Below, piece after piece: positions 1-64,000 of a DNA stretch of 64,000 bases. The DNA lies in assembly GCA_963383645.1 (NCBI GenBank), contig OY726560.1, forward strand, positions 30,503,173 to 30,567,172, given 5' to 3'. Source of the stretch: Muscardinus avellanarius. Taxonomy: Eukaryota > Chordata > Mammalia > Rodentia > Gliridae. The stretch's first letter is position 1. Every line of letters begins with the position of its first letter. A program made the position numbers and the translations under genes. The notes under the pieces were generated by a model. It did not search any database. It was not told the DNA's origin and saw nothing but the letters and a program-made list of their open reading frames with translations.

Positions 1-1143
1 AAGAGAAGAGTACATATATAATCCCCAAGGCCACATACCCCTGATCACAAGCAACCCCCACCTTCAACATGGCTGCCTTTTCTCCCTGAGGTTTAGGGGG
101 ACATTCTAAATCAAAACCATAACAGCATACAGCCCAAATTTAAAAAAATATATATATTGCCTTATACAATTAGAAATTTTGCAGTAACACTAATTTCAGG
201 CACAACTGACTAGGTCTCAAACCACTCTCTATCTCTCAGTTTGACTTTGTTGGACCAAATCTACCCTCTTCTCTGTAGACCAGGCTTTCTCCAGGTGGAG
301 AGGAGTTTATATATTGCTAGCCACTGTCTCACATATATCGAGATCCATACCTTGATTAAGACTGAAGAAAGTTTGGCTTTGAACCAATATTTATTCATCT
401 ACCAATCCATACCTACCTTCTTTTGGGTTACTGTTGCTCACCTATTCCAATCATGCATTTATGGATTATCTTTCAGTACATACTGCCTCTCATTCCAGAA
501 AACAATTTTATTGCAGTTTAGTATTCAATTTTTGGCTCATAGTGATTAGTTTTGGATAATAAAAACAATGTATCCAGGCCAATTAGAGTCCTTTTCCTTG
601 ATGTTTTTATTTTTGGCTGAAAGCAAAGCAGCCAGGAGTCTTACACTTAGGCATTTGGTTTATGTTAGTACTGTAATATATTGATTTTGTCTGCAAACAG
701 CTGCCCAACAGTAATTTGCATAATGTTTTCATTTGCTTGGTTAAATCAATAAGTATCAGATAATTAATTCAATTAGCCCAAATAAACAAACATATATTGA
801 GGATTCACTGTGTGCCAGAAACTTTCCTGGATGCTACAGACTTAACATGAGATTTGTTACTTCATGTATAAGCATGCACATATTTTCTTCACATTTATAG
901 AAATTGAATACGGTAAGGGGTAAAGATGTTGCCTGAGGTATGTATTGATACTCAATTTTATCAAATTCAAATTCCTCCCTTCTATAAAAATCGTTACTCC
1001 CATAATTTTTAAAATTAGAATAAAATATATCAATTCCTACATATAAATTAAATATTGTAATACACTAGCTATAAATAAATTAAGCAGTAATTTACAACAA
1101 ATTATTTAATTGTAAAAGTATTATTTTAAAATAAATAATTGTT
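1..1143. other. AT-rich intergenic DNA
   Basis: No gene, RNA or clear repeat is recognisable. The open frame at 241-549 has no recognisable domain and begins with a non-ATG codon, so I treat it as chance. Confidence 0.6.
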
Positions 1144-1324
1144 GCCGGGCGTGGTGGCTCACGCTTGTAATCCCCGCGCTTGGGAGGCAGAGACAGGAGG
1201 CGCAGGTTCGAAGCCAGCCGTGTGCACTGGCTTAGGAGACCCTGTTTCCAAATAAAAATGTAAAAATGGGTCTGGGAGTGTAGCCCTGAGGTAGAAGGGC
1301 TTCCAGGAACCCCAGTACCACCAA

Positions 1325-1359
<35 letters not shown>
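1144..1359 (+). repeat. B1-dID-type SINE
   Basis: It starts GCCGGGCGTGGTGG, has a B-box-like GGTTCGAAGCC and an ID-like tail ending CCCAGTACCACC, and then a (AAAT)n tail. The flanking AAATAAATAATTGTT sequence recurs on both sides and is a probable target duplication. Confidence 0.88.
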
Positions 1360-1361
<2 letters not shown>

Positions 1362-1455
1362 GTTAAAGATTCATAAAATACTTTATGATCATATTTCATC
1401 CCAACATTTAAACCCCAGAAGAGAGATGGATTGATTGTGGCTGTTTTTAGGTGTT

Positions 1456-1514
1456 ATGTTTTATTTATTTATTTATTTTTATTTATTTTTTTTTATTTAT
1501 TTTTTTTATTTATT
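1456..1514. repeat. TTTA-rich simple repeat
   Basis: A run of ATTT/TTTA units directly abuts the antisense SINE that follows. It is probably that SINE's degenerate A-tail read from the other strand. Confidence 0.8.
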
Positions 1515-1701
1515 TTGTGGTACTGGGGTTCCTGGAAGCCCTTCTACCTCTGGGCTACACTCCCAGACCTATGTTTTATATTTTTATTTGGAAACAGAGT
1601 CTCTTAAGCCAGCGCGACTGGCTTCGTTCGAACCTGCGTGATCCTCCTGTCTCTGTCTCCCAAGCACAGGAATTACAAGCGTGTGCCACCATGCCCGGCT
1701 G
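1515..1701 (-). repeat. B1-dID-type SINE, antisense
   Basis: The antisense ID-like tail (GGTACTGGGGTTCCTGG) comes first and the antisense 7SL head (CCACCATGCCCGGC) comes last. Open frames over this copy are SINE-derived and not genes. Confidence 0.88.
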
Positions 1702-1935
1702 TTTTTATTTTAATTTCTCAAATCTCCACATACTATCTCACATAGACCTAGCCCATATCACCCAAATATCTAGTTTTTTGACATAACTTTTTAAATTTTA
1801 GTACTTTTATTGTAATTTTGCTTTATTTTCTTAATGGAAAATAAAATATGACAATCAATACTTTGTTGTTCTAGATTCCACCTTTGACAGCTATAATGAG
1901 CCACTTTATTTATTTATTTATATATTTATTTATTT

Positions 1936-2143
1936 ATATTTTGTGGTAATGGGATTAAACCCAGAGGTATAATACCTCCAATCTATACCTCCAGCCTTAT
2001 TTTTATTCTTTATTTTGAAACAGGGTCTCACTGAGTTGCAGAGGGCCTCACTAAGTAGCTGAGGCTGGCCATGAACCTGTGATCTTTCAGTCTCAGCCTC
2101 CCAAGTATTGGGATTACAAGTGTGTGGCGCCATGCCCAGCTAT
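1936..2143 (-). repeat. Older B1-dID-type SINE, antisense
   Basis: It shows SINE features with more mutations than the youngest copies, ending GCGCCATGCCCAGC. A TTTA simple repeat (about 1902-1938) precedes it. Confidence 0.85.
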
Positions 2144-2182
2144 ACTGAGCCACTTTATAGTGGCAATTTCTTTTCTTTTCTT

Positions 2183-2389
2183 TTTTTGTGGTGCTGGGTA
2201 TGGAACCAGAGGTTTTCTACCTTTGGGCTAAACTCTCAGACCTATTTTCTATTTTATTTGGAAACAGGGTCTCACTAAGTTGCTGAGAGCCTCACTAAGT
2301 AGCTGAGGCTGGCTTCAAACCTGTGCAATACTCCTGTCTCAGCCTCCCAAGTACTAGGATTACAAGTGTGCTCCAGCACACCCAGCTAT
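2183..2389 (-). repeat. Older B1-dID-type SINE, antisense
   Basis: It contains GTGGTGCTGGGTATGG near the left end and CACACCCAGC at the right end, with the usual CAGCCTCCCAAGTACTAGG core. Confidence 0.85.
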
Positions 2390-2868
2390 AGTGGCACTTT
2401 AAAATTGCCATTGATCTCACACTTTTAATACAAATTTTTTTAATTTGATAAAAGATTGAAATTTTAAAGTACACACTTTCTAGAATTTTATTTTGGCTTG
2501 TATTTTACTATCCCCTCAGTGTTATTAAGTAAGAAGTTAATAAATGTACCTTCCCTTCTTTCTAATCCAAATATTATGGGGGAATCAGAGCCTTGGTATA
2601 TTAGAAACCATCAGAAAAATAAAACATAGAGCATTGCAAGCCTGAGAAAAAATATTAGAATTCACCATTGCACTGATATTTTATGTATGATAAAATTTTA
2701 TTTCCATATGTAAACAAATTCAGACATTTCCTAGAGCTAAAACTTGTGCAAACACTTGACTAATAAATTGATAACTCATTATAAATAATTGGGAGCACCC
2801 TAAAAATATAGTGAATGAGCAAGAAAATATGTAGACATGGGAATTTCTTGATCACATAAAAGCCAACC
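2390..2868. other. AT-rich intergenic DNA
   Basis: I see no gene and no clear repeat here. Confidence 0.5.
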
Positions 2869-3074
2869 ATACTTTTTTTTTCAGTAATGGAGTTTGAAGC
2901 TAGGAGTATTCCACCTCTGAGCTACATTTCAAGATCCAGTTAGTTAGTTTGAAAGAGAGTCTTACTAAGTTGCTTAGGGCCTCATTAAGTAACTGAAGTA
3001 AGCCTTGAAGCATTGATCCTTCTGTCTCACTCTCACAGGTACTGGGATTACAGGTGTGCACCACCATACCTGAC
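2869..3074 (-). repeat. Old diverged SINE, antisense
   Basis: A T-run is followed by a diverged ID-like segment, then TACTGGGATTACAGGTGTGC and CCACCATACCTGAC. It has lost most CpGs and so is older than its neighbours. Confidence 0.75.
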
Positions 3075-3182
3075 CCCCCCCCAAAAAAAAGGATTTTGAT
3101 GCCTTATATTTCTCTACGATTAGGACATGTCTTGTTTCACAAGGATTCTGTTTGTCAGATTTTTTTAAAGTCCAATTTATAC

Positions 3183-4312
3183 TTTTTGTTTTTATTTTAT
3201 TTTTATTGAGGCATTATAATAACAAATTACAGTGAGGTTCAGAGTAACACACACATGTATGTGGCATTCATTGTGTTTTCCTCTGGTTGTTACCATACTC
3301 CCACACCCACCCATAGATATTCTTTTAATCAATACAAATAAGCTTATGTATGAACAAAAGATTATTTGAATACTTTCCATCATCAGACCCCCCCTCTCTC
3401 CTTTTACATTTATGCCTCCCTTTCTGGGTCCCCATGCCCATTTCAATAGAGACTCACCTCACTTATCTGAGGTCTTGGTAGTTTTCCATTTTCTCTCTAT
3501 TCTCCACATATGAGTGAAAATATATGGCTCTCCCTATGGAAAAACATAAAACCCAAGAGTAGACAAAGCAATTTTTAGCAACAACCACCATGCAAAAGGC
3601 AGAACCCAGGAAAATTCTATCTCTGATACACCTGACCTCAAACAATACTACAAAGCTTTAGTAGTAAAAATAGCATAGTATTGGCACAAAGAAGAATAGG
3701 AACAAATCTGCCATATTATCCAGCAATACGACTTCTGAGTATCTATCTAAAAGAATGGAAACCAAACTACCAAACTAATGCATGCATATCTTTATTCCTA
3801 GCTGCAAAATTCACAATTGTCAAACTATGGAACCAGCAAAGATGTCCATCAACAAAGGAATGTATTACAAAACTATGGGATATGTACACAATAAAATTTT
3901 TCTTAGCCACAAAGTAGAACAAAATTACATCCTTTACAGGGAAATGGATGAAACTAGAGAACATTATGCTAAGTGAGATTAGTCAGTCCCAAAAATTAAG
4001 AAATTGGATACTTTTCCTAATATGTGAAAGCTAAGGAGAAAAAGGGTCATAAGAGGAACTCTAGACAAAGAAGGAGATGCTATATATGAACAAATAAGGC
4101 AACTTAACTAAGGAGGATGGGAGGAGAGAATAAAATTCACTAATGTTTATGATGTACATTAACAAACATATCAAAGTCAATCACTAAATAAAACATGAAA
4201 AGGAGAAAAGAGGGAGTGAATAGGCTAAAAACTGGGGAAGGGCTAAATGAGTGATAAGTGCATGTATGCCTCTACCACCTTCTACCCCATTAAGACGCAT
4301 AACTACAAAGCC
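3183..4312. repeat. L1 3' end with inverted 5' part
   Basis: Left part (3183 to about 3540) is an antisense L1 3' end beginning with the T-rich complement of the poly-A tail. The right part (about 3541-4312) is sense-strand L1 containing ORF2 C-terminal coding, with peptides such as KEWKPNYQTNA at 3740-3780, and 3' UTR. The head-to-head layout resembles a twin-primed L1 insertion, but two independent insertions are also possible. Confidence 0.7.
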
Positions 4313-4329
4313 AGGCTTGATAGCACATG

Positions 4330-4790
4330 CTTGTATTATCATTATTGTAATATTATTGGCAATCAGAGAAATGCAAAATAAAACTGAGATTTGATCTAAC
4401 CCCAGGAAATAATGGAAATAATGGAAATAATCAAGGATATAAACAACAATAAATACTGGTGAGAATGTGCATAAATAGCAGCTCTCATACACTGTTGATG
4501 GGATTGAAATTAGTACAGCCTCTATGGAGATCAGTATAAATGTTTTTTAAAAGACTGGGCATTAAGTCACCTTATGACCCAGACATACCATTTTGGGGAT
4601 TTTTTTCCAAAGGAATTAAAATCAGATAACTTTAGGAATACATGTATCATTATGTTTATAGCAACACAACTCATGAAACTATGAACTATGGAGCCAGCCT
4701 TGTTATCCAGCCACAGACAAGTGGGTTATAAAATTATTATATGTACACACAATGAAATTCTATTCTTATTGGTGGTTGAATAAAATTCTA
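4330..4790 (+). repeat. L1 ORF2 C-terminal fragment, sense
   Basis: Sense-strand L1 remnant with typical near-3' ORF2 sequence, for example ATGACCCAGACATACCATTTT near 4577. It has many stops and indels, and no intact ORF. Confidence 0.7.
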
Positions 4791-5762
4791 TTGTGTATAC
4801 TGACCACAGTTTTGTAACCCATTCATCTGTTGACAGACACCTAGGTTGGTTCTATAGTTTGGCTATTGTGAATTGAGCTGCAATAAACATAGACTGCATC
4901 TATAATTATATGATATGACTAAAGTAGTAGATTCTATGACCACAGTCTATTTTTCTGCAATTTTCTAAAGCAACTATACAGATGGAACACATCAGAGAAG
5001 TGGATACCTTTGCATTTTTTATGCTTTTATTGGTGCACTTTGGTCTTAAATCACAATGTAGTTCAGAGTGACAGGTTTATACACGCACTTAGCACGTGGT
5101 GAGCTTCACCCTGGCTTCCTTTCCATTCTCTTTTATTCCCTCATACATGATATTGAGATTGGCATTGTAATTACACATGTACATAACACAAATAGAAGTG
5201 TTCCTTCATTAATTCTCTCCCCCCTATTCTTCCCTAGAACCCCTCCAATGTTCCAACAGGGTTTCTCCTCCATTATCAAAAGTACCTCTTGTGTCCTGAT
5301 TACCTCCTAGCTTTTGCATATGACAGAAGACATATGAACTTTTACTTTCTTTGAATGGTTAATTTGACTTAATATAATATCCTCTAGATCATTTTATCTT
5401 ACTGTAAATAACATACTTTTGTTTTTTATTGCTAAATAAAATTGCATTGTATGTATATTTCATAATTTTTTAATCTATTCATCTATTGATGGACCACTGG
5501 GCTGGTTCCATAGTTTGGCTATTATGAATTGTGCTTCTAAAAATAGAAATTTATATATCACTATAATATTCTGATTTTAATCCCTTTGGAAAGATACCCA
5601 AGATTGGTATAGTAACTGGATCCTATGTTGAATCCATTTACAGATTTCTGAAGAATCTTCACACTGATCTTTATAGCAGTGCACTGATTTGCAATCCTAC
5701 CATCATGGATAAGAGTTCCTATTTCCTCACATCCTTGCCAGTATTTATTATTATCTCAAAAT
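4770..5762 (-). repeat. Antisense L1 3' fragments
   Basis: About 4790-4905 and 5018-5762 are antisense L1 3' regions. Signature sequences are TTTTATTGGTGCACTTTGGTC at 5027 and CATCTATTGATGGACCACTGG at 5478. The copies are diverged and non-coding. Confidence 0.75.
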
Positions 5763-5779
5763 TTTATAAAGTATTAATT

Positions 5780-5961
5780 TTTTTTTTGGTGGTACTGGGG
5801 TTCCTGGAAGCCCTTCTACCTCTGGGCTACACTCCCAGACCTATTTTATATTTTTGAAACAGGGTCTCTTACGCCAGCACGGCTGGCTTCGAACCTGCGC
5901 GATCCTCCTGTCTCCGCCTCCCAAGCGCGGGGATTACAAGCGTGCGCCACCACGCCCGACG
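5780..5961 (-). repeat. Young B1-dID-type SINE, antisense
   Basis: A well-preserved, CpG-retaining copy with CTCCGCCTCCCAAGCGCGGG and GTGCGCCACCACGCCCGAC. The flank AAAGTATTAATTT occurs at 5767-5779 and 5964-5976 and is a probable target duplication. Confidence 0.9.
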
Positions 5962-6310
5962 CGAAAGTATTAATTTCTGATTCTAGATTAAGCTACCACT
6001 GATCTATATTGTAATAATCTATCTTGCCTAGACTAGAAACAGAACTAACCACTCTGATTTATCCTTTCTTTATTCTCCACTTCATCATTTACAAGGAAGA
6101 TAAAATAAGGCAATGAATGTTCTCTCAGAGAGGATAATTCATTATTATTCCCCATATTTTTTCATACCAGCATCTTATGTGTGCATATCAGGTGCCCTAA
6201 GTGTTATAAACCTGTAATATCTAACTTTAACTCTCATTACATTTGTTAACTACAATACACAAGCGCACAAATTTATCCTCACCTCCAGCTATTTGATTAC
6301 TGTCTTATTC

Positions 6311-6400
6311 AGGTTTTTTTGGTGCATTGTAGTCTAACATTATAACATAGTTCCAAATTACAGTGGCATACATACACATAGCACTTGATGAGCCTCCCTT
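6311..6400 (-). repeat. Truncated antisense L1 3' end
   Basis: GGTGCATTGTAGTCTAACATT and the following bases match the L1 3' UTR pattern seen repeatedly in this window. Confidence 0.65.
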
Positions 6401-6576
6401 AGAATCAGCTTTTAAGGAAGACAGAGGTTCCTTAAAAGGAGGCTTGCACCATCTTTTCCCCAGGGATTTAAGATGGTGCCTTGTACCCAGAGATATTTAG
6501 GAAACAGATGGCATAATTTTTCTTTGATTTTAAATTTTCTTCTCAAATAAAATAGGAATGGCTCAATGAATATTTA

Positions 6577-6585
6577 CTGAGCCCC

Positions 6586-6639
<54 letters not shown>

Positions 6640-6765
6640 GTTATAGGGGCTCAGATATATTTACATATATATACATTATATATAATATATTATATATGTT
6701 TATATATAAATATATAATATATATTAATATATAATATTATATATATATATATATATATATAATCT
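6577..6765. repeat. TA-rich palindrome and (TA)n tract
   Basis: CTGAGCCCCTA (6577-6587) and its exact reverse complement TAGGGGCTCAG (6644-6654) flank a (TA)n core. Further AT palindromic sequence continues to about 6765. The whole can fold into a long hairpin or cruciform. Confidence 0.9.
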
Positions 6766-8796
6766 GTTTAACTGTTTCCTTACCTTTGAGCAAAAGAGGC
6801 AATAATTCCTGTCCACATGGAGCTTCTATTCTAGTGTATGAATTTCAGCAATATAAAGCATCTAAAAAATCTAAGCAGTCAGTTAAGAAATAATAAACAT
6901 TAGTCATGAAAAATAGAGCAGAAAGTTTCAGGTAGCAAGTGTAAATGGTTGAGGAAATGGTTCCTGATGTTTGGGAAGTGCCTAGTGATGAGGTAAAATG
7001 TTGATCACATCCCAAATTTTCGGTCAAGGAAAAGTAATAATACAGCAGAATTAATTCTTCACACAAAATGAGTCAAACATGAGACTAGCAGTAACTATGA
7101 ATGTGCATATTAATCCATTTTAATTAGAAAGACTATTTTTATAATGGCAAAAATCCAATCTACATATGTCTATGAAGCAGAAAATGTGTTTAAAAAATAG
7201 GCAGCCCTGAAAACTTAAAGCAAATAGAAAATAAATATGCTTATAAAATTTATATTTTTAAAAGACTAAGCAGCAAAGGCATATTTAATTAGATGCCTGT
7301 CAAGCTCTGATATCTCATGTATTGGTTGAATACGATTTATAAAACATGTACTTGTGTCTCCCTTTTATGTCAAACCTAAAGCCACACATCTTTGAAGTTT
7401 CAATTCTCTGAGGTGAATCCAAACAGCAGTTAAGAATGTCTATCACCATTCATTTGGAAACACAGGGGATCTTAAGCTAACATAATAACAAAAAAAGGGC
7501 TCCCTTTAAAAAAGATAGGATCACAAATATATTTGAATATTTTCGCTTTTGAAAGTCTGAGCATCGTGTTTGTATCACAAAGGGATGTGATCTGTGACAA
7601 GATATATGAAATGAATTGATTTTTGCAGCAACTTCTGCTTAAAACAAGTGTTATAGATAATAAAATAAGCCTTTTCATAAAGTAGTCATCAATAAATGTT
7701 AAGCCGCATATTCACTAGGAGATATGTCTTAAGCTTCTGATACAATTCCAAAATAATAAACACCTGTTCAAAAAATCGAGCTTTTATTTGTGTATATGTG
7801 ATTCACCTATCAATTTTGATAATACAGAAAGAGATTTAAAAATTTAGAACATAATGTATAAAAATGAGATAAAATCGCAGCCCTCATATGAAGTACAAAC
7901 AAGACTACAAATCACCACCATTAAGTACTCCAGTTGCATTACCATGTATATAACTTACAAACATGAAGCACAAGCATTAGTATGGACCTAAAAGTATGAA
8001 CCATCAACAAGAAGTGACCCAGGCAGTCTGTTGCTGACCTATGAAAGTCCTAGCACCTTAATTTTTTGTGAGTTCAGTATATTTCAATATTAGATGTTTT
8101 CAATATTAGATGGTTTCAATTCTTTGAAGGGAAGGCTCCATGTGGTATTGCTCTGTAATGGGATTCCTGTACAGCAGTGGAAAGTTAAGAGTGTACTCTC
8201 TGGGAATGATAAGTCTTTACCAGTGTTATGACTCCAGACAAGAGGCATACTGTCCTGAAATTGCCTTTGCTATAAAATGAAAATAAGGACAAAATTAGAT
8301 TATCACAATGACTGAAACTTTAAAAAAGCATGCATTAGGTATGTATGATGGTTTCTAGAAATACATTAATACAGCAACTAGACAATCATAATATTTTACT
8401 TTCTTGGGCAACTTATAGAAAGTCTAATTATATTTAAGGCTATATAAAATAACATATAAATAAAGAGTTGAGTTTCATAGCTTAAGTATAATTTCCAGAT
8501 TTGAGGTTTCATGATTACTTCTGGCAAAGAATTCAACAGTGGAGAACTAGCATTCTCTTTATTATACAGCTGGAAGTGATTTTAAATGCAGATTTAACAT
8601 TTTGCATACTTCTATCCTTCTTTCCATGATATGATTTTAAGTTTTGTCACTGAATTTCTTTCTTTCTTTGGGTGAGACTCCTAGTTATTTATAGTCTTTT
8701 GAAAACAAGATAAAGTGTCATGTAATGCTTCTAAAGCAGATTGACAACTATTGTACCATGGGACTCTAATTTGTTTTTTGTTTTTGGGGGGTTTAT
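6766..8796. other. AT-rich intergenic DNA
   Basis: About 2 kb with no recognisable gene, RNA or repeat family. The short open frames at 6845-7066 and 7472-7678 (both minus) show no domain, signal or codon evidence. Confidence 0.6.
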
Positions 8797-8981
8797 TTTT
8801 TTGGTGGTATTAGGGTTCCTGGAAGCCCTTCTACCTCCGGGCTACACTCCCAGACCTATTTTATAGTTTTTATTTATTTGGAAATAGGGTCTTAAGTCAG
8901 CGAGGCTGACTACGAACCTGCGCCATCTTCCTGTCTCTGCCTCCCAACCACGAGGATTACAAGCATACGCCACTGCCCGAC
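8797..8981 (-). repeat. B1-dID-type SINE, antisense
   Basis: A T-run, then GGTGGTATTAGGGTTCCTGG, the ID-like tail and an antisense 7SL head ending CACTGCCCGACC. Confidence 0.87.
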
Positions 8982-8989
8982 CTAATTTT

Positions 8990-9062
8990 TTTTATAATGT
9001 TTGTTCAACTAAGCTCTATTTCATAAGATCATCTTCAATTTCTTTTTATTGTTTTGTAATTT

Positions 9063-9107
<45 letters not shown>

Positions 9108-9535
9108 CTTTTACCTTCTTGGTAAAATATTTATTTCTAGGTATTTTATTATTTCTGAGGTTATTATATGAATGAATTTTTTTTCTGGATTACTTTTAAC
9201 AGTGGATTCCTGGCTGGAATTTATATAACCTAGTCTTTTTAGATTGATTTTGTATTCTCTTTCTTTTTTGAACTTATTAATCAGCTCTAGAAGTCTTTTG
9301 GTTGAGTTTTTTATGTCTGTCTTCTAAATATAGAATAATGTCATCTGAAAATATAAACAATTTTTATTCTTCTTTCCCTATTAGTATTCCCTTGATTTTA
9401 TTCTCTTTTCATATTGCTCTAGCTATAGTCTCCATTACTATTTTAAAAAGGAGGGGTGATAGTGGACATCCTTCTTTTGTTCTTGATTTTAAGAAAAATT
9501 TTCAGTTTTACCCCATTCAATAACATCATTATTTG
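8990..9535 (-). repeat. Antisense L1 ORF2 fragment with (TA)n
   Basis: After a (TA)n tract at 9063-9104, the sequence is antisense L1 ORF2 (RT region), for example TTTATGTCTGTCTTCTAAATA at 9311. It is broken by stops on the coding strand. Confidence 0.75.
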
Positions 9536-9550
9536 GGTTTACTGTTTATT

Positions 9551-9950
9551 TGTTATGGTTTGAGTGGTTAGTGATTGTGTCATCCACCTAGTTGTGGGTT
9601 CTTCTCCTTGATAATTATAAAAATAATAACTAGGAGTCTCAGAACTTAATGCAAGCAGAAAGATTTATTGTGGAAATGAAAGGAACAGAAAGAGGGATAG
9701 ACATGATGGAAAGTTTGAAATCAAGATTCTCTTGTCTTTAAAAAAAATGAAACTTATATGAGGTTTCCTACCATTATCTCTTTTTCATCCTGGATGCTAT
9801 CTTTGCTTATTAGGCAAACAATTTAGATGCTCTTAGCCTACTTTGTTAAGCATCCACATGAAAGGATGATGTTTCTTCCAAATCTAGTTCTCAAGTGTTC
9901 AGCATTTCTACCTTTGTCGATAGGCTAGTTTGTGATGTACATTAACAAAC
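9551..9950. repeat. Possible old LTR fragment interrupting L1
   Basis: The segment between L1 pieces starts TGTTATGGTTTGAG, which resembles the 5' end of MaLR-type LTRs. Family and right end are uncertain. Confidence 0.3.
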
Positions 9951-10199
9951 ATATCAAAGTCATCAACATGCTAGTTTTTTCTTCTGTTTTGTTTTGTTGT
10001 GCTTTAGTATCTTTTTTGTTTTGATATCATCTGTGAGTACCTGAGATGACATATGGTATTGTTAATACATTAGCTTCTTTGTGGGATCTATATCTTTTGG
10101 TTTCAGATCTATCTTATCTTTTTGTATTAACAGGCAACTTCTGCCTACCTGTGAAGAAGGCAAACTTGTGAAGCAACTTCAATATTTCTGTTTTGACCA

Positions 10200-11595
10200 T
10201 TTAAATGCCTGCTCTGCTTTGGGACAAAACATGGAATGAAATTACACATTTCTATATCAAATGCCTTTATAATGTTGATATAAGTTTCTTATATTCTGAT
10301 TTTCTACAATTGTTTTTAACATGGATGGGTGTTATGTTTTGTCAAATTTTTTTTCAGCATTTATTGAGATGGTTATGTAAATTTTGTTTGTAGTTTTACA
10401 TTTATGTTGAATAATATATATTGATTCACCTATTTTGAACTATCCTTGCAACCCTGGAATAAAACCAACTTGGTCATGATGTACAATTTTCTTTTTGTAT
10501 ATATAATAAATTTTACATATTTTATATTTAATAGATTTTTGTAATATTTTAATTTTTATTGGTGCATTGTAATCATACATCTTAATGGAGTACAAGATGG
10601 TAGAGGCACACATGCATACATCACCCAATTATTCCTTACCCAATTCCCACCCCATTCCCTCTCCCCTCCCTCTTTCTCATATCTGGCTTAGTAATTGACT
10701 TTGATATGTTTGTTAATGTATACCATGTACATTAGGGAATTACCCTCTTCCCCATCCCCCTCAGTTAGATAGCCTTATTTGCTCATCTATAGTATCTCCT
10801 TCTTCATCTAGAGTTTCCCCTATGGCCAATTTTCTCCCTAGCTTCTATATATTAAGGAAAGAATCTGATTTCTTTTTTTTTTTTTTTTGAGACTGACTAA
10901 TGTCACCTACCATAATGTTTTCCAGTTCCATCCATTTCTCTGTAAATTATGTGATTATGTTTTTCTTTATGGTTAAGTGAATCCCATAGTTTTGTAGTCT
11001 ATTGATCTGTTGATGGCCATCTTGGCTGGCTCCATAGTTTGGCAATTGTGAATTGTGCACCTATGAACATAGAAATGCATGCATTAGTTTTCTTGATATG
11101 GTTTTGAGTGCATACGACTGGTATTTTGTATAGAATTTTTGCATCTATGTTCATTAAGAATATTGGTCTGTAATTTTCTTTTTTTGAGCCATCTATTTGG
11201 TTTCAGTATTAAGTTGATACTTGCCTCATCAAAGAAGATTGTAATAATTCCATTATTTCCTATTTTATGGAAAACTTTGTGAAGTATTGGGTTAAGTTCT
11301 GCTATAAAGGTTTTATAGAATTAATATAGGAATCTATCTGGACTTAAACTTTTCTTTGTTGGACGCTTCTTATAGTTTTTTCTATCAATATTCTTGCCAT
11401 TGGTCAGTTTACATTTTTGTGTCCTCTTGGTTAAATTTAGGTAGATTGTATGTATCTGGAAATCTGTTGATTTCCAGCTTACTGGAGTATAAATTATCTA
11501 AATAGTTTCTGATGATTCTCTGTACATCCCCACTGTCTGTGGTGATATGTCTTCATTGGGGGGGGGGGGAGATAAAAAATGTTTCTCTTGCTCTT
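10200..11595 (-). repeat. Antisense L1 3' half, composite
   Basis: About 10200-10460 and 11060-11570 are antisense L1 ORF2. A second antisense L1 3' end (about 10545-11060, starting TTTTTATTGGTGCATTGTAATC) lies between them. A G10 run is at about 11559-11570. No intact ORF is present. Confidence 0.72.
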
Positions 11596-11734
11596 AGTAA
11601 GTAAAATAAGTAATATCAAAATAGCCATTCTACAAAAAATAATCTACAGATTCAATGCAATTATTATCAAAGTACTAATGTCATTCTCCACAGAGATAGA
11701 AAAATTAGTCTCAAGTTTTATATAAAAAATAAAC
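11596..11734 (+). repeat. Sense L1 ORF2 fragment
   Basis: CTACAGATTCAATGCAATTA (from about 11643) and the following bases match the conserved L1 ORF2 segment just after the RT core. It abuts the L1 5' region that follows. Confidence 0.65.
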
Positions 11735-13249
11735 CCAGGACTTCCGGGAAGATGGAGACGGAGGAAAGTGGCACTTACAAGTCCCGCTAAAAATCCAACT
11801 CTACTACCACAAAACCAGCGCCTTTCAGAGCCAGAAAACACCACCAGCAAAGAAATAAAAACGGTAAATACAAGGGACAGAGAAAAAGGACTGGAAAAAC
11901 AGGACACCAAAAAAAAACCAGCCCGAAGTGCCGCGCAGGCGTGGTGCAGAGCAGCAGGAGCTGCCTGAGCGGCCAGAGCCGCAGCGCGGATTGGGGGGAG
12001 CCGCGGAGCAGAGCGGCCTGAGCAGCTGGAGCAGCCAGAGCTGTGTCGCGGAACAGCTGGAGCGGCCGGAGTGGCCAGACCCGCGGTGCAGAGTAGCCAG
12101 AGCCACGGTTCAGAGCAGCCGAGCAGAGCGGCCAGAGCAGCCGAGCGGAGCAGCCAGAACAGCCAGAGCAGCCAGAGCCACAGGGTGGGGAACGGCGGCG
12201 CGGAGTAGCAGGAGCCGCGGAGTGGAGCGGCTAGAGCAGCCGAGCAGAGCGGCCAGAACAGCTGAGCGAAGCGGCCATAACAGCTGAGCAGAGCGGCCAG
12301 AGCAGCCAAGCAGAGCGGCCAGAGCAGCCGGAGCGGAGCGGCCAGAACAGCCGGAGCAGCCAGAGCTGCGTCGTGGAACGGCTGGAGCGGCCGGAGTGGA
12401 CAGAGCTGTGGTGCAGAGCAGCCAGAGTCGCGGTGCAGAGTGGCCGGAGTGGCGTGGCCTACATCTCCCCTAGCAGCACCAGGCTCCAGAGAGGAGGGAG
12501 ACTCAAAACAGAGATCAAATCCAGAGAGGATGTACTCTGGCCTCGCGGCCTAGGATGCAGAAGCAGCGTCTTACTGCTGGCGGCAGCAGCGAGTTCACCG
12601 GACGGCCCTAGACCAACCCACTCAACCAGCCACCAGGCGCCTGAGAGGAGGGGTGAACAGCGAGCCAAGGTGAGCAGGTGCTGAACAGCCGGGCGGCAGT
12701 CAGCAGTTTTGTTGGTGCAGGGAACATCTAAAGCTCCCAAGGGCCAGGCACAGCACAACTGGCAAGGACTCAGAGCGGAGTTCAAAACCAGAGAAGAAAT
12801 ACGCGCATCATGGCCGAGGGCGTGGCAGTGGTGTCATATTGCCAGTGGCGGCAGCAGTGAATCCACCGAGTTCACTACAGCTCCATCAGCGCACTCAACA
12901 ACCGTGAGTCAAATTGCGGCCCCTAGGGGAGAGATCCCAGTACTGTACTCCCAGGGACTTGCGCAGATAGTCTCCCTGGGTCGAGGATTTTAGCAGTGCA
13001 GCCCAGTGGGGGAGTGGCAGTGGCAGAGATATCATACCATAGTCACTACTCCCCACTGGAGAACGCCCAACTTGGCACCCCCCACGGTCTAAGCAGCCTT
13101 GATTGACTCCCTGGGTCTGAGACTTTGTAATACAACCCAGTAAAGGAGTAGTGGTGACTGAGATACCACAGACTCGAGATCCAGAGCATCTTAAGTGAAC
13201 TTGTAGTGACTCAGGGAAGAACCCAGAGAAGGCACAAACTTCCAAAATC
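11735..13249 (+). promoter_or_regulatory. L1 5' UTR, GC/CpG-rich with degenerate minisatellite
   Basis: It begins ACTTCCGGGAAGATGGAG, like an L1 5' end. From about 11930 to 12440 it consists of imperfect repeats of GAGCGGCCAGAGCAGC-like units, far more GC- and CpG-rich than the surrounding DNA. By analogy with other L1s this is the internal promoter region; that role is inferred. The long open frames here on both strands are products of the repeat. Confidence 0.65.
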
Positions 13250-14169
13250 ATGGGAAAGAGAAATAACAATGGAGCAGTGAATGCCAACAACCCCACAACA
13301 TCAGAATCTGATAACACAGAAATCCAAAGATCTCTAGAAGATCAAATTAGGAAAATAACTTTAGAAATAATAGAGGACTTTCGAAAAGAATTTAGAGAGA
13401 GTCAAAAAGAGATAAAGGATGCAATTAATGAAGTAAAGGACTCAATTCAAATTATAAACAACAGATTAGACCACATGGAGAATAGAATCTCGCTTCTTGA
13501 AGATGATCATTCTAAAAATGAACACATAGTTTCTAATTTAGAAAAAGAAAAACCCGACAGCAGGAATCTGACATTGAAGAAATATGGGCCCATTTCAAGA
13601 GAGCTAATCTAAGAATAATTGGAATAGAGGAGGGAAAAGAAAGTGAAACCAAAGGGATCAACAATCTCTTCAAGGAAGTAATAGCAGAAAATTTTCCAAA
13701 CATAGAGCAAGAGGTCGATACACAGGTCCAGGAAACTTATAGAACTCCCTTTAGACAGGATCAGAGAGTAGGATCCCCATGCCACATAATTGTCAAAATG
13801 ACTAATATGGAAGCCAAGGAGAGAATCTTAAAGGCAACAAAAACAAAAGGCCACGTGACATACAGAGGCAAACCAATTAGAATCACTCTAGACTTCCCAA
13901 ACCAAGTTATGAAAGCCAGAAGGGCTTGGAGTAACATATTCCAAACTCTGAAAGAAAACAACTTCCAGCCAAAAATTTCCTACCCAGCAAAACTATCCAT
14001 CAAATTAGATGGGGAAATAAGAAGCTTCCATGACAAACAGCAACTGAAGGAATTTATGTCTTCAAAACCAGCGCTAGAGAAAATACTCAAGGAGATTAAC
14101 TGCAAAGAGGAAATGGGTAATACACACCAGAACCAAAGAAACAAGAATTCCCATCCAGCAGACAACTAA
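13250..14169 (+). pseudogene. L1 ORF1 (frameshifted)
   Basis: ORF1p is the L1 RNA-binding chaperone that packages L1 RNA. Translation starts at ATG 13250. The N-terminal 100 residues form a charged heptad-type coiled coil (to about 13555). The frame is then lost by a 1-base indel at about 13555-13565, which gives a premature end at 13612. The remaining domains continue in another frame: the RRM-like segment (RIIGIEEG motif near 13610-13635) and the C-terminal domain (YPAKLS motif at about 13981), ending at 14169. With the shift the protein cannot be full length. Confidence 0.85.
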
Positions 14170-14217
14170 GCAAAGGAGAATAAACAGTATCTCAAACAGA
14201 AATAAGATCTTAACACG

Positions 14218-15345
14218 TTGGGAATTAAAAATTATCTCTCTATAATCACACTGAATGTAAACGGCCTCAACTCCCCAATAAAAAGACATAAAGTGGCAAA
14301 ATGGATTAAAAGCCAGAATCCATCCATCTGCTGCCTACAAGAAACACACCTTACAAGTAAAGATAGGAACAAACTCAAGGTAAAGGGCTGGAGCAAGGTA
14401 ATCCATGCTAATGGTACTCGAAGACAAGCAGGAGTAGCAACTATGATATCAGACAAGTTAGACTTCAAACCCAAACGTATTAGAAGAGACAAAGAAGGTC
14501 ACATTTTACTGGTAAAAGGAATAGTCCAGCAAGAGGAAATAACAATAATCAACATCTATGCCCCAAACATAGGGGCAGCTACTTTCATAAATCAAACTCT
14601 TTGTGACATGAAGTCACACATAAATCCCAACACAATAATACTGGGAGACTTCAACACACCTCTCACAATACTAGACTGATCTTCCAGACAAAGGGCCAGT
14701 AAAGATGTCTCAGAACTAAAGAACACCATTAACCAAATGGACCTGTTGGACACATATAGAATATTTCACCCAACTACAGCAGAGTTTACATTTTTCTCAG
14801 CTGCTCATGGAACCTTCTCCAAAATAGATCACATCCTGGGACACAAAATGAGCACTAGCAAATTTAAAAAATGTTACATACTTCACTGTGTCATTTCAGA
14901 CCATAATGGAATGAAACTAGAAATCAACTATAAGAAGACCCAGAGAAACAACTTAAACATGTGGAGACTGAACACCACACTTCTGAATGAAGAATGGGTC
15001 ATAGAAGATATAAGAGGTGAAATCAAAAAATTTCTAGAAACAAATGAAAATAAAGAAACAACATATCAAAACCTCTGGGACACTTTGAAGGCAGTATTAA
15101 GAGGAAAATTTATAGCACTGAGTGCTCACATAAGAAAAACAGAAAATCTTCAAATAAATAGCCTTATGACACACCTCAAAGCCCTTGAAAAGCAGGAACA
15201 ATTGAACCCCAAAGCCAGCAGAAGACGGGAAATTATTAAAATTAGAGCAGAAATCAATGAAATAGAGAATAAAAAAAAATACAGAAAATCAACAAAACCA
15301 AAAGCTGGTTTCTTGAAAAAATTAACAAGATTGATAAACCACTAG
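14218..15345 (+). pseudogene. L1 ORF2 5' part: endonuclease, stop-interrupted
   Basis: ORF2p carries an APE-like endonuclease and an RT. Visible endonuclease motifs are NVNGLNSPIKRHK (about 14257), QETHL (14340), NIYAP (14550), GDFN (14644) and SDH (about 14898). The frame opens with TTG at 14218 and has no obvious ATG. A TGA at 14677-14679 interrupts the endonuclease, after which the same frame reopens to 15345. Everything from the RT fingers and palm to the C-terminus is deleted, so it cannot retrotranspose in cis. Confidence 0.85.
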
Positions 15346-15435
15346 CCAACCTAACTAAAAAAAAAGAGAGAATCAACCCAAATTATGAAGATAAGGGATG
15401 AAAAAGGAGACATTACTACTGACAGCGTAGAAATC

Positions 15436-16526
15436 CAGAGGATTTTTTAATATGAGATTGTATTAAAATGAAGAGCTTCTGTGCAGAAAATAAAAACTAT
15501 TAAGTACCTCAAGAGAGAACATGCAGAATGGGAGAAGATTTTTGACAGCTACTCCTCTGATAAAGGACTAATATCTAGAATATACAAAGAACTCAAGAAA
15601 ATCACTGCCAAAAAATAAAATAACCAAATAAAAAATGGGCCAATGAACTAAATAGACACTTCACAAAAAATAGAAATACAAATGTTCCATAAGTATATGA
15701 AAAATAATTTAACATCATTAACAATCAGAGAGATGCAAATCAAACTACCCTGAGATTTCACATAAGCCAAATCAGATTGTTAATTATTTAAAATACAAAT
15801 AACAAATTCTGGTAAGAATGTGGAGAAATAGAAACCATAATACATTGTTGAAGGTATTTAGAATTATGCAACCACTTCAGTAAACAATGTGCAGAATCCT
15901 CAGAAGAATCAGAATGGACCTACCATTTGATCCAGCTTTATCACTTTTGGGTAACTACTAGGAAAAATGGAAACCAAACTACCTAAGTAATGCATGCATA
16001 TTTAAGTTTATATCAACACAACCCACAGTTACCCAACTATGGAACCAACTGAGATGTCCATCAACAGATGAATGTATTACAAAACTATGGGATATGTACA
16101 CAATAGAATTTTACTCAGCCATAAAGAAAAACAAAAGGTGTCATTTTCAGGGAAATGGATGACACTGAAGAACATTATGCTAAGTGAGATTAGTTAGTCA
16201 TAAAAAGTGAAATGGCAGTCTCCCTAATGTACAGAAACTATGTAGAAATTGGTACATAGGAGGGACTCCAGACAAAGGAGGAGAAACATTAGTTGAATGA
16301 AGAAGGGAAGAAGGGAAGAGGTAAGAGGGAAACACATTAATAGACATGATATACATATACAAACTGATCAATGCCAATTATTGTGCTGAGCACAGAAGGA
16401 GGGGAGAGAGAAGTAATAAGGCAGGAACTGAATGAGGACTCAATGTTGTGTGCATGTATGCCTCCATCCCCCTGAACTTCACAAAAATGAATGATTACAA
16501 TGCAACAATTAAAAAAAAAAGAAAGT
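15436..16526 (+). repeat. L1 3' part of the same element
   Basis: Near-3' ORF2 coding and 3' UTR with several frame disruptions, ending in an A-rich tail. It includes TGTATTACAAAACTATGGG at about 16072, a signature shared with the other L1 3' ends in this window. Confidence 0.75.
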
Positions 16527-17012
16527 CACTGGAAGATAAATAAAATAAAGTTAATATTCAATAAAATCTATCCAGATAATTTAAAAACTGTGATATATAT
16601 AACAGTTTTTATTAAATTAAATGTTTTATTTAATTAAATATTTTAATTAAATAAATTTAAATAAAATATTTATTTTATTTAATTAAATATAAGTTTTTAC
16701 TTAATTAAATATATATTATATATATAATATGTTTGTACATATCTAAAATTGAATGAATTTTTGTGTTTTCTCCAGAAACATTGAGGAAAGCACCATTGAC
16801 ATAAACAAAAAACTTCTTTGAGAGTACTGAAATATAAATAATTTTTAAGATATATTTATCTGAACATTTTTACAAAATAATTTCATTGCCTGTGTGTAAA
16901 AGATAAATGTAACATAACCTAGATTTTTTTAAAGAGCACAATTTTGTAGCTAAAGTAAAGACAGTTTGTAAACTGACTCAAAAATTTCTTTCTTGACGAG
17001 GACAACAAAATC
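16527..17012. other. AT-rich intergenic DNA
   Basis: It contains ATTTAATTAAAT-type palindromic AT sequence at 16590-16735. No gene is seen. Confidence 0.55.
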
Positions 17013-17019
17013 ATATGAC

Positions 17020-17213
17020 TTTTTTTTTTTTTTTGGTGGTACTAGGGTTCCTGGAAACCCTTCTACCTCCAGGCTACACTCCCAGACCTATTTTATATTT
17101 TTATTTGGAAACAGGGTCTCTTAAGCCAGCGAGGCTGGCTTTGAACCAGCGCGATCCTCCTGTCTCTGCCTCCCAAGTGCGGGGATTACAAACATGCGCC
17201 ACCACGCCCGGCT
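17020..17213 (-). repeat. B1-dID-type SINE, antisense
   Basis: Full antisense copy ending GCCACCACGCCCGGC. The flanking TATGACTTTT occurs before and after it as a probable target duplication. Confidence 0.9.
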
Positions 17214-18670
17214 ATGACTTTTCATCTGAATGTCACTAGTTACTTAAATTATATTTCAAAGTTAAATAAAGTTAAAAACAGTATCAATAACAATCATCAT
17301 CTTTCAAATATTTCATCACTAGAATTTTAAATATCTTTTTTCTTCTCTTTTTTTATCAAGAACTATGGTTTTTAATTGTATGAAGAGAAAAATGTCACCA
17401 GATTCTAAATTTAAAATGTAATAATATAAATAAACATGATAAAATAAAATAAATGGCTTGAAATAGATACTAAGACTTTTTTTTCATTTGTTGTGTTATT
17501 TGAGCAAAAGGAAAGAAATGTCAAAGATGAATGGACTGTAAATCAAAAATGACAAATTCTCTTGCTATCTAAATCCTGAAATAACATCAGATTAAGGCAT
17601 CTTTTCTTTCCTCAAGCCAACTATCAAAATTCAGAACTTAAATGTCAAACCTGAGTGTTATGGTTCAGAGGCACTTGTATTAGATCAACTAAAGTCTTCC
17701 TCAAGTTTTCTTATTTTTAAAATGATGAATCACTTTGACTTTTCAAATGATCAGTGATACATACTTGGTTCTATATAAACCCAGTGTTAATAATGGAGAA
17801 AGGTTAAATATTAACACTGAAACCTTTCAGAAACAATAACCATAATTGGCTTATTAGTTTCAAAAGAAAATACACAAACATTTGAAAAAGAAAAATTTAA
17901 GATCCACAATTTATTTTAGGAGTTATTTAAGGCAATATATAGACTATGATGCATAGCTAGAATTGCAGTCTGTCATAGAACTTACTAATTACCATCAAAG
18001 AAATATTGGACTATTCATACCATGCAAGGCAAGACCATGGATATACCCATATCAAGTCAGAGCATGTTTTATTGCCAAATGGAGTATAAGAATGTATGTT
18101 CTCACAGCTTTTCAAATTTCAGAAATGCTAACACTGAATAGCAGATACCTATTTCAAAAGTAAAATGTCATAAAGTTATAAAATTGATTATGGATGCAGT
18201 TACTACACCTTGGTAAAAGTGCTTTAGAAATAATATAATTTAAGAAGCCTTTTGAAAAAAAATACAACCTAACATCACTTTATGGAGAAAAAATCCCTTA
18301 AAACAATATCCAGATTCTCACCAAAACAATAGAAATCGGGGAAAAATCTACCACTGATATAGAGTATACCCTTATTTGCATAGTTTACCCTCTAAATTTT
18401 TTTGAGTACAATCATTTCTTTCAGATGGAAAATGTTCCTGTTTAAATGTCAGTCCCAATTATATCAAACATGTCATAAAATGTGCTTTATCATCAAGGCA
18501 TCAAAACCTACTAATTTAAAATAATTAATTGTGCACATAGGCTGAAGTATTTTATAGGTAATTTCTGTACAGTATCTACCCCTCTTTCTGCTTATTTCTT
18601 GTAAAAAAAAAATGAGGAATAAGAAAGTAGCTTTTCCTTCAAAATTTTGCTAACAGTAAAACAAAATGTA
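17214..18670. other. AT-rich intergenic DNA
   Basis: No gene, RNA or clear repeat is recognised. The open frame at 17963-18163 has no recognisable domain. Confidence 0.55.
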
Positions 18671-18685
18671 TTGCAATTGCTTTTT

Positions 18686-18917
18686 TGTTTGTTTGTTTGT
18701 TTTTGTTTTTGTTTTTGCGGGCCTGGGGATGGAACCCAGACCTGCATTCAACCTCCGAGCTACACCCCCTGCCCTATTTTTTATCCTTTATTTTGAAACC
18801 AGGTTTCACTGTGTTGCAGAGAGCCTCACTAAGTAGCTAAGGCTGTCTGTGAACTGCAATCCTCCCGTCTCAGCCTCCCGAATGCTGGGATTACAAGCCT
18901 GTGCCACCACGCCCAGC
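18686..18917 (-). repeat. B1-dID-type SINE, antisense
   Basis: A (GTTT)n tract is followed by CGGGCCTGGGGATGGAACCC and a 7SL head ending CACCACGCCCAGC. The target duplication TTGCAATTGCTTTT flanks it at 18671-18684 and from 18918. Confidence 0.9.
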
Positions 18918-18932
18918 TTGCAATTGCTTTTT

Positions 18933-20290
18933 ATCAAGATTATTTTACCCACCAATTATTTGAGAGGAATGTCACAAATATCTTCACCTATATTTGGATG
19001 GCATGCTAAAATAAGGGATATGCTTAGGTTTTGTTTTATTTGCTCAAAATAAAAAGTTAGCATATTCTTTTCCCATGTAGTTTTTAATCAACATCTGAAA
19101 AGTTTTTCAAATAGCATTTTCCCTTGATCCCAATGGCCCAGAGAGAATCTTCAGCTATTTCTAGTTGTTCTTGTATACACTGACAATCTGTCTTTTGTGG
19201 TCAAATCCTGCCCTGCTTGTCATATTCTCAGCAAGTAAAAGAGATGGCTGGGAATAACACATAGGGTAAAATCAACTAATTTTTATCAGCACGTATTTAC
19301 AGAGAGTAAATAATCTGAAGCACTAGAAAATTGTGAGCTTAGTCTGCTTCTCAAAGGAAAAAAAAATCACCACGAGATTAGACTGGGATTAAGCAATTCC
19401 CAAAAAGAATGTTAACTTTGGAAGAAATTTCTCAGCCAGATTGAGCCCTTCAATAATGCATTTCAGAGTTCATTTTCTCCTCCAGTGATGCCGTCCACTC
19501 CAGGGCCCCACTCCACATAAAACTTAAATATTCAGAAAACGACCTCCAAGAGTGTTCACCTGATGAATCACATTTAGGTTGTGAAAACAAATGAAACAAA
19601 AATCGTAGTCAGACTTTTTAAAGCACACTGAAAAGAAATCTCGATCTTCATTAGGGTGAAGTTGTACAACATAACCTAGAATTTGGGCTCCAGATATGGA
19701 AATTTGGAAATTTTCTTCAGAACTCTCCCAAATCAGACATTCTTTTTAAAGAAACAATTATAGTATTGACAAAAATCAGTAGCGTAGAAGGCCTGGAAGG
19801 CACAGCTGCAGGAACTATGAAAAGGACAGATTGTACCATTATAGTCATTGTGCAAGAGTTCCAGTCTGGGCATCAATCTTGCAAACGACTCCTGCAAATC
19901 AGAACTCAACCTGTCAGAAGCATCGTCTTCATATAGGATAAGGTAAATTCCCCAGAACTGCAGTTCTTGTGAGTCAAAAATTCTTTTGAGTTAGAAGGCA
20001 GACAGTTTAACTGAAATTTGAAAGGATAAGAGAAAAGAAGAAATGATTGGTATACCAGTGGAGCTGCTCTTCAATTAAACATTTTATTGAGATTTTAGAA
20101 TATCCATGCTAAGTAGAAAAAAATTCAAAGCTTCCATCAGTACCCAGCAACAGAAGCTGAAACCAGGCTATTAGTCACAGAATCTTTGTTTTAAAACTAA
20201 AAAATCGATTCATACAAGCTACTGCTGACAAATGTGCACTCCAGGATTGGTGCAGGAAAGGTTGTTCCCTTTTGACAGGGAACCTGGTTC
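18933..20290. other. Intergenic DNA without assigned content
   Basis: Slightly less AT-rich than its surroundings, with no ORF, RNA or repeat that I can assign. Confidence 0.5.
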
Positions 20291-20560
20291 TTTTTTTTTT
20301 TTTAATTTTTATTGGTACATTATAGTCATACATCTTAATGGGGTACAAGATGGTGGAGGCATACACATACACATCAACCAATTAGCCCTTACCCAATTCC
20401 TGTTTGGCTTAGTGATTGACATTGATATGTTTGTTAAAGCACATCCTGTGCATTAGAGAATTTCCCTTCCCCCCCTTTCATCCACTCAGGTTGCCTTATT
20501 TGCTCATCTATAGTAGCCCCTTCTTCCTCTAGAGTTCTCTTTTGATATGTATCATTCAGG
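20291..20560 (-). repeat. Antisense L1 3' end
   Basis: A T-run followed by TTTTTATTGGTACATTATAG and the typical L1 3' UTR complement, truncated at about 20560. Confidence 0.8.
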
Positions 20561-21074
20561 TCTGTATTTGGGCTTGATAGCTGAAATTCCAGACCCCAGA
20601 GCTGCCCTGCACTCCTTATAAAATGTACAACCAGGGCCACACCAAATGATGACTTTAGGAAATTCATTAGTATAAATGTTAGGCTAGTTTCCAATACACC
20701 TCATTTTTCTTTCTTTATTCATTGACAGTCCATGCTTTTCCTTCAAACCTTCTAATCCAGGCACTTCTCCACAAATCAAGAAACTTGTTGCCACAATATA
20801 ATTTTTAATTAAAAGATATTTATGTGTATTTCTCAAATAGTCTGTATTCATTTTTAATAGTTTCACCTCAAAGTGTGAAGTAACACATGTTTTCTTGTTA
20901 AAATAATTTAAGTTAAAAAGTAGAAAGATAATTTGGTGGAGACTCTCTTACTGCACAAAAAATTGTCTATTCTAATTACTCTGCAATGAATGCCCAATAA
21001 TTAGACTCAAAGTATATAAGTACTATTGAATCATAATTAACCAGTATTACAATAGATTCTTTTATTTTCTTTTT
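20561..21074. other. AT-rich intergenic DNA
   Basis: Nothing is recognised. Confidence 0.5.
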
Positions 21075-21200
21075 AATATACTTTTTATTGGTGCATTGTA
21101 GACTCACATCATAATATAGTTCAGAGTGGTAGGGACATGCATATACACAGTACTGGGTGAGATTTCCCATGGCTTCCATATTCTTCTTTCTAATGTGTGG
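21075..21200 (-). repeat. Truncated antisense L1 3' end
   Basis: CTTTTTATTGGTGCATTGTAG begins a short L1 3' UTR fragment with the complement of the poly-A tail on its left. Confidence 0.75.
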
Positions 21201-21469
21201 TATGTATGTGTACAAAACTTAGATATTAAATCTATATCCTAAATTTGCAATTAGCCTTAATTCTTATTGGGTCATTTTTAGTATATTGTTTAATATCTTT
21301 AAATTTTATTTTTCCATTAGTTACAAAATGGCTTTCATATTCACATCATAGGGTTGTGAGGGTTTAATAATTAAAATGTGTAAGTAATGTAGACAAGTAA
21401 ATGGGATATATTAATTGCTATATGAATATCAACTGTTGTTTTAAACTATGCTTTCAATATTTTTTTTAG

Positions 21470-21830
21470 GTATGATAATCAGTTCTATGTGTCATCTTGG
21501 CTAGGTTCTACTAGCCAGTTGCTTAATCCAGTACTAATCTAGATATAACAAATAACATTTTGTAGATGAGAGTAACATCTATCATCAATTGACTTTAAGT
21601 TAAGGAGAGTACTCCAGAAAACATGAGTGGACCTCATTCAATCAGTTGAGGCCTTAAAATCAGTAACTTAAGATTTTTCCTGAGAAGGAAGAAATTATGC
21701 TGATGAATAACCAAAATTGTCATGTTAACCTCTTCCTGTCTGAGTTTCCAGCAAATGGAACTGACATGCTATAGAGAATTTATATTTGTTAATACCCACA
21801 AACATGAGAGATGATTCGTTAAAATAAATT
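21470..21830. repeat. Ancient mammalian interspersed repeat, family unassigned
   Basis: The segment from GTGTCATCTTGGCTAGG to TCAATCAGTTGAGGCC reads like a widespread old mammalian repeat. I cannot name the family with confidence. Confidence 0.4.
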
Positions 21831-21959
21831 ATATACAATATTTATCCTATTCCATAAATATATATGTGTGTATACATATATAATGTATGTTCTGTGTGTT
21901 CATATATGTACATGCTTATATGCTTCTATTGTTTCTCTAAAAATTATTTTTAAATTTCT

Positions 21960-22163
21960 TTATTTTTGTGGTACTGGGAACTAAATCCAGAAGCATTATA
22001 CATCTAAGCTATGCCTCCAGTCCTTTTTTTTCATTTTGAAACAGAATTTCGCTAAATAGATGAGAGTTTTACTACTTGCTGAGAGGCTGCTCTTAAGCTT
22101 GATATTTCTGTCTCTTAGCCTTTCAAGTAGTGGGATTAGAAAGAGCATCACCATGCTCAGCTA
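21960..22163 (-). repeat. Old diverged SINE, antisense
   Basis: TTTTTGTGGTACTGGGAACT at the left and CACCATGCTCAGC at the right, heavily mutated between. Confidence 0.75.
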
Positions 22164-23242
22164 ACAATCCTGACTGATAGAGAAACCTAATGCTACATTT
22201 TCTGCTAATAAATAGCACCCTTCCTTATTTTTCAAACTTGTTTCTGATAAAGTACCATCTTAATCTGCTCAATTACGAACTTCACATAAATAAAATTTTA
22301 CATATGCCACACCATTCATGAATGAGGTATAGTGATAGAAGCTTAGGTGGATAAAAGAAGATAGTATATCACACAGACACTGCAGCCTTAGATAGTAAAA
22401 GTTCTCTAAATTATGTCCCCTCACCACAGTGTTTTTCTTTCAGCCATACAGTTTGCATTTTCTTTCTTCAGTTTCCTCTTTCTCCTTCCTTCTTTTCAAA
22501 TTCACACTTGCTTTTATGCTCTATCCCCAACAGGTTTGATCCCATCTATGGGCAAAATATTTTAATTCTGTTTCCTATCAGTAGTAAACAGTGCATATAA
22601 TCCCATGTATAATTTTATATTCTTCAAGCATATCAAAATCATCATATTGATGATAAAGAATTTGCCTTTTTTTCAGAAGGCTACCACTACAGAGGATTGC
22701 ATCTTTCCATGATTTAATAAGGCACAATGCATCATTTTGTTCAGTAAAGTTTTTATTTAAGTAAACATCTTAATATACTCTTTATATATATATATATATA
22801 GCTTTTTGTTTAAAGATGAATGGAATATGTCTATTTTGTCTTTTAATTACATATTGCTGATAAAAGAGTGATTTAATGATAACCATCCAATTATATGGAT
22901 AAATTATTAATTTCAAATTACAGCTTTTCCTCATATTTTTGTGGAAATGTATAGATCTTCCTGAATATATTTTTATGGCTGTGTATACAAATTTTATCAC
23001 TTTTATTTCTTTATTATAATTGCTTTTCTTATAATTGGCAATGATCTCCACTAAAATGCTCAATATAGAAAGTAATGAAACACTTCAAGAAGATTAAATA
23101 GGCTTAATGTTGTCTTTCATAAGTTTTTAAAGTTATATGCAAATGTACATGAATTGAATATACGTATTTTTATAAAAATACTCTGTAGCTGGATATCTTT
23201 ATGATCTTCTAAAAACTGTTAGAAAAAGAGAGAAAATGAGAG

Positions 23243-23308
<66 letters not shown>

Positions 23309-24772
23309 AAGAGAGAGAAGAGGTACTTTAAACAAATCAACACTGACCTTAGGGAAAAAAAAGAAGATATACAAGTATAATAATGCTGTTAAAGCCTTTT
23401 ATATTCCTCTCCAAAGTTGTCTTTTTTCCATAGTATTTATTTTCCAGAATTCTCTAAATCTCATCATTTCCTTGGGATCTAATAAATGAAAGTGTAAATC
23501 ATGTCTGTGTTTACTATGTAGGTAATTCTGTGTCTATTTTTCCCACCAGTGAAATTTGATCATGTATTAAAGTTATAAAGTGATTAGTACTTATTTGTTT
23601 AAATTTTTCCTTTCATTCATTTTTTTCCGACCTTAGCTTTTCTCCTTATCAATGAGTAATCTTCAGAGTGAGATTTTTTAGAGTATTTGACTATTTTCTA
23701 TCACTATTTCAATCTCAATAATTTTAACTAATACATTAAATTAAACATGCAAAATTACTTTCTGACTAAATATCTTGTCTCTCTGTTTCTGTTTATCTCT
23801 TATATTATTTTTATTTACTCTTCTGTATTTCTTCATTTGAAATAATTCTATTTAAGGACTTGGGCTGCTAATCCAATAGCAATTATATTTTATCATGGCA
23901 GTTGGAGATCCCTGCATGACTGTCATCAAGAAAATACTGAAACCAGTAAATGGATTAATTTCATTCTTGTCCATAAAACAAAGTCTATGTTATCTCTGTC
24001 CCTATTAATATAACTCACCATAGGAGGCAATTTAAAGTACTATCAGAAGCAAGCAATTCAGTCTCTCTTTCTTTTTAAAATGAGAGACCTGCACCAGTCC
24101 CTAGGTTAAGAAATTAATCTGAATCTCAATCTCACTCCTATGAAAATTTTCTAATTTCTATTGTTTTATAGGTGATTCACTCTGAATGTCAAATTTAAGA
24201 GGTCTATAGTTGCTTTTTACATTTATTCTTTTTTTGTCTTATAAAAAATATAATCTGACACTTGCATACAGTTGTATCATTTGGGTTTTCTGCTTAAATA
24301 ATCAGTCTGACATTCTCCTGCATTCATAAAGATGCAAAGTGTGAAATCTTTGCCCTGATTTGACCAAGCGTCCAGCATCCACTGGCATCTACTATGATAT
24401 TTAAATTGGTATCCTGTGAGGCTATACAGCAAGGGTGAAGAGGGTGTGCATGTGTATGTGCATGTGTGTGTGTTTGTGTGTGTTGTATATCATGCTACCC
24501 TTTTGCTTACTGCAAAAGAAAAGCAATAAGCAAAGAACTGGCATAGCAGGTCTCAAAGTAAAATTAGTTTGAAATATGAAAGTGAAATAAACAGTCATTT
24601 GATAGAAAACATTTATCTTACATGAAGTTCTACCTGATACATTTATTTTGTCTGTGACAAGAGAGACAAGGTCAGATACCATGATTATGTTAGATGATTA
24701 AACACAATAAAGCTGAGGTTCAAGGAAAGTAGAAAATTATAAAATAACCCTTATTAAAATGGATAAGAAAGC
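22164..24772. other. AT-rich intergenic DNA
   Basis: No gene is recognised. Short simple repeats occur: (TA)n at 22785-22800, (GA)n at 23243-23303 and TG-rich sequence at 24446-24482. Confidence 0.5.
23243..23303. repeat. (GA)n microsatellite
   Basis: About 60 bp of uninterrupted GA dinucleotides within a longer purine-rich tract (23220-23318). Confidence 0.95.
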
Positions 24773-24895
24773 CAAGTATGGTGGCACATGCCTGTAATCC
24801 TAGTACTTGGGAGTTTTGAGGCAGGAAGATTGCACATTTGAGATCAGCCTAAGCAATTTAGTGAGACTCTAAGCAACCTACTGATATCCTCTTTT
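24773..24895 (+). repeat. Diverged SINE head, sense
   Basis: CCAAGTATGGTGGCACATGCC and the following bases match the 7SL head. The copy lacks an ID-like tail. Confidence 0.75.
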
Positions 24896-24911
24896 AAAAT
24901 AAAATATCACA

Positions 24912-25122
24912 CCGGGCGTGGTGGCACATGCTTGTAATCCTAGCATTCGGGAGGCTGAGACTGGAGGATCATGGTTCGCAGACAGCCTCAGTTACTTAGT
25001 GAGACCCTCCACAACTTAGTGAGAACCTGTCTCAAAATAAAGAATAAAAATAGGGCAGGAGGTGTAGCTTGGAGGTAGAATGCTCCTGGGCTCCATCCCT
25101 AGACCGCAAAATAAAGACTAAA
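24912..25122 (+). repeat. B1-dID-type SINE, sense
   Basis: CCGGGCGTGGTGGCACATGC head, two CTTAGTGAGA-type segments, and the ID-like GGTGTAGCTTGGAGGTAGAA tail. Confidence 0.85.
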
Positions 25123-27050
25123 ACTAGTCAGAAAAAACTGAGGGTACATAACTTATATGTGACTATATAGAAAGTAGATTTTTCATAACTAAAAAGATTT
25201 TTGAGAGTTGAATTAATATCAGAAACCAAATATGTAAAACATGGAAACATCTGCTGAATGAAAAAATATTAAGTGAGAAACACACATTTCTCAATTGTTC
25301 TCAAAAAAACTATTAAATGAGAAATACATTTCTCAATAAAAAATAAATATTTAAATAATTATAATAGTATAGATTCTAATTAGCCAAAATTATAGTTCTG
25401 ATGAATAAAATGAGAAGGGGAGACTTATAATTATTCTTTGTTTGAATCTGGATATTTTTAAGATCTACAACTAATCAGTAGATAATGCTTAACATTAAAA
25501 ATTTTTAAATAGTATTTTTTGAAGGCTATGTATATAATTACCAAAAAGTTAAGTAAAGACTTGAATATAATGGCTTGTAGGGAGCGAGATTTTGGAAGAG
25601 TGTTTTTGTTTTGTTTTGTTTTGCGGGGGGAGAGAATGTGCCTTAAAGTTCTACTTAAGTCCTTATGGAAAAATAGAAATATTATTCATATGTTTCTTAT
25701 ATGAATGCATGACTTCTTAAATTTAATGTTTATTTATATCAAACATAATATAACCCTGGTTTTCCTACATGGTAATTTATAAATCCTTAGATAACATTAT
25801 TCACCTCTTTGAACCTAAGGTTTTTCTTTGTAAAATTAATACATATTATCTAACTAGACAGTTGCTACTAAATAAGTTGTAGGGCAGGTCCTTTTAATAA
25901 AACATCAAGTATATAATAGTCCCTAAATATATTAAGGCTAAAACACATAAATTGAACAGTTATATGCAAATTCTAACAGGTATTTCAATAGCTATTTTTC
26001 AAATTGTTAATGCTTTTCTCTTATGATGTAGTAAACGCTTACATACTCTAGCAATGCACTCCAGCAGGCATTAAATGGATAAGTTCATAGACCACATAAA
26101 ATAAAGCAATAGAAATATAAAATACAGTATTGCTGAGGTTTAATAATTAGAATTAATAGCTAATTAGTGCTTGTTAAGAATTTTATACCTATCGATATGT
26201 TGTTCTCTTTCTATTGTAAAATAGTGAATATAACTTAACTTGGTTTCCAGTAAAAAAAAAATAACTATAAGATTGATAATATCCATTGCTTTCCCTTCTG
26301 TTCATAACTCTATTTTTGACTGCAGCATTCTTTGGTTCTGAATTATGAGGTCTGCACTGAGTGCACTGAATCATTTTATCGCTGCTTATCCTCCTAACTG
26401 ATGCAGGACCAAAGCTATTTCACTTTCTGGCTAGTCTTCCTGAAAATCAACAAATGCTTATTTTCTCAGTGAGGTTTTATGTTATGTTCCACAGCTGAGA
26501 AACACTTTTATATTGGGAAGAGATATTGTTCAATAGAGGCTATTTGAAATGCAATTTTTACTTTGATTTTTCTAAGACTTTTAAGACGAAAAAATTAGGA
26601 ATAAAGTGAGCAGTAATTTTTAGCTCTAGTTTAAATATTTATTTTTGAATGTTTTCAGTGGACATATCTATCTGAGAATTTTATAGATCAGCTAAGTGGG
26701 TAATGTTAAGAATTTTTCACACAGAAATATATATTCACTCTTCTCTTAGGAGTATTAAAAGAAATGAAAAAAGAAACAAATGTTCTTTAATTTTGAAAAA
26801 ATATTTTATGTTATTCTCAGTCTTATTCTTAACATTGTTGTTCTAGTTGTTATTTTCCCCATATTTGTGCAAATAACAGCTAACACTGAGCACATTTAAC
26901 ATATTGATTACTATAGTAAATGCTTTCCCTTAAAAGTTTGTCTAACTCACTATAAATTTCTCATCTTAAACCTATCAACTTCTCATTTTACAGGTAAAAA
27001 AACAAAACTGAAAATGTAATAGGGCAACTCATTACCTAGAGTCTCAGGGA
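25123..27050. other. AT-rich intergenic DNA
   Basis: No gene or clear repeat is recognised. Confidence 0.5.
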
Positions 27051-29640
27051 TATTCATATATTTACTTTAACAAAAAGTATACATATGTATTTTGCACCTG
27101 TTATTTTAAAATATGGGTATGCTATAGAATGTCTAAACTGAGCTCATTAGCATACACATTGCCTTACATACTTATCACTTTTATGATAATAGCACTTAAA
27201 ATCTACTTCTTAAGCAATTCTCAAAAATATAAGCTTTGTTATTAACTATAGTCAGAGTTGTACAATGAATCTCTTGAAATCACTGCTTCTTTCTAACTAA
27301 AATATTGTCTTTTTTCACTATCTTTTCAATCTTCCAAACCCAATCCTGATATGTAACATTTAATTTTCTATTGTATTTGTTCAATTTCTTAAATATCACA
27401 TGTAAGTGAGATTCTACAATATCTGTCTTCCTGTGCCTGGCTTATTCCATTTTACACAATGCCCTCTAGATTCATACTTGTTGCAAATAGCAAGTTTTCC
27501 TCAATATTCTCACTGATATAATCCAGAACAACTGACCACACAATTTAGTTAAAGAAATATTTATTTGATGACAGTTTTTTGAAAATCTCAAAGTTTCAGT
27601 CTATGTCAGGCTGAGTTACATCTGCAGATATCAGGGCATGGTGGCAGGAAGCCGAGGCAGGGAGACAGCAAGGGCTCTGCTCTAACATCATGAAGGTCAG
27701 AAGCAAGAAAGTATAACTAAGCAGGGGAATTAAAAAATAAAACACTGTCCCTAGGGCCACACCCTGGAGAGCCACCTTCTTCAGCTAAATCCCACTTGTC
27801 TTACTCTTCAGTAAAACAATCACAATAAATTTACACACCCTTATGACTTAAATACATCATCTCTGAACACTAATACTTGAGCTTTTCAGGGGACATTTTA
27901 TACTAACCATAACATAGATTGAATAAATTTGATTGTATATGTTTAATATTTTTCCTTATCAATTCATCTAATGATGAATGCTTAGGTTGACTTCATGGGA
28001 GAGCAAATGTCTCATTACTGGTATTGCTTCCTTGTGATACATACTCAGTAGTTTTATATTTTTCCCATGAGGAGCCTCTACACAGTTCTCTATAATGGCC
28101 TTATTAATTCACACTCTCACAAATGAAATGAAAGTCCTCCTTTTATTCAACATCCTTCATATCACTTGCTAATTGTTTTTCATAATAGCTATTCTATCAG
28201 GTGTGGGATAATATTTCATTGTGATTTTAATTTATACTTCTCTGATGGATAGTGATTTTATTTTTTCCATATATCTTGTGGATATTTGTATTTTCTTCTG
28301 AGGAAAAAAAAAGACCCATCTCTGTCCATTTTGTTTTGCTATAACAAAATGCCTGAACCTGGGAGAATTTCAAAGAAAATTTTTATTTAGCTCATACTTT
28401 TGGAGGCTAAGAGTCCAAAATCAAGCAGCCTCATCGGGTTGTCCACTGATGAGAGACCTTTGGCTGCATCATAACATGGTAGATTGCATCAAATAGCCAG
28501 CTTATATTTCTCTTTCTCTCCAGGGAGAGAAAGAGAAAAAGAGAGAGTGAGAAAAAAAATAGAGTCATCTGGTAAGAAGAAACAAAAGACTTAAGAAAAG
28601 ACAGGATTGTTCTATTTGAAATTAACCTAGATTTGTGGGACTTAACCCACTCCTCAAGATAAATATTACTCTCTTCATGAAGATGGGCATGATCTAATCA
28701 CTTTCCACTAATCACCACTTCTTTTTTAGAATTTACTCATTTTTATTAGTGAATTGCTTAAAGTCAGATAGTATAATGCTTCCTACTTTATTCTTTTTGT
28801 TTAAGATGACTCTGGCTATTTGGACTTCTTTTTTAGTGTATATAGGTATGCATGCTTTACTTCGGAGTGTTTACTCTTATTTTTTCATTCTGTCTTGCTC
28901 TTCTTATGAGATTATTTTTTTAATATATATTTTAGGATGATTTTTCTAGTTCTGTGAATGTCATTGATATTTTGATGGAGATTATAATTAATCTGTACAT
29001 CACTTGGAAAGTACAATTATTTATTCTTCCTATCCATGAACATGAAATGTACTTGTTTTGTGTACTCTTAAAGTTCTTTCACCAATGCTTTACTTTTGCA
29101 TTGTAGATATCTTATTTCTGTTTTTATTGATAAGTATTTGGAGGGACTGAAGGTCAAATAAAAAGCCTCATGCAAGCTTTTTAGTAATTTTTTATTATCT
29201 TTCAAAAATCTCTCTGTTAACATATAGCAACATGACTATATTTTTATTAGAAATGGTGGGAGTTGAACATAGAAAATTGCATTTAGGTAAGTATTCTCTT
29301 ACTGAGCCACATGCCTAGCCCTAACACTATATCCTGTAGCATTTTCTGAATATGTTTATTAGTTCTAGTGATGTTTTTGGCTGAACAATGGCCTTTTAAA
29401 TATAAGAGACAATGTGATCTGCAGAGTGATAATTTGGCTTCCTTTTTTCCAGTTTGCATATTTTATTGCTATCTTTTGCCTGATTTTTCTTGCTATGACT
29501 TCTAGTACAAGTTGGATAAAAGTGGTGAAAGTAGGCATCTCTATCTTATTTCAGATATTAGAGAAAAAGCTTTGATTTTCTCCTTTTAGTATAATATTTA
29601 TCCTGATTTAAACATTACACAGTCTATGCAGGTATCAGTG
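27051..29640 (-). repeat. Old antisense L1, interrupted by older repeats
   Basis: About 27100-27500 matches an old L1 3' UTR in antisense, 27920-28310 the late ORF2, and 28735-29600 the earlier ORF2/RT region. Two unassigned old repeats break it (about 27500-27920 and 28318-28730). A small SINE-like remnant is at 29258-29325. No coding capacity remains. Confidence 0.6.
28318..28730. repeat. Ancient mammalian repeat, family unassigned
   Basis: TTTTGCTATAACAAAATGCC followed by a TTTATTTAGCTCATACTTTTGG-like stretch has the look of a common old mammalian repeat. I cannot name it securely. Confidence 0.4.
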
Positions 29641-31083
29641 TATCCCATGGTAGTCCATAAGTATGTGAACTTTTTATGGAGTTATATGTCAATGAAAAAT
29701 AAATTTAGTCCTATACTTGAAGAAGGCATAGGACCAACACTCCAACACATAGATACAGACATGGGTAAAAACGTTCTCAGTAATGTCCCAAAGGCACGAG
29801 AAATTAAAACTAGGATTAGTACATGTGATTGCATTATATTAAAGAGCTTCTTTGCAGCAAAGAAAAAGATTAAGAACCTTAGGAAAGAGTCAAGAGAATA
29901 AGAGATCTTTGCCAGCTACTCCTCCAATAGAGGACTAATATTTAGAAACTCACCGCCAAAAAAACCCCACAAATAACCCAATTTAAAAAAAAATGGGCAA
30001 GTGAACTAAATAGACACTTCACAATAGAAGAAAAACAAATGGACAAAAAACATATGAAAAAATGCTCAACACCATTAGCAGTGAGATACAAATGATAACT
30101 ACCCTGAGATTTCACTTACCTTCAATTAGAATTGTAATCATTTAAAACATAAGCAGTAATAAATGCTATTGTTGTATGGAGAATAAGAAACTCTGATGCA
30201 TTGTTGGTGATATTGCAAATTAATACAACCACTTTAGCCAGGCGTGGTGGCGCACGCTTGTAATCCCCGCACTTGGGAAGCAGAGACAGGAGGATCGCGC
30301 AGGTTCAAAGCCAGCCGCGCTGGCTTAAGAAACCCTGTTTCCAACTTTTAAAAAGATATAAAATAGGTCTGGGAGTGTATCCCGGGGGCAGAAGGGCTTC
30401 CAGAAACCCCAGTACCACACACACACACACACAAAAAAAAAAAATACAACCACTTTAGAAAACAGTGTGAAGGGTCCTCAGAAGAACAGGAATGTACTTA
30501 CCATATGACCCAGTTATATGACTCCTGGGTATCTGTCCAAAAGAATGGAAACCAAACTACCAAAGTAATGAGCATATATCAATGTTTATGGCTGCGCAAT
30601 TCACAATTGCCAAATTATAGAACCAGCCAAGATGACATCAATAGATCAATGGATTACAAAACTATGGGATATATACACAACGGAATTTTACTCAGCTATA
30701 AAGAATAAAATTATGTTTTTTGCAGAGAAATTGATGGAACTGGAGAATATTATGCTAAGTGAGATTAGTCAGATTAAACAGTTGAAAGATGGAAAACTTC
30801 AGATGTTTCTGAAATTGGGACACAGGAGGAAACTCGAAGAAGAAGAAACCTTAGTGGAGTGAAGAAGCGGACCTAACTGATGGGAGATGGTATCTTTAAG
30901 AGAGAAAAACACCAATGGGACATGACATATATACACAAAATTATAAAAGCCAATCACTGTGCTGAGAACTGGAAGGTGGGGAGGAAGAGGATGTGGGGTG
31001 GGAATGCTGTGTTTATGTATGTCTCAATTACCCTGAACTTCACCAAGGTGCATGATTATAATTCACCAATAAATAATTTTTAA
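29641..31083 (+). repeat. Sense L1 3' end (with nested SINE)
   Basis: Truncated L1: near-3' ORF2 coding (about 29700-30850, frames broken) and 3' UTR to about 31083. A SINE is inserted at 30238-30442. Shared L1 signatures include GAATGGAAACCAAACTACC at 30544. Confidence 0.82.
30238..30442 (+). repeat. Young SINE nested inside L1
   Basis: A complete B1-dID-type copy with an (AC)n/A-rich tail. The 16-bp AATACAACCACTTTAG is present at 30222-30237 and 30443-30458, a perfect target duplication, so this SINE is younger than the L1. Confidence 0.95.
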
Positions 31084-31508
31084 AATTTTAAATATTGAAA
31101 TGAGCTCACACAACCAAAACAATTTTGTATGAACTATTCAAAAGTGCCGAGTTTAAAAAGCTACAATATGAACCGAATGTGCCAATAATTGACCTTAAAT
31201 AAATGGGCATAGTTTTTTTCTATTTTTACCATTTATTACCTACTTGATAATAATCTTTCTAATCTTATGTTCCCAGTAATGCAAAATAGGATTAAATAAT
31301 TCTGCTGTGTGAATATTAATAATTAAGTAGCTCTTAGCATAGCATGTAGCATAAAGTAGACATCTAGTTATTCTCAGTTATTGTTGTTGATTTGGAGGAT
31401 GAGAGAATTCAAATCCATTTATGTTACCAATCATGCTATGATATAACAATTTTTAAACTGGCAGATTTAATTCTTTAAATTCTTTTTATAATTTCAAAAA
31501 TATGCATT
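31084..31508. other. AT-rich intergenic DNA
   Basis: Nothing is recognised. Confidence 0.5.
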
Positions 31509-31510
31509 TT

Positions 31511-31712
31511 GGCCGGGCATGGTGGTGCCTGCCTATCATCCCAGAGTTTGGAAGACTGAGAAGAATTGTAGGTTCGAGGCCAAAATCAACAACTTTGTGA
31601 GGCCCTCATAAGCTTAGGAAGACCCTGTTTCAAAATAAAAAATGGAATAAGGCTGGAGGTATAGCTCAGAAGTAGAGCTCCCACCCCTGGGTTCAATTCC
31701 CAGAACCAAAAA
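31511..31712 (+). repeat. Diverged B1-dID-type SINE, sense
   Basis: GGCCGGGCATGGTGGTGCC head and a GGAGGTATAGCTCAGAAGTAG tail, which keeps the ID character more clearly than the young copies do. Confidence 0.85.
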
Positions 31713-32329
31713 TGAAACAAAACAAACAACCCATATATTTCCTCGGTAATAGATGTGCAAAAAGTATAGCTTTAATGCCCTTTCCAGGTTTGTTTGTTCC
31801 TTTTAAATCCCTATCATTATTTGTTTTATTTTCCTGTTTTTATCAGATTGGAAGTGAGTAAATATAAACAAAAAATGGACCCTGAAATTCAGAATCCCAA
31901 TGTTAATTGTAGTCATTTCAGGAGGATTTTAGCAAACTTTTCTCATTAATACAGATTAGTTGAATGCTCTCTAGTATTTGTTATGTTTTACAAATTCTAA
32001 TGAACAACTTACTTTGGAGAAATGAACCAAACCAAGCCAACTATGCCATTTGGACATTATTTTTATTAGCTAATCCTACTCTGGCTCAAAAGACAGCAAT
32101 ACAAAGATTTGTAAAGCCTAAATTCCACAAGTGAATTCTAGATAGCATCCTACTCTCTCAGATACCAAGCCACTCATCTTTGCTGTGCCTCAGATTTTTG
32201 TTTTTTGTTTTTTGTTTTTTGCTAAGTGGAAATTAGACTATTAAATATGGAAGAGTAGAAAAATAGTTTGCCAGAAAACTTCTCCAAACTAAGATTTATA
32301 TTTTACAAATAGCTGTCAAATTTACATCT
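31713..32329. other. AT-rich intergenic DNA
   Basis: Nothing is recognised apart from a (GTTTTTT)n stretch near 32197-32220. Confidence 0.5.
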
Positions 32330-32456
32330 GTTGAGATTCTGTATTAGAGTTCTCCAGAGGGAAAGAATCAATTGGAGATACATACATTTACATTTGTATA
32401 TCTATATTAATGATTCAATCTACCTATTCTCTCTCCTTTTGTCTCTCTCTCCTGTG

Positions 32457-32508
<52 letters not shown>

Positions 32509-33180
32509 AGTTTTAATGAGTATTATCACATATTATGGAGTCTGAAAAGCCCTACAATAGGCTGTTTATATAGCTGGAGACACTGGGGAGCCAGTAGTAT
32601 GGTCTATAAAACCAGCAGTGAAGGCCTCTGTCCTGGGAAAGATGACTATATAAATCTCATTCCAAGTCAGAAGCTCAAAGACCTGAGATTTTACTCATGT
32701 AATTTCCAGAATCTAAAGGCTGGACGGAGGACCTGGAGTTCTGATTTCCAAGATTTGGAGAAGAAAGGTGCCCTACTTCACACTAGAATAACCAAATTCA
32801 GTGTTTCTCTGCTTTTTCATTGTCTGTGTCCTCATCTAAGTGTATGCTGTCTGACTGGTTAAGGGAAAATCTTTATTTTATCCACTGATTTTTTTTTTGA
32901 TACTGAAGAATGAACCCAGGGATATTTTACCTCCAAGCCACACCCAAAGAACACTATATATATTTTATTTTTAAACAAGATTTCCCTAAGTTTCTAAGGC
33001 TGGCCTCAAATTACAGATCCTCCTATCTTAAACTCTTGGGTCCTGAGATTTACAGGCATGCACCACACCCAGCTCTTACAGAAACATCTTCACAGCCACA
33101 CCTATAAATAAAGCTTTACTACCAGTCCGTGAATCCCTTAATCCAGTTAAGTGACACCTATAATTAACCAAGGCAGATTT
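32330..33180. repeat. Ancient interspersed repeat with (GT)n and nested SINE
   Basis: GTATTAGAGTTCTCCAGAGG at 32341 and ACCTATAATTAACCAAGG near 33156 bracket a familiar old mammalian repeat, family unassigned. It holds a (GT)n at 32459-32503 and an antisense SINE at 32888-33076. The open frame at 32410-32862 runs through the (GT)n and is not a gene. Confidence 0.5.
32888..33076 (-). repeat. Old SINE, antisense
   Basis: A T-run, then a diverged ID-like segment and GCATGCACCACACCCAGC. Confidence 0.75.
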
Positions 33181-35059
33181 GAATCTCTTCAGGCTAAAAG
33201 AAGAGTAAATTAATCATTAAGTATTTATCAAGAAGTGGTTTCATCTTCTGAACTGGAATAGACACCAGGAAAATAAATAGTAAATGAAAAAATCAGTGTC
33301 TTCTTCTAAAGATGAAAAAGAATTAGATGTAATATAGGAAATAAGAATAAAAAGCAACTGAGAAAAACAAATATACCAAGTTAACAAACCTTTCTACCTT
33401 CTATGAGCTCTTTCCTAGGACACACACACACACACACACACACACACCACAAATGAAAGCACCAGTAAGTTTATACTCTGGGGAGGGTGATGATATGGGA
33501 ACAGACAAGAGGAGTTTCCAGTGCATAGATTAATATATAATCGTAGGCAGTATCACAAATGGAAAGTGAATATCCATATATATTAAAATGACAATTTTTC
33601 TACAGGAGAAAAGAGTAGGAGTATTTATACTTTAATCAGTGTAACTTTTACCACCTCTACTTTTTTTGAGTGTATAGATAGGTACATGAAGCAGCTAAAG
33701 TAAACTGAGACTTTTCCTGAATCTCATCTATTTGGGTGCATGTTTTTAAGAGCTGCATCTGATGTGTGAAAAGGAAGTTATTCAGTCAACATTATATTCA
33801 AAAAATTATTGTTCACAGAGCATTTTGTAATTTGTCAATATCTCTGTGCTGTTGAAGAAGATCCACTCTGAAGTTTATATGAAATGTTTACAAGTCTCAG
33901 ACAGGTAAGTAAAACTAGAATCACCTCCTTAAAACTAGTGTATTGGGCCAGTATTCAAAACTAGAACTCAAAGTGTTATTTTAAAATTTCATATAAAAAT
34001 AAAATAAATAGCAACTCTTTCATAAAGGATAATGAAACTATAAAAGAATGAACTTTGTACAATTGTTTACATAATAATGACTATACTGTTATATAAGATT
34101 CCATTACGGTAATCTGTCAAAATGAGCCTACATCAAATAACTTCTTTTCTGATCCCCATACTAACAAGATCATAAAAATGATACTGCAAATACATTTTTT
34201 CTCATTTGTGTGAATATACAGTAATACAAATCTTGTTTTTTACACTGCAATTACTGTTAGGTGACAGTGACTTATGTGTTAGTCAATAGGGTAATACTCA
34301 TTTTTTTTCAGGAGTTTGTGTTCAGAGATGACCAGTATAAAAACGCTTGTTTTTAAATCAAGATAAAATTTGGTTTATTAATTAAACTTTTTATACATCC
34401 TAAGAGGTTCAATTTGTAAGTAATAACATTCAATTTCTCATCTATTACCACCAAATACTTGGTTTACAACAGGAAACTTACCTTGATTAGCAGTTTCAAG
34501 CATACTAATGTTCTAAAGGTACATTAACGTTCCTTTCCATGGTGTGTGGAACATCATAACAATGAAAAAATGCAGTATCTCCCCCACCCCCCACCTGTAG
34601 GAATATATTCAAATAACCTCAGAAGGATGTCTAAATAATGGATGGTACTGAACAGTATATTTTTCCCTAAACTTGTCAATAATATCAAGTTTTATTTATG
34701 AATTAGGCACTGTATCTTCATCATATCTTTCTGATGAAAGAAAGAATTGATTTTATGCTCTTCCCAAGTATAAAGGTACTATTATGAATCTCACAATTAT
34801 GTACAGGAACGGGTAGACAGCAGGGTGGGGCCTAAAGGGAAGCACATCAAGAAGTGTTTCCATGTTTCTTTTTATGACTTTGATAATTAAAATGCATCCA
34901 TAAAAAATAAACAATTAGACACCTAAAGTTTAACAATAATAATTAAAAACAAAACAATAAAATATAACAAATATAATACACTGAAATAAAAAATTTGTGA
35001 AATATGTTTTCTGTCTTTCCCACTCTAAAAATATCATGTACTGTACTCACTCTTTCCCC
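33181..35059. other. AT-rich intergenic DNA with (CA)n
   Basis: A (CA)n microsatellite lies at 33419-33447. No gene or other repeat is recognised. Confidence 0.5.
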
Positions 35060-35190
35060 TTTGTAAACAGTGTTTCACTATATTGCTGAAGTACTGGCTA
35101 AATTATTGACCTTGATCTCAAGTCTGTGATTCTCCTGTCTCAATCTCTCAAGTACTGGGATTATAAACATGTGCCACCATGCCTGCCTAT
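35060..35190 (-). repeat. Partial SINE, antisense
   Basis: CTCAAGTACTGGGATTATAA and GTGCCACCATGCCTGCC mark the 7SL-derived head. The tail part is missing. Confidence 0.65.
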
Positions 35191-35344
35191 GAATTAGTTT
35201 TTTAATAAATCAAACTTCAACTAATTTATAATCAAATATTTTGTTGTGGAATTATCTACTATATACATATAGGAATATATATAGCATATATAAAAGTATA
35301 TACATAAATATAATAAATATATACATAAGCATATAACGATATAC

Positions 35345-35432
35345 ATTAATTGGTATTATTGGTGCATTATAGTCTCACATAATAATGTAGTTCTTAGTGA
35401 TAGAAACATACATGCACACAGTACTTGGTAGG
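35345..35432 (-). repeat. Truncated antisense L1 3' end
   Basis: TATTGGTGCATTATAGTCTC and ACACAGTACTTGG match the L1 3' UTR complement. Confidence 0.65.
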
Positions 35433-37876
35433 CCTATAATTATTTTTAAAACCCTGTGTTTATGAGAAAGTGTTTTTGATACTCCTAATATTTGTATTCC
35501 AAGTAAATTTATAAAGCACATCATAGTTTAGAAATGGTATCTGGCTATATAAACAACTATCCAGGAATTTACAAAGATCTCATAAGTGATGCTCAAATAC
35601 TGCACAGACAAACATCAATGACAAAGTCATGATGCAAATAGAATACAAATACAAAATGCGATATACAATTTAAGTACACTGGCTATTTAGTTCATTGGAT
35701 TGTAAAGTTAGTTTACCATAATTATCAACATTGATCACAACATATCCAATTCATTAAAAAATAACACCTAAAAATTTATTAATAGCTTCTTTACATAGAG
35801 TATACACTTTTGAGTGAAACATTTTACATAGAGTATACAAGAGTGAAACATTTTAAAGATGACCCTGTAGTCCAGATTAACATCAGTTTCCAAGCTCCCG
35901 TTGGTAGTACTGTGGAAACAAATGGAGATTAATCATTAAATTGTCAGAATCGGCCTCATCCTACAAAAACAGGTTTAGATAAAACTCTTTCTCTTTCACC
36001 TCAACTCCTCACTACAACCAATTTAGATTTAATAGAAATCTGACAAGTCTGGAATTGGAAAAAGATATGGGTATCAGCAAAATTGAACTTGAAAGAAGTT
36101 ATTTTTTTGATGAGATCATTAGCTGAAAACTATGACTCAGAATTTATCTTTGAACCAAATGATTGGTTCATGAAGATGCAAAAAAAACATATCATTTATA
36201 TAATATATATTATATTGCTATATTTAGAACAGATACATAATGGTTAGATTGAGTGGAGTATTTATGAATAAAAGCAACAAGCTGAAGTAGATTGACAGAC
36301 AAATGAAAAATGAATGAACTATCATAAAAACAAGTTGCATGACATATAATTTTATTTTTACTGTCTTAGGGACAAACTCTTTTAACTCAAGCATCTGTAA
36401 CTAGGAGCTGATCTGCAAAATCAAAATTCTTAACCAATCCTTCCAATATCATGCCATTAATGCTTCCCATATGACAACAATTTAGACAGAAAACAAAACA
36501 TCAGAGCATAAAATTATCTGATTGATGGCTGGTGATTTGATTGACAAAAGTTACATTTGAAGTTGGGAAAACTAAAATGGCAAAGAAAAACTATGAACTG
36601 CAAATACAGTGAAATAAAATCCATGTAACATCTTCAGAAATAGGTAGGGATTTTGAATTATATAATTTTATTCACAAGAAATAAAAAGCTTTTGAGATAA
36701 ATATTTCACTCAAGTCAAACTACAAATATGTATGTATATGTGTATATATTTGTATATGTATATATATTACACATTTATATATATTTCGGCCATATCTTCC
36801 AACGTATATGCCTTTTATGTTGCCTTTTTGAAGTCTTACACATACTGACATTTTGCTACAGAACAAAATTTTGAGGGAACTTTATCAACGACACAGTAAC
36901 ATAGCTAATTTGTCAGTTAGGAAAAGATTAAGTTCATTTGCTTGTAATGAAATGTCAAAATACAAATGGCTTAAGTAAAATAGTGCTTATCATTTTCTTT
37001 CTTAGAACAAAGACTTCTGTCGGTATTTTTGCTTTATCATCATGATTGCTTGGATATCTTTGAAAGGACACCAAAGGAGTCCAGGAGGTCTGTTGAAGAT
37101 TACATAATCATATGTTTATTATGGTCATCAAGAATAAAATTAGAAGAAAAATTGTTCTTTTCTTTGTAATTCATCTTCTATGCCTTTCTCTAAATACGTT
37201 ACAACACTTTTATCTACATCTCAGCAGTTAGAATGTGGTCACATTTTACTCCCAGTTACAGAAAATCTTGCAAATTTTTTAATCCACTGCTTTGTTATCT
37301 AAGTGAAAAGGGAAGTTGTATCCCAAAAAAGATAAAAATATTGAGAGTGGATATTATATGGAAAATTGTAGTGAGCAACAAATAATGCTTTGGTAACATA
37401 TAGCTCTATTTTTCTCATTTCACTGAAATCTAACTATGTAAATATAAATTGTTTATCCTAGATCAGTAACATAGATGCTCAAGCAATACACATAGAGTCT
37501 AAAGAAATTTCTATGAGGACAACAGGGACTGCTATATTGCTTTTTTCTTTCAATTGTAAACATAAAAAATATGATGCTATTTTACAGGTGGCATATACTC
37601 TGTCAGGTTAGCTATATAAAAAGTTACTTCAAGTTATTGACTCTTTTTTCATTACTACTTATAGATTTTATGAAGATTACAACTGACTCAATGGAGCATG
37701 GTTCAACTTATTCCATATGAAAGACCTAATCTGACAAAATATGAGCAGCATCTCTCTAACTCTCTGATAATAACCATTTGGCTGGGAAAGTACTCCCTGC
37801 AGTAATAACCTGAGTCCAGTCTGTGATTTTGATACCTATATCTCCCTGATACACTAGGATATACAGCTTTTTATTC

Positions 37877-37939
<63 letters not shown>

Positions 37940-38737
37940 ATACTCTCAATAGAGTCAGTAAATACTGAGGCTTCTCTTGCTTCTCTGTGATCATTGGCCT
38001 TTCCCTTTATCCTCAAACCCCTAATTTGAGCATTGCCTATATTCTATCTAGAGGAACATGACCCCTCAATTCTGGAACTATGTTCTTTCTGACACCAATC
38101 AGAAATATCTCAAATGATGTCCTAGCAACATGAGTGTCAAAATTCTTAGAATTTAAATGACATAGGGATATCTTATTTGTAATGTGTTATAAAAATTCAA
38201 TTACATAGCATGAAGCCAGTAGGTGGTAGTTGGTTCACTGAATTATTAATATCATTTGAATTACACTCCGGTCACAAAGTACCTAAACCTTTTAGAATAC
38301 ATTGGGACACAGTAAGAGGCAAAACAATAAATGCTTAACTATGTTATGATTCAATATGGAATAAGAAGGATTCATTTTAGATTGGATAGTCAGGTGCAGC
38401 CTCACGAAAAGATGATATTCAATTTGAGACCTAAGGAATGACAATTCCGAGGAAAAATAAGAAAGTATAATCCTATGCAGTTTCAGTAAAGTAGTGACCT
38501 ATAAAATCAATTAAGTGAGTTGTGACTAGCCATTAAAAGATGAAATAAAGCATCAAAGTACATATGTATGTATGATTTGCTCATGGCTAAGTGAAATATT
38601 TTCCTTAGATTTTCTCATGCTAAATAAAGTACAGGGGGCAGTGTTTTTTCACTAAAATTAATTATATACAAAATACATTAGAAAAAACTGATATTGAATA
38701 TGATAAGGCTAAGAATACATATTGCTTTATCCCTTTT
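35433..38737. other. AT-rich intergenic DNA
   Basis: About 3.3 kb with no gene, RNA or repeat family that I can assign. A (TA)n microsatellite is at 37880-37936, and the open frame over it is a repeat artefact. Confidence 0.55.
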
Positions 38738-38738
38738 T

Positions 38739-38775
<37 letters not shown>

Positions 38776-38953
38776 TGGTACTGGGTTTTCTGCAAGCCCT
38801 TCTACCTCTGGGCTACACTCCCAGACCTATTTTATACTTTTTATTTGGAAACAGGGTCTCTTAAGCCACCGTGGCTGACTTAGAACCTGTGCGATCCCCC
38901 TGTCTCCGCCTCCCAAGAGCAGGGATTACAAGCGTGCGCCACCACACCCAGCT
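38738..38953 (-). repeat. Young B1-dID-type SINE, antisense
   Basis: A T30-plus run (complement of a long A tail), then the complete antisense SINE ending CGCCACCACACCCAGC. TTTTTCCTTTTT-like flanks suggest a target duplication. Confidence 0.88.
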
Positions 38954-38959
38954 TTTTTC

Positions 38960-39250
38960 CTTTTTAAATTTTCAATTGGTACATTGTAGTCATACATCTT
39001 AATGGGTTACAAGGTGGTAGAGGCATACATGCACACATCATTCAATTAGCCCTTTCTCAATTCCCACACCATCCCCTCCCCCTTTACTTGTTCTTATGTT
39101 TGGCTTAGTGATTGACTTTGATGTTTATGAATGTACATCATGTACATTAGGGAATTTCCTTCTTCCCTTTCCCATCCCCCTCAGTTAGGTCACTTATTTG
39201 CTCATCTATACTTTCTCCTTCTTTTATAGAGTTCCTCTTATTACCCATTT
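38960..39250 (-). repeat. Antisense L1 3' end
   Basis: TTTTCAATTGGTACATTGTAG starts the L1 3' UTR complement, truncated near 39250. Confidence 0.8.
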
Positions 39251-40221
39251 GTCATTTCAGCTTTACACACCCACAAACACATCCTGATAGGTCCCTGAAT
39301 AAATCTATTTATTATTGAGAGCTATCATTACAAAAGTATAAAAGATAGCCCTTCAGATAGAGGAATTATTGGGTATATAGATCTAAAAGGGAAAAAACCT
39401 AGTTTGAAATATACAAAAACTTAAGTAGCTCCTTGAATCTTACCCCATTGAGCATTAGGTTGGATAAAAGTAGGATGGGCAGGTGTGTGGAGAAAGTAGT
39501 TGTACATTAGGATGAAGTGGTTGGCAGAACCTGTATATGCACGGTGAGTGAGTGTTGCCCATGAGTTTTGATTCTGTCCTAGAACACTGAGCATTCACTT
39601 AAAGTTATTAAACAGTCTACTTCTAATAAATGTTGATTTAGCTCTGTGTCAAGAGTATCAGAGAATATGAAGAGTAGAAGCAGGAGTGATGTTCCACATG
39701 CTACAACCATTGTGTAGCCATGAGAAGGGTAAGCACATAGATAGTCAAAATGGCAGAAGGTAGATTCTATTGGATAAGGCTAAAAGTTTTCACAGTTAGT
39801 AATACCAATAACACATTTTAGCTAACATGGAAAAGGTTTCCTTCCCCACATCTTATATCTAGAACCCACTCACCACACTTACATATAATTCACATAAGAT
39901 CTGTAACTGTGTTGACACTAAATTTCTTATATTGACTCAGTAGAACAACTTTTCTCACTTATCTTTCCTCTCCATAATCTCAATTTTCTTTCAGACTTTC
40001 TGAAAATCAAACAGTACAAGATACTTACAATTTGGAGAAAAATAAACTCACATCACTGTCCCTCTAAAGAGCACCATGCAATATGGTATTTGGAATCTGA
40101 ATTTCGCTTAAGTGCTGCTGTAAACATAAGCCAACGGTCAGCTAGTTATTTCCAAGACTGATTCTGCCCCTAGAGTTACACAGGTCAAATTACACATACC
40201 TGTTCTATTTTTTGTGTTTTT
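39251..40221. other. AT-rich intergenic DNA
   Basis: No gene or repeat is recognised. Confidence 0.5.
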
Positions 40222-41045
40222 TTTATATTTTTATTGGTGCTTCATTGTCTCACATTATAATGTAATTTTAACTAATAGTGACATACCTGCACAGAGTACT
40301 TTGTTTGCTTTCTCCTGCTCACACTTCCCTTCCCCATAAGGAATATTGAGGTTGACATTAGAATTCTGTTATATGTGTACAATTTCAATGAAAGTGATTT
40401 CTTCATTAATTTTTACTTTTCTCCCCTCCCTACCCACTGAGATTACCTCTCTCATTTCACTGGAGTGTCTTCCATTTTTTGAAATCTCTCTTGTATCCTG
40501 ATTCTTCCCTAGCTTTTGAAAATAAGAGAAAACATTTGACGCTTTACTTCATATGACTGGATAATCTCACTTAACACAATCTTTTTCTTTTTCAGGTCCA
40601 GCCATTTTCATGCAAATGACATAATTTTGTTCTTCATTGCAAAGTAGAATTTCATTGTGTATATATTCCATAATTTGTAATCCATTCATCTGTTGATGGG
40701 CACCTAAGTTTGTTTCATAATTTGGCTATTATGAATATACTGCTATAAAGATAGATATGCACATATTGCTATAATATTCTGATTTTATTCACTTTGGGAA
40801 AATACATAGGAGTGGTAAAGCTGGATCATATGGGAGATCTATTCCCAGCTTTCTGAGGAATCTTCCTGTTTTAAAAGACACAATAGATCAGTGATGGAAA
40901 ATTCTTTGTTGATACCTTGCTTGATTCTGCTTTAGATTTATTTTAATTTTCATTAGAAATCGGTGCTGCGTACATGTATGTACACACAAGTTTTTTATCC
41001 CAATATGATGTATGAATATAATGCACCAATAAAAATTAAAAATAA
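40222..41045. repeat. Antisense L1 3' region plus short sense L1 3' end
   Basis: 40222 to about 40920 is antisense L1 (TTTTTATTGGTGCTTCATTG at the left). About 40975-41045 is a sense L1 3' end (ATGCACCAATAAAAATT followed by an A-rich tail). Confidence 0.7.
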
Positions 41046-41107
41046 AAGAGCATGTTTTCTAATTTTTCTAAGCAGAGTAGAATAACATATTTTATATTTA
41101 TAAGAAA

Positions 41108-41321
41108 TTAGAGATAGGGTTGAGTTTTGTGTAAATTATAACTCTTCCAATATAATTCAGTATTTTTAGTGTTTTAGTATTTTTAGTATTTAGTATTTAG
41201 TATTTAGTATATTTTTAGTATTTAGTATTTTTAGTATTTTATTATAATTCAGTATTTTTAGAGATAGGGTTGAGTTTTGTGTAAATTATAACTCTTCCAA
41301 TATAATTCAGTATTTTTAGTG
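41108..41321. repeat. Duplicated 64-bp unit with (TATTTTTAG)n spacer
   Basis: The same 64 bp occurs at 41108-41171 and 41258-41321, separated by TATTTTTAG/TAGTATT repeats. The period is 150 bp. Confidence 0.9.
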
Positions 41322-41481
41322 GCTATTAAAGACCAAGAAGCAACATCTTTCTCTTAATTTTACTCTAACTTGTGTGTGAAATCAGAAGCAAAAAAAGTTT
41401 CTAGGAGAATCTGACATGTAGAAATGTATTTACATGGTCTCTTTTCATCCTGAGCCACCACTTCTTTGGGCCATATGTAAA

Positions 41482-41487
41482 GGTGCC
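41482..41487 (+). repeat. Provirus target-site duplication, left copy
   Basis: GGTGCC immediately precedes the 5' LTR and recurs immediately after the 3' LTR (50935-50940). Six bp is usual for class II (betaretrovirus-like) integrases. Confidence 0.95.
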
Positions 41488-41886
41488 TGTGGGGAGCCGA
41501 GAAGCAATGTCCCTAAAAACCACCCTAAGCTTCCCCCAGGCTGCAGCTGTACTCTGGTTGACCGCAACTTGCTTTAAAAGAAGAACAGAGAGCAGTTATC
41601 ACTGAGGCAAGGCCAACAGAATGTGAGCAGTTAAAAATAAGTTAGGGACTAACAGTTCTCTTCCTGCCCTCGCTCTGATCAATGTAGCTCATGGCCATGA
41701 GAAAAGTTAGAGCAAACAATAAGACTTTCATACTGCAAAGGTTTATTGAAGGTTTAACATTCACCAGATGTAACATTGTGTGCGCAGATATCTGACTGTT
41801 CTAACATTCCAGCAAACTGTGTACGTGACATCCGTGCCTTGCGGCTTCCCGCCACTTCCCCCTCGGGGCTGTGTGCAAAAGGCTGT

Positions 41887-41905
41887 ATTGGCAACTCCTG
41901 ATTGG
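41887..41905 (+). promoter_or_regulatory. Two inverted CCAAT boxes
   Basis: ATTGG at 41887-41891 and 41901-41905 lie about 60-80 bp upstream of the TATA box, the usual position for NF-Y sites. Function is inferred. Confidence 0.6.
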
Positions 41906-41964
41906 TCGCCCTGGCTCCACTCCTCCTCCTTAGCCCTTCTCCCCTTCCCCCAGCCTCTCACTGC

Positions 41965-41970
41965 ATAAAA
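41965..41970 (+). promoter_or_regulatory. LTR TATA box
   Basis: GCATAAAAGG, the only good TATA element in U3. It predicts transcription start at about 41993-41998. The 3' LTR copy is at 50729-50734. Confidence 0.8.
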
Positions 41971-41983
41971 GGCTTGCCCCAAC

Positions 41984-41989
41984 AATAAA
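41984..41989 (+). terminator. LTR polyadenylation signal (5' copy)
   Basis: AATAAA only 14 nt after the TATA box, followed by a GT-rich stretch (TGTGTCTGGAG, about 42011). It lies upstream of the predicted cap site, so only the 3' LTR copy would be transcribed. Confidence 0.7.
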
Positions 41990-42172
41990 GCTTGCTTCAG
42001 ATCCTCATCCTGTGTCTGGAGTCATCCCTTCCCTACTAACCAATTTGCTTCCACAGGTACTCAGGAGAAGTTTCTCACCCACCACGTTGTGCGGTTGCCT
42101 TTCGGACAGCTCTCACTGCTGGTCAGCGAGAGCTCGGAGCCCTTTGGGGCTCCCCCCGTGGGGAACCGCATC

Positions 42173-42190
42173 TGGCGCCCAACGTGGTTG
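42173..42190 (+). other. Primer-binding site, tRNA-Lys1,2 type
   Basis: TGGCGCCCAACGTGG begins 2 nt after the LTR. This matches the complement of the tRNA-Lys1,2 3' end over its first 15 bases; the last three differ. Type D and sheep betaretroviruses use this primer. Confidence 0.85.
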
Positions 42191-42411
42191 TCATCCTTCT
42201 CCTTATCGACCGACCACGACCGTTTTGTCGAAGGCCAGCACGCCACGGTAAGCCCTTTCGCGTGCCCCTTCCCCGTGCGCACCCTCTTCGCGACTCCTGT
42301 CGCTACTCGTCGGTCTACGCCTCTGGGCCCGCCCTGTCCATTTTCGGACGCTTTTGTTCGCCGGTTGGCCACTTTGTTCGCCCTTAGGCCCCTTTTCGCC
42401 TTTTGGCCACA
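42191..42411 (+). other. 5' leader with splice donor
   Basis: C/T-rich untranslated leader. There is no ATG anywhere between the predicted cap site and the gag ATG. The packaging signal presumably lies here but cannot be recognised by eye. Confidence 0.7.
42245..42253 (+). promoter_or_regulatory. Major splice donor (predicted)
   Basis: ACG|GTAAGC, with the GT at 42248-42249. It is the best donor in the leader, upstream of gag as expected for producing env mRNA. Confidence 0.65.
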
Positions 42412-44502
42412 ATGGGCTCCGCCCTTACCACGGAAGCCCGCTTCCTCCGGTCCCTTCAGGATGAACTCCTCTCTCGCAAGATTCATGTCTCCAAGGCTGA
42501 TCTCTGTCAATTTCTTCTTACTGTTCATAAAGCCTCTCCTTGGTTTGTTTTTACTGCCCCTAAAATCGCCCGCTCTACCTGGCTCACCATTGGCAATGAT
42601 CTCTCCGCCTACGGAGACAAGCTCAATGACCCCGCCTTCAAAGACTGTCTCCTTAAATACTGGCAACTTCTTGATGGCATCATCACTGCCGCTCCTGTCT
42701 CCTCTGCCTGTGCCGATATCCTTGCTGCCGCGGAGGCTGTCCTCGCTTCGGCCTCCCGCTCTCATACCCCCGTCTCCCCTCTCCCCCCCCTTGAATCTTC
42801 TGCTTCTCAGCCCCCGCCCTACGTCCCCTCCTTCCCCACGGCCCCCGCGGTATCTACTGCCTCCTCTTTTGTTGCTCTCAGTCGCCCTCCCTCGCCTGAT
42901 ACTCTTTCGCCTCAGGACGAGGCTACCCTGGAGGAGGCAGCTGCTGCCTATGACTCTCGGCTTCAGCCCCCTGTCGGGTCCCCCGCTCCCGCCCCAGCCG
43001 TCGTCTCCTCCTCCCTTGAAACCACCCTTACAAAGTTATGCTCCTCTCTTGAACGCCTTCTCTCCCTGCCCCGCCCTTCCTCGCCGCTGCAAGCCTTCCC
43101 TGCCATTCTTGCACCCCCCCCCTCGCCTCCTCCCGCCTCCACCCGCTCTCCCGCTCCGTCCTCCTCTTCCCACCCTATGATCACCCGTTCCCGGGGCGCT
43201 GTTGCCTCCGGCGGCGCCGCCCCTCTTCAGCCTTCCTCCTCCGGTGACCCTGTTCCGCCACCGCCTCCGCTCCCGCCACAGCCCCCTGCAGCCCCTGCGG
43301 CCCCTCCGGCCCCGGAACCCGAGCCTGCTTCCGATTCGGAGGAGGAGGTCGTTGATGGCCCCTTCGGCCCTCGCCGAGCTCCCGGCAGCCTCCTCCGTGA
43401 GGCCGTCTCCTACCGGGAGTTGGATCAAGCCTCCCTTAAGGAGGTCCGCAAGGCGGTCCTTGAATACGGCCCACAGGCCCCTTACACCCTTTCCTGCCTC
43501 GAGACTTTGTCCTTTGGCGGGAACCTCTTCCCCCTCGAATGGCGCCTTACTGTCCGCCGCTGCCTCAAGACTGACCAAATCGTTCTTTGGGAGGCAGAGT
43601 TCATTACTAACTGTAAGGAACTCGCCCGCGGAAACAAGGATGAATTCCTTCAGATTTCCGGACAGGAACCTTATGATACTCTCCAGGCCCAGCGCCGCAT
43701 TTCTTATCACCTACTCAATCTCACTTCTCAGGCTGCTCTTCGTGCCTGGAAGGCGCTTCCTTCCAGCAATCCCCAACTCCCTCTTGCTAAGATCTTGCAG
43801 GCTGATGATGAACCCTATCATGCTTTCATTTCCCGCCTCTTGGAGGCCTTTGATCGCACCACGGGCATCACTGATACCTCTAATCCCTTCATTAAACAGT
43901 TGGCTTTTGAAAATGCCAATCCTGCGTGTCAACAGATCCTTAAGGGACCTAAGCCCTCTCGCACACTGGAAGAGATGATCTCTCTTTGTAAAAGCGCTCA
44001 CTCCTTTGCTACTCAGGTTGCGGGCGCCCTTGTCGCCTTTCAAGGCCAATCTTCTGGCCGAACCTGTTATTCTTGCGGCAAGCCTGGCCACTTTGCAGGC
44101 CGCTGCCCTGAGCGCCATGCTCCTACCCTTCTCACGAGTTCCACCACTCCTAGGCCCTCCTTGTGCCCCCGCTGCCGCCGCAGCCGCCATTGGCAGGCCT
44201 CCTGCCGATCCACCACTGACGTTGAAGGTAACTACCTCGGCCCGAACCCCCGCCTTCAACAGCCACACACAACCCATCCTCAGGGAAACTCCTCCAGGGG
44301 CTGCCCCCAAGCCCCGCGCTCCAAGCCTCGTCACATCAACTTTGTCCCAGCCTCGGGGGCTCAGACTGGGACTCCGGCCAAGCATCAGGCCTACCTTCAG
44401 CAGGCCCCATCCCAGGCCTTCGCCCCTCAACCGCCTCCCTCCTCCGGGCCACCCCCGGCTCAGCAGGACTTGACTTGTGTGCCTCCTCCCCCCACCTATT
44501 AA
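42412..44502 (+). CDS. gag: Gag polyprotein
   Basis: Structural precursor of matrix, capsid and nucleocapsid, 696 aa. I place the start at ATG 42412 because it is the first AUG of the RNA, sits in a strong Kozak context (A at -3, G at +4) and puts Gly at position 2 for myristoylation; a TTG three codons upstream is not needed. Order: matrix (1 to about 105); a Pro-rich linker with PPPY (134-137) and PTAP (142-145) late motifs; capsid (about 315-545) with the major homology region starting at Q463; CCHC knuckles at C552-C565 and C585-C598. A further PPTY ends the protein. The capsid and two-knuckle layout is betaretrovirus-like. The reading frame is unbroken. A -1 shift at 44283-44289 diverts some ribosomes into dut-pro-pol. 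Mature cleavage sites are not assignable by eye. Confidence 0.96.
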   Translation: MGSALTTEARFLRSLQDELLSRKIHVSKADLCQFLLTVHKASPWFVFTAPKIARSTWLTIGNDLSAYGDKLNDPAFKDCLLKYWQLLDGIITAAPVSSACADILAAAEAVLASASRSHTPVSPLPPLESSASQPPPYVPSFPTAPAVSTASSFVALSRPPSPDTLSPQDEATLEEAAAAYDSRLQPPVGSPAPAPAVVSSSLETTLTKLCSSLERLLSLPRPSSPLQAFPAILAPPPSPPPASTRSPAPSSSSHPMITRSRGAVASGGAAPLQPSSSGDPVPPPPPLPPQPPAAPAAPPAPEPEPASDSEEEVVDGPFGPRRAPGSLLREAVSYRELDQASLKEVRKAVLEYGPQAPYTLSCLETLSFGGNLFPLEWRLTVRRCLKTDQIVLWEAEFITNCKELARGNKDEFLQISGQEPYDTLQAQRRISYHLLNLTSQAALRAWKALPSSNPQLPLAKILQADDEPYHAFISRLLEAFDRTTGITDTSNPFIKQLAFENANPACQQILKGPKPSRTLEEMISLCKSAHSFATQVAGALVAFQGQSSGRTCYSCGKPGHFAGRCPERHAPTLLTSSTTPRPSLCPRCRRSRHWQASCRSTTDVEGNYLGPNPRLQQPHTTHPQGNSSRGCPQAPRSKPRHINFVPASGAQTGTPAKHQAYLQQAPSQAFAPQPPPSSGPPPAQQDLTCVPPPPTY
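44283..44289 (+). promoter_or_regulatory. -1 ribosomal frameshift slippery site
   Basis: G GGA AAC is in the correct phase of the gag frame (GGA 44284-44286, AAC 44287-44289). This heptamer is a known betaretroviral gag/pro slip site. It lies inside the gag/pro-pol overlap (44226-44502), 7 nt before a predicted stem. Confidence 0.85.
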
Positions 44503-47500
44503 CTCCCCAGGGCGGTATTTACTCCATCCCCACTGGTATCTATGGTCCTCCTCCCCCTGGTTATTTTTTCATGATTATTGGCCGCGCCTCCTCCACTATT
44601 GCTGGGCTTATTATCCAGCCCTCTGTCGTGGACGGTGATTATTCTGGTGAAATCTTCCTCAATGCGGTCGCCCCCTATCATCCTATTCAAATCTCTCCTG
44701 GCACTCGCATAGCCCAGGCCCTGCCTCTACCCCTGGCCGTTGCGCTTCCCGCCCTTCCTCATTCTCGAGGTCCTACCAGGCCTGGTTCCTCTGATGTTTA
44801 TTGGATTAAAACTATCTGTGAAGAACGCCCATCTGCCATTCTTTCCTTGACCATCCAAGGACGCCTTTTCCATGGCCTCCTGGACACAGGTGCTGACACC
44901 ACTTGTTTTTCACCGCTCGACTGGCCCCCGGATTGGCCTACTACTCCTTCCCCCTCTCCTATCTCCGGCGTTGCGGGCACAGCCAAGCAGGTCCACCTCA
45001 GTGCCCACCGCCTTGTATGGCAGGACGAGGATGGTGATACCGGCCTCGTTCGCCCATACATTATCCCCGATCTTCCTATTAATCTGTGGGGGAGAGACCT
45101 CATGGACCAAATGGGCCTTGTTCTTCTTAAATGTCGGGATAAAAAAATTCTTAACCAGATGCTTGCCTCCGGCTATGTCCCCTCAAAAGGACTCGGAAAA
45201 TACCTTCAAGGTATTACCAAGCCCATCACGGCCACCCCCAACCCCGGTCGCCACGGCTTCGGCTACTCTTCCTCCCTCTCGTCTCCCATTCCTGATAAAT
45301 CCTTATCCTCCTCCATATATGCTCAGTTTACCTTACCACCGGCATCTTCAGCTCTCCCCACGCTCGCTCCAAACCCTCGTCCCTCTTTGCGCATTTCCTG
45401 GTCCTCTGATGACCCGATTTGGGTCGCTCAGTGGCCCCTCACCACCGAAAAGCTCGCTGCAGCATCCGCCCTCGTACAAGAACAGCTTGCAGCTAACCAC
45501 ATTGAACCCACTACCTCTCCCTGGAACACCCCCATCTTTGTCATCAAGAAAAAATCAGGTTCATGGCGCCTTCTGCATGACTTACGCCGCATCAATGCCT
45601 CCATGAAGCCCATGGGGGCCACCCAGCCTGGTCTCCCGGTCCCTACAGCCTTCCCTGCCGGCTCCCATAAGATTATCTTAGATCTCAAGGATTGCTTCTT
45701 TTCTATTCCTCTCCATCCTGCTGATTGTCCTAGATTTGCCTTTTCCCTCCCTCCTATTAATGCGTCTGGTCCAGCTGCTCGGTATCAGTGGAAAGTCCTT
45801 CCTCAGGGTATGGCTAATAGCCCTACTCTTTGTCAGGTTTACGTTGCCTCATATGTGGATCCCTTCCGTTCCCTGTATCCAACTGTCTCTTTCTATCACT
45901 ATATGGATGATATCTTGCTCCTCGGCACTGATCCTGATGAGTTGCTCCATGTAGCATCTCACCTTGTCTCCTCTCTTAAGGCTCATGGTTTTGCCATTTC
46001 GCAGGACAAAGTCCAACTTCATCCTCCTCACTTGTTTCTTGGTTTTGAGCTGCTCCCTTCGTCTGTGCGCACTCAAAAGTTGCAGCTGCGCACCTCACAT
46101 TTAAAAACTTACCATGACTTCCAAAGACTCCTCGGGGACATCACTTGGCTGCGCCCATATCTTAAACTCTCCACGGGAGACATCAAGCCTCTGACTGACA
46201 TCCTCCAGGGGGATTCAGACCCTACATCCCCTCGTTCGCTCACTCCTGCTGCGAAGGAGGCCCTCCATCTCGTGGAACAGGCCATTTATGGTCAGTCACT
46301 TGTCTATTATGACCCTCGAAAGCCTCTCCAGCTTATTGTTTTGGCCACCACCTTTGCCCCCACTGCGGTTTTTTACCAGTCCGCCCCTTTGTATTGGATT
46401 CATCTCCCTGCCACCCCTCCCAAGGTTCTTGCCACATACCCTGACCTTATCATTTCCCTCCTCAACCATGGGCTTACCCTCTCGGTAAAAATTTTTGGTA
46501 TTCATCCTCATTCCATTATTCTTCCTTACTCCCCACAAAACTTGCAGTTCCTCCAAATTACATCTATCGATTGGGCTTTGTTTCTCACTTCCTATTCTGG
46601 TACTCTTCTTTCTCATTACCCCTCTGATAAACTTATTCAATTCCTCAATCGCAATCCTGTTGTTTTTCCTACCCTCTCCCGCTCTGTACCTATCCCACAG
46701 GCCACACTTGTTTTCACAGATGGTAGCTCCTCGGGAACTGCCGCTCTGTCCATTTCCGGTGAGATTTCCACGTTTAATACGCCCTATACCTCGGCTCAAC
46801 ATGTTGAATTGTTTGCCATCCTGCAGGTTTTTCAACTTGTTGCCGCCCCTTTCAATTTATATACTGATAGTGCTTATATTGCGCACTCCATCCCTCTTCT
46901 TGAAACTGTTCCCTTTATTAAACCTACCACAACTGCCTTTAAACTCTTTTCCTCCATTCAACAACTTATCCTACTTCGCTCACACCCTTTCTTTATTGCC
47001 CATATTCGGGCCCACACTTCTCTGCCCGGGCCCCTTGCTACGGGCAACGCCCAGGTAGACACGGCCACTAGGCCCTCCTCCATTTTAGCCATGGCAGCCA
47101 TTTTCTCTTCTCCTACTCCTTCTCCTTTAGAGCAGGCGCAACGCGCTCACGCCCTCCACCATCTCAACGCGCAAACACTGCGCCACAAGTTCCGCGTTAC
47201 TAGGGAACAAGCCCGACTTATTGTTAAGTCCTGTAAATCCTGTCTCTCTCTCTTGCCTGAACCTCACTCGGGTGTTAACCCCCGGGGCCTCACCCCAGGA
47301 GCCCTCTGGCAAACAGATATCACTCACTTCCAGCCTTTTGGCTCCCTCCAGTATGTTCATGTTTCTATCGATACGTTTAGCGGTTTCCTTTGTGCCTCTC
47401 TGCACACAGGAGAGGCAGCTAAAGATGTTGTCGCCCATTTTCTTCACTGTTTTTCAGTTATTGGCACACCGAAAACGATCAAGACTGACAATGGTCCAGC

Positions 47501-48053
47501 TTATATTTCTGATAAACTCAAAATCTTTCTCTCTAAATTTGGAATATCTCATACATTTGGAATTCCCCTTAACCCACAAGGCCAAGGCATCATTGAGCGA
47601 GCTCACTCGACATTAAAAAATATGCTCCACAAACTTTCCACCCAGGATCTTGTTTTTCAAGGGTTTAAAATAACCCCTCGGTTACTGCTTAACCATGCAC
47701 TTTTTGTGCTCAACTTCCTCTCTCTTGACACAGAAGGGAAGTCAGCGGCTGACAGGCTGTGGCATCCGGCCTCAGCCTCCTCTTTCTCCACCGTTCTGTG
47801 GAAAGATGTTCGCACAGGAGCCTGGCTTGGCCCCCACCCTGTGCTGATCTGGGGCAAAGGTTATGCCTGCGTTCACAACCCTGACACTGAAGAAACCCGT
47901 TGGCTTCCTGAAAGACTTGTTAAGCCGTTCAACCCTCCCAGGGAACCGGCCCCTGAGGCCTCTCCTTCTGTTCTCTCCACAGCTCCTGCGCAAAATGAGG
48001 CCTCCAACTTGGACCCTGAGGCTCCTGTCTTTGCTCCTTCTCCGAACTCCTGA
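44289..48053 (+). CDS. pol: Dut-Pro-Pol (frameshift-expressed part of Gag-Pro-Pol)
   Basis: Replication enzymes, 1,254 codons after the -1 shift; the frame is open from 44226 and has no internal start requirement. dUTPase: motif 1 GSAGLDL (about 44456), GRASS (about 44580), VVDGDYSGE (about 44628). Protease: DTGA (44883-44894) and GRDLMDQMG (about 45090), then a G-patch (GYVPSKGLGK, about 45171). RT: WNTP, LPQGM and YMDD (45900-45911). RNase H: acidic residues in TDGSS (D at 46719), VELFA and YTDSA. Integrase: HHCC-type N-terminus (about 47148-47245), then D 47316, D 47487 and E 47595 (D-X56-D-X35-E). Every catalytic residue checked is present. Protease and RT share one frame, so no second frameshift is needed. 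The 3' end overlaps env by 59 nt. Confidence 0.96.
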   Translation, partial: LLQGLPPSPALQASSHQLCPSLGGSDWDSGQASGLPSAGPIPGLRPSTASLLRATPGSAGLDLCASSPHLLTPQGGIYSIPTGIYGPPPPGYFFMIIGRASSTIAGLIIQPSVVDGDYSGEIFLNAVAPYHPIQISPGTRIAQALPLPLAVALPALPHSRGPTRPGSSDVYWIKTICEERPSAILSLTIQGRLFHGLLDTGADTTCFSPLDWPPDWPTTPSPSPISGVAGTAKQVHLSAHRLVWQDEDGDTGLVRPYIIPDLPINLWGRDLMDQMGLVLLKCRDKKILNQMLASGYVPSKGLGKYLQGITKPITATPNPGRHGFGYSSSLSSPIPDKSLSSSIYAQFTLPPASSALPTLAPNPRPSLRISWSSDDPIWVAQWPLTTEKLAAASALVQEQLAANHIEPTTSPWNTPIFVIKKKSGSWRLLHDLRRINASMKPMGATQPGLPVPTAFPAGSHKIILDLKDCFFSIPLHPADCPRFAFSLPPINASGPAARYQWKVLPQGMANSPTLCQVYVASYVDPFRSLYPTVSFYHYMDDILLLGTDPDELLHVASHLVSSLKAHGFAISQDKVQLHPPHLFLGFELLPSSVRTQKLQLRTSHLKTYHDFQRLLGDITWLRPYLKLSTGDIKPLTDILQGDSDPTSPRSLTPAAKEALHLVEQAIYGQSLVYYDPRKPLQLIVLATTFAPTAVFYQSAPLYWIHLPATPPKVLATYPDLIISLLNHGLTLSVKIFGIHPHSIILPYSPQNLQFLQITSIDWALFLTSYSGTLLSHYPSDKLIQFLNRNPVVFPTLSRSVPIPQATLVFTDGSSSGTAALSISGEISTFNTPYTSAQHVELFAILQVFQLVAAPFNLYTDSAYIAHSIPLLETVPFIKPTTTAFKLFSSIQQLILLRSHPFFIAHIRAHTSLPGPLATGNAQVDTATRPSSILAMAAIFSSPTPSPLEQAQRAHALHHLNAQTLRHKFRVTREQARLIVKSCKSCLSLLPEPHSGVNPRGLTPGALWQTDITHFQPFGSLQYVHVSIDTFSGFLCASLHTGEAAKDVVAHFLHCFSVIGTPKTIKTDNGPAYISDKLKIFLSKFGISHTFGIPLNPQGQGIIERAHSTLKNMLHKLSTQDLVFQGFKITPRLLLNHALFVLNFLSLDTEGKSAADRLWHPASASSFSTVLWKDVRTGAWLGPHPVLIWGKGYACVHNPDTEETRWLPERLVKPFNPPREPAPEASPSVLSTAPAQNEASNLDPEAPVFAPSPNS
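44297..44360 (+). promoter_or_regulatory. Predicted frameshift-stimulating pseudoknot
   Basis: Stem 1 pairs GGGGCT (44297-44302) with AGCCCC (44310-44315). Its loop GCCCCC (44303-44308) can pair with GGGGGC (44355-44360) as stem 2. All pairs are Watson-Crick. The 39-nt connecting loop is long, so the exact fold is unproven. Confidence 0.55.
47960..47982 (+). promoter_or_regulatory. Env splice acceptor (predicted)
   Basis: Pyrimidine tract CTCTCCTTCTGTTCTCTCC then ACAG, with the AG at 47981-47982. The env ATG follows 12 nt later with no intervening ATG. It pairs naturally with the donor at 42247/42248. Confidence 0.75.
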
Positions 48054-50181
48054 TGTGCACTACGCCCGGCAGTCTTCCCCCTATGCCCTTTATAATTATA
48101 CCTGGCTTATTGTGAACGAAGCCGGTGACATTGCCAACAGTACTAGCCTTCTTTCAAATAAAACCCCCTTTCCTACCCTATATGTTGACCTCTGTGCGCT
48201 AGCCCTCGGCGCTTCATACTGCTGGGGCACTGAAAATTCTTTTCTTCCTCGCGCCGGCCCCGTTAATGATTACTCCAGTAAACAGGCCTGTCAGGGTTCC
48301 CAATTTCGCTGTGACCGCCCGAAACAACGCGATCAACTAGCTGCCGCCCCCATTTATCTTTGCCCCGGTAATCACCGCCCTCGTGAGTCTGCCGCCAATT
48401 GTGGCCTATTGTCTGATTATTATTGTGCCGCATGGGGATGCGAAACCACCGGCGATACCTATTGGAAGCCCTCTTCCAAGTGGGATTTCATTACCATACG
48501 CAGGGGACGTTCCGTCCGTGGCCCCCAACGCTGTTATGCTACTCCCGCACCCTCTGATTGTCTCTGCACTCTTAACCCCTCCTCCTGGTGTAATCCCCTT
48601 GTTATAACCTTTACAACTGCTGGTAAAGCCCATGACTGGTCTCGACCTGTGCATTGGGGCCTACGATTGTATAAATCCCTTTATGATCAAGGACTCTCAT
48701 TTTCTATCCGACTCCTGAAAAACCCCCCCTATAGTTTAACGCCCTATGGTCTAGGACCTAATAAAGCCTTAATTCCTCCATCTGTTCCCCTCACCCCTCC
48801 ACCCCTCGTTGCCCCCATTACCCCTTCCCCTGCTCCTTCTCTTTCCTCTTCCAGTGATTCTCCCCCTCCCTTTTCCTTTCTCACCCCTGTGCCATATCAA
48901 CTAACTCTTCCTCCAGGAGCCCCCTCCGATACCGCCCGTTTGCTTGATATTATGAATGCCTCTGCCATGGCTATCCCCGATCCCGCCTATAAGCAATGTT
49001 GGATCTGCTTTTCCCCTGCCCCTCCCTTTTATGAAGGTATCGCAGTCCATGGTGACCCTGTTTCCTGTACAGATCCTGCTTCCCTCCCCTGGGATGTTCA
49101 CAACGCTCATGCCATCACTGTTGGTCAGATCATCGGCTCTGGCCTCTGCCTCCATCCCAATGGTACTAGAATGCCTCGCGAGATGTCATCCACCTGTAAC
49201 GCTTCCATGCTCGTTTACCCCTCGCCTGCCGATCGCGAGAATTACCTTGTTGCACCTAATGGGACCTATTTTGCCTGTGCCTCGGGTCTTTCCCCACATA
49301 TTGTTATTAATGATTTCTATGCCTCTAACGACTATTGTGTTCTTATTCTCCTGCTGCCACGCCTCTCCGTCCATCACACTGAGGACCTCCTCGTCGCCCG
49401 CATGACCGGCCCGGGCTACTCTCGTATCAAACGGGAACCACTCACGGCCATCACGGTGGGCCTCCTCCTCGCAGTTGGAGCTACCGGCGCCGGCACGGGC
49501 ATTGCCTCCCTGGTAGAAACTCAAGGGCAGTTCCGCCACCTTGAGGTCCTGCGCAGAAAGGTTGATGAGGATCTTGCGGAGCTCAAACAAGGACTTAAAC
49601 ACCTAACTAACACTGTTAATTCTCTAGCAGAAATGGTCCTCCAAAATCGTCGCGGTCTCAATCTGGCATTTTTGAAGGAAGGGGGGGTATGCGCCGCATT
49701 GAAAGAGGAATGTTGTGTATTCAAAGACGAAACAGGTCTGGTTCGAGATAGCATAAAAAGAATAGAACAAAGTCTTGAGGAAAGACGTAGAGAGATTGAT
49801 CAGAGCGAGGGCTGGTACAAGAACTGGTTTTCCACCACTCCGTGGTTATCTACACTGCTCCCAGCTTTTCTGGGACCCTTCATTGGCTTTATGCTGCTCA
49901 TTTCCTTTGGCCCCTGGGCCTTTCGCCGCCTCACCAGCTTTGTCAAAGGCCAAATCGACGAAGCCACAAAGAAGCATCCAACCGTCATGTATCAGCAGCT
50001 AGGGGCCACAGAAGATGCCCCCTACCCAGAACCAGACACAGCAAAGGAAGCTGCCGAAGACTCTCCCCCTACACCATCGCTTGCCTTCGAGCAGTTTGAA
50101 CGACTGGAGAAAAAATCTCCATCCTGCAGCTCGCGAATGGCGAAAGCTTGGCGTGATTTCAAACGCCGCTGCAACTGCTGA
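47995..50181 (+). CDS. env: Envelope glycoprotein precursor (SU-TM), gamma/D-type
   Basis: 728 aa. I start at ATG 47995, not the in-frame ATG 47863, because it directly follows the splice acceptor and is followed by a hydrophobic signal peptide (residues about 8-16). SU (1-480) has seven N-X-S/T sequons, a Pro-rich hinge (about 263-301) and CWIC (C335-C338). The furin-type site RIKR ends at residue 480. TM (481-728) has a hydrophobic N-terminal fusion peptide, a heptad region, an immunosuppressive-type segment (from about 549), CX6CC (C566, C573, C574), a membrane anchor (about 619-643) and a tail of about 85 residues with YQQL. CXXC plus CX6CC marks a covalently linked SU-TM of gammaretroviral/D type. 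The frame is intact. Receptor use cannot be inferred safely. Confidence 0.95.
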   Translation: MRPPTWTLRLLSLLLLRTPDVHYARQSSPYALYNYTWLIVNEAGDIANSTSLLSNKTPFPTLYVDLCALALGASYCWGTENSFLPRAGPVNDYSSKQACQGSQFRCDRPKQRDQLAAAPIYLCPGNHRPRESAANCGLLSDYYCAAWGCETTGDTYWKPSSKWDFITIRRGRSVRGPQRCYATPAPSDCLCTLNPSSWCNPLVITFTTAGKAHDWSRPVHWGLRLYKSLYDQGLSFSIRLLKNPPYSLTPYGLGPNKALIPPSVPLTPPPLVAPITPSPAPSLSSSSDSPPPFSFLTPVPYQLTLPPGAPSDTARLLDIMNASAMAIPDPAYKQCWICFSPAPPFYEGIAVHGDPVSCTDPASLPWDVHNAHAITVGQIIGSGLCLHPNGTRMPREMSSTCNASMLVYPSPADRENYLVAPNGTYFACASGLSPHIVINDFYASNDYCVLILLLPRLSVHHTEDLLVARMTGPGYSRIKREPLTAITVGLLLAVGATGAGTGIASLVETQGQFRHLEVLRRKVDEDLAELKQGLKHLTNTVNSLAEMVLQNRRGLNLAFLKEGGVCAALKEECCVFKDETGLVRDSIKRIEQSLEERRREIDQSEGWYKNWFSTTPWLSTLLPAFLGPFIGFMLLISFGPWAFRRLTSFVKGQIDEATKKHPTVMYQQLGATEDAPYPEPDTAKEAAEDSPPTPSLAFEQFERLEKKSPSCSSRMAKAWRDFKRRCNC

Positions 50182-50238
50182 GCACTACCCCTGAGGGGCA
50201 CCTCCAACAACTCCTCGCCGTCTCGCCGTCAGTAAATA
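50182..50238 (+). other. Short 3' untranslated gap
   Basis: Only about 70 nt separate the env stop from the LTR. A small CCCCTGAGGGG hairpin is at about 50188-50198. There is no room for a long constitutive transport element here. Confidence 0.6.
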
Positions 50239-50251
50239 CAGAAGGGGGAGA
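50239..50251 (+). other. Polypurine tract
   Basis: AGAAGGGGGAGA directly precedes the TG of the 3' LTR; it is the plus-strand primer site. Confidence 0.95.
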
Positions 50252-50934
50252 TGTGGGGAGCCGAGAAGCAATGTCCCTAAAAACCACCCTAAGCTTCCCC
50301 CAGGCTGCAGCTGTACTCTGGTTGACCGCAACTTGCTTTAAAAGAAGAACAGAGAGCAGTTATCACTGAGGCAAGGCCAACAGAATGTGAGCAGTTAAAA
50401 ATAAGTTAGGGACTAACAGTTCTCTTCCTGCCCTCGCTCTGATCAATGTAGCTCATGGCCATGAGAAAAGTTAGAGCAAACAATAAGACTTTCATACTGC
50501 AAAGGTTTATTGAAGGTTTAACATTCACCAGATGTAACATTGTGTGCGCAGATATCTGACTGTTCTAACATTCCAGCAAACTGTGTACGTGACATCCGTG
50601 CCTTGCGGCTTCCCGCCACTTCCCCCTCGGGGCTGTGTGCAAAAGGCTGTATTGGCAACTCCTGATTGGTCGCCCTGGCTCCACTCCTCCTCCTTAGCCC
50701 TTCTCCCCTTCCCCCAGCCTCTCACTGCATAAAAGGCTTGCCCCAACAATAAAGCTTGCTTCAGATCCTCATCCTGTGTCTGGAGTCATCCCTTCCCTAC
50801 TAACCAATTTGCTTCCACAGGTACTCAGGAGAAGTTTCTCACCCACCACGTTGTGCGGTTGCCTTTCGGACAGCTCTCACTGCTGGTCAGCGAGAGCTCG
50901 GAGCCCTTTGGGGCTCCCCCCGTGGGGAACCGCA
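50252..50934 (+). repeat. 3' LTR
   Basis: 683 bp, matching the 5' LTR base for base on reading. The TATA box (50729-50734) and AATAAA (50748-50753) recur. The AATAAA here would direct 3' processing of proviral transcripts at about 50765-50785. Confidence 0.97.
50748..50753 (+). terminator. Proviral polyadenylation signal
   Basis: AATAAA in the 3' LTR, with GT-rich sequence (TGTGTCTGGAG) about 20-30 nt downstream. Confidence 0.75.
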
Positions 50935-50940
50935 GGTGCC
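50935..50940 (+). repeat. Provirus target-site duplication, right copy
   Basis: GGTGCC directly follows the terminal CA of the 3' LTR, matching 41482-41487. Confidence 0.95.
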
Positions 50941-51440
50941 TATGAATAGGGACATTTCATTTAATGTGGATAAAATTGTTTTTATCTTATGCATATGCAT
51001 CCTGCTTGCTCAGAGACCCAATAAACTTTACAAATATTCTGGAAAAGAGAGCAGCATCCTACTTTGCCAACCCACGGTTTTACTAGTTCTCTTTTATGAA
51101 GGACAGCTAGGTTGGTGATCTTCATTTTTATTTTATTTCACTGTATTTGGGTTGCAGAAGGATTCTGTGTATGAAATTGGCAATTTTTCTCTTGAGTGTT
51201 CTCTGTATTTTCCATTATAGATTCCTCCAAATATTGTTTTAGATTTTATTTGAAGCAAATAAATCCCTTATGCTACAGATTTTTATTTTGAATTTTGTGC
51301 TTTATTAACATTAATCTATATATTTCAAGGCAAATTATCAGAGAAAAGTTTCAAAAACTTTATTTTTATTCTGTAATTTTTAAAATTTTTATTTATTTTA
51401 AATTTATTTCTATTTTTATGTAGAACATATTAAGAATGGC
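50941..51440. other. AT-rich intergenic DNA
   Basis: Host flank of the provirus, with no gene recognised. Confidence 0.5.
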
Positions 51441-51444
51441 ATAC

Positions 51445-51652
51445 ATTTTTGCGGGTCTGGGTTTGAAACCCAGGGGTATTTGACCTCTGAGCTACATTCC
51501 CTGCCCTATTTTTTATTCTTTATTTTGAAACACGGTTTCAAAATAAGTTGCAGAGGGCCTCACTGAGTAGCTGAGGCTGTCCACCGACCGTGTTCCTCTC
51601 GTCTCAGCCTCCTGAGTGTTGGGATTACAAGTGTGTGCCACCATGCCTGGCA
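51445..51652 (-). repeat. B1-dID-type SINE, antisense
   Basis: GCGGGTCTGGGTTTGAAACCC at the left and CCACCATGCCTGGC at the right. It forms an inverted pair with the next SINE. Confidence 0.83.
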
Positions 51653-51674
51653 AGTTTCAGAAACTTTAGAATAC

Positions 51675-51865
51675 ACAAAATAGCCTGGCGTGGTGGCACA
51701 CGCTTGTAATACCCCAGCTTGAGAGGCAAAGACAGGAGGATCGCGCTGGTTCGAAGCCAGCCTTGCTGGCTTAAGAGACCCTGTTTCCAAATAAAAATTT
51801 TAAATAGGTCTGGGAGTGTAGCCCGGAGGTAGAAGGTTTTCCAGAAGGGAGGTAGAAGGTATACA
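51675..51865 (+). repeat. B1-dID-type SINE, sense, tail disrupted
   Basis: GCCTGGCGTGGTGGCACACGC head and the standard core. The tail shows a short internal repeat of GGAGGTAGAAGGT and runs into an ACACAC tract. Confidence 0.83.
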
Positions 51866-52739
51866 CACACAAACACACACAGACACAGAAAGTATTAGTA
51901 ATCTAGATACTATAAATATGTTTAGAATAATTTACATAAGTATTTTTAAATTCTACCTGTAATTCAATTTGTTATTACAAGAACAATTTTATCTTGGACA
52001 AGAGTGAGAAGCACTGGATTCTATGTTAAAATGAAATATTTGGTCTACGCAAAAAGAGATGATTAAAGAGTACTCCTAAATCCTAACATGGTTCATGGAT
52101 AGCCCTTGACACAATGGGACAAATGCTATTACACAATGATAATGTCAACTTAGGCTCCTTATTGTCTGATTCAAAGACTCCTTCCTATTATAGTTTAGCA
52201 CACAAAAACTCCACTATTCTTGGTTTTAATGTACCATATATATTGTACATCCATAGAAATATCAAGATAAGGTAAGTAGAGAAGTCAGCTCAATAAGTGT
52301 TACCTATACATTTTTTTTAAAATTTCTTTTCCTTTCTTATTTTCTTACGTCAACATGAAATAACACAAAAAAGTGATGAATCTTATTTCTGGTTGTTATT
52401 GTTATATGCATGTTGATAGCCCTGTATTATTTTCTGACTTCAAGTTTCATTAATTGCCTTTTTCTTTGACATAAATCCCTGCTATTTTTCTGTGCTTTTT
52501 AAATATATAAATCCCTCTGAAGGAATTTACCAATAAGCAAGGATCCTCTCAGTTTTGTGAGACAAGAGTGACACCTACTGGTAAAGCAAATTCAAGTCAC
52601 AGCTATAATAAAATTTTTCAATCACAGGTGGTATATATTGCTTTGTTAGCTACAGTGATGTTCCTTTTATTTTAATTAATATCAAAATTCAAAAATCATA
52701 AGCTATACCTACCTATATTCATGTTATCTAATTTACATT
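51866..52739. other. AT-rich intergenic DNA
   Basis: Nothing is recognised. Confidence 0.5.
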
Positions 52740-52753
52740 TAAAAGATAAAAGC

Positions 52754-52972
52754 TGCCAGGCGTGGTGGTGCACACTTGTAATCCCAGCACTTGGGAGGCT
52801 GAGACAGGAGGATCGCACAGGTTCGAAGCCAGCCTCAGCTACTGAGTGAGGCTCTCAGCAACTTAGCGAGACCCTGTTTTCAAATGAAATATAAAATAGG
52901 TCAGGGTGTATCCCGGAGGTAGAGGCCCCTGGGTTCCATCCCCAGGACCAAAAAAAAAAAAAAAAAAAAAAA
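52754..52972 (+). repeat. B1-dID-type SINE, sense
   Basis: Complete copy with a long A tail. AAAAGATAAAAGCTGCC flanks both ends as a target duplication. Its CAGCAACTTAGCGAGACCC segment is a different subtype from the GCTGGCTTAAGAGACC copies. Confidence 0.9.
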
Positions 52973-52989
52973 AAGATAAAAGCTGCCTA

Positions 52990-53764
52990 ATGCCTACCAA
53001 GTTCAAGAGATTTAGTAACTGTACAAATTGCTTCTTTTTGATTTTTTGATTTCATAACAAATTAGATTTAGTCTGTGTGGACTCATTATCAAGAATGAAT
53101 ATATTGCAAAGGATTAAGATAAGAACTTCAAGTAGACAATATATAGAGATCTCAGATGAGGCAAAAAGAGTTTGAGGTTAGAAATATGATATCTTACAGG
53201 TAGACACATCACTGGTGCTTCTAAATATAAGCTCGATGAGTTGCCCACAGTGATATATGGACTAACCCTGAGGCAGACAATAACACTTAAGGTTCTTGAT
53301 TTTGTGACCACAACTGTTCTTACATATATGGAGTGTGGCACCCATGTCTGCTAGTTGCTTGACTTACCCTCACTTTCTTGCTCTCCCCTGCTCTTTTCAC
53401 CCATGAGCCTGCTCATCCATGAGCAACTTCTCTCTCTCCATGCAAAATATGCCCTATATTTATCAGATTCACCTAAATTTAACTGCCATCCTTGTCAAAT
53501 CACTATCTTTTCATGGAGAATACTAGAATGTTAATTATCGTGCTTTCTCTATATTGCAATTCAAATAATTCCTATTCTCAACATAGTGAATTTTAACTTA
53601 CAAATCCCATATTTAAATTGCATCATGAGTTACTAAAGGGGAAAAAAGGTTTCAGTAGGTATAACACTGCGTAGTACAGTCATCATCACACTATGCCAAT
53701 TACAATTTCTTTACAGTACAAGAAACATCATACTAAGCTCATCAGGCTAACCTTCTTACTCACA

Positions 53765-53809
<45 letters not shown>

Positions 53810-54050
53810 ATTATATTTAAAATATATGTAAGCAGTCATTATACTTGTTAAATTAATTATTTTGTGTCATATACATAATCTCCAGTTTTATAATTATGTT
53901 AGCAGAAGAAAATCTGACTTTTAAAATTTTGGTTCCACAGGTTTTCACTGTTGAAGATATAAGATGTGACTTGTTAATCATTTGTCTTTAACATTTCTCA
54001 TTAACTAATATGATTATCTAAATTATAACTGTCAAATGCTGCTCCGGATA
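52990..54050. other. AT-rich intergenic DNA with (CA)n
   Basis: A (CA)n microsatellite at about 53763-53808 is the only assignable feature. Confidence 0.5.
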
Positions 54051-54312
54051 TCTAGAGTACTTGTAGCAGCTTATTGAGATATAATTGACACACAGTAAAC
54101 TATGTGTATTTAAAGTGTACAAGTGATAAGTTTTGACATGTTTAAATATCCATAAAATCATCACCAAAATCAATATAATAATCTTATCTCTAACCAGCAA
54201 GAGTTTCCCTTAGCCCTTTGTAATCTGGACTTCTATTCTCTTGCCACTTTCCCAAACTTTATATGCTCAACAACTGATTAGCTTCCTGTCAGTATAGATT
54301 AGCTTATTTTCT

Positions 54313-54522
54313 TTCTTTTTTTTTTTTTTTTTTTTGGTGGTGGTACTGGGGTTCCTGGAAGCCCTTCTACCTCTGGGCTACACTCCCAGACCTATTTTTA
54401 TATTTTTTATTTAGAAACAGGGTCTCCTAAGCCAGCGCGCGCGGCTGGCTTCGAACCTGCGCGATCCTCCTGTCTCCGCCTCCCAAGCGCGGGGATTACA
54501 AGCGTGCGCCACCACGCCCGGC
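54313..54522 (-). repeat. Very young B1-dID-type SINE, antisense
   Basis: It retains an unusually high CpG load (GCGCGCGCGGCTGG, CAAGCGCGGGG, GCGTGCGCCACCACGCCCGG). A perfect 18-bp target duplication, TAGATTAGCTTATTTTCT, is at 54295-54312 and 54523-54540. Confidence 0.95.
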
Positions 54523-54964
54523 TAGATTAGCTTATTTTCTACACCATTAAATAAATGAGATTATTTAGTTCTTGACTGACTTCTCTAATTCAGCCAAATT
54601 ATTTGGGGACTCATTGTAGCCTGTGCCAATAGTCTATCCCTTTTCAATGCTGCATAATGTTTTATTGTATGGACACATGCTGTATTTTGTTTATTCTTCA
54701 CGTGTTAGTGGCTAGTATGATTTCAGTGTTCGTAAGTCTCTGTAGCATATATAGCTGCTTTCATTTTGATCATGTAAATGTATAAAAGTGAGACATTTGA
54801 ATCATATGGAATGTGTATGTTTAACCTTTAGAACTGCCAGACCATTACAAACGTCTTTCCTATACTAGTGCCAACTCCTGACACCATCACACTATTTTGT
54901 TTTAGTCATACAACTAGGTATAGAGTGGTATCTCACTATGAGGTTTTGTTTTGCTTTATTGTGG

Positions 54965-55043
54965 CACTACAGATTGAATAAAAAAATGTACCTTTGAGCT
55001 ATACCCCTAGCCTTATTATTTATTTATTTATTTGTTTGTTTGT

Positions 55044-55078
<35 letters not shown>

Positions 55079-55410
55079 TTGTGGTACTGGGGGTGGAACC
55101 CAGAGGCTTTCTGCCTCCGGCCTATACTCCCAGACCTGTTTTCTATTTTATTTGGAAACAGGGTCTCACTAAGCTGCCGAGAGCCTCAGTAAGTAGCTGA
55201 GGCTTGGTCGAACCTGCGCAATCCTTCTGTCTCAGCCTCCCAAGTGCGGGGATTACAAGCATGCGCCACCCGCCCGGCCTAGCCCTATTTTATTTTTTAT
55301 TTTGAAACATGGTCTCACTATATTGCTGAGACTGGCTGTGAACCTGGGATCCTTCTGTCTTAGCCCCTAAATACTGGGGTTACAGGTTTGCCACCACACC
55401 TGATTTTTAT
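54965..55410 (-). repeat. SINE inserted into older SINE, antisense
   Basis: An old antisense SINE (54965-55017 and about 55278-55410) is split by a younger antisense copy (55080-55277) with a long (TTTA)n tract at 55016-55080. CCTAGCCTTATT/CCTAGCCCTATT marks both sides of the insertion. Confidence 0.78.
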
Positions 55411-55808
55411 TGTGCTTTTAAACATTGATTCTTAATGACTTAGAAATATCTCTTCCTCTCCTTATTTTCAACTTGGACATATTCTTTGGTGAAGATTCTG
55501 TTCATATATTTCATTAAATACTGGGGTTACAGGTTTGCCACCACACCTGATTTTTATTGTGCTTTTAAACATTGATTCTTAATGACTTAGAAATATCTCT
55601 TCCTCTCCTTATTTTCAACTTGGACATATTCTTTGGTGAAGATTCTGTTCATATATTTCATTAAATACTGGGGTTACAGGTTTGCCACCACACCTGATTT
55701 TTATTGTGCTTTTAAACATTGATTCTTAATGACTTAGAAATATCTCTTCCTCTCCTTATTTTCAACTTGGACATATTCTTTGGTGAAGATTCTGTTCATA
55801 TATTTCAT
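55369..55808. repeat. 147-bp tandem repeat, 3 copies
   Basis: Units start AAATACTGGGGTTACAGG at 55369, 55516 and 55663 and look identical. Each unit combines the end of an old SINE with adjacent unique DNA, so a local duplication generated it. Confidence 0.95.
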
Positions 55809-56679
55809 CCATGTATTGATTTGCTTTTCTATTTAATTTGAAAAAGAATGTTATATATTGCAGATGCAAGTTCTTTATCATATATTTTAATTTTTCTTTT
55901 ATATATTTAATTAGTGCATTGTAGCAAGTAGGTATTTATCACAGATAGTTTCTTCCAATCTGTGCCTTTGCATTCCCTTAGCAGTATGTTCCAAAGAAAA
56001 TAATTTTTTATTTCAATGACTCAGAATTACTCATTTTGTTCTATTATATATCATGCCTTTGATGTCGGAGCTAATATATTATTATCTTTTTGCCCAACCA
56101 AAGGTACAAATATTTCCATCACCTTGTTTTTATTCTCAGAGTTTTAATCTTTGCCTTTAGGTTTACTTCATATTTAACATGAGTTAGAGCCTTCCAACTT
56201 TGTTCTTCTACTTAAAATTTGTTTTGACATTTTCTTTATATTTTCATACCACTTCTAGAATAGTTTTCAATTTTTAAAAAAATGTGTAGAACTTTGATTA
56301 GAATTCTGTTGATATCCATTTTGGAAAACTTGATATCTTAAAAATGTTAAAAATTTTAACTCATGAACCAATTTTTCCATTTTTTTAAACCCTCTTTAAC
56401 TTAACACTCACCAATTTTTTACAGAAATAAGTGTTAAATTCTTACATGTTTTATCAAATTTATTTATAAATATTTCATATATTTCATGCAGTTATAAATG
56501 CTCTTTGTATTATATGTGGTTTTTCATTGTTAATATATAGAAACATAATTCATTTATGTTTATTGATCTAATATTCTGAAAACTTGCTACCATGACTCAT
56601 TAGTTCCAATAGCTTTTAATATATACCATCAACTTTTTCACATATCTTATTATGTATGTCAGAAATAGATGTATTTTAA

Positions 56680-56873
56680 GCCGGGCGTGGTGGCGCACGC
56701 TTGTAATCCCCGCGCTTGGGAGGCAGAGACAGGAGGATCGCGCAGGTTCGAAGCCAGCCCTGCTGGCGTAAGAGACCCTGTTTCAAAAATATAAAATAGG
56801 TCTGGGAGTGTAGCCCGGAGGAAGGAGGGCTTCCAGGAACCCCAGTACCACCAAAATAAAAAAAAAGAAAGAA
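56680..56873 (+). repeat. Young B1-dID-type SINE, sense
   Basis: GCCGGGCGTGGTGGCGCACG head with CpGs intact and a full tail. The 17-bp AGAAATAGATGTATTTT at 56661-56677 and 56874-56890 is a target duplication. Confidence 0.95.
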
Positions 56874-58263
56874 AGAAATAGATGTATTTTTATTTTTATC
56901 TTCTTCCTTCCCCATCTCAATGTCTTTTATTCCTTTTTCCCTTTATTGAATAGGTCTTAACTTTCAGCTGGACAGAGTGATGAGATGGACATCTTTTCTT
57001 AGTTCTTGTCTTAGCAGCAAAGCACTTATTCTTTCCTTATAATATCCATCCACCATCAATTATGAATATAACATTCCAAATAAGGATGATGATAGCTGTA
57101 GACTTCTTTCAAATATGACTTTTATCAGGTTGAAAAAATTGACTTTTATTTCTAATTTGTTGTATTGATTTTATCAATAATGGATATGTGATTTTATCAA
57201 AGGCTCTCTTCTGCATCTCCTAGAACGTTTACTCTATGAATCATTAATATGATGAACTCCATTTACTGATTCCTAGTATTAAACCAACCTTGCAAAACTG
57301 AGACGATCATCACCTTTGATTACATATGTGTTGAAGTTGTTACATACTTTAGAAATTTTGTATATATATTCTTAAAGAATGTTTTTCCTTAACTTTCTTT
57401 TCTCTTAACTTTATTTCTGGGTTTTGTATTAAGGTCTGATATTAACATATTGGCCCTGTTCACCTGATATGAGGGATTTTGATTTTCTGGGAGATCTTTC
57501 ATTGAAGAAAACTACCATTTATCTTAAAATGAGCTTTGATAGGCTCTGATTTTTAAGAAAAAATTTTTTATTTTAGCTAAAATTTTAAATGAGGCTATTG
57601 AAAATTCCCCTACTGTCCTTCTTAGTATCATTAAGATCTGTTGTTTCACCATCTCTCTCCTTACGGAATTGCAATATCTTCTCTTCTTTTCCCTGGTCTG
57701 TTCGCTTAGGAGACTAATAAGCTTATTGATCTGAAAATAACAACTCAGGGTTCCATTTGTTTTCTTGCCTGGGTTTATTTATTCATTTACAGTGTTCTTG
57801 ACTTCTGTCTGACCTTTGATGTTTCCTTTCTTACACTTACTTTCCAGTTAACTTGCTCTTCTATTCTACTTTCTTAAAGTGAAAACTGAGGTTACTGATT
57901 TGAGATCTTTCTTTTTTTCTAATGCATGGGTTCATTACTATAAATTCTGTCTAAATGTGCTCTTTAAAGGCATGCAAAAAATATTGGGCATTTTGTGTTT
58001 TTATTTTCATTCAGGTCTCAACTCTTTGTAATTTTGCTCTTGGTTCTTATTTAGACCAAGGTTTGGTTACAAGTGGTAAATGTGGCTTTAAATATTTTGG
58101 GACTGTTCAGAAATATTTTCTATGCTAATATGTATTTTATTATTTATTAGACAGAGAACATACTTTGACTTTAGTACTTTTCTGTTTATTGAGACTTCTT
58201 ATGGCTCATGAGCTGATCTATTGTGGTTATCCATGTGCACTTGAAAAGAATATATAATCTCAG

Positions 58264-58470
58264 CTGGGCATGGTGGCGCATGCTTGTAATCCCCGCGCTT
58301 GGGAGGCAGAGACCGGAGGATCACGCAGGTTCGAAGCCAGCCCCACGCGCTGGCTTAGGAGACCCTGTTTCCAAATAAAAATGTAAAAATAGGTCTGGGA
58401 GTGTAGCCCGGAGGTAGAATGGCTTCCAGGAACCCCAGTACCACCAAATAAATAAATAAATAAATATTTA
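58264..58470 (+). repeat. Young B1-dID-type SINE, sense
   Basis: Complete copy with an AAAT-repeat tail. AATATATAATCT recurs on both sides as a probable target duplication. Confidence 0.92.
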
Positions 58471-58800
58471 AAAAATATATAATCTACCATTGTTATGTAA
58501 AATGTTCTATGAATTTCAAGATAAGTTGATTGATAATGTTCTTCGTATCCTCTATATTTATACTAAATTCCAGCCATTTTTATTACTTTTAGAGAGGTTT
58601 TAAAATTGTGGACTATAACTGTGAATTATTCCATTTTATTTCACCATTCTATCAGTTTTTTAAATCAATAAATTAGGTGCATAAGTGTTTACAAATGCTA
58701 TATGTTTTTGGTTTTAATCACCCTAATTTTTCTCTTTTTTCTTTTTTTCAGTCTTTATACTAACTTCATTATTTTGTGATTCAATTTTATTTTCTTTCTC

Positions 58801-59149
58801 ATTGATAGAAGTAGCTGATTTTATTTCTTATTTCAGTGGTTATATTGGTATTATGTTTTAGTAAAGTGTGATTCAGTTTAACATGAAATAGCAAGTGATA
58901 TCTACCATTCCACATAAAATATAAAAGTCTTGCAATAGTATACTTCCACTTCTCCTTGTTCAGCTGTTGTACTTGTATTGTCATCCATTTTATTTTTACA
59001 TATGACATAAACTCCTTCATGTATTATTATTTTTATTTAAACTAGTGCCTTTAAAATAAATTGAACAAATAATAACCATTATTTATTATAAATTAATTAA
59101 AGATAAGTTATATAAAGAAACTAACAAAATATTTGTGAATTCTATATTT
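58801..59149. other. AT-rich intergenic DNA
   Basis: Nothing is recognised. Confidence 0.5.
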
Positions 59150-59760
59150 GTTAATTTTTGAGGATATTATTGGTCCAATATGAATATACATTATATATGC
59201 ATATATCACAGTGAAACTTAAAGTGATGCATTTATGTATGCACATGTGGTTAATTTCATCCCATCCAGCTATCCACCTTCTTCCCTCCCACACATGCTAG
59301 TATGGTTGATACACTTTTACATATAGAAATAATACTAATTGTTCTGTTTCTTTCACAAGCCTCCTTTTTCCCCTCCCTCCCTTTCTTCCTTCTTGGTTCC
59401 ATTTCCACTGTTCTAATGGTCTCACTATCATGAAGTATCATGAAGTTACTTTTCTATTTTCTGTATAACTTCCATATTTTAGGGAAAACATATGATCTTT
59501 GACTGTCTGATACCAGTTTACTTCATATAACATAATGTTCTCTGGCCTCTTCTATTTTTCTGAAAATAACATAATTTTTATGGCCAAGTAATACTCCATT
59601 GTGTGTATATACCACAATTTTATTAACCATGCATCTGTTGACAGACACCTAGGTGGTTCCATAATTTGGATATTACAAATCGTACTGCTATAAACATGGG
59701 TATGCATGTATCACTATAATATTCTGATTTTAATTATTTTGGAAAGATATCAAGGAGTTG
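59150..59760 (-). repeat. Antisense L1 3' region
   Basis: L1 3' UTR and ORF2-end complement, with AATACTCCATTGTGTGTATA at 59589 and CATCTGTTGACAGACACCTAGG at 59631. Confidence 0.75.
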
Positions 59761-59944
59761 CATAGATATGTTTATAGATGGGTTTTTCTCTCTTATTGTT
59801 TAGCTTAAATGATTATTGCTTTTGCATACCTGAAAAATGTCTTTATGCACTTTTATTTAAAAGTAAATTTGAGTGTAGTTTCTGGCTTAATATTTGTTTT
59901 ATTTTTGCATGTGCTTTTTTGTTTGTTTGGTTGGTTGGTTTTAT

Positions 59945-60010
59945 TGTTTGTTTCTTTGTTTTTTGTTACTGGGGATTGAGGCATTCTACCTCTAAGTTGC
60001 ATCCCTCAGT
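59945..60010 (-). repeat. SINE remnant, antisense
   Basis: GTTACTGGGGATTGAGGC and CCTCTAAGTTGCATCCCTCAG resemble the antisense ID-like tail. The head is missing. Confidence 0.5.
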
Positions 60011-60636
60011 TTGGGTCATTATCTTTGTATTTTTGATTTAATCATAGTCAACTAAAATGTTCATTGTCTTTATAAAGTCTCAGTTTCAACACTTTGAGTA
60101 AGCTTTATAGATTTCTGAGTTGAAAGGAGTCAACCAAGATTTATTGGCATATACAAGTCTAATGAAATGAGACACCACTAAAACAGTGTTACTTTAACAC
60201 TAGGCACAAATTATAGTCATAGAACTATAGTTTGTGAAGGAAGTGTTTAACATGTCTTTGATAGCTTCTTTTTATCCTGTTTCACATTTATTAAAATAAC
60301 ATGCTAGGATAACAGAGGCATCTAAGAGATCATGTATATTATTGATATAAAAATACAGTAAACCTTTCCATAAAAATCTATTTACAAGTACAAAATAAGA
60401 TACAATCTAGCTAATTCTATCTAGACAGCATGTCAGGAAAAAAAAAACTGAGAAACTATTATAACACAACTATACTGCCAAAATATAAAATATTCACATA
60501 GCAACATGATATTTAAAATGTTTACACCTTGATAAAAATCATGAAATCTTACATAAAAAAAACTTCAAAACTTAACCTTTATGCATAGAAAAAAGCACTT
60601 TCAATAAATGAGCTACTTAAAGTGTTCCTTGGAGTC
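60011..60636. other. AT-rich intergenic DNA
   Basis: Nothing is recognised. Confidence 0.5.
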
Positions 60637-60840
60637 TGGGTGTGGTGCTGCACACTTCTAATCCCAGTACTTGTGAGGTGGAAACAGGAGGATAGTTGGT
60701 TTGTGGCCAGTCTTGCTACTTAATAAGACTCCCCACAACTTAGACCTTGTTTCGAGGTAAAAAATAAAAAAAAACAGGGCTGAGGGTGTAGCTAGAAGGG
60801 TTACTGTCCCTGTGTTATATCCTCAGTATTGTAAAAAAAT
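60637..60840 (+). repeat. Old SINE, sense
   Basis: TGGGTGTGGTGCTGCACAC head and a GGGTGTAGCTAGAAGGG tail; diverged. Confidence 0.75.
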
Positions 60841-61545
60841 TAAAAAATAAAAATAAATGAAGTGTCCATTGGGAAAGATACAATATGGGACTATGAGTCT
60901 GTTTTCATCAAACTCAAATAGAGATTTAACCTTGGTAAAATTGAATTTTTAATGACTTTCTTTCATCTTGAAAACAATGTTCTTTGGTTAAATAATAGGC
61001 ATTACAAAATTAAAATAATAACAAAGTGGTTGATAGATGCTAAACTTAATAGACAGTAGAATATTATGACCTCCCAGCTCCAGAAACAGGCTTAAGAATC
61101 AATAAGACTAATAGGTAATGATATCACTTACGAAGGTAGATAAATTGAACTGTTCAATACACATGAACAAGACTCAAAGTTATACAATTCTTTCAGGGTA
61201 AAAGTAATATAGAGAGATGGTAGATAGATGATGGATAGCTAAAGAGATAATATATCAGCATGTATATTTAATTAACTTATTCAATTTTTTGAAATATTGG
61301 TTACTCAAGCAATATTTGAAATATATTACTTTTAGAAATTTCAACACAAGAATATATAATTTATAAATTAAACCATACACTTTAAAATTATATTGTTTTT
61401 CAAAACTAAATTTATTAGTTATGTGGTTATAAAATGCTGATATGATCTCTCAATTAATATACAAAAGTTCCATTTTATGAATAATAATCCTCAGTGAAAT
61501 ATCTTAGATTTTTTTTACTGATGAATATCTTTTTTGTTTATTTCA
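60841..61545. other. AT-rich intergenic DNA
   Basis: No gene or assignable repeat is seen. Confidence 0.5.
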
Positions 61546-62812
61546 TATTTTATTTAAAAAAATTTTTGGTGCACTGTGGTCATACATCTTATTGGGATAA
61601 AAGACTTGTGGAGACATATATGCATATATCACCCAATTAGCCCTTACCCAACCCCCATCCCATTTCCTCCCCATCACTCCTTCTCATGCTTGGCTTAGTG
61701 ATTGACTTTGATATGTTTGTTTAAATACATCATGTGTTTTACAGACTTTTCCTGTTCCCCCCTCCCATTGCCTCAGTTAGATCACATTATTTGCTCTTCT
61801 GTAGGATCTCACTCTTCGTCTAGAGTTCCTCCTATTACCCATTTCTTCCTAGCTTTCACATATTAGAAAAAGTATCCAATACCTTCTTTTTTGTTATTGA
61901 CTAATCTCACTTAGCAAAATGTCCTCCAGTTCCATCCATCTCCCTGTAAATGATGTAACTGTGTTTTTCTTTATGGCTGAGTAAAATTCCATTGTGTACC
62001 TATCCCACAGTTTCGTAATCCATTCATATGTTAATGAACATCTTGGCTGGTTCCATAGTCTGGCAATGGTGAATTGTGCAGCTATGAACATAGATACACA
62101 TGCATTAGTTTGGTAGTTTTGTTTCCATTCTTCTGGGTAGAAATCCAGAAGTGGTAGTGCTGGATCAAATATTAAGTTTGTTTCCATTCTTCTGAGGATT
62201 CTCCATACTGTTTTCTAAAGTAGTTGCACTAATTTGCAGTCCCACCAAAAATGTTTTAGAGTTCTTACTTCTCCACATCCTCACAAGCATTTATTATTAT
62301 TTGTGCTTTGAATAATTGTCATTCTAGTTGGAGTTAGTTGAAATTTTGGGGTAGCTTTGCTTCGTATCTCTCTGATTTTTCTATGTATGTGAGGAATGAT
62401 CTTGGTAAATTAATCAGCGTTGCATTGAATCTGTAGATCATTATTGGAAGTATGGCCATTTTTTTTTCTTTTTGGTGGTACTGGGGTTCCTGGAAACCCT
62501 TCTACCTCTGGACTACACTCTCAGACACTTATTTTTTATATTTTTATTTGGAAACAGGGTATCTTAAGCCAGCAAGGCTGTCTTCGAACCTGAGCGATCC
62601 TCCTGTCTCCACCTCCCAAGTGTGGGGATTACAAGCATGCGCCACCATGCCTGGTGCCTAAGTATGGCCATTTTGATGATATTTATTCTACCTTTCCATG
62701 AACATGAAAGATCTTTCCATCTTCTAAGATCTTCTTCAAAATTTTTTCAATGTTTTATAATATTTTTTTTTGTAGAGGCCTTTTACCTCATAGACACTAG
62801 ATAGGTAGAAAG
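61546..62812 (-). repeat. Antisense L1 3' region with nested SINE
   Basis: The L1 3' UTR complement starts at about 61555. The minus-strand open frame 61894-62187 encodes part of the ORF2 C-terminus (EEWKQNYQTNACVSMF), so this is a pseudo-ORF. L1 continues at 62675-62812 after the SINE. Confidence 0.82.
62463..62659 (-). repeat. Young SINE nested in L1, antisense
   Basis: A complete antisense copy. AAGTATGGCCATTTT at 62448-62462 and 62660-62674 is a perfect target duplication. Confidence 0.93.
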
Positions 62813-62909
62813 ATAGATGATACTCACAATTTTTTTGGTTTTTGGGCTTTTATTATATCCATACATAGAGTAACAGGTTCAAGGGAGACATGCATTTTTA
62901 GTCTGTAAT

Positions 62910-62913
<4 letters not shown>

Positions 62914-62962
<49 letters not shown>
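62914..62962. repeat. (TA)n microsatellite
   Basis: About 48 bp of TA dinucleotides. Confidence 0.95.
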
Positions 62963-62968
<6 letters not shown>

Positions 62969-64000
62969 GAACTGTAGCCTGGAAGAAGATGTGATATAAA
63001 AATATTAAAATGGGGTAGATTTGCATTTCTGAAAGCTCAAGTGAGTAAAAGTGTAGAAAGTAGACTGATTTAATATTTTTAAAGCCCTTTTACATATAAG
63101 AGATGTGTCTTTTCCCTCGAGTCATCACTTTATAACAAGATTTTTAAACTATTATTTAGATATTCTTTAAAGTATTTGCATTTTCCAGGTCAACATGACA
63201 AGAGTACATTTTGGAAAAATGTTACCCTTCTAATAAGTATACAGGAATCCCTCTATAAATATCTAAAACTAAATATAGTTTGCCTAATAACTTTAATTTC
63301 ACCATGTTATTTTCCTTCTGAGTTAATAAGCAATTTGTATTATACCAAGTAGCATTTAAAATATATTGTCAAATGGTGACACCAATGATTATTTTTTTCT
63401 TCCCATTTTTTCCAGTCAGTGATGCCATTTCTGATTTTTTTTTAAATAAGACTTTTTAGCTACTTTAAAAAAAAGTTTTAAAGAAAGCCTCTAGCACTGA
63501 AAATTAAATGTCTCCAGGAATATTTGTATCATTACTATGTGAAGTACTGATGTGCTATCAGATTGGTTCTCTACTTAAAACTACTCAGAAGACCCAGATT
63601 TTAACTGCATGCAGTAAAATGGGACTGTGTTTCCCATGCTTGGCAACCACTGGGTCTCACACAAGTTGCTGAGCATTTTTCATAACCAATTAATACATGA
63701 CACCTTAAATAACTTGAAGTTGCTATTCTTTATTAAAAGAAACTAGGGCAGGATTGCTAAATGAAAAAAATGTTAAGAATACCTGCAACTAGGACAATTA
63801 GAGTTCTATTCAGTAGAATTCTCTGCAATTATTTCTAAAGATAACAGAGTGACCCTAAGATTTTCTACTGACTTCTTTCACAACCTAAACCTTTCTTAAC
63901 ACAATGACAATCTGAACATCATACACAGAGATAATTGCTGAATATAATTCTGAAAATGATGACACTTTATCAGTTTTCTTTTTGTTTGGCAAATCATTAC
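62963..64000. other. AT-rich intergenic DNA
   Basis: No gene, RNA or repeat is recognised up to the window end. Confidence 0.5.

What the first reader, a model, noticed from the sequence alone, without database searches (positions are those of the whole stretch)
41488..50934. Intact provirus with identical LTRs: a very young, possibly active germline retrovirus
Both 683-bp LTRs read identically, the 6-bp target duplication is perfect, and gag, dut-pro-pol and env are all unbroken with catalytic motifs present. LTRs are identical at integration, so zero visible differences imply very recent insertion. Most class II ERVs lack an intact env, so this copy may be recently acquired or still mobile.
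Basis: partly seen in the sequence, partly recalled or inferred. Interest (0 to 1): 0.95.

Follow-up and report, generated by a model that had tools for sequence, protein, structure and literature searches.

The report
Young intact retrovirus family in dormouse
The hazel dormouse genome carries a family of nearly identical, very recently inserted retroviruses, part betaretrovirus and part murine-leukaemia-type virus, whose full-length copies found so far all have unbroken genes, which looks like a germline invasion caught at an early stage.

Summary
In detail: two 683-bp LTRs with 0 differences, a 6-bp target duplication, and open gag, dut-pro-pol and env. The window matches the hazel dormouse assembly mMusAve1.1. 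The LTR search (33 matches, a lower bound) resolves into 20 insertions: 13 proviruses and 7 solo LTRs, each with a perfect 5-6-bp duplication. All 12 proviruses with two complete LTRs show 0 differences over 8,196 LTR sites, bounding mean age below roughly 40,000-85,000 years at assumed rates; one copy alone only bounds age below 0.5-1 My. All 7 full-length copies found have all three ORFs open (window; six others), and their variants suggest purifying selection in gag, pol and, more weakly, env. One deleted copy is G-to-A hypermutated in APOBEC3 style. Two insertions share one pol deletion, implying mobilisation in trans. It is a new member of a known kind. Fixation, relatives in other dormice and expression were not testable.

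The parts
41482..41487 (+). target-site duplication, left copy
41488..42170 (+). 5' LTR, 683 bp
   Evidence: identical to the 3' LTR; an ATAAAAGG box and AATAAA seen by eye
42173..42187 (+). primer-binding site, 15 nt fitting tRNA-Lys1,2 (fit recalled)
42412..44502 (+). gag, 696 aa: matrix (Gag_p10, below Pfam's cut-off), capsid (Gag_p24), two CCHC knuckles by pattern, PPPY and PTAP late-domain motifs
44283..44289 (+). GGGAAAC heptamer in the right phase for -1 frameshifting from gag into dut-pro-pol
   Evidence: no significant simple stem-loop downstream
44232..48053 (+). dUTPase, protease, G-patch, reverse transcriptase, RNase H and integrase in one open frame (1,273 aa stop to stop)
47848..50181 (+). 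env, gammaretroviral type (TLV_coat): MLV/FeLV-like receptor-binding domain, CWIC, RIKR cleavage site, CX6CC, hydrophobic anchor; in-frame ATGs at 47863 and 47995
50240..50251 (+). polypurine tract next to the 3' LTR
50252..50934 (+). 3' LTR, 683 bp
50935..50940 (+). target-site duplication, right copy

Best explanation
A member of a very young, multi-copy endogenous retrovirus family in the hazel dormouse. It is a chimera: betaretrovirus-like (class II) gag-dut-pro-pol with Lys-type primer site and 6-bp integration, plus a gammaretroviral env whose receptor-binding domain resembles Friend MLV and FeLV. Shown: intact anatomy, at least 20 insertions, zero LTR divergence in every complete pair found, open genes in every full-length copy found, an excess of synonymous variants, one APOBEC3-style edited copy, one deletion variant inserted twice. 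Inferred: the family recently entered the germline and spread mainly by virion-mediated reinfection of germ cells using its own Env; intact copies supplied proteins for deleted ones; many insertions are probably still unfixed.
For: 0 LTR differences over 8,196 sites in 12 of 12 complete pairs and 0 over 436 in the 13th, truncated pair, while 9 LTR haplotypes differ between insertions: each pair copied from one RNA, as reverse transcription does. 7 of 7 full-length copies open in gag, pol, env. Variants among them: gag 11 synonymous/4 nonsynonymous, pol 11/5, env 7/6; crude dN/dS 0.13, 0.15, 0.28. Hypermutated copy: 195 of 203 substitutions G>A; 99 of 205 GpA against 96 of 806 other G. Same 2.5-kb pol deletion at two sites with different duplications. 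Class: best Pol hits are HERV-K RT and MMTV integrase; best Env hit is Friend MLV RBD.
Against: No expression, particles, polymorphism or exogenous virus was seen or could be looked for. Seven of 20 sites are already solo LTRs, so some time has passed or LTR recombination is quick. Env shows the weakest constraint (7/6, p 0.022). The fusion-linked PHQ motif of MLV-type Env (role recalled) is absent. CpG o/e in the LTR is only 0.39, against 0.67 in the internal part, so CpG content gives no clean sign of youth. LTR gene conversion could lower divergence.
Confidence: 0.88

Rival explanations
1. The family spread inside germ cells by intracellular retrotransposition or in-trans copying from a few proviruses; Env is intact only because too little time has passed.
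For: Deleted copies moved; env has the weakest constraint, 7 synonymous to 6 nonsynonymous.
Against: Env is open in 7 of 7 full-length copies and its variants still lean synonymous (p 0.022). A heavily G>A edited germline copy is what PMC2531183 (abstract) reports for ERVs with an extracellular cycle, though that abstract says APOBEC3 also restricts intracellular elements.
Confidence: 0.3
2. The LTR identity is an artefact of assembly or of LTR-LTR gene conversion and the insertion is older.
For: In principle either process makes LTRs alike; no call gave positive evidence for it.
Against: HiFi assembly, 58-fold, QV 53.7; 12 of 12 pairs identical within yet 9 haplotypes between insertions; 7 of 7 full-length copies open.
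Confidence: 0.04
3. A host gene captured from a retrovirus (for example a placental env) keeps this copy open.
For: Env is open and has a fusion-protein layout.
Against: gag, pol and env are all open in the full-length copies on several chromosomes; youth explains this more simply than selection on one locus.
Confidence: 0.02

Closest known systems
Koala phaCin-beta (PMC9231498, passages read)
   Same: Recent, shallow expansion of a class II ERV with dUTPase, a locus shown absent in another animal, and an env of gammaretroviral origin.
   Different: The paper puts it closest to SMRV, with env acquired as in SMRV and MPMV; here the Env receptor-binding domain matches Friend MLV and FeLV.
Marsupial MEBrv clades (PMC11334065, passages read)
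   Same: Betaretrovirus-like gag/pol with gammaretrovirus-like env in three of eight clades there, some clades intact with identical LTRs.
   Different: Other hosts, LTRs of 281-469 nt against 683 here.
Python PyERV (named in PMC10536682, passages read)
   Same: gag-pol nearer betaretroviruses, env nearer murine gammaretroviruses.
   Different: Reptile host; no sequence compared here.
Group VIII betaretroviruses, the type D clade with gammaretroviral env (PMC3621094, passages read)
   Same: Class II gag-pro-pol with gammaretrovirus-like Env; the bat elements of that paper have dUTPase, and of those with a readable primer site all but one have a Lys type.
   Different: Here dut-pro-pol is one frame and the Env RBD is not of the RD114/D-type kind as far as tested; clade membership not tested.
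Monkey SERV (PMC8775094, passages read)
   Same: Endogenous class II family with dUTPase; many copies have uninterrupted ORFs.
   Different: APOBEC3 marks almost absent there, with no lethally hypermutated copy; one heavily edited copy here. That paper also cites two APOBEC3G-hypermutated HERV-K copies, so edited germline copies are known.
Armadillo chimeric unfixed betaretrovirus (title only, in a reference list)
   Same: Unfixed chimeric endogenous betaretrovirus.
   Different: Uses ASCT2 by its title; receptor here unknown.

Membership tests
Class II (betaretrovirus-like) endogenous retrovirus | Pol related to betaretroviruses | tested here: met
   best RT hit 7sr6 (HERV-K RT, E 1.4e-147), best integrase hits 7usf and 3jca (MMTV)
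Class II (betaretrovirus-like) endogenous retrovirus | dUTPase beside the protease | tested here: met
   dUTPase 70-167, RVP 203-298, G-patch 310-345
Class II (betaretrovirus-like) endogenous retrovirus | Lysine tRNA primer site and 6-bp target duplication | tested here: met
   15-nt fit (tRNA letters recalled); 19 of 20 sites have 6 bp, 1 has 5 bp
Typical betaretrovirus genome layout | pro in its own frame, two frameshifts (recalled) | tested here: not met
   dut, pro and pol share one frame; the same frame is open in the six other full-length copies
Gammaretroviral-type Env | TLV_coat, CXXC in SU, CX6CC in TM | tested here: met
RD114/D-type interference group Env | RBD of that type with its SDGGG motif (motif recalled) | tested here: not met
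   no DGGG; RBD hits are MLV/FeLV while the best stretch with Syncytin-1 (8ouh) begins at residue 421
Group VIII betaretrovirus clade of PMC3621094 | Gag and Pol fall in that clade | not testable with these tools
   No reference genomes held; no tree made
Young, unfixed ERV family | Insertions polymorphic between individuals | not testable with these tools
   One assembly only; alternate haplotype GCA_963383665.1 exists but is not held
Young, unfixed ERV family | Near-zero LTR divergence and open genes in full-length copies | tested here: met

The most novel reading that the evidence does not exclude
A beta/gamma chimeric retrovirus that took an MLV/FeLV-class envelope in an event separate from the D-type viruses is invading the hazel dormouse germline now, with an exogenous form still circulating in a protected European mammal and host APOBEC3 editing some of the incoming proviruses.
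Probability: 0.35. Interest if true: 0.85.

Novelty: new member of a known kind. Interest (0 to 1): 0.66.

Why it matters
Few germline invasions can be watched near their start; the koala is the standard case. A small family of at least 20 insertions with no LTR divergence, every full-length copy found open, and a deaminase-edited copy gives a second mammalian system, in a European species with two divergent lineages, where order of insertion, fixation and host defence can be followed. It also bears on conservation and reintroduction of dormice, because copies or exogenous virus may differ between populations.

Tried and rejected
Structure prediction of the Env RBD and of RT from single sequences was poor (mean pLDDT 28.2 and 44.0), so no fold search was run. 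IMG/VR scans with Env and Pol found no relative (4 pattern hits, none confirmed; 0 hits). Rfam found nothing in the window at gathering thresholds. A simple stem after the GGGAAAC heptamer was not better than shuffles (z +0.88); pseudoknots were not tested. A foreign-looking 703-base stretch in the C9 copy proved to be an inversion of the element's own leader and gag start. Spliced-RNA origin for the C12 copy was considered and dropped: its junction is at the primer site. CpG content was considered as a sign of youth and dropped, because the LTR value (0.39) is low while the internal value (0.67) is high. The search for the env donor and for older relatives in the same genome did not complete.

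Full report
What was checked. The two LTRs (41488-42170, 50252-50934) are identical at 683 of 683 positions, the 6-bp duplication GGTGCC is perfect, and gag, a single dut-pro-pol frame and env are open. Motifs for protease, RT, RNase H and integrase are in place, integrase with D-D-35-E spacing. Pfam names the expected domains, with matrix (Gag_p10) below its cut-off.

Where it is. The genome search places the window in a 2,497,143,478-base assembly, contig C4. Contig lengths 239,886,027 (C1), 119,481,734 (C7) and 64,769,431 (C17) equal the longest scaffold, N50 and N90 printed for the hazel dormouse Muscardinus avellanarius assembly mMusAve1.1 (PMC11190645, first of three parts of the text read); C4 (162,778,108) matches chromosome 4 (162.78 Mb). 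G000 has 104 contigs against 212 scaffolds and 2,497,520,702 bases in the paper, so a small remainder is not held. The assembly is PacBio HiFi, 58-fold, QV 53.7.

A family, not one copy. The LTR search gave 33 matches, a lower bound by the tool's own note. They resolve into 20 insertions: 13 with two LTRs (one truncated) and 7 solo LTRs, each with a perfect duplication, 6 bp in 19 and 5 bp in 1. In 12 of 12 complete pairs the LTRs do not differ at any of 8,196 sites, and the truncated pair not over 436 bases. Between insertions there are 9 LTR haplotypes, 0-5 substitutions from the window's. Differences thus lie between copies and not within them, as expected if the variants arose while the element replicated and each pair was made from one RNA. 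Copies with more divergent LTRs could have been missed; a search with Env did not complete.

Age. With assumed rates of 2.2e-9 and 4.5e-9 per site and year (recalled values), zero differences in one pair bounds that copy only below about 1.0 or 0.49 million years (95%); zero in 12 pairs bounds the mean age below about 83,000 or 41,000 years. CpG o/e is 0.67 in the internal part, 0.39 in the LTR and 0.21 in the flanks; given the LTR value I do not use it as dating evidence.

State of the copies. All 7 full-length copies (LTR spacing 8,764 or 8,752) have gag, pol and env open: the window's and the six others; four of the seven lack 12 bases of gag in frame. The leader between LTR and gag was not compared in the six others. 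Of the other six proviruses: two on different chromosomes lack the same stretch corresponding to window 45158-47679 in pol but have different duplications and different early stops in env; one lacks 42187-47179; one has two large gag deletions and an early gag stop with env open; one lacks 43282-46148 and is hypermutated; and one is deleted and carries an inversion. The shared deletion at two sites means that a pol-defective genome was copied with help from an intact one (inference).

Selection. Among the 7 full-length copies the variable sites are 11 synonymous to 4 nonsynonymous in gag, 11 to 5 in pol and 7 to 6 in env, with crude dN/dS of 0.13, 0.15 and 0.28 and p values of 0.00018, 0.00033 and 0.022 against a neutral expectation without transition bias; pooled p 1.8e-8. 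Genes overlap slightly and overlapping sites were counted in both; two codons with more than one change were counted crudely; the 12-base gag indel was not counted. A transition bias would raise the neutral share of synonymous changes, so the p values are too small by an unknown amount. The env figure is the weakest.

Hypermutation. The C8 copy differs from the window at 203 positions in the compared pieces; 195 are G>A on the coding strand. Of G followed by A 99 of 205 are changed, against 96 of 806 other G (p 1e-27). Its four premature env stops all replace TGG codons. Its two LTRs each carry only two differences, shared with another copy. [quoted passage not shown] PMC2531183 (abstract and section list) reports such traces in ERVs with an extracellular cycle and takes them as restriction at entry. 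Pieces of the five other deleted or rearranged copies were also tallied: four show no G>A excess, while C9 has 6 G>A of 8. No such tally was made for the full-length copies.

What it is. Pol is class II: best hits are HERV-K RT (7sr6; identity from PMC10782711 passages) and MMTV integrase (7usf, 3jca; PMC9410886 passages). The two best Gag hits (8c9m, 6hwi) bear no virus name; the next two are HERV-K capsid chains. Env is TLV_coat, E 9e-120, with CWIC and CX6CC. Its N-terminal domain best matches 9fqt, the Friend MLV receptor-binding domain (PMC13022406 passages), then 9uat (a chain named only 'Surface protein') and the FeLV domain 1lcs, while the best stretch with Syncytin-1 begins at residue 421. 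The D-type SDGGG motif is absent, as is the PHQ motif of MLV-type envelopes (both motifs recalled). So the element is a beta/gamma chimera whose Env is closer to the MLV/FeLV kind than to the D-type kind by these tests. No tree was made because no reference genomes were at hand. A second departure from textbook betaretroviruses (recalled) is that dUTPase, protease and pol share one frame, with one GGGAAAC slip site.

How it probably works. Inferred: a retrovirus carrying this chimeric genome entered the dormouse germline recently, spread by particles bearing its own Env, met APOBEC3 at least once, and left intact, deleted and solo-LTR copies. Intracellular spread is the main rival; the data on env do not exclude it.

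Known or new. Young beta/gamma chimeras with identical LTRs or polymorphic loci are known: koala phaCin-beta (PMC9231498, passages), marsupial MEBrv clades (PMC11334065, passages), and an armadillo element known to me here only by its title; PyERV is a further beta/gamma chimera (both in PMC10536682, passages). APOBEC3-edited germline copies are known too (PMC2531183; PMC8775094, passages). Searches for 'dormouse' with 'endogenous retrovirus' (1 paper) and 'Muscardinus' with 'retrovir' (3 papers) gave only papers on other subjects, judged by title and abstract start; the library holds open-licence papers only, so a report elsewhere is possible.

Noticed in passing
window 11740-15345: A LINE-1 with a G+C-rich 5' region built of diverged 22-bp repeats, followed by ORF1 (Transposase_22, Tnp_22_dsRBD) and endonuclease pieces in separate short frames.
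   Followed up: partly
window 55368-55808: A 147-bp unit in three copies that are 100% identical, its start resembling part of a 7SL-type SINE; a recent local triplication or an assembly effect.
   Followed up: no
window, e.g. 54285-54525, 56662-56890, 58245-58483: Many copies of a composite SINE with a B1-like head and a second unit, fitting B1-dID of dormice and squirrels (name recalled).
   Followed up: partly
G000 contig C8, 118196482-118203061: Germline provirus with 195 G>A among 203 substitutions, GpA preferred: APOBEC3-style hypermutation.
   Followed up: yes
G000 contig C9, 10839760-10844612: Rearranged copy with an exact inversion of the leader and gag start placed directly after the primer-binding site, and the start of env joined to the U3 of the 3' LTR.
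   Followed up: partly
window 42171-50251: The coding strand is pyrimidine-rich and poor in purines (A 0.19, G 0.19, C 0.35, T 0.27), most extreme in gag, unlike the A-rich betaretroviruses (that comparison recalled).
   Followed up: no
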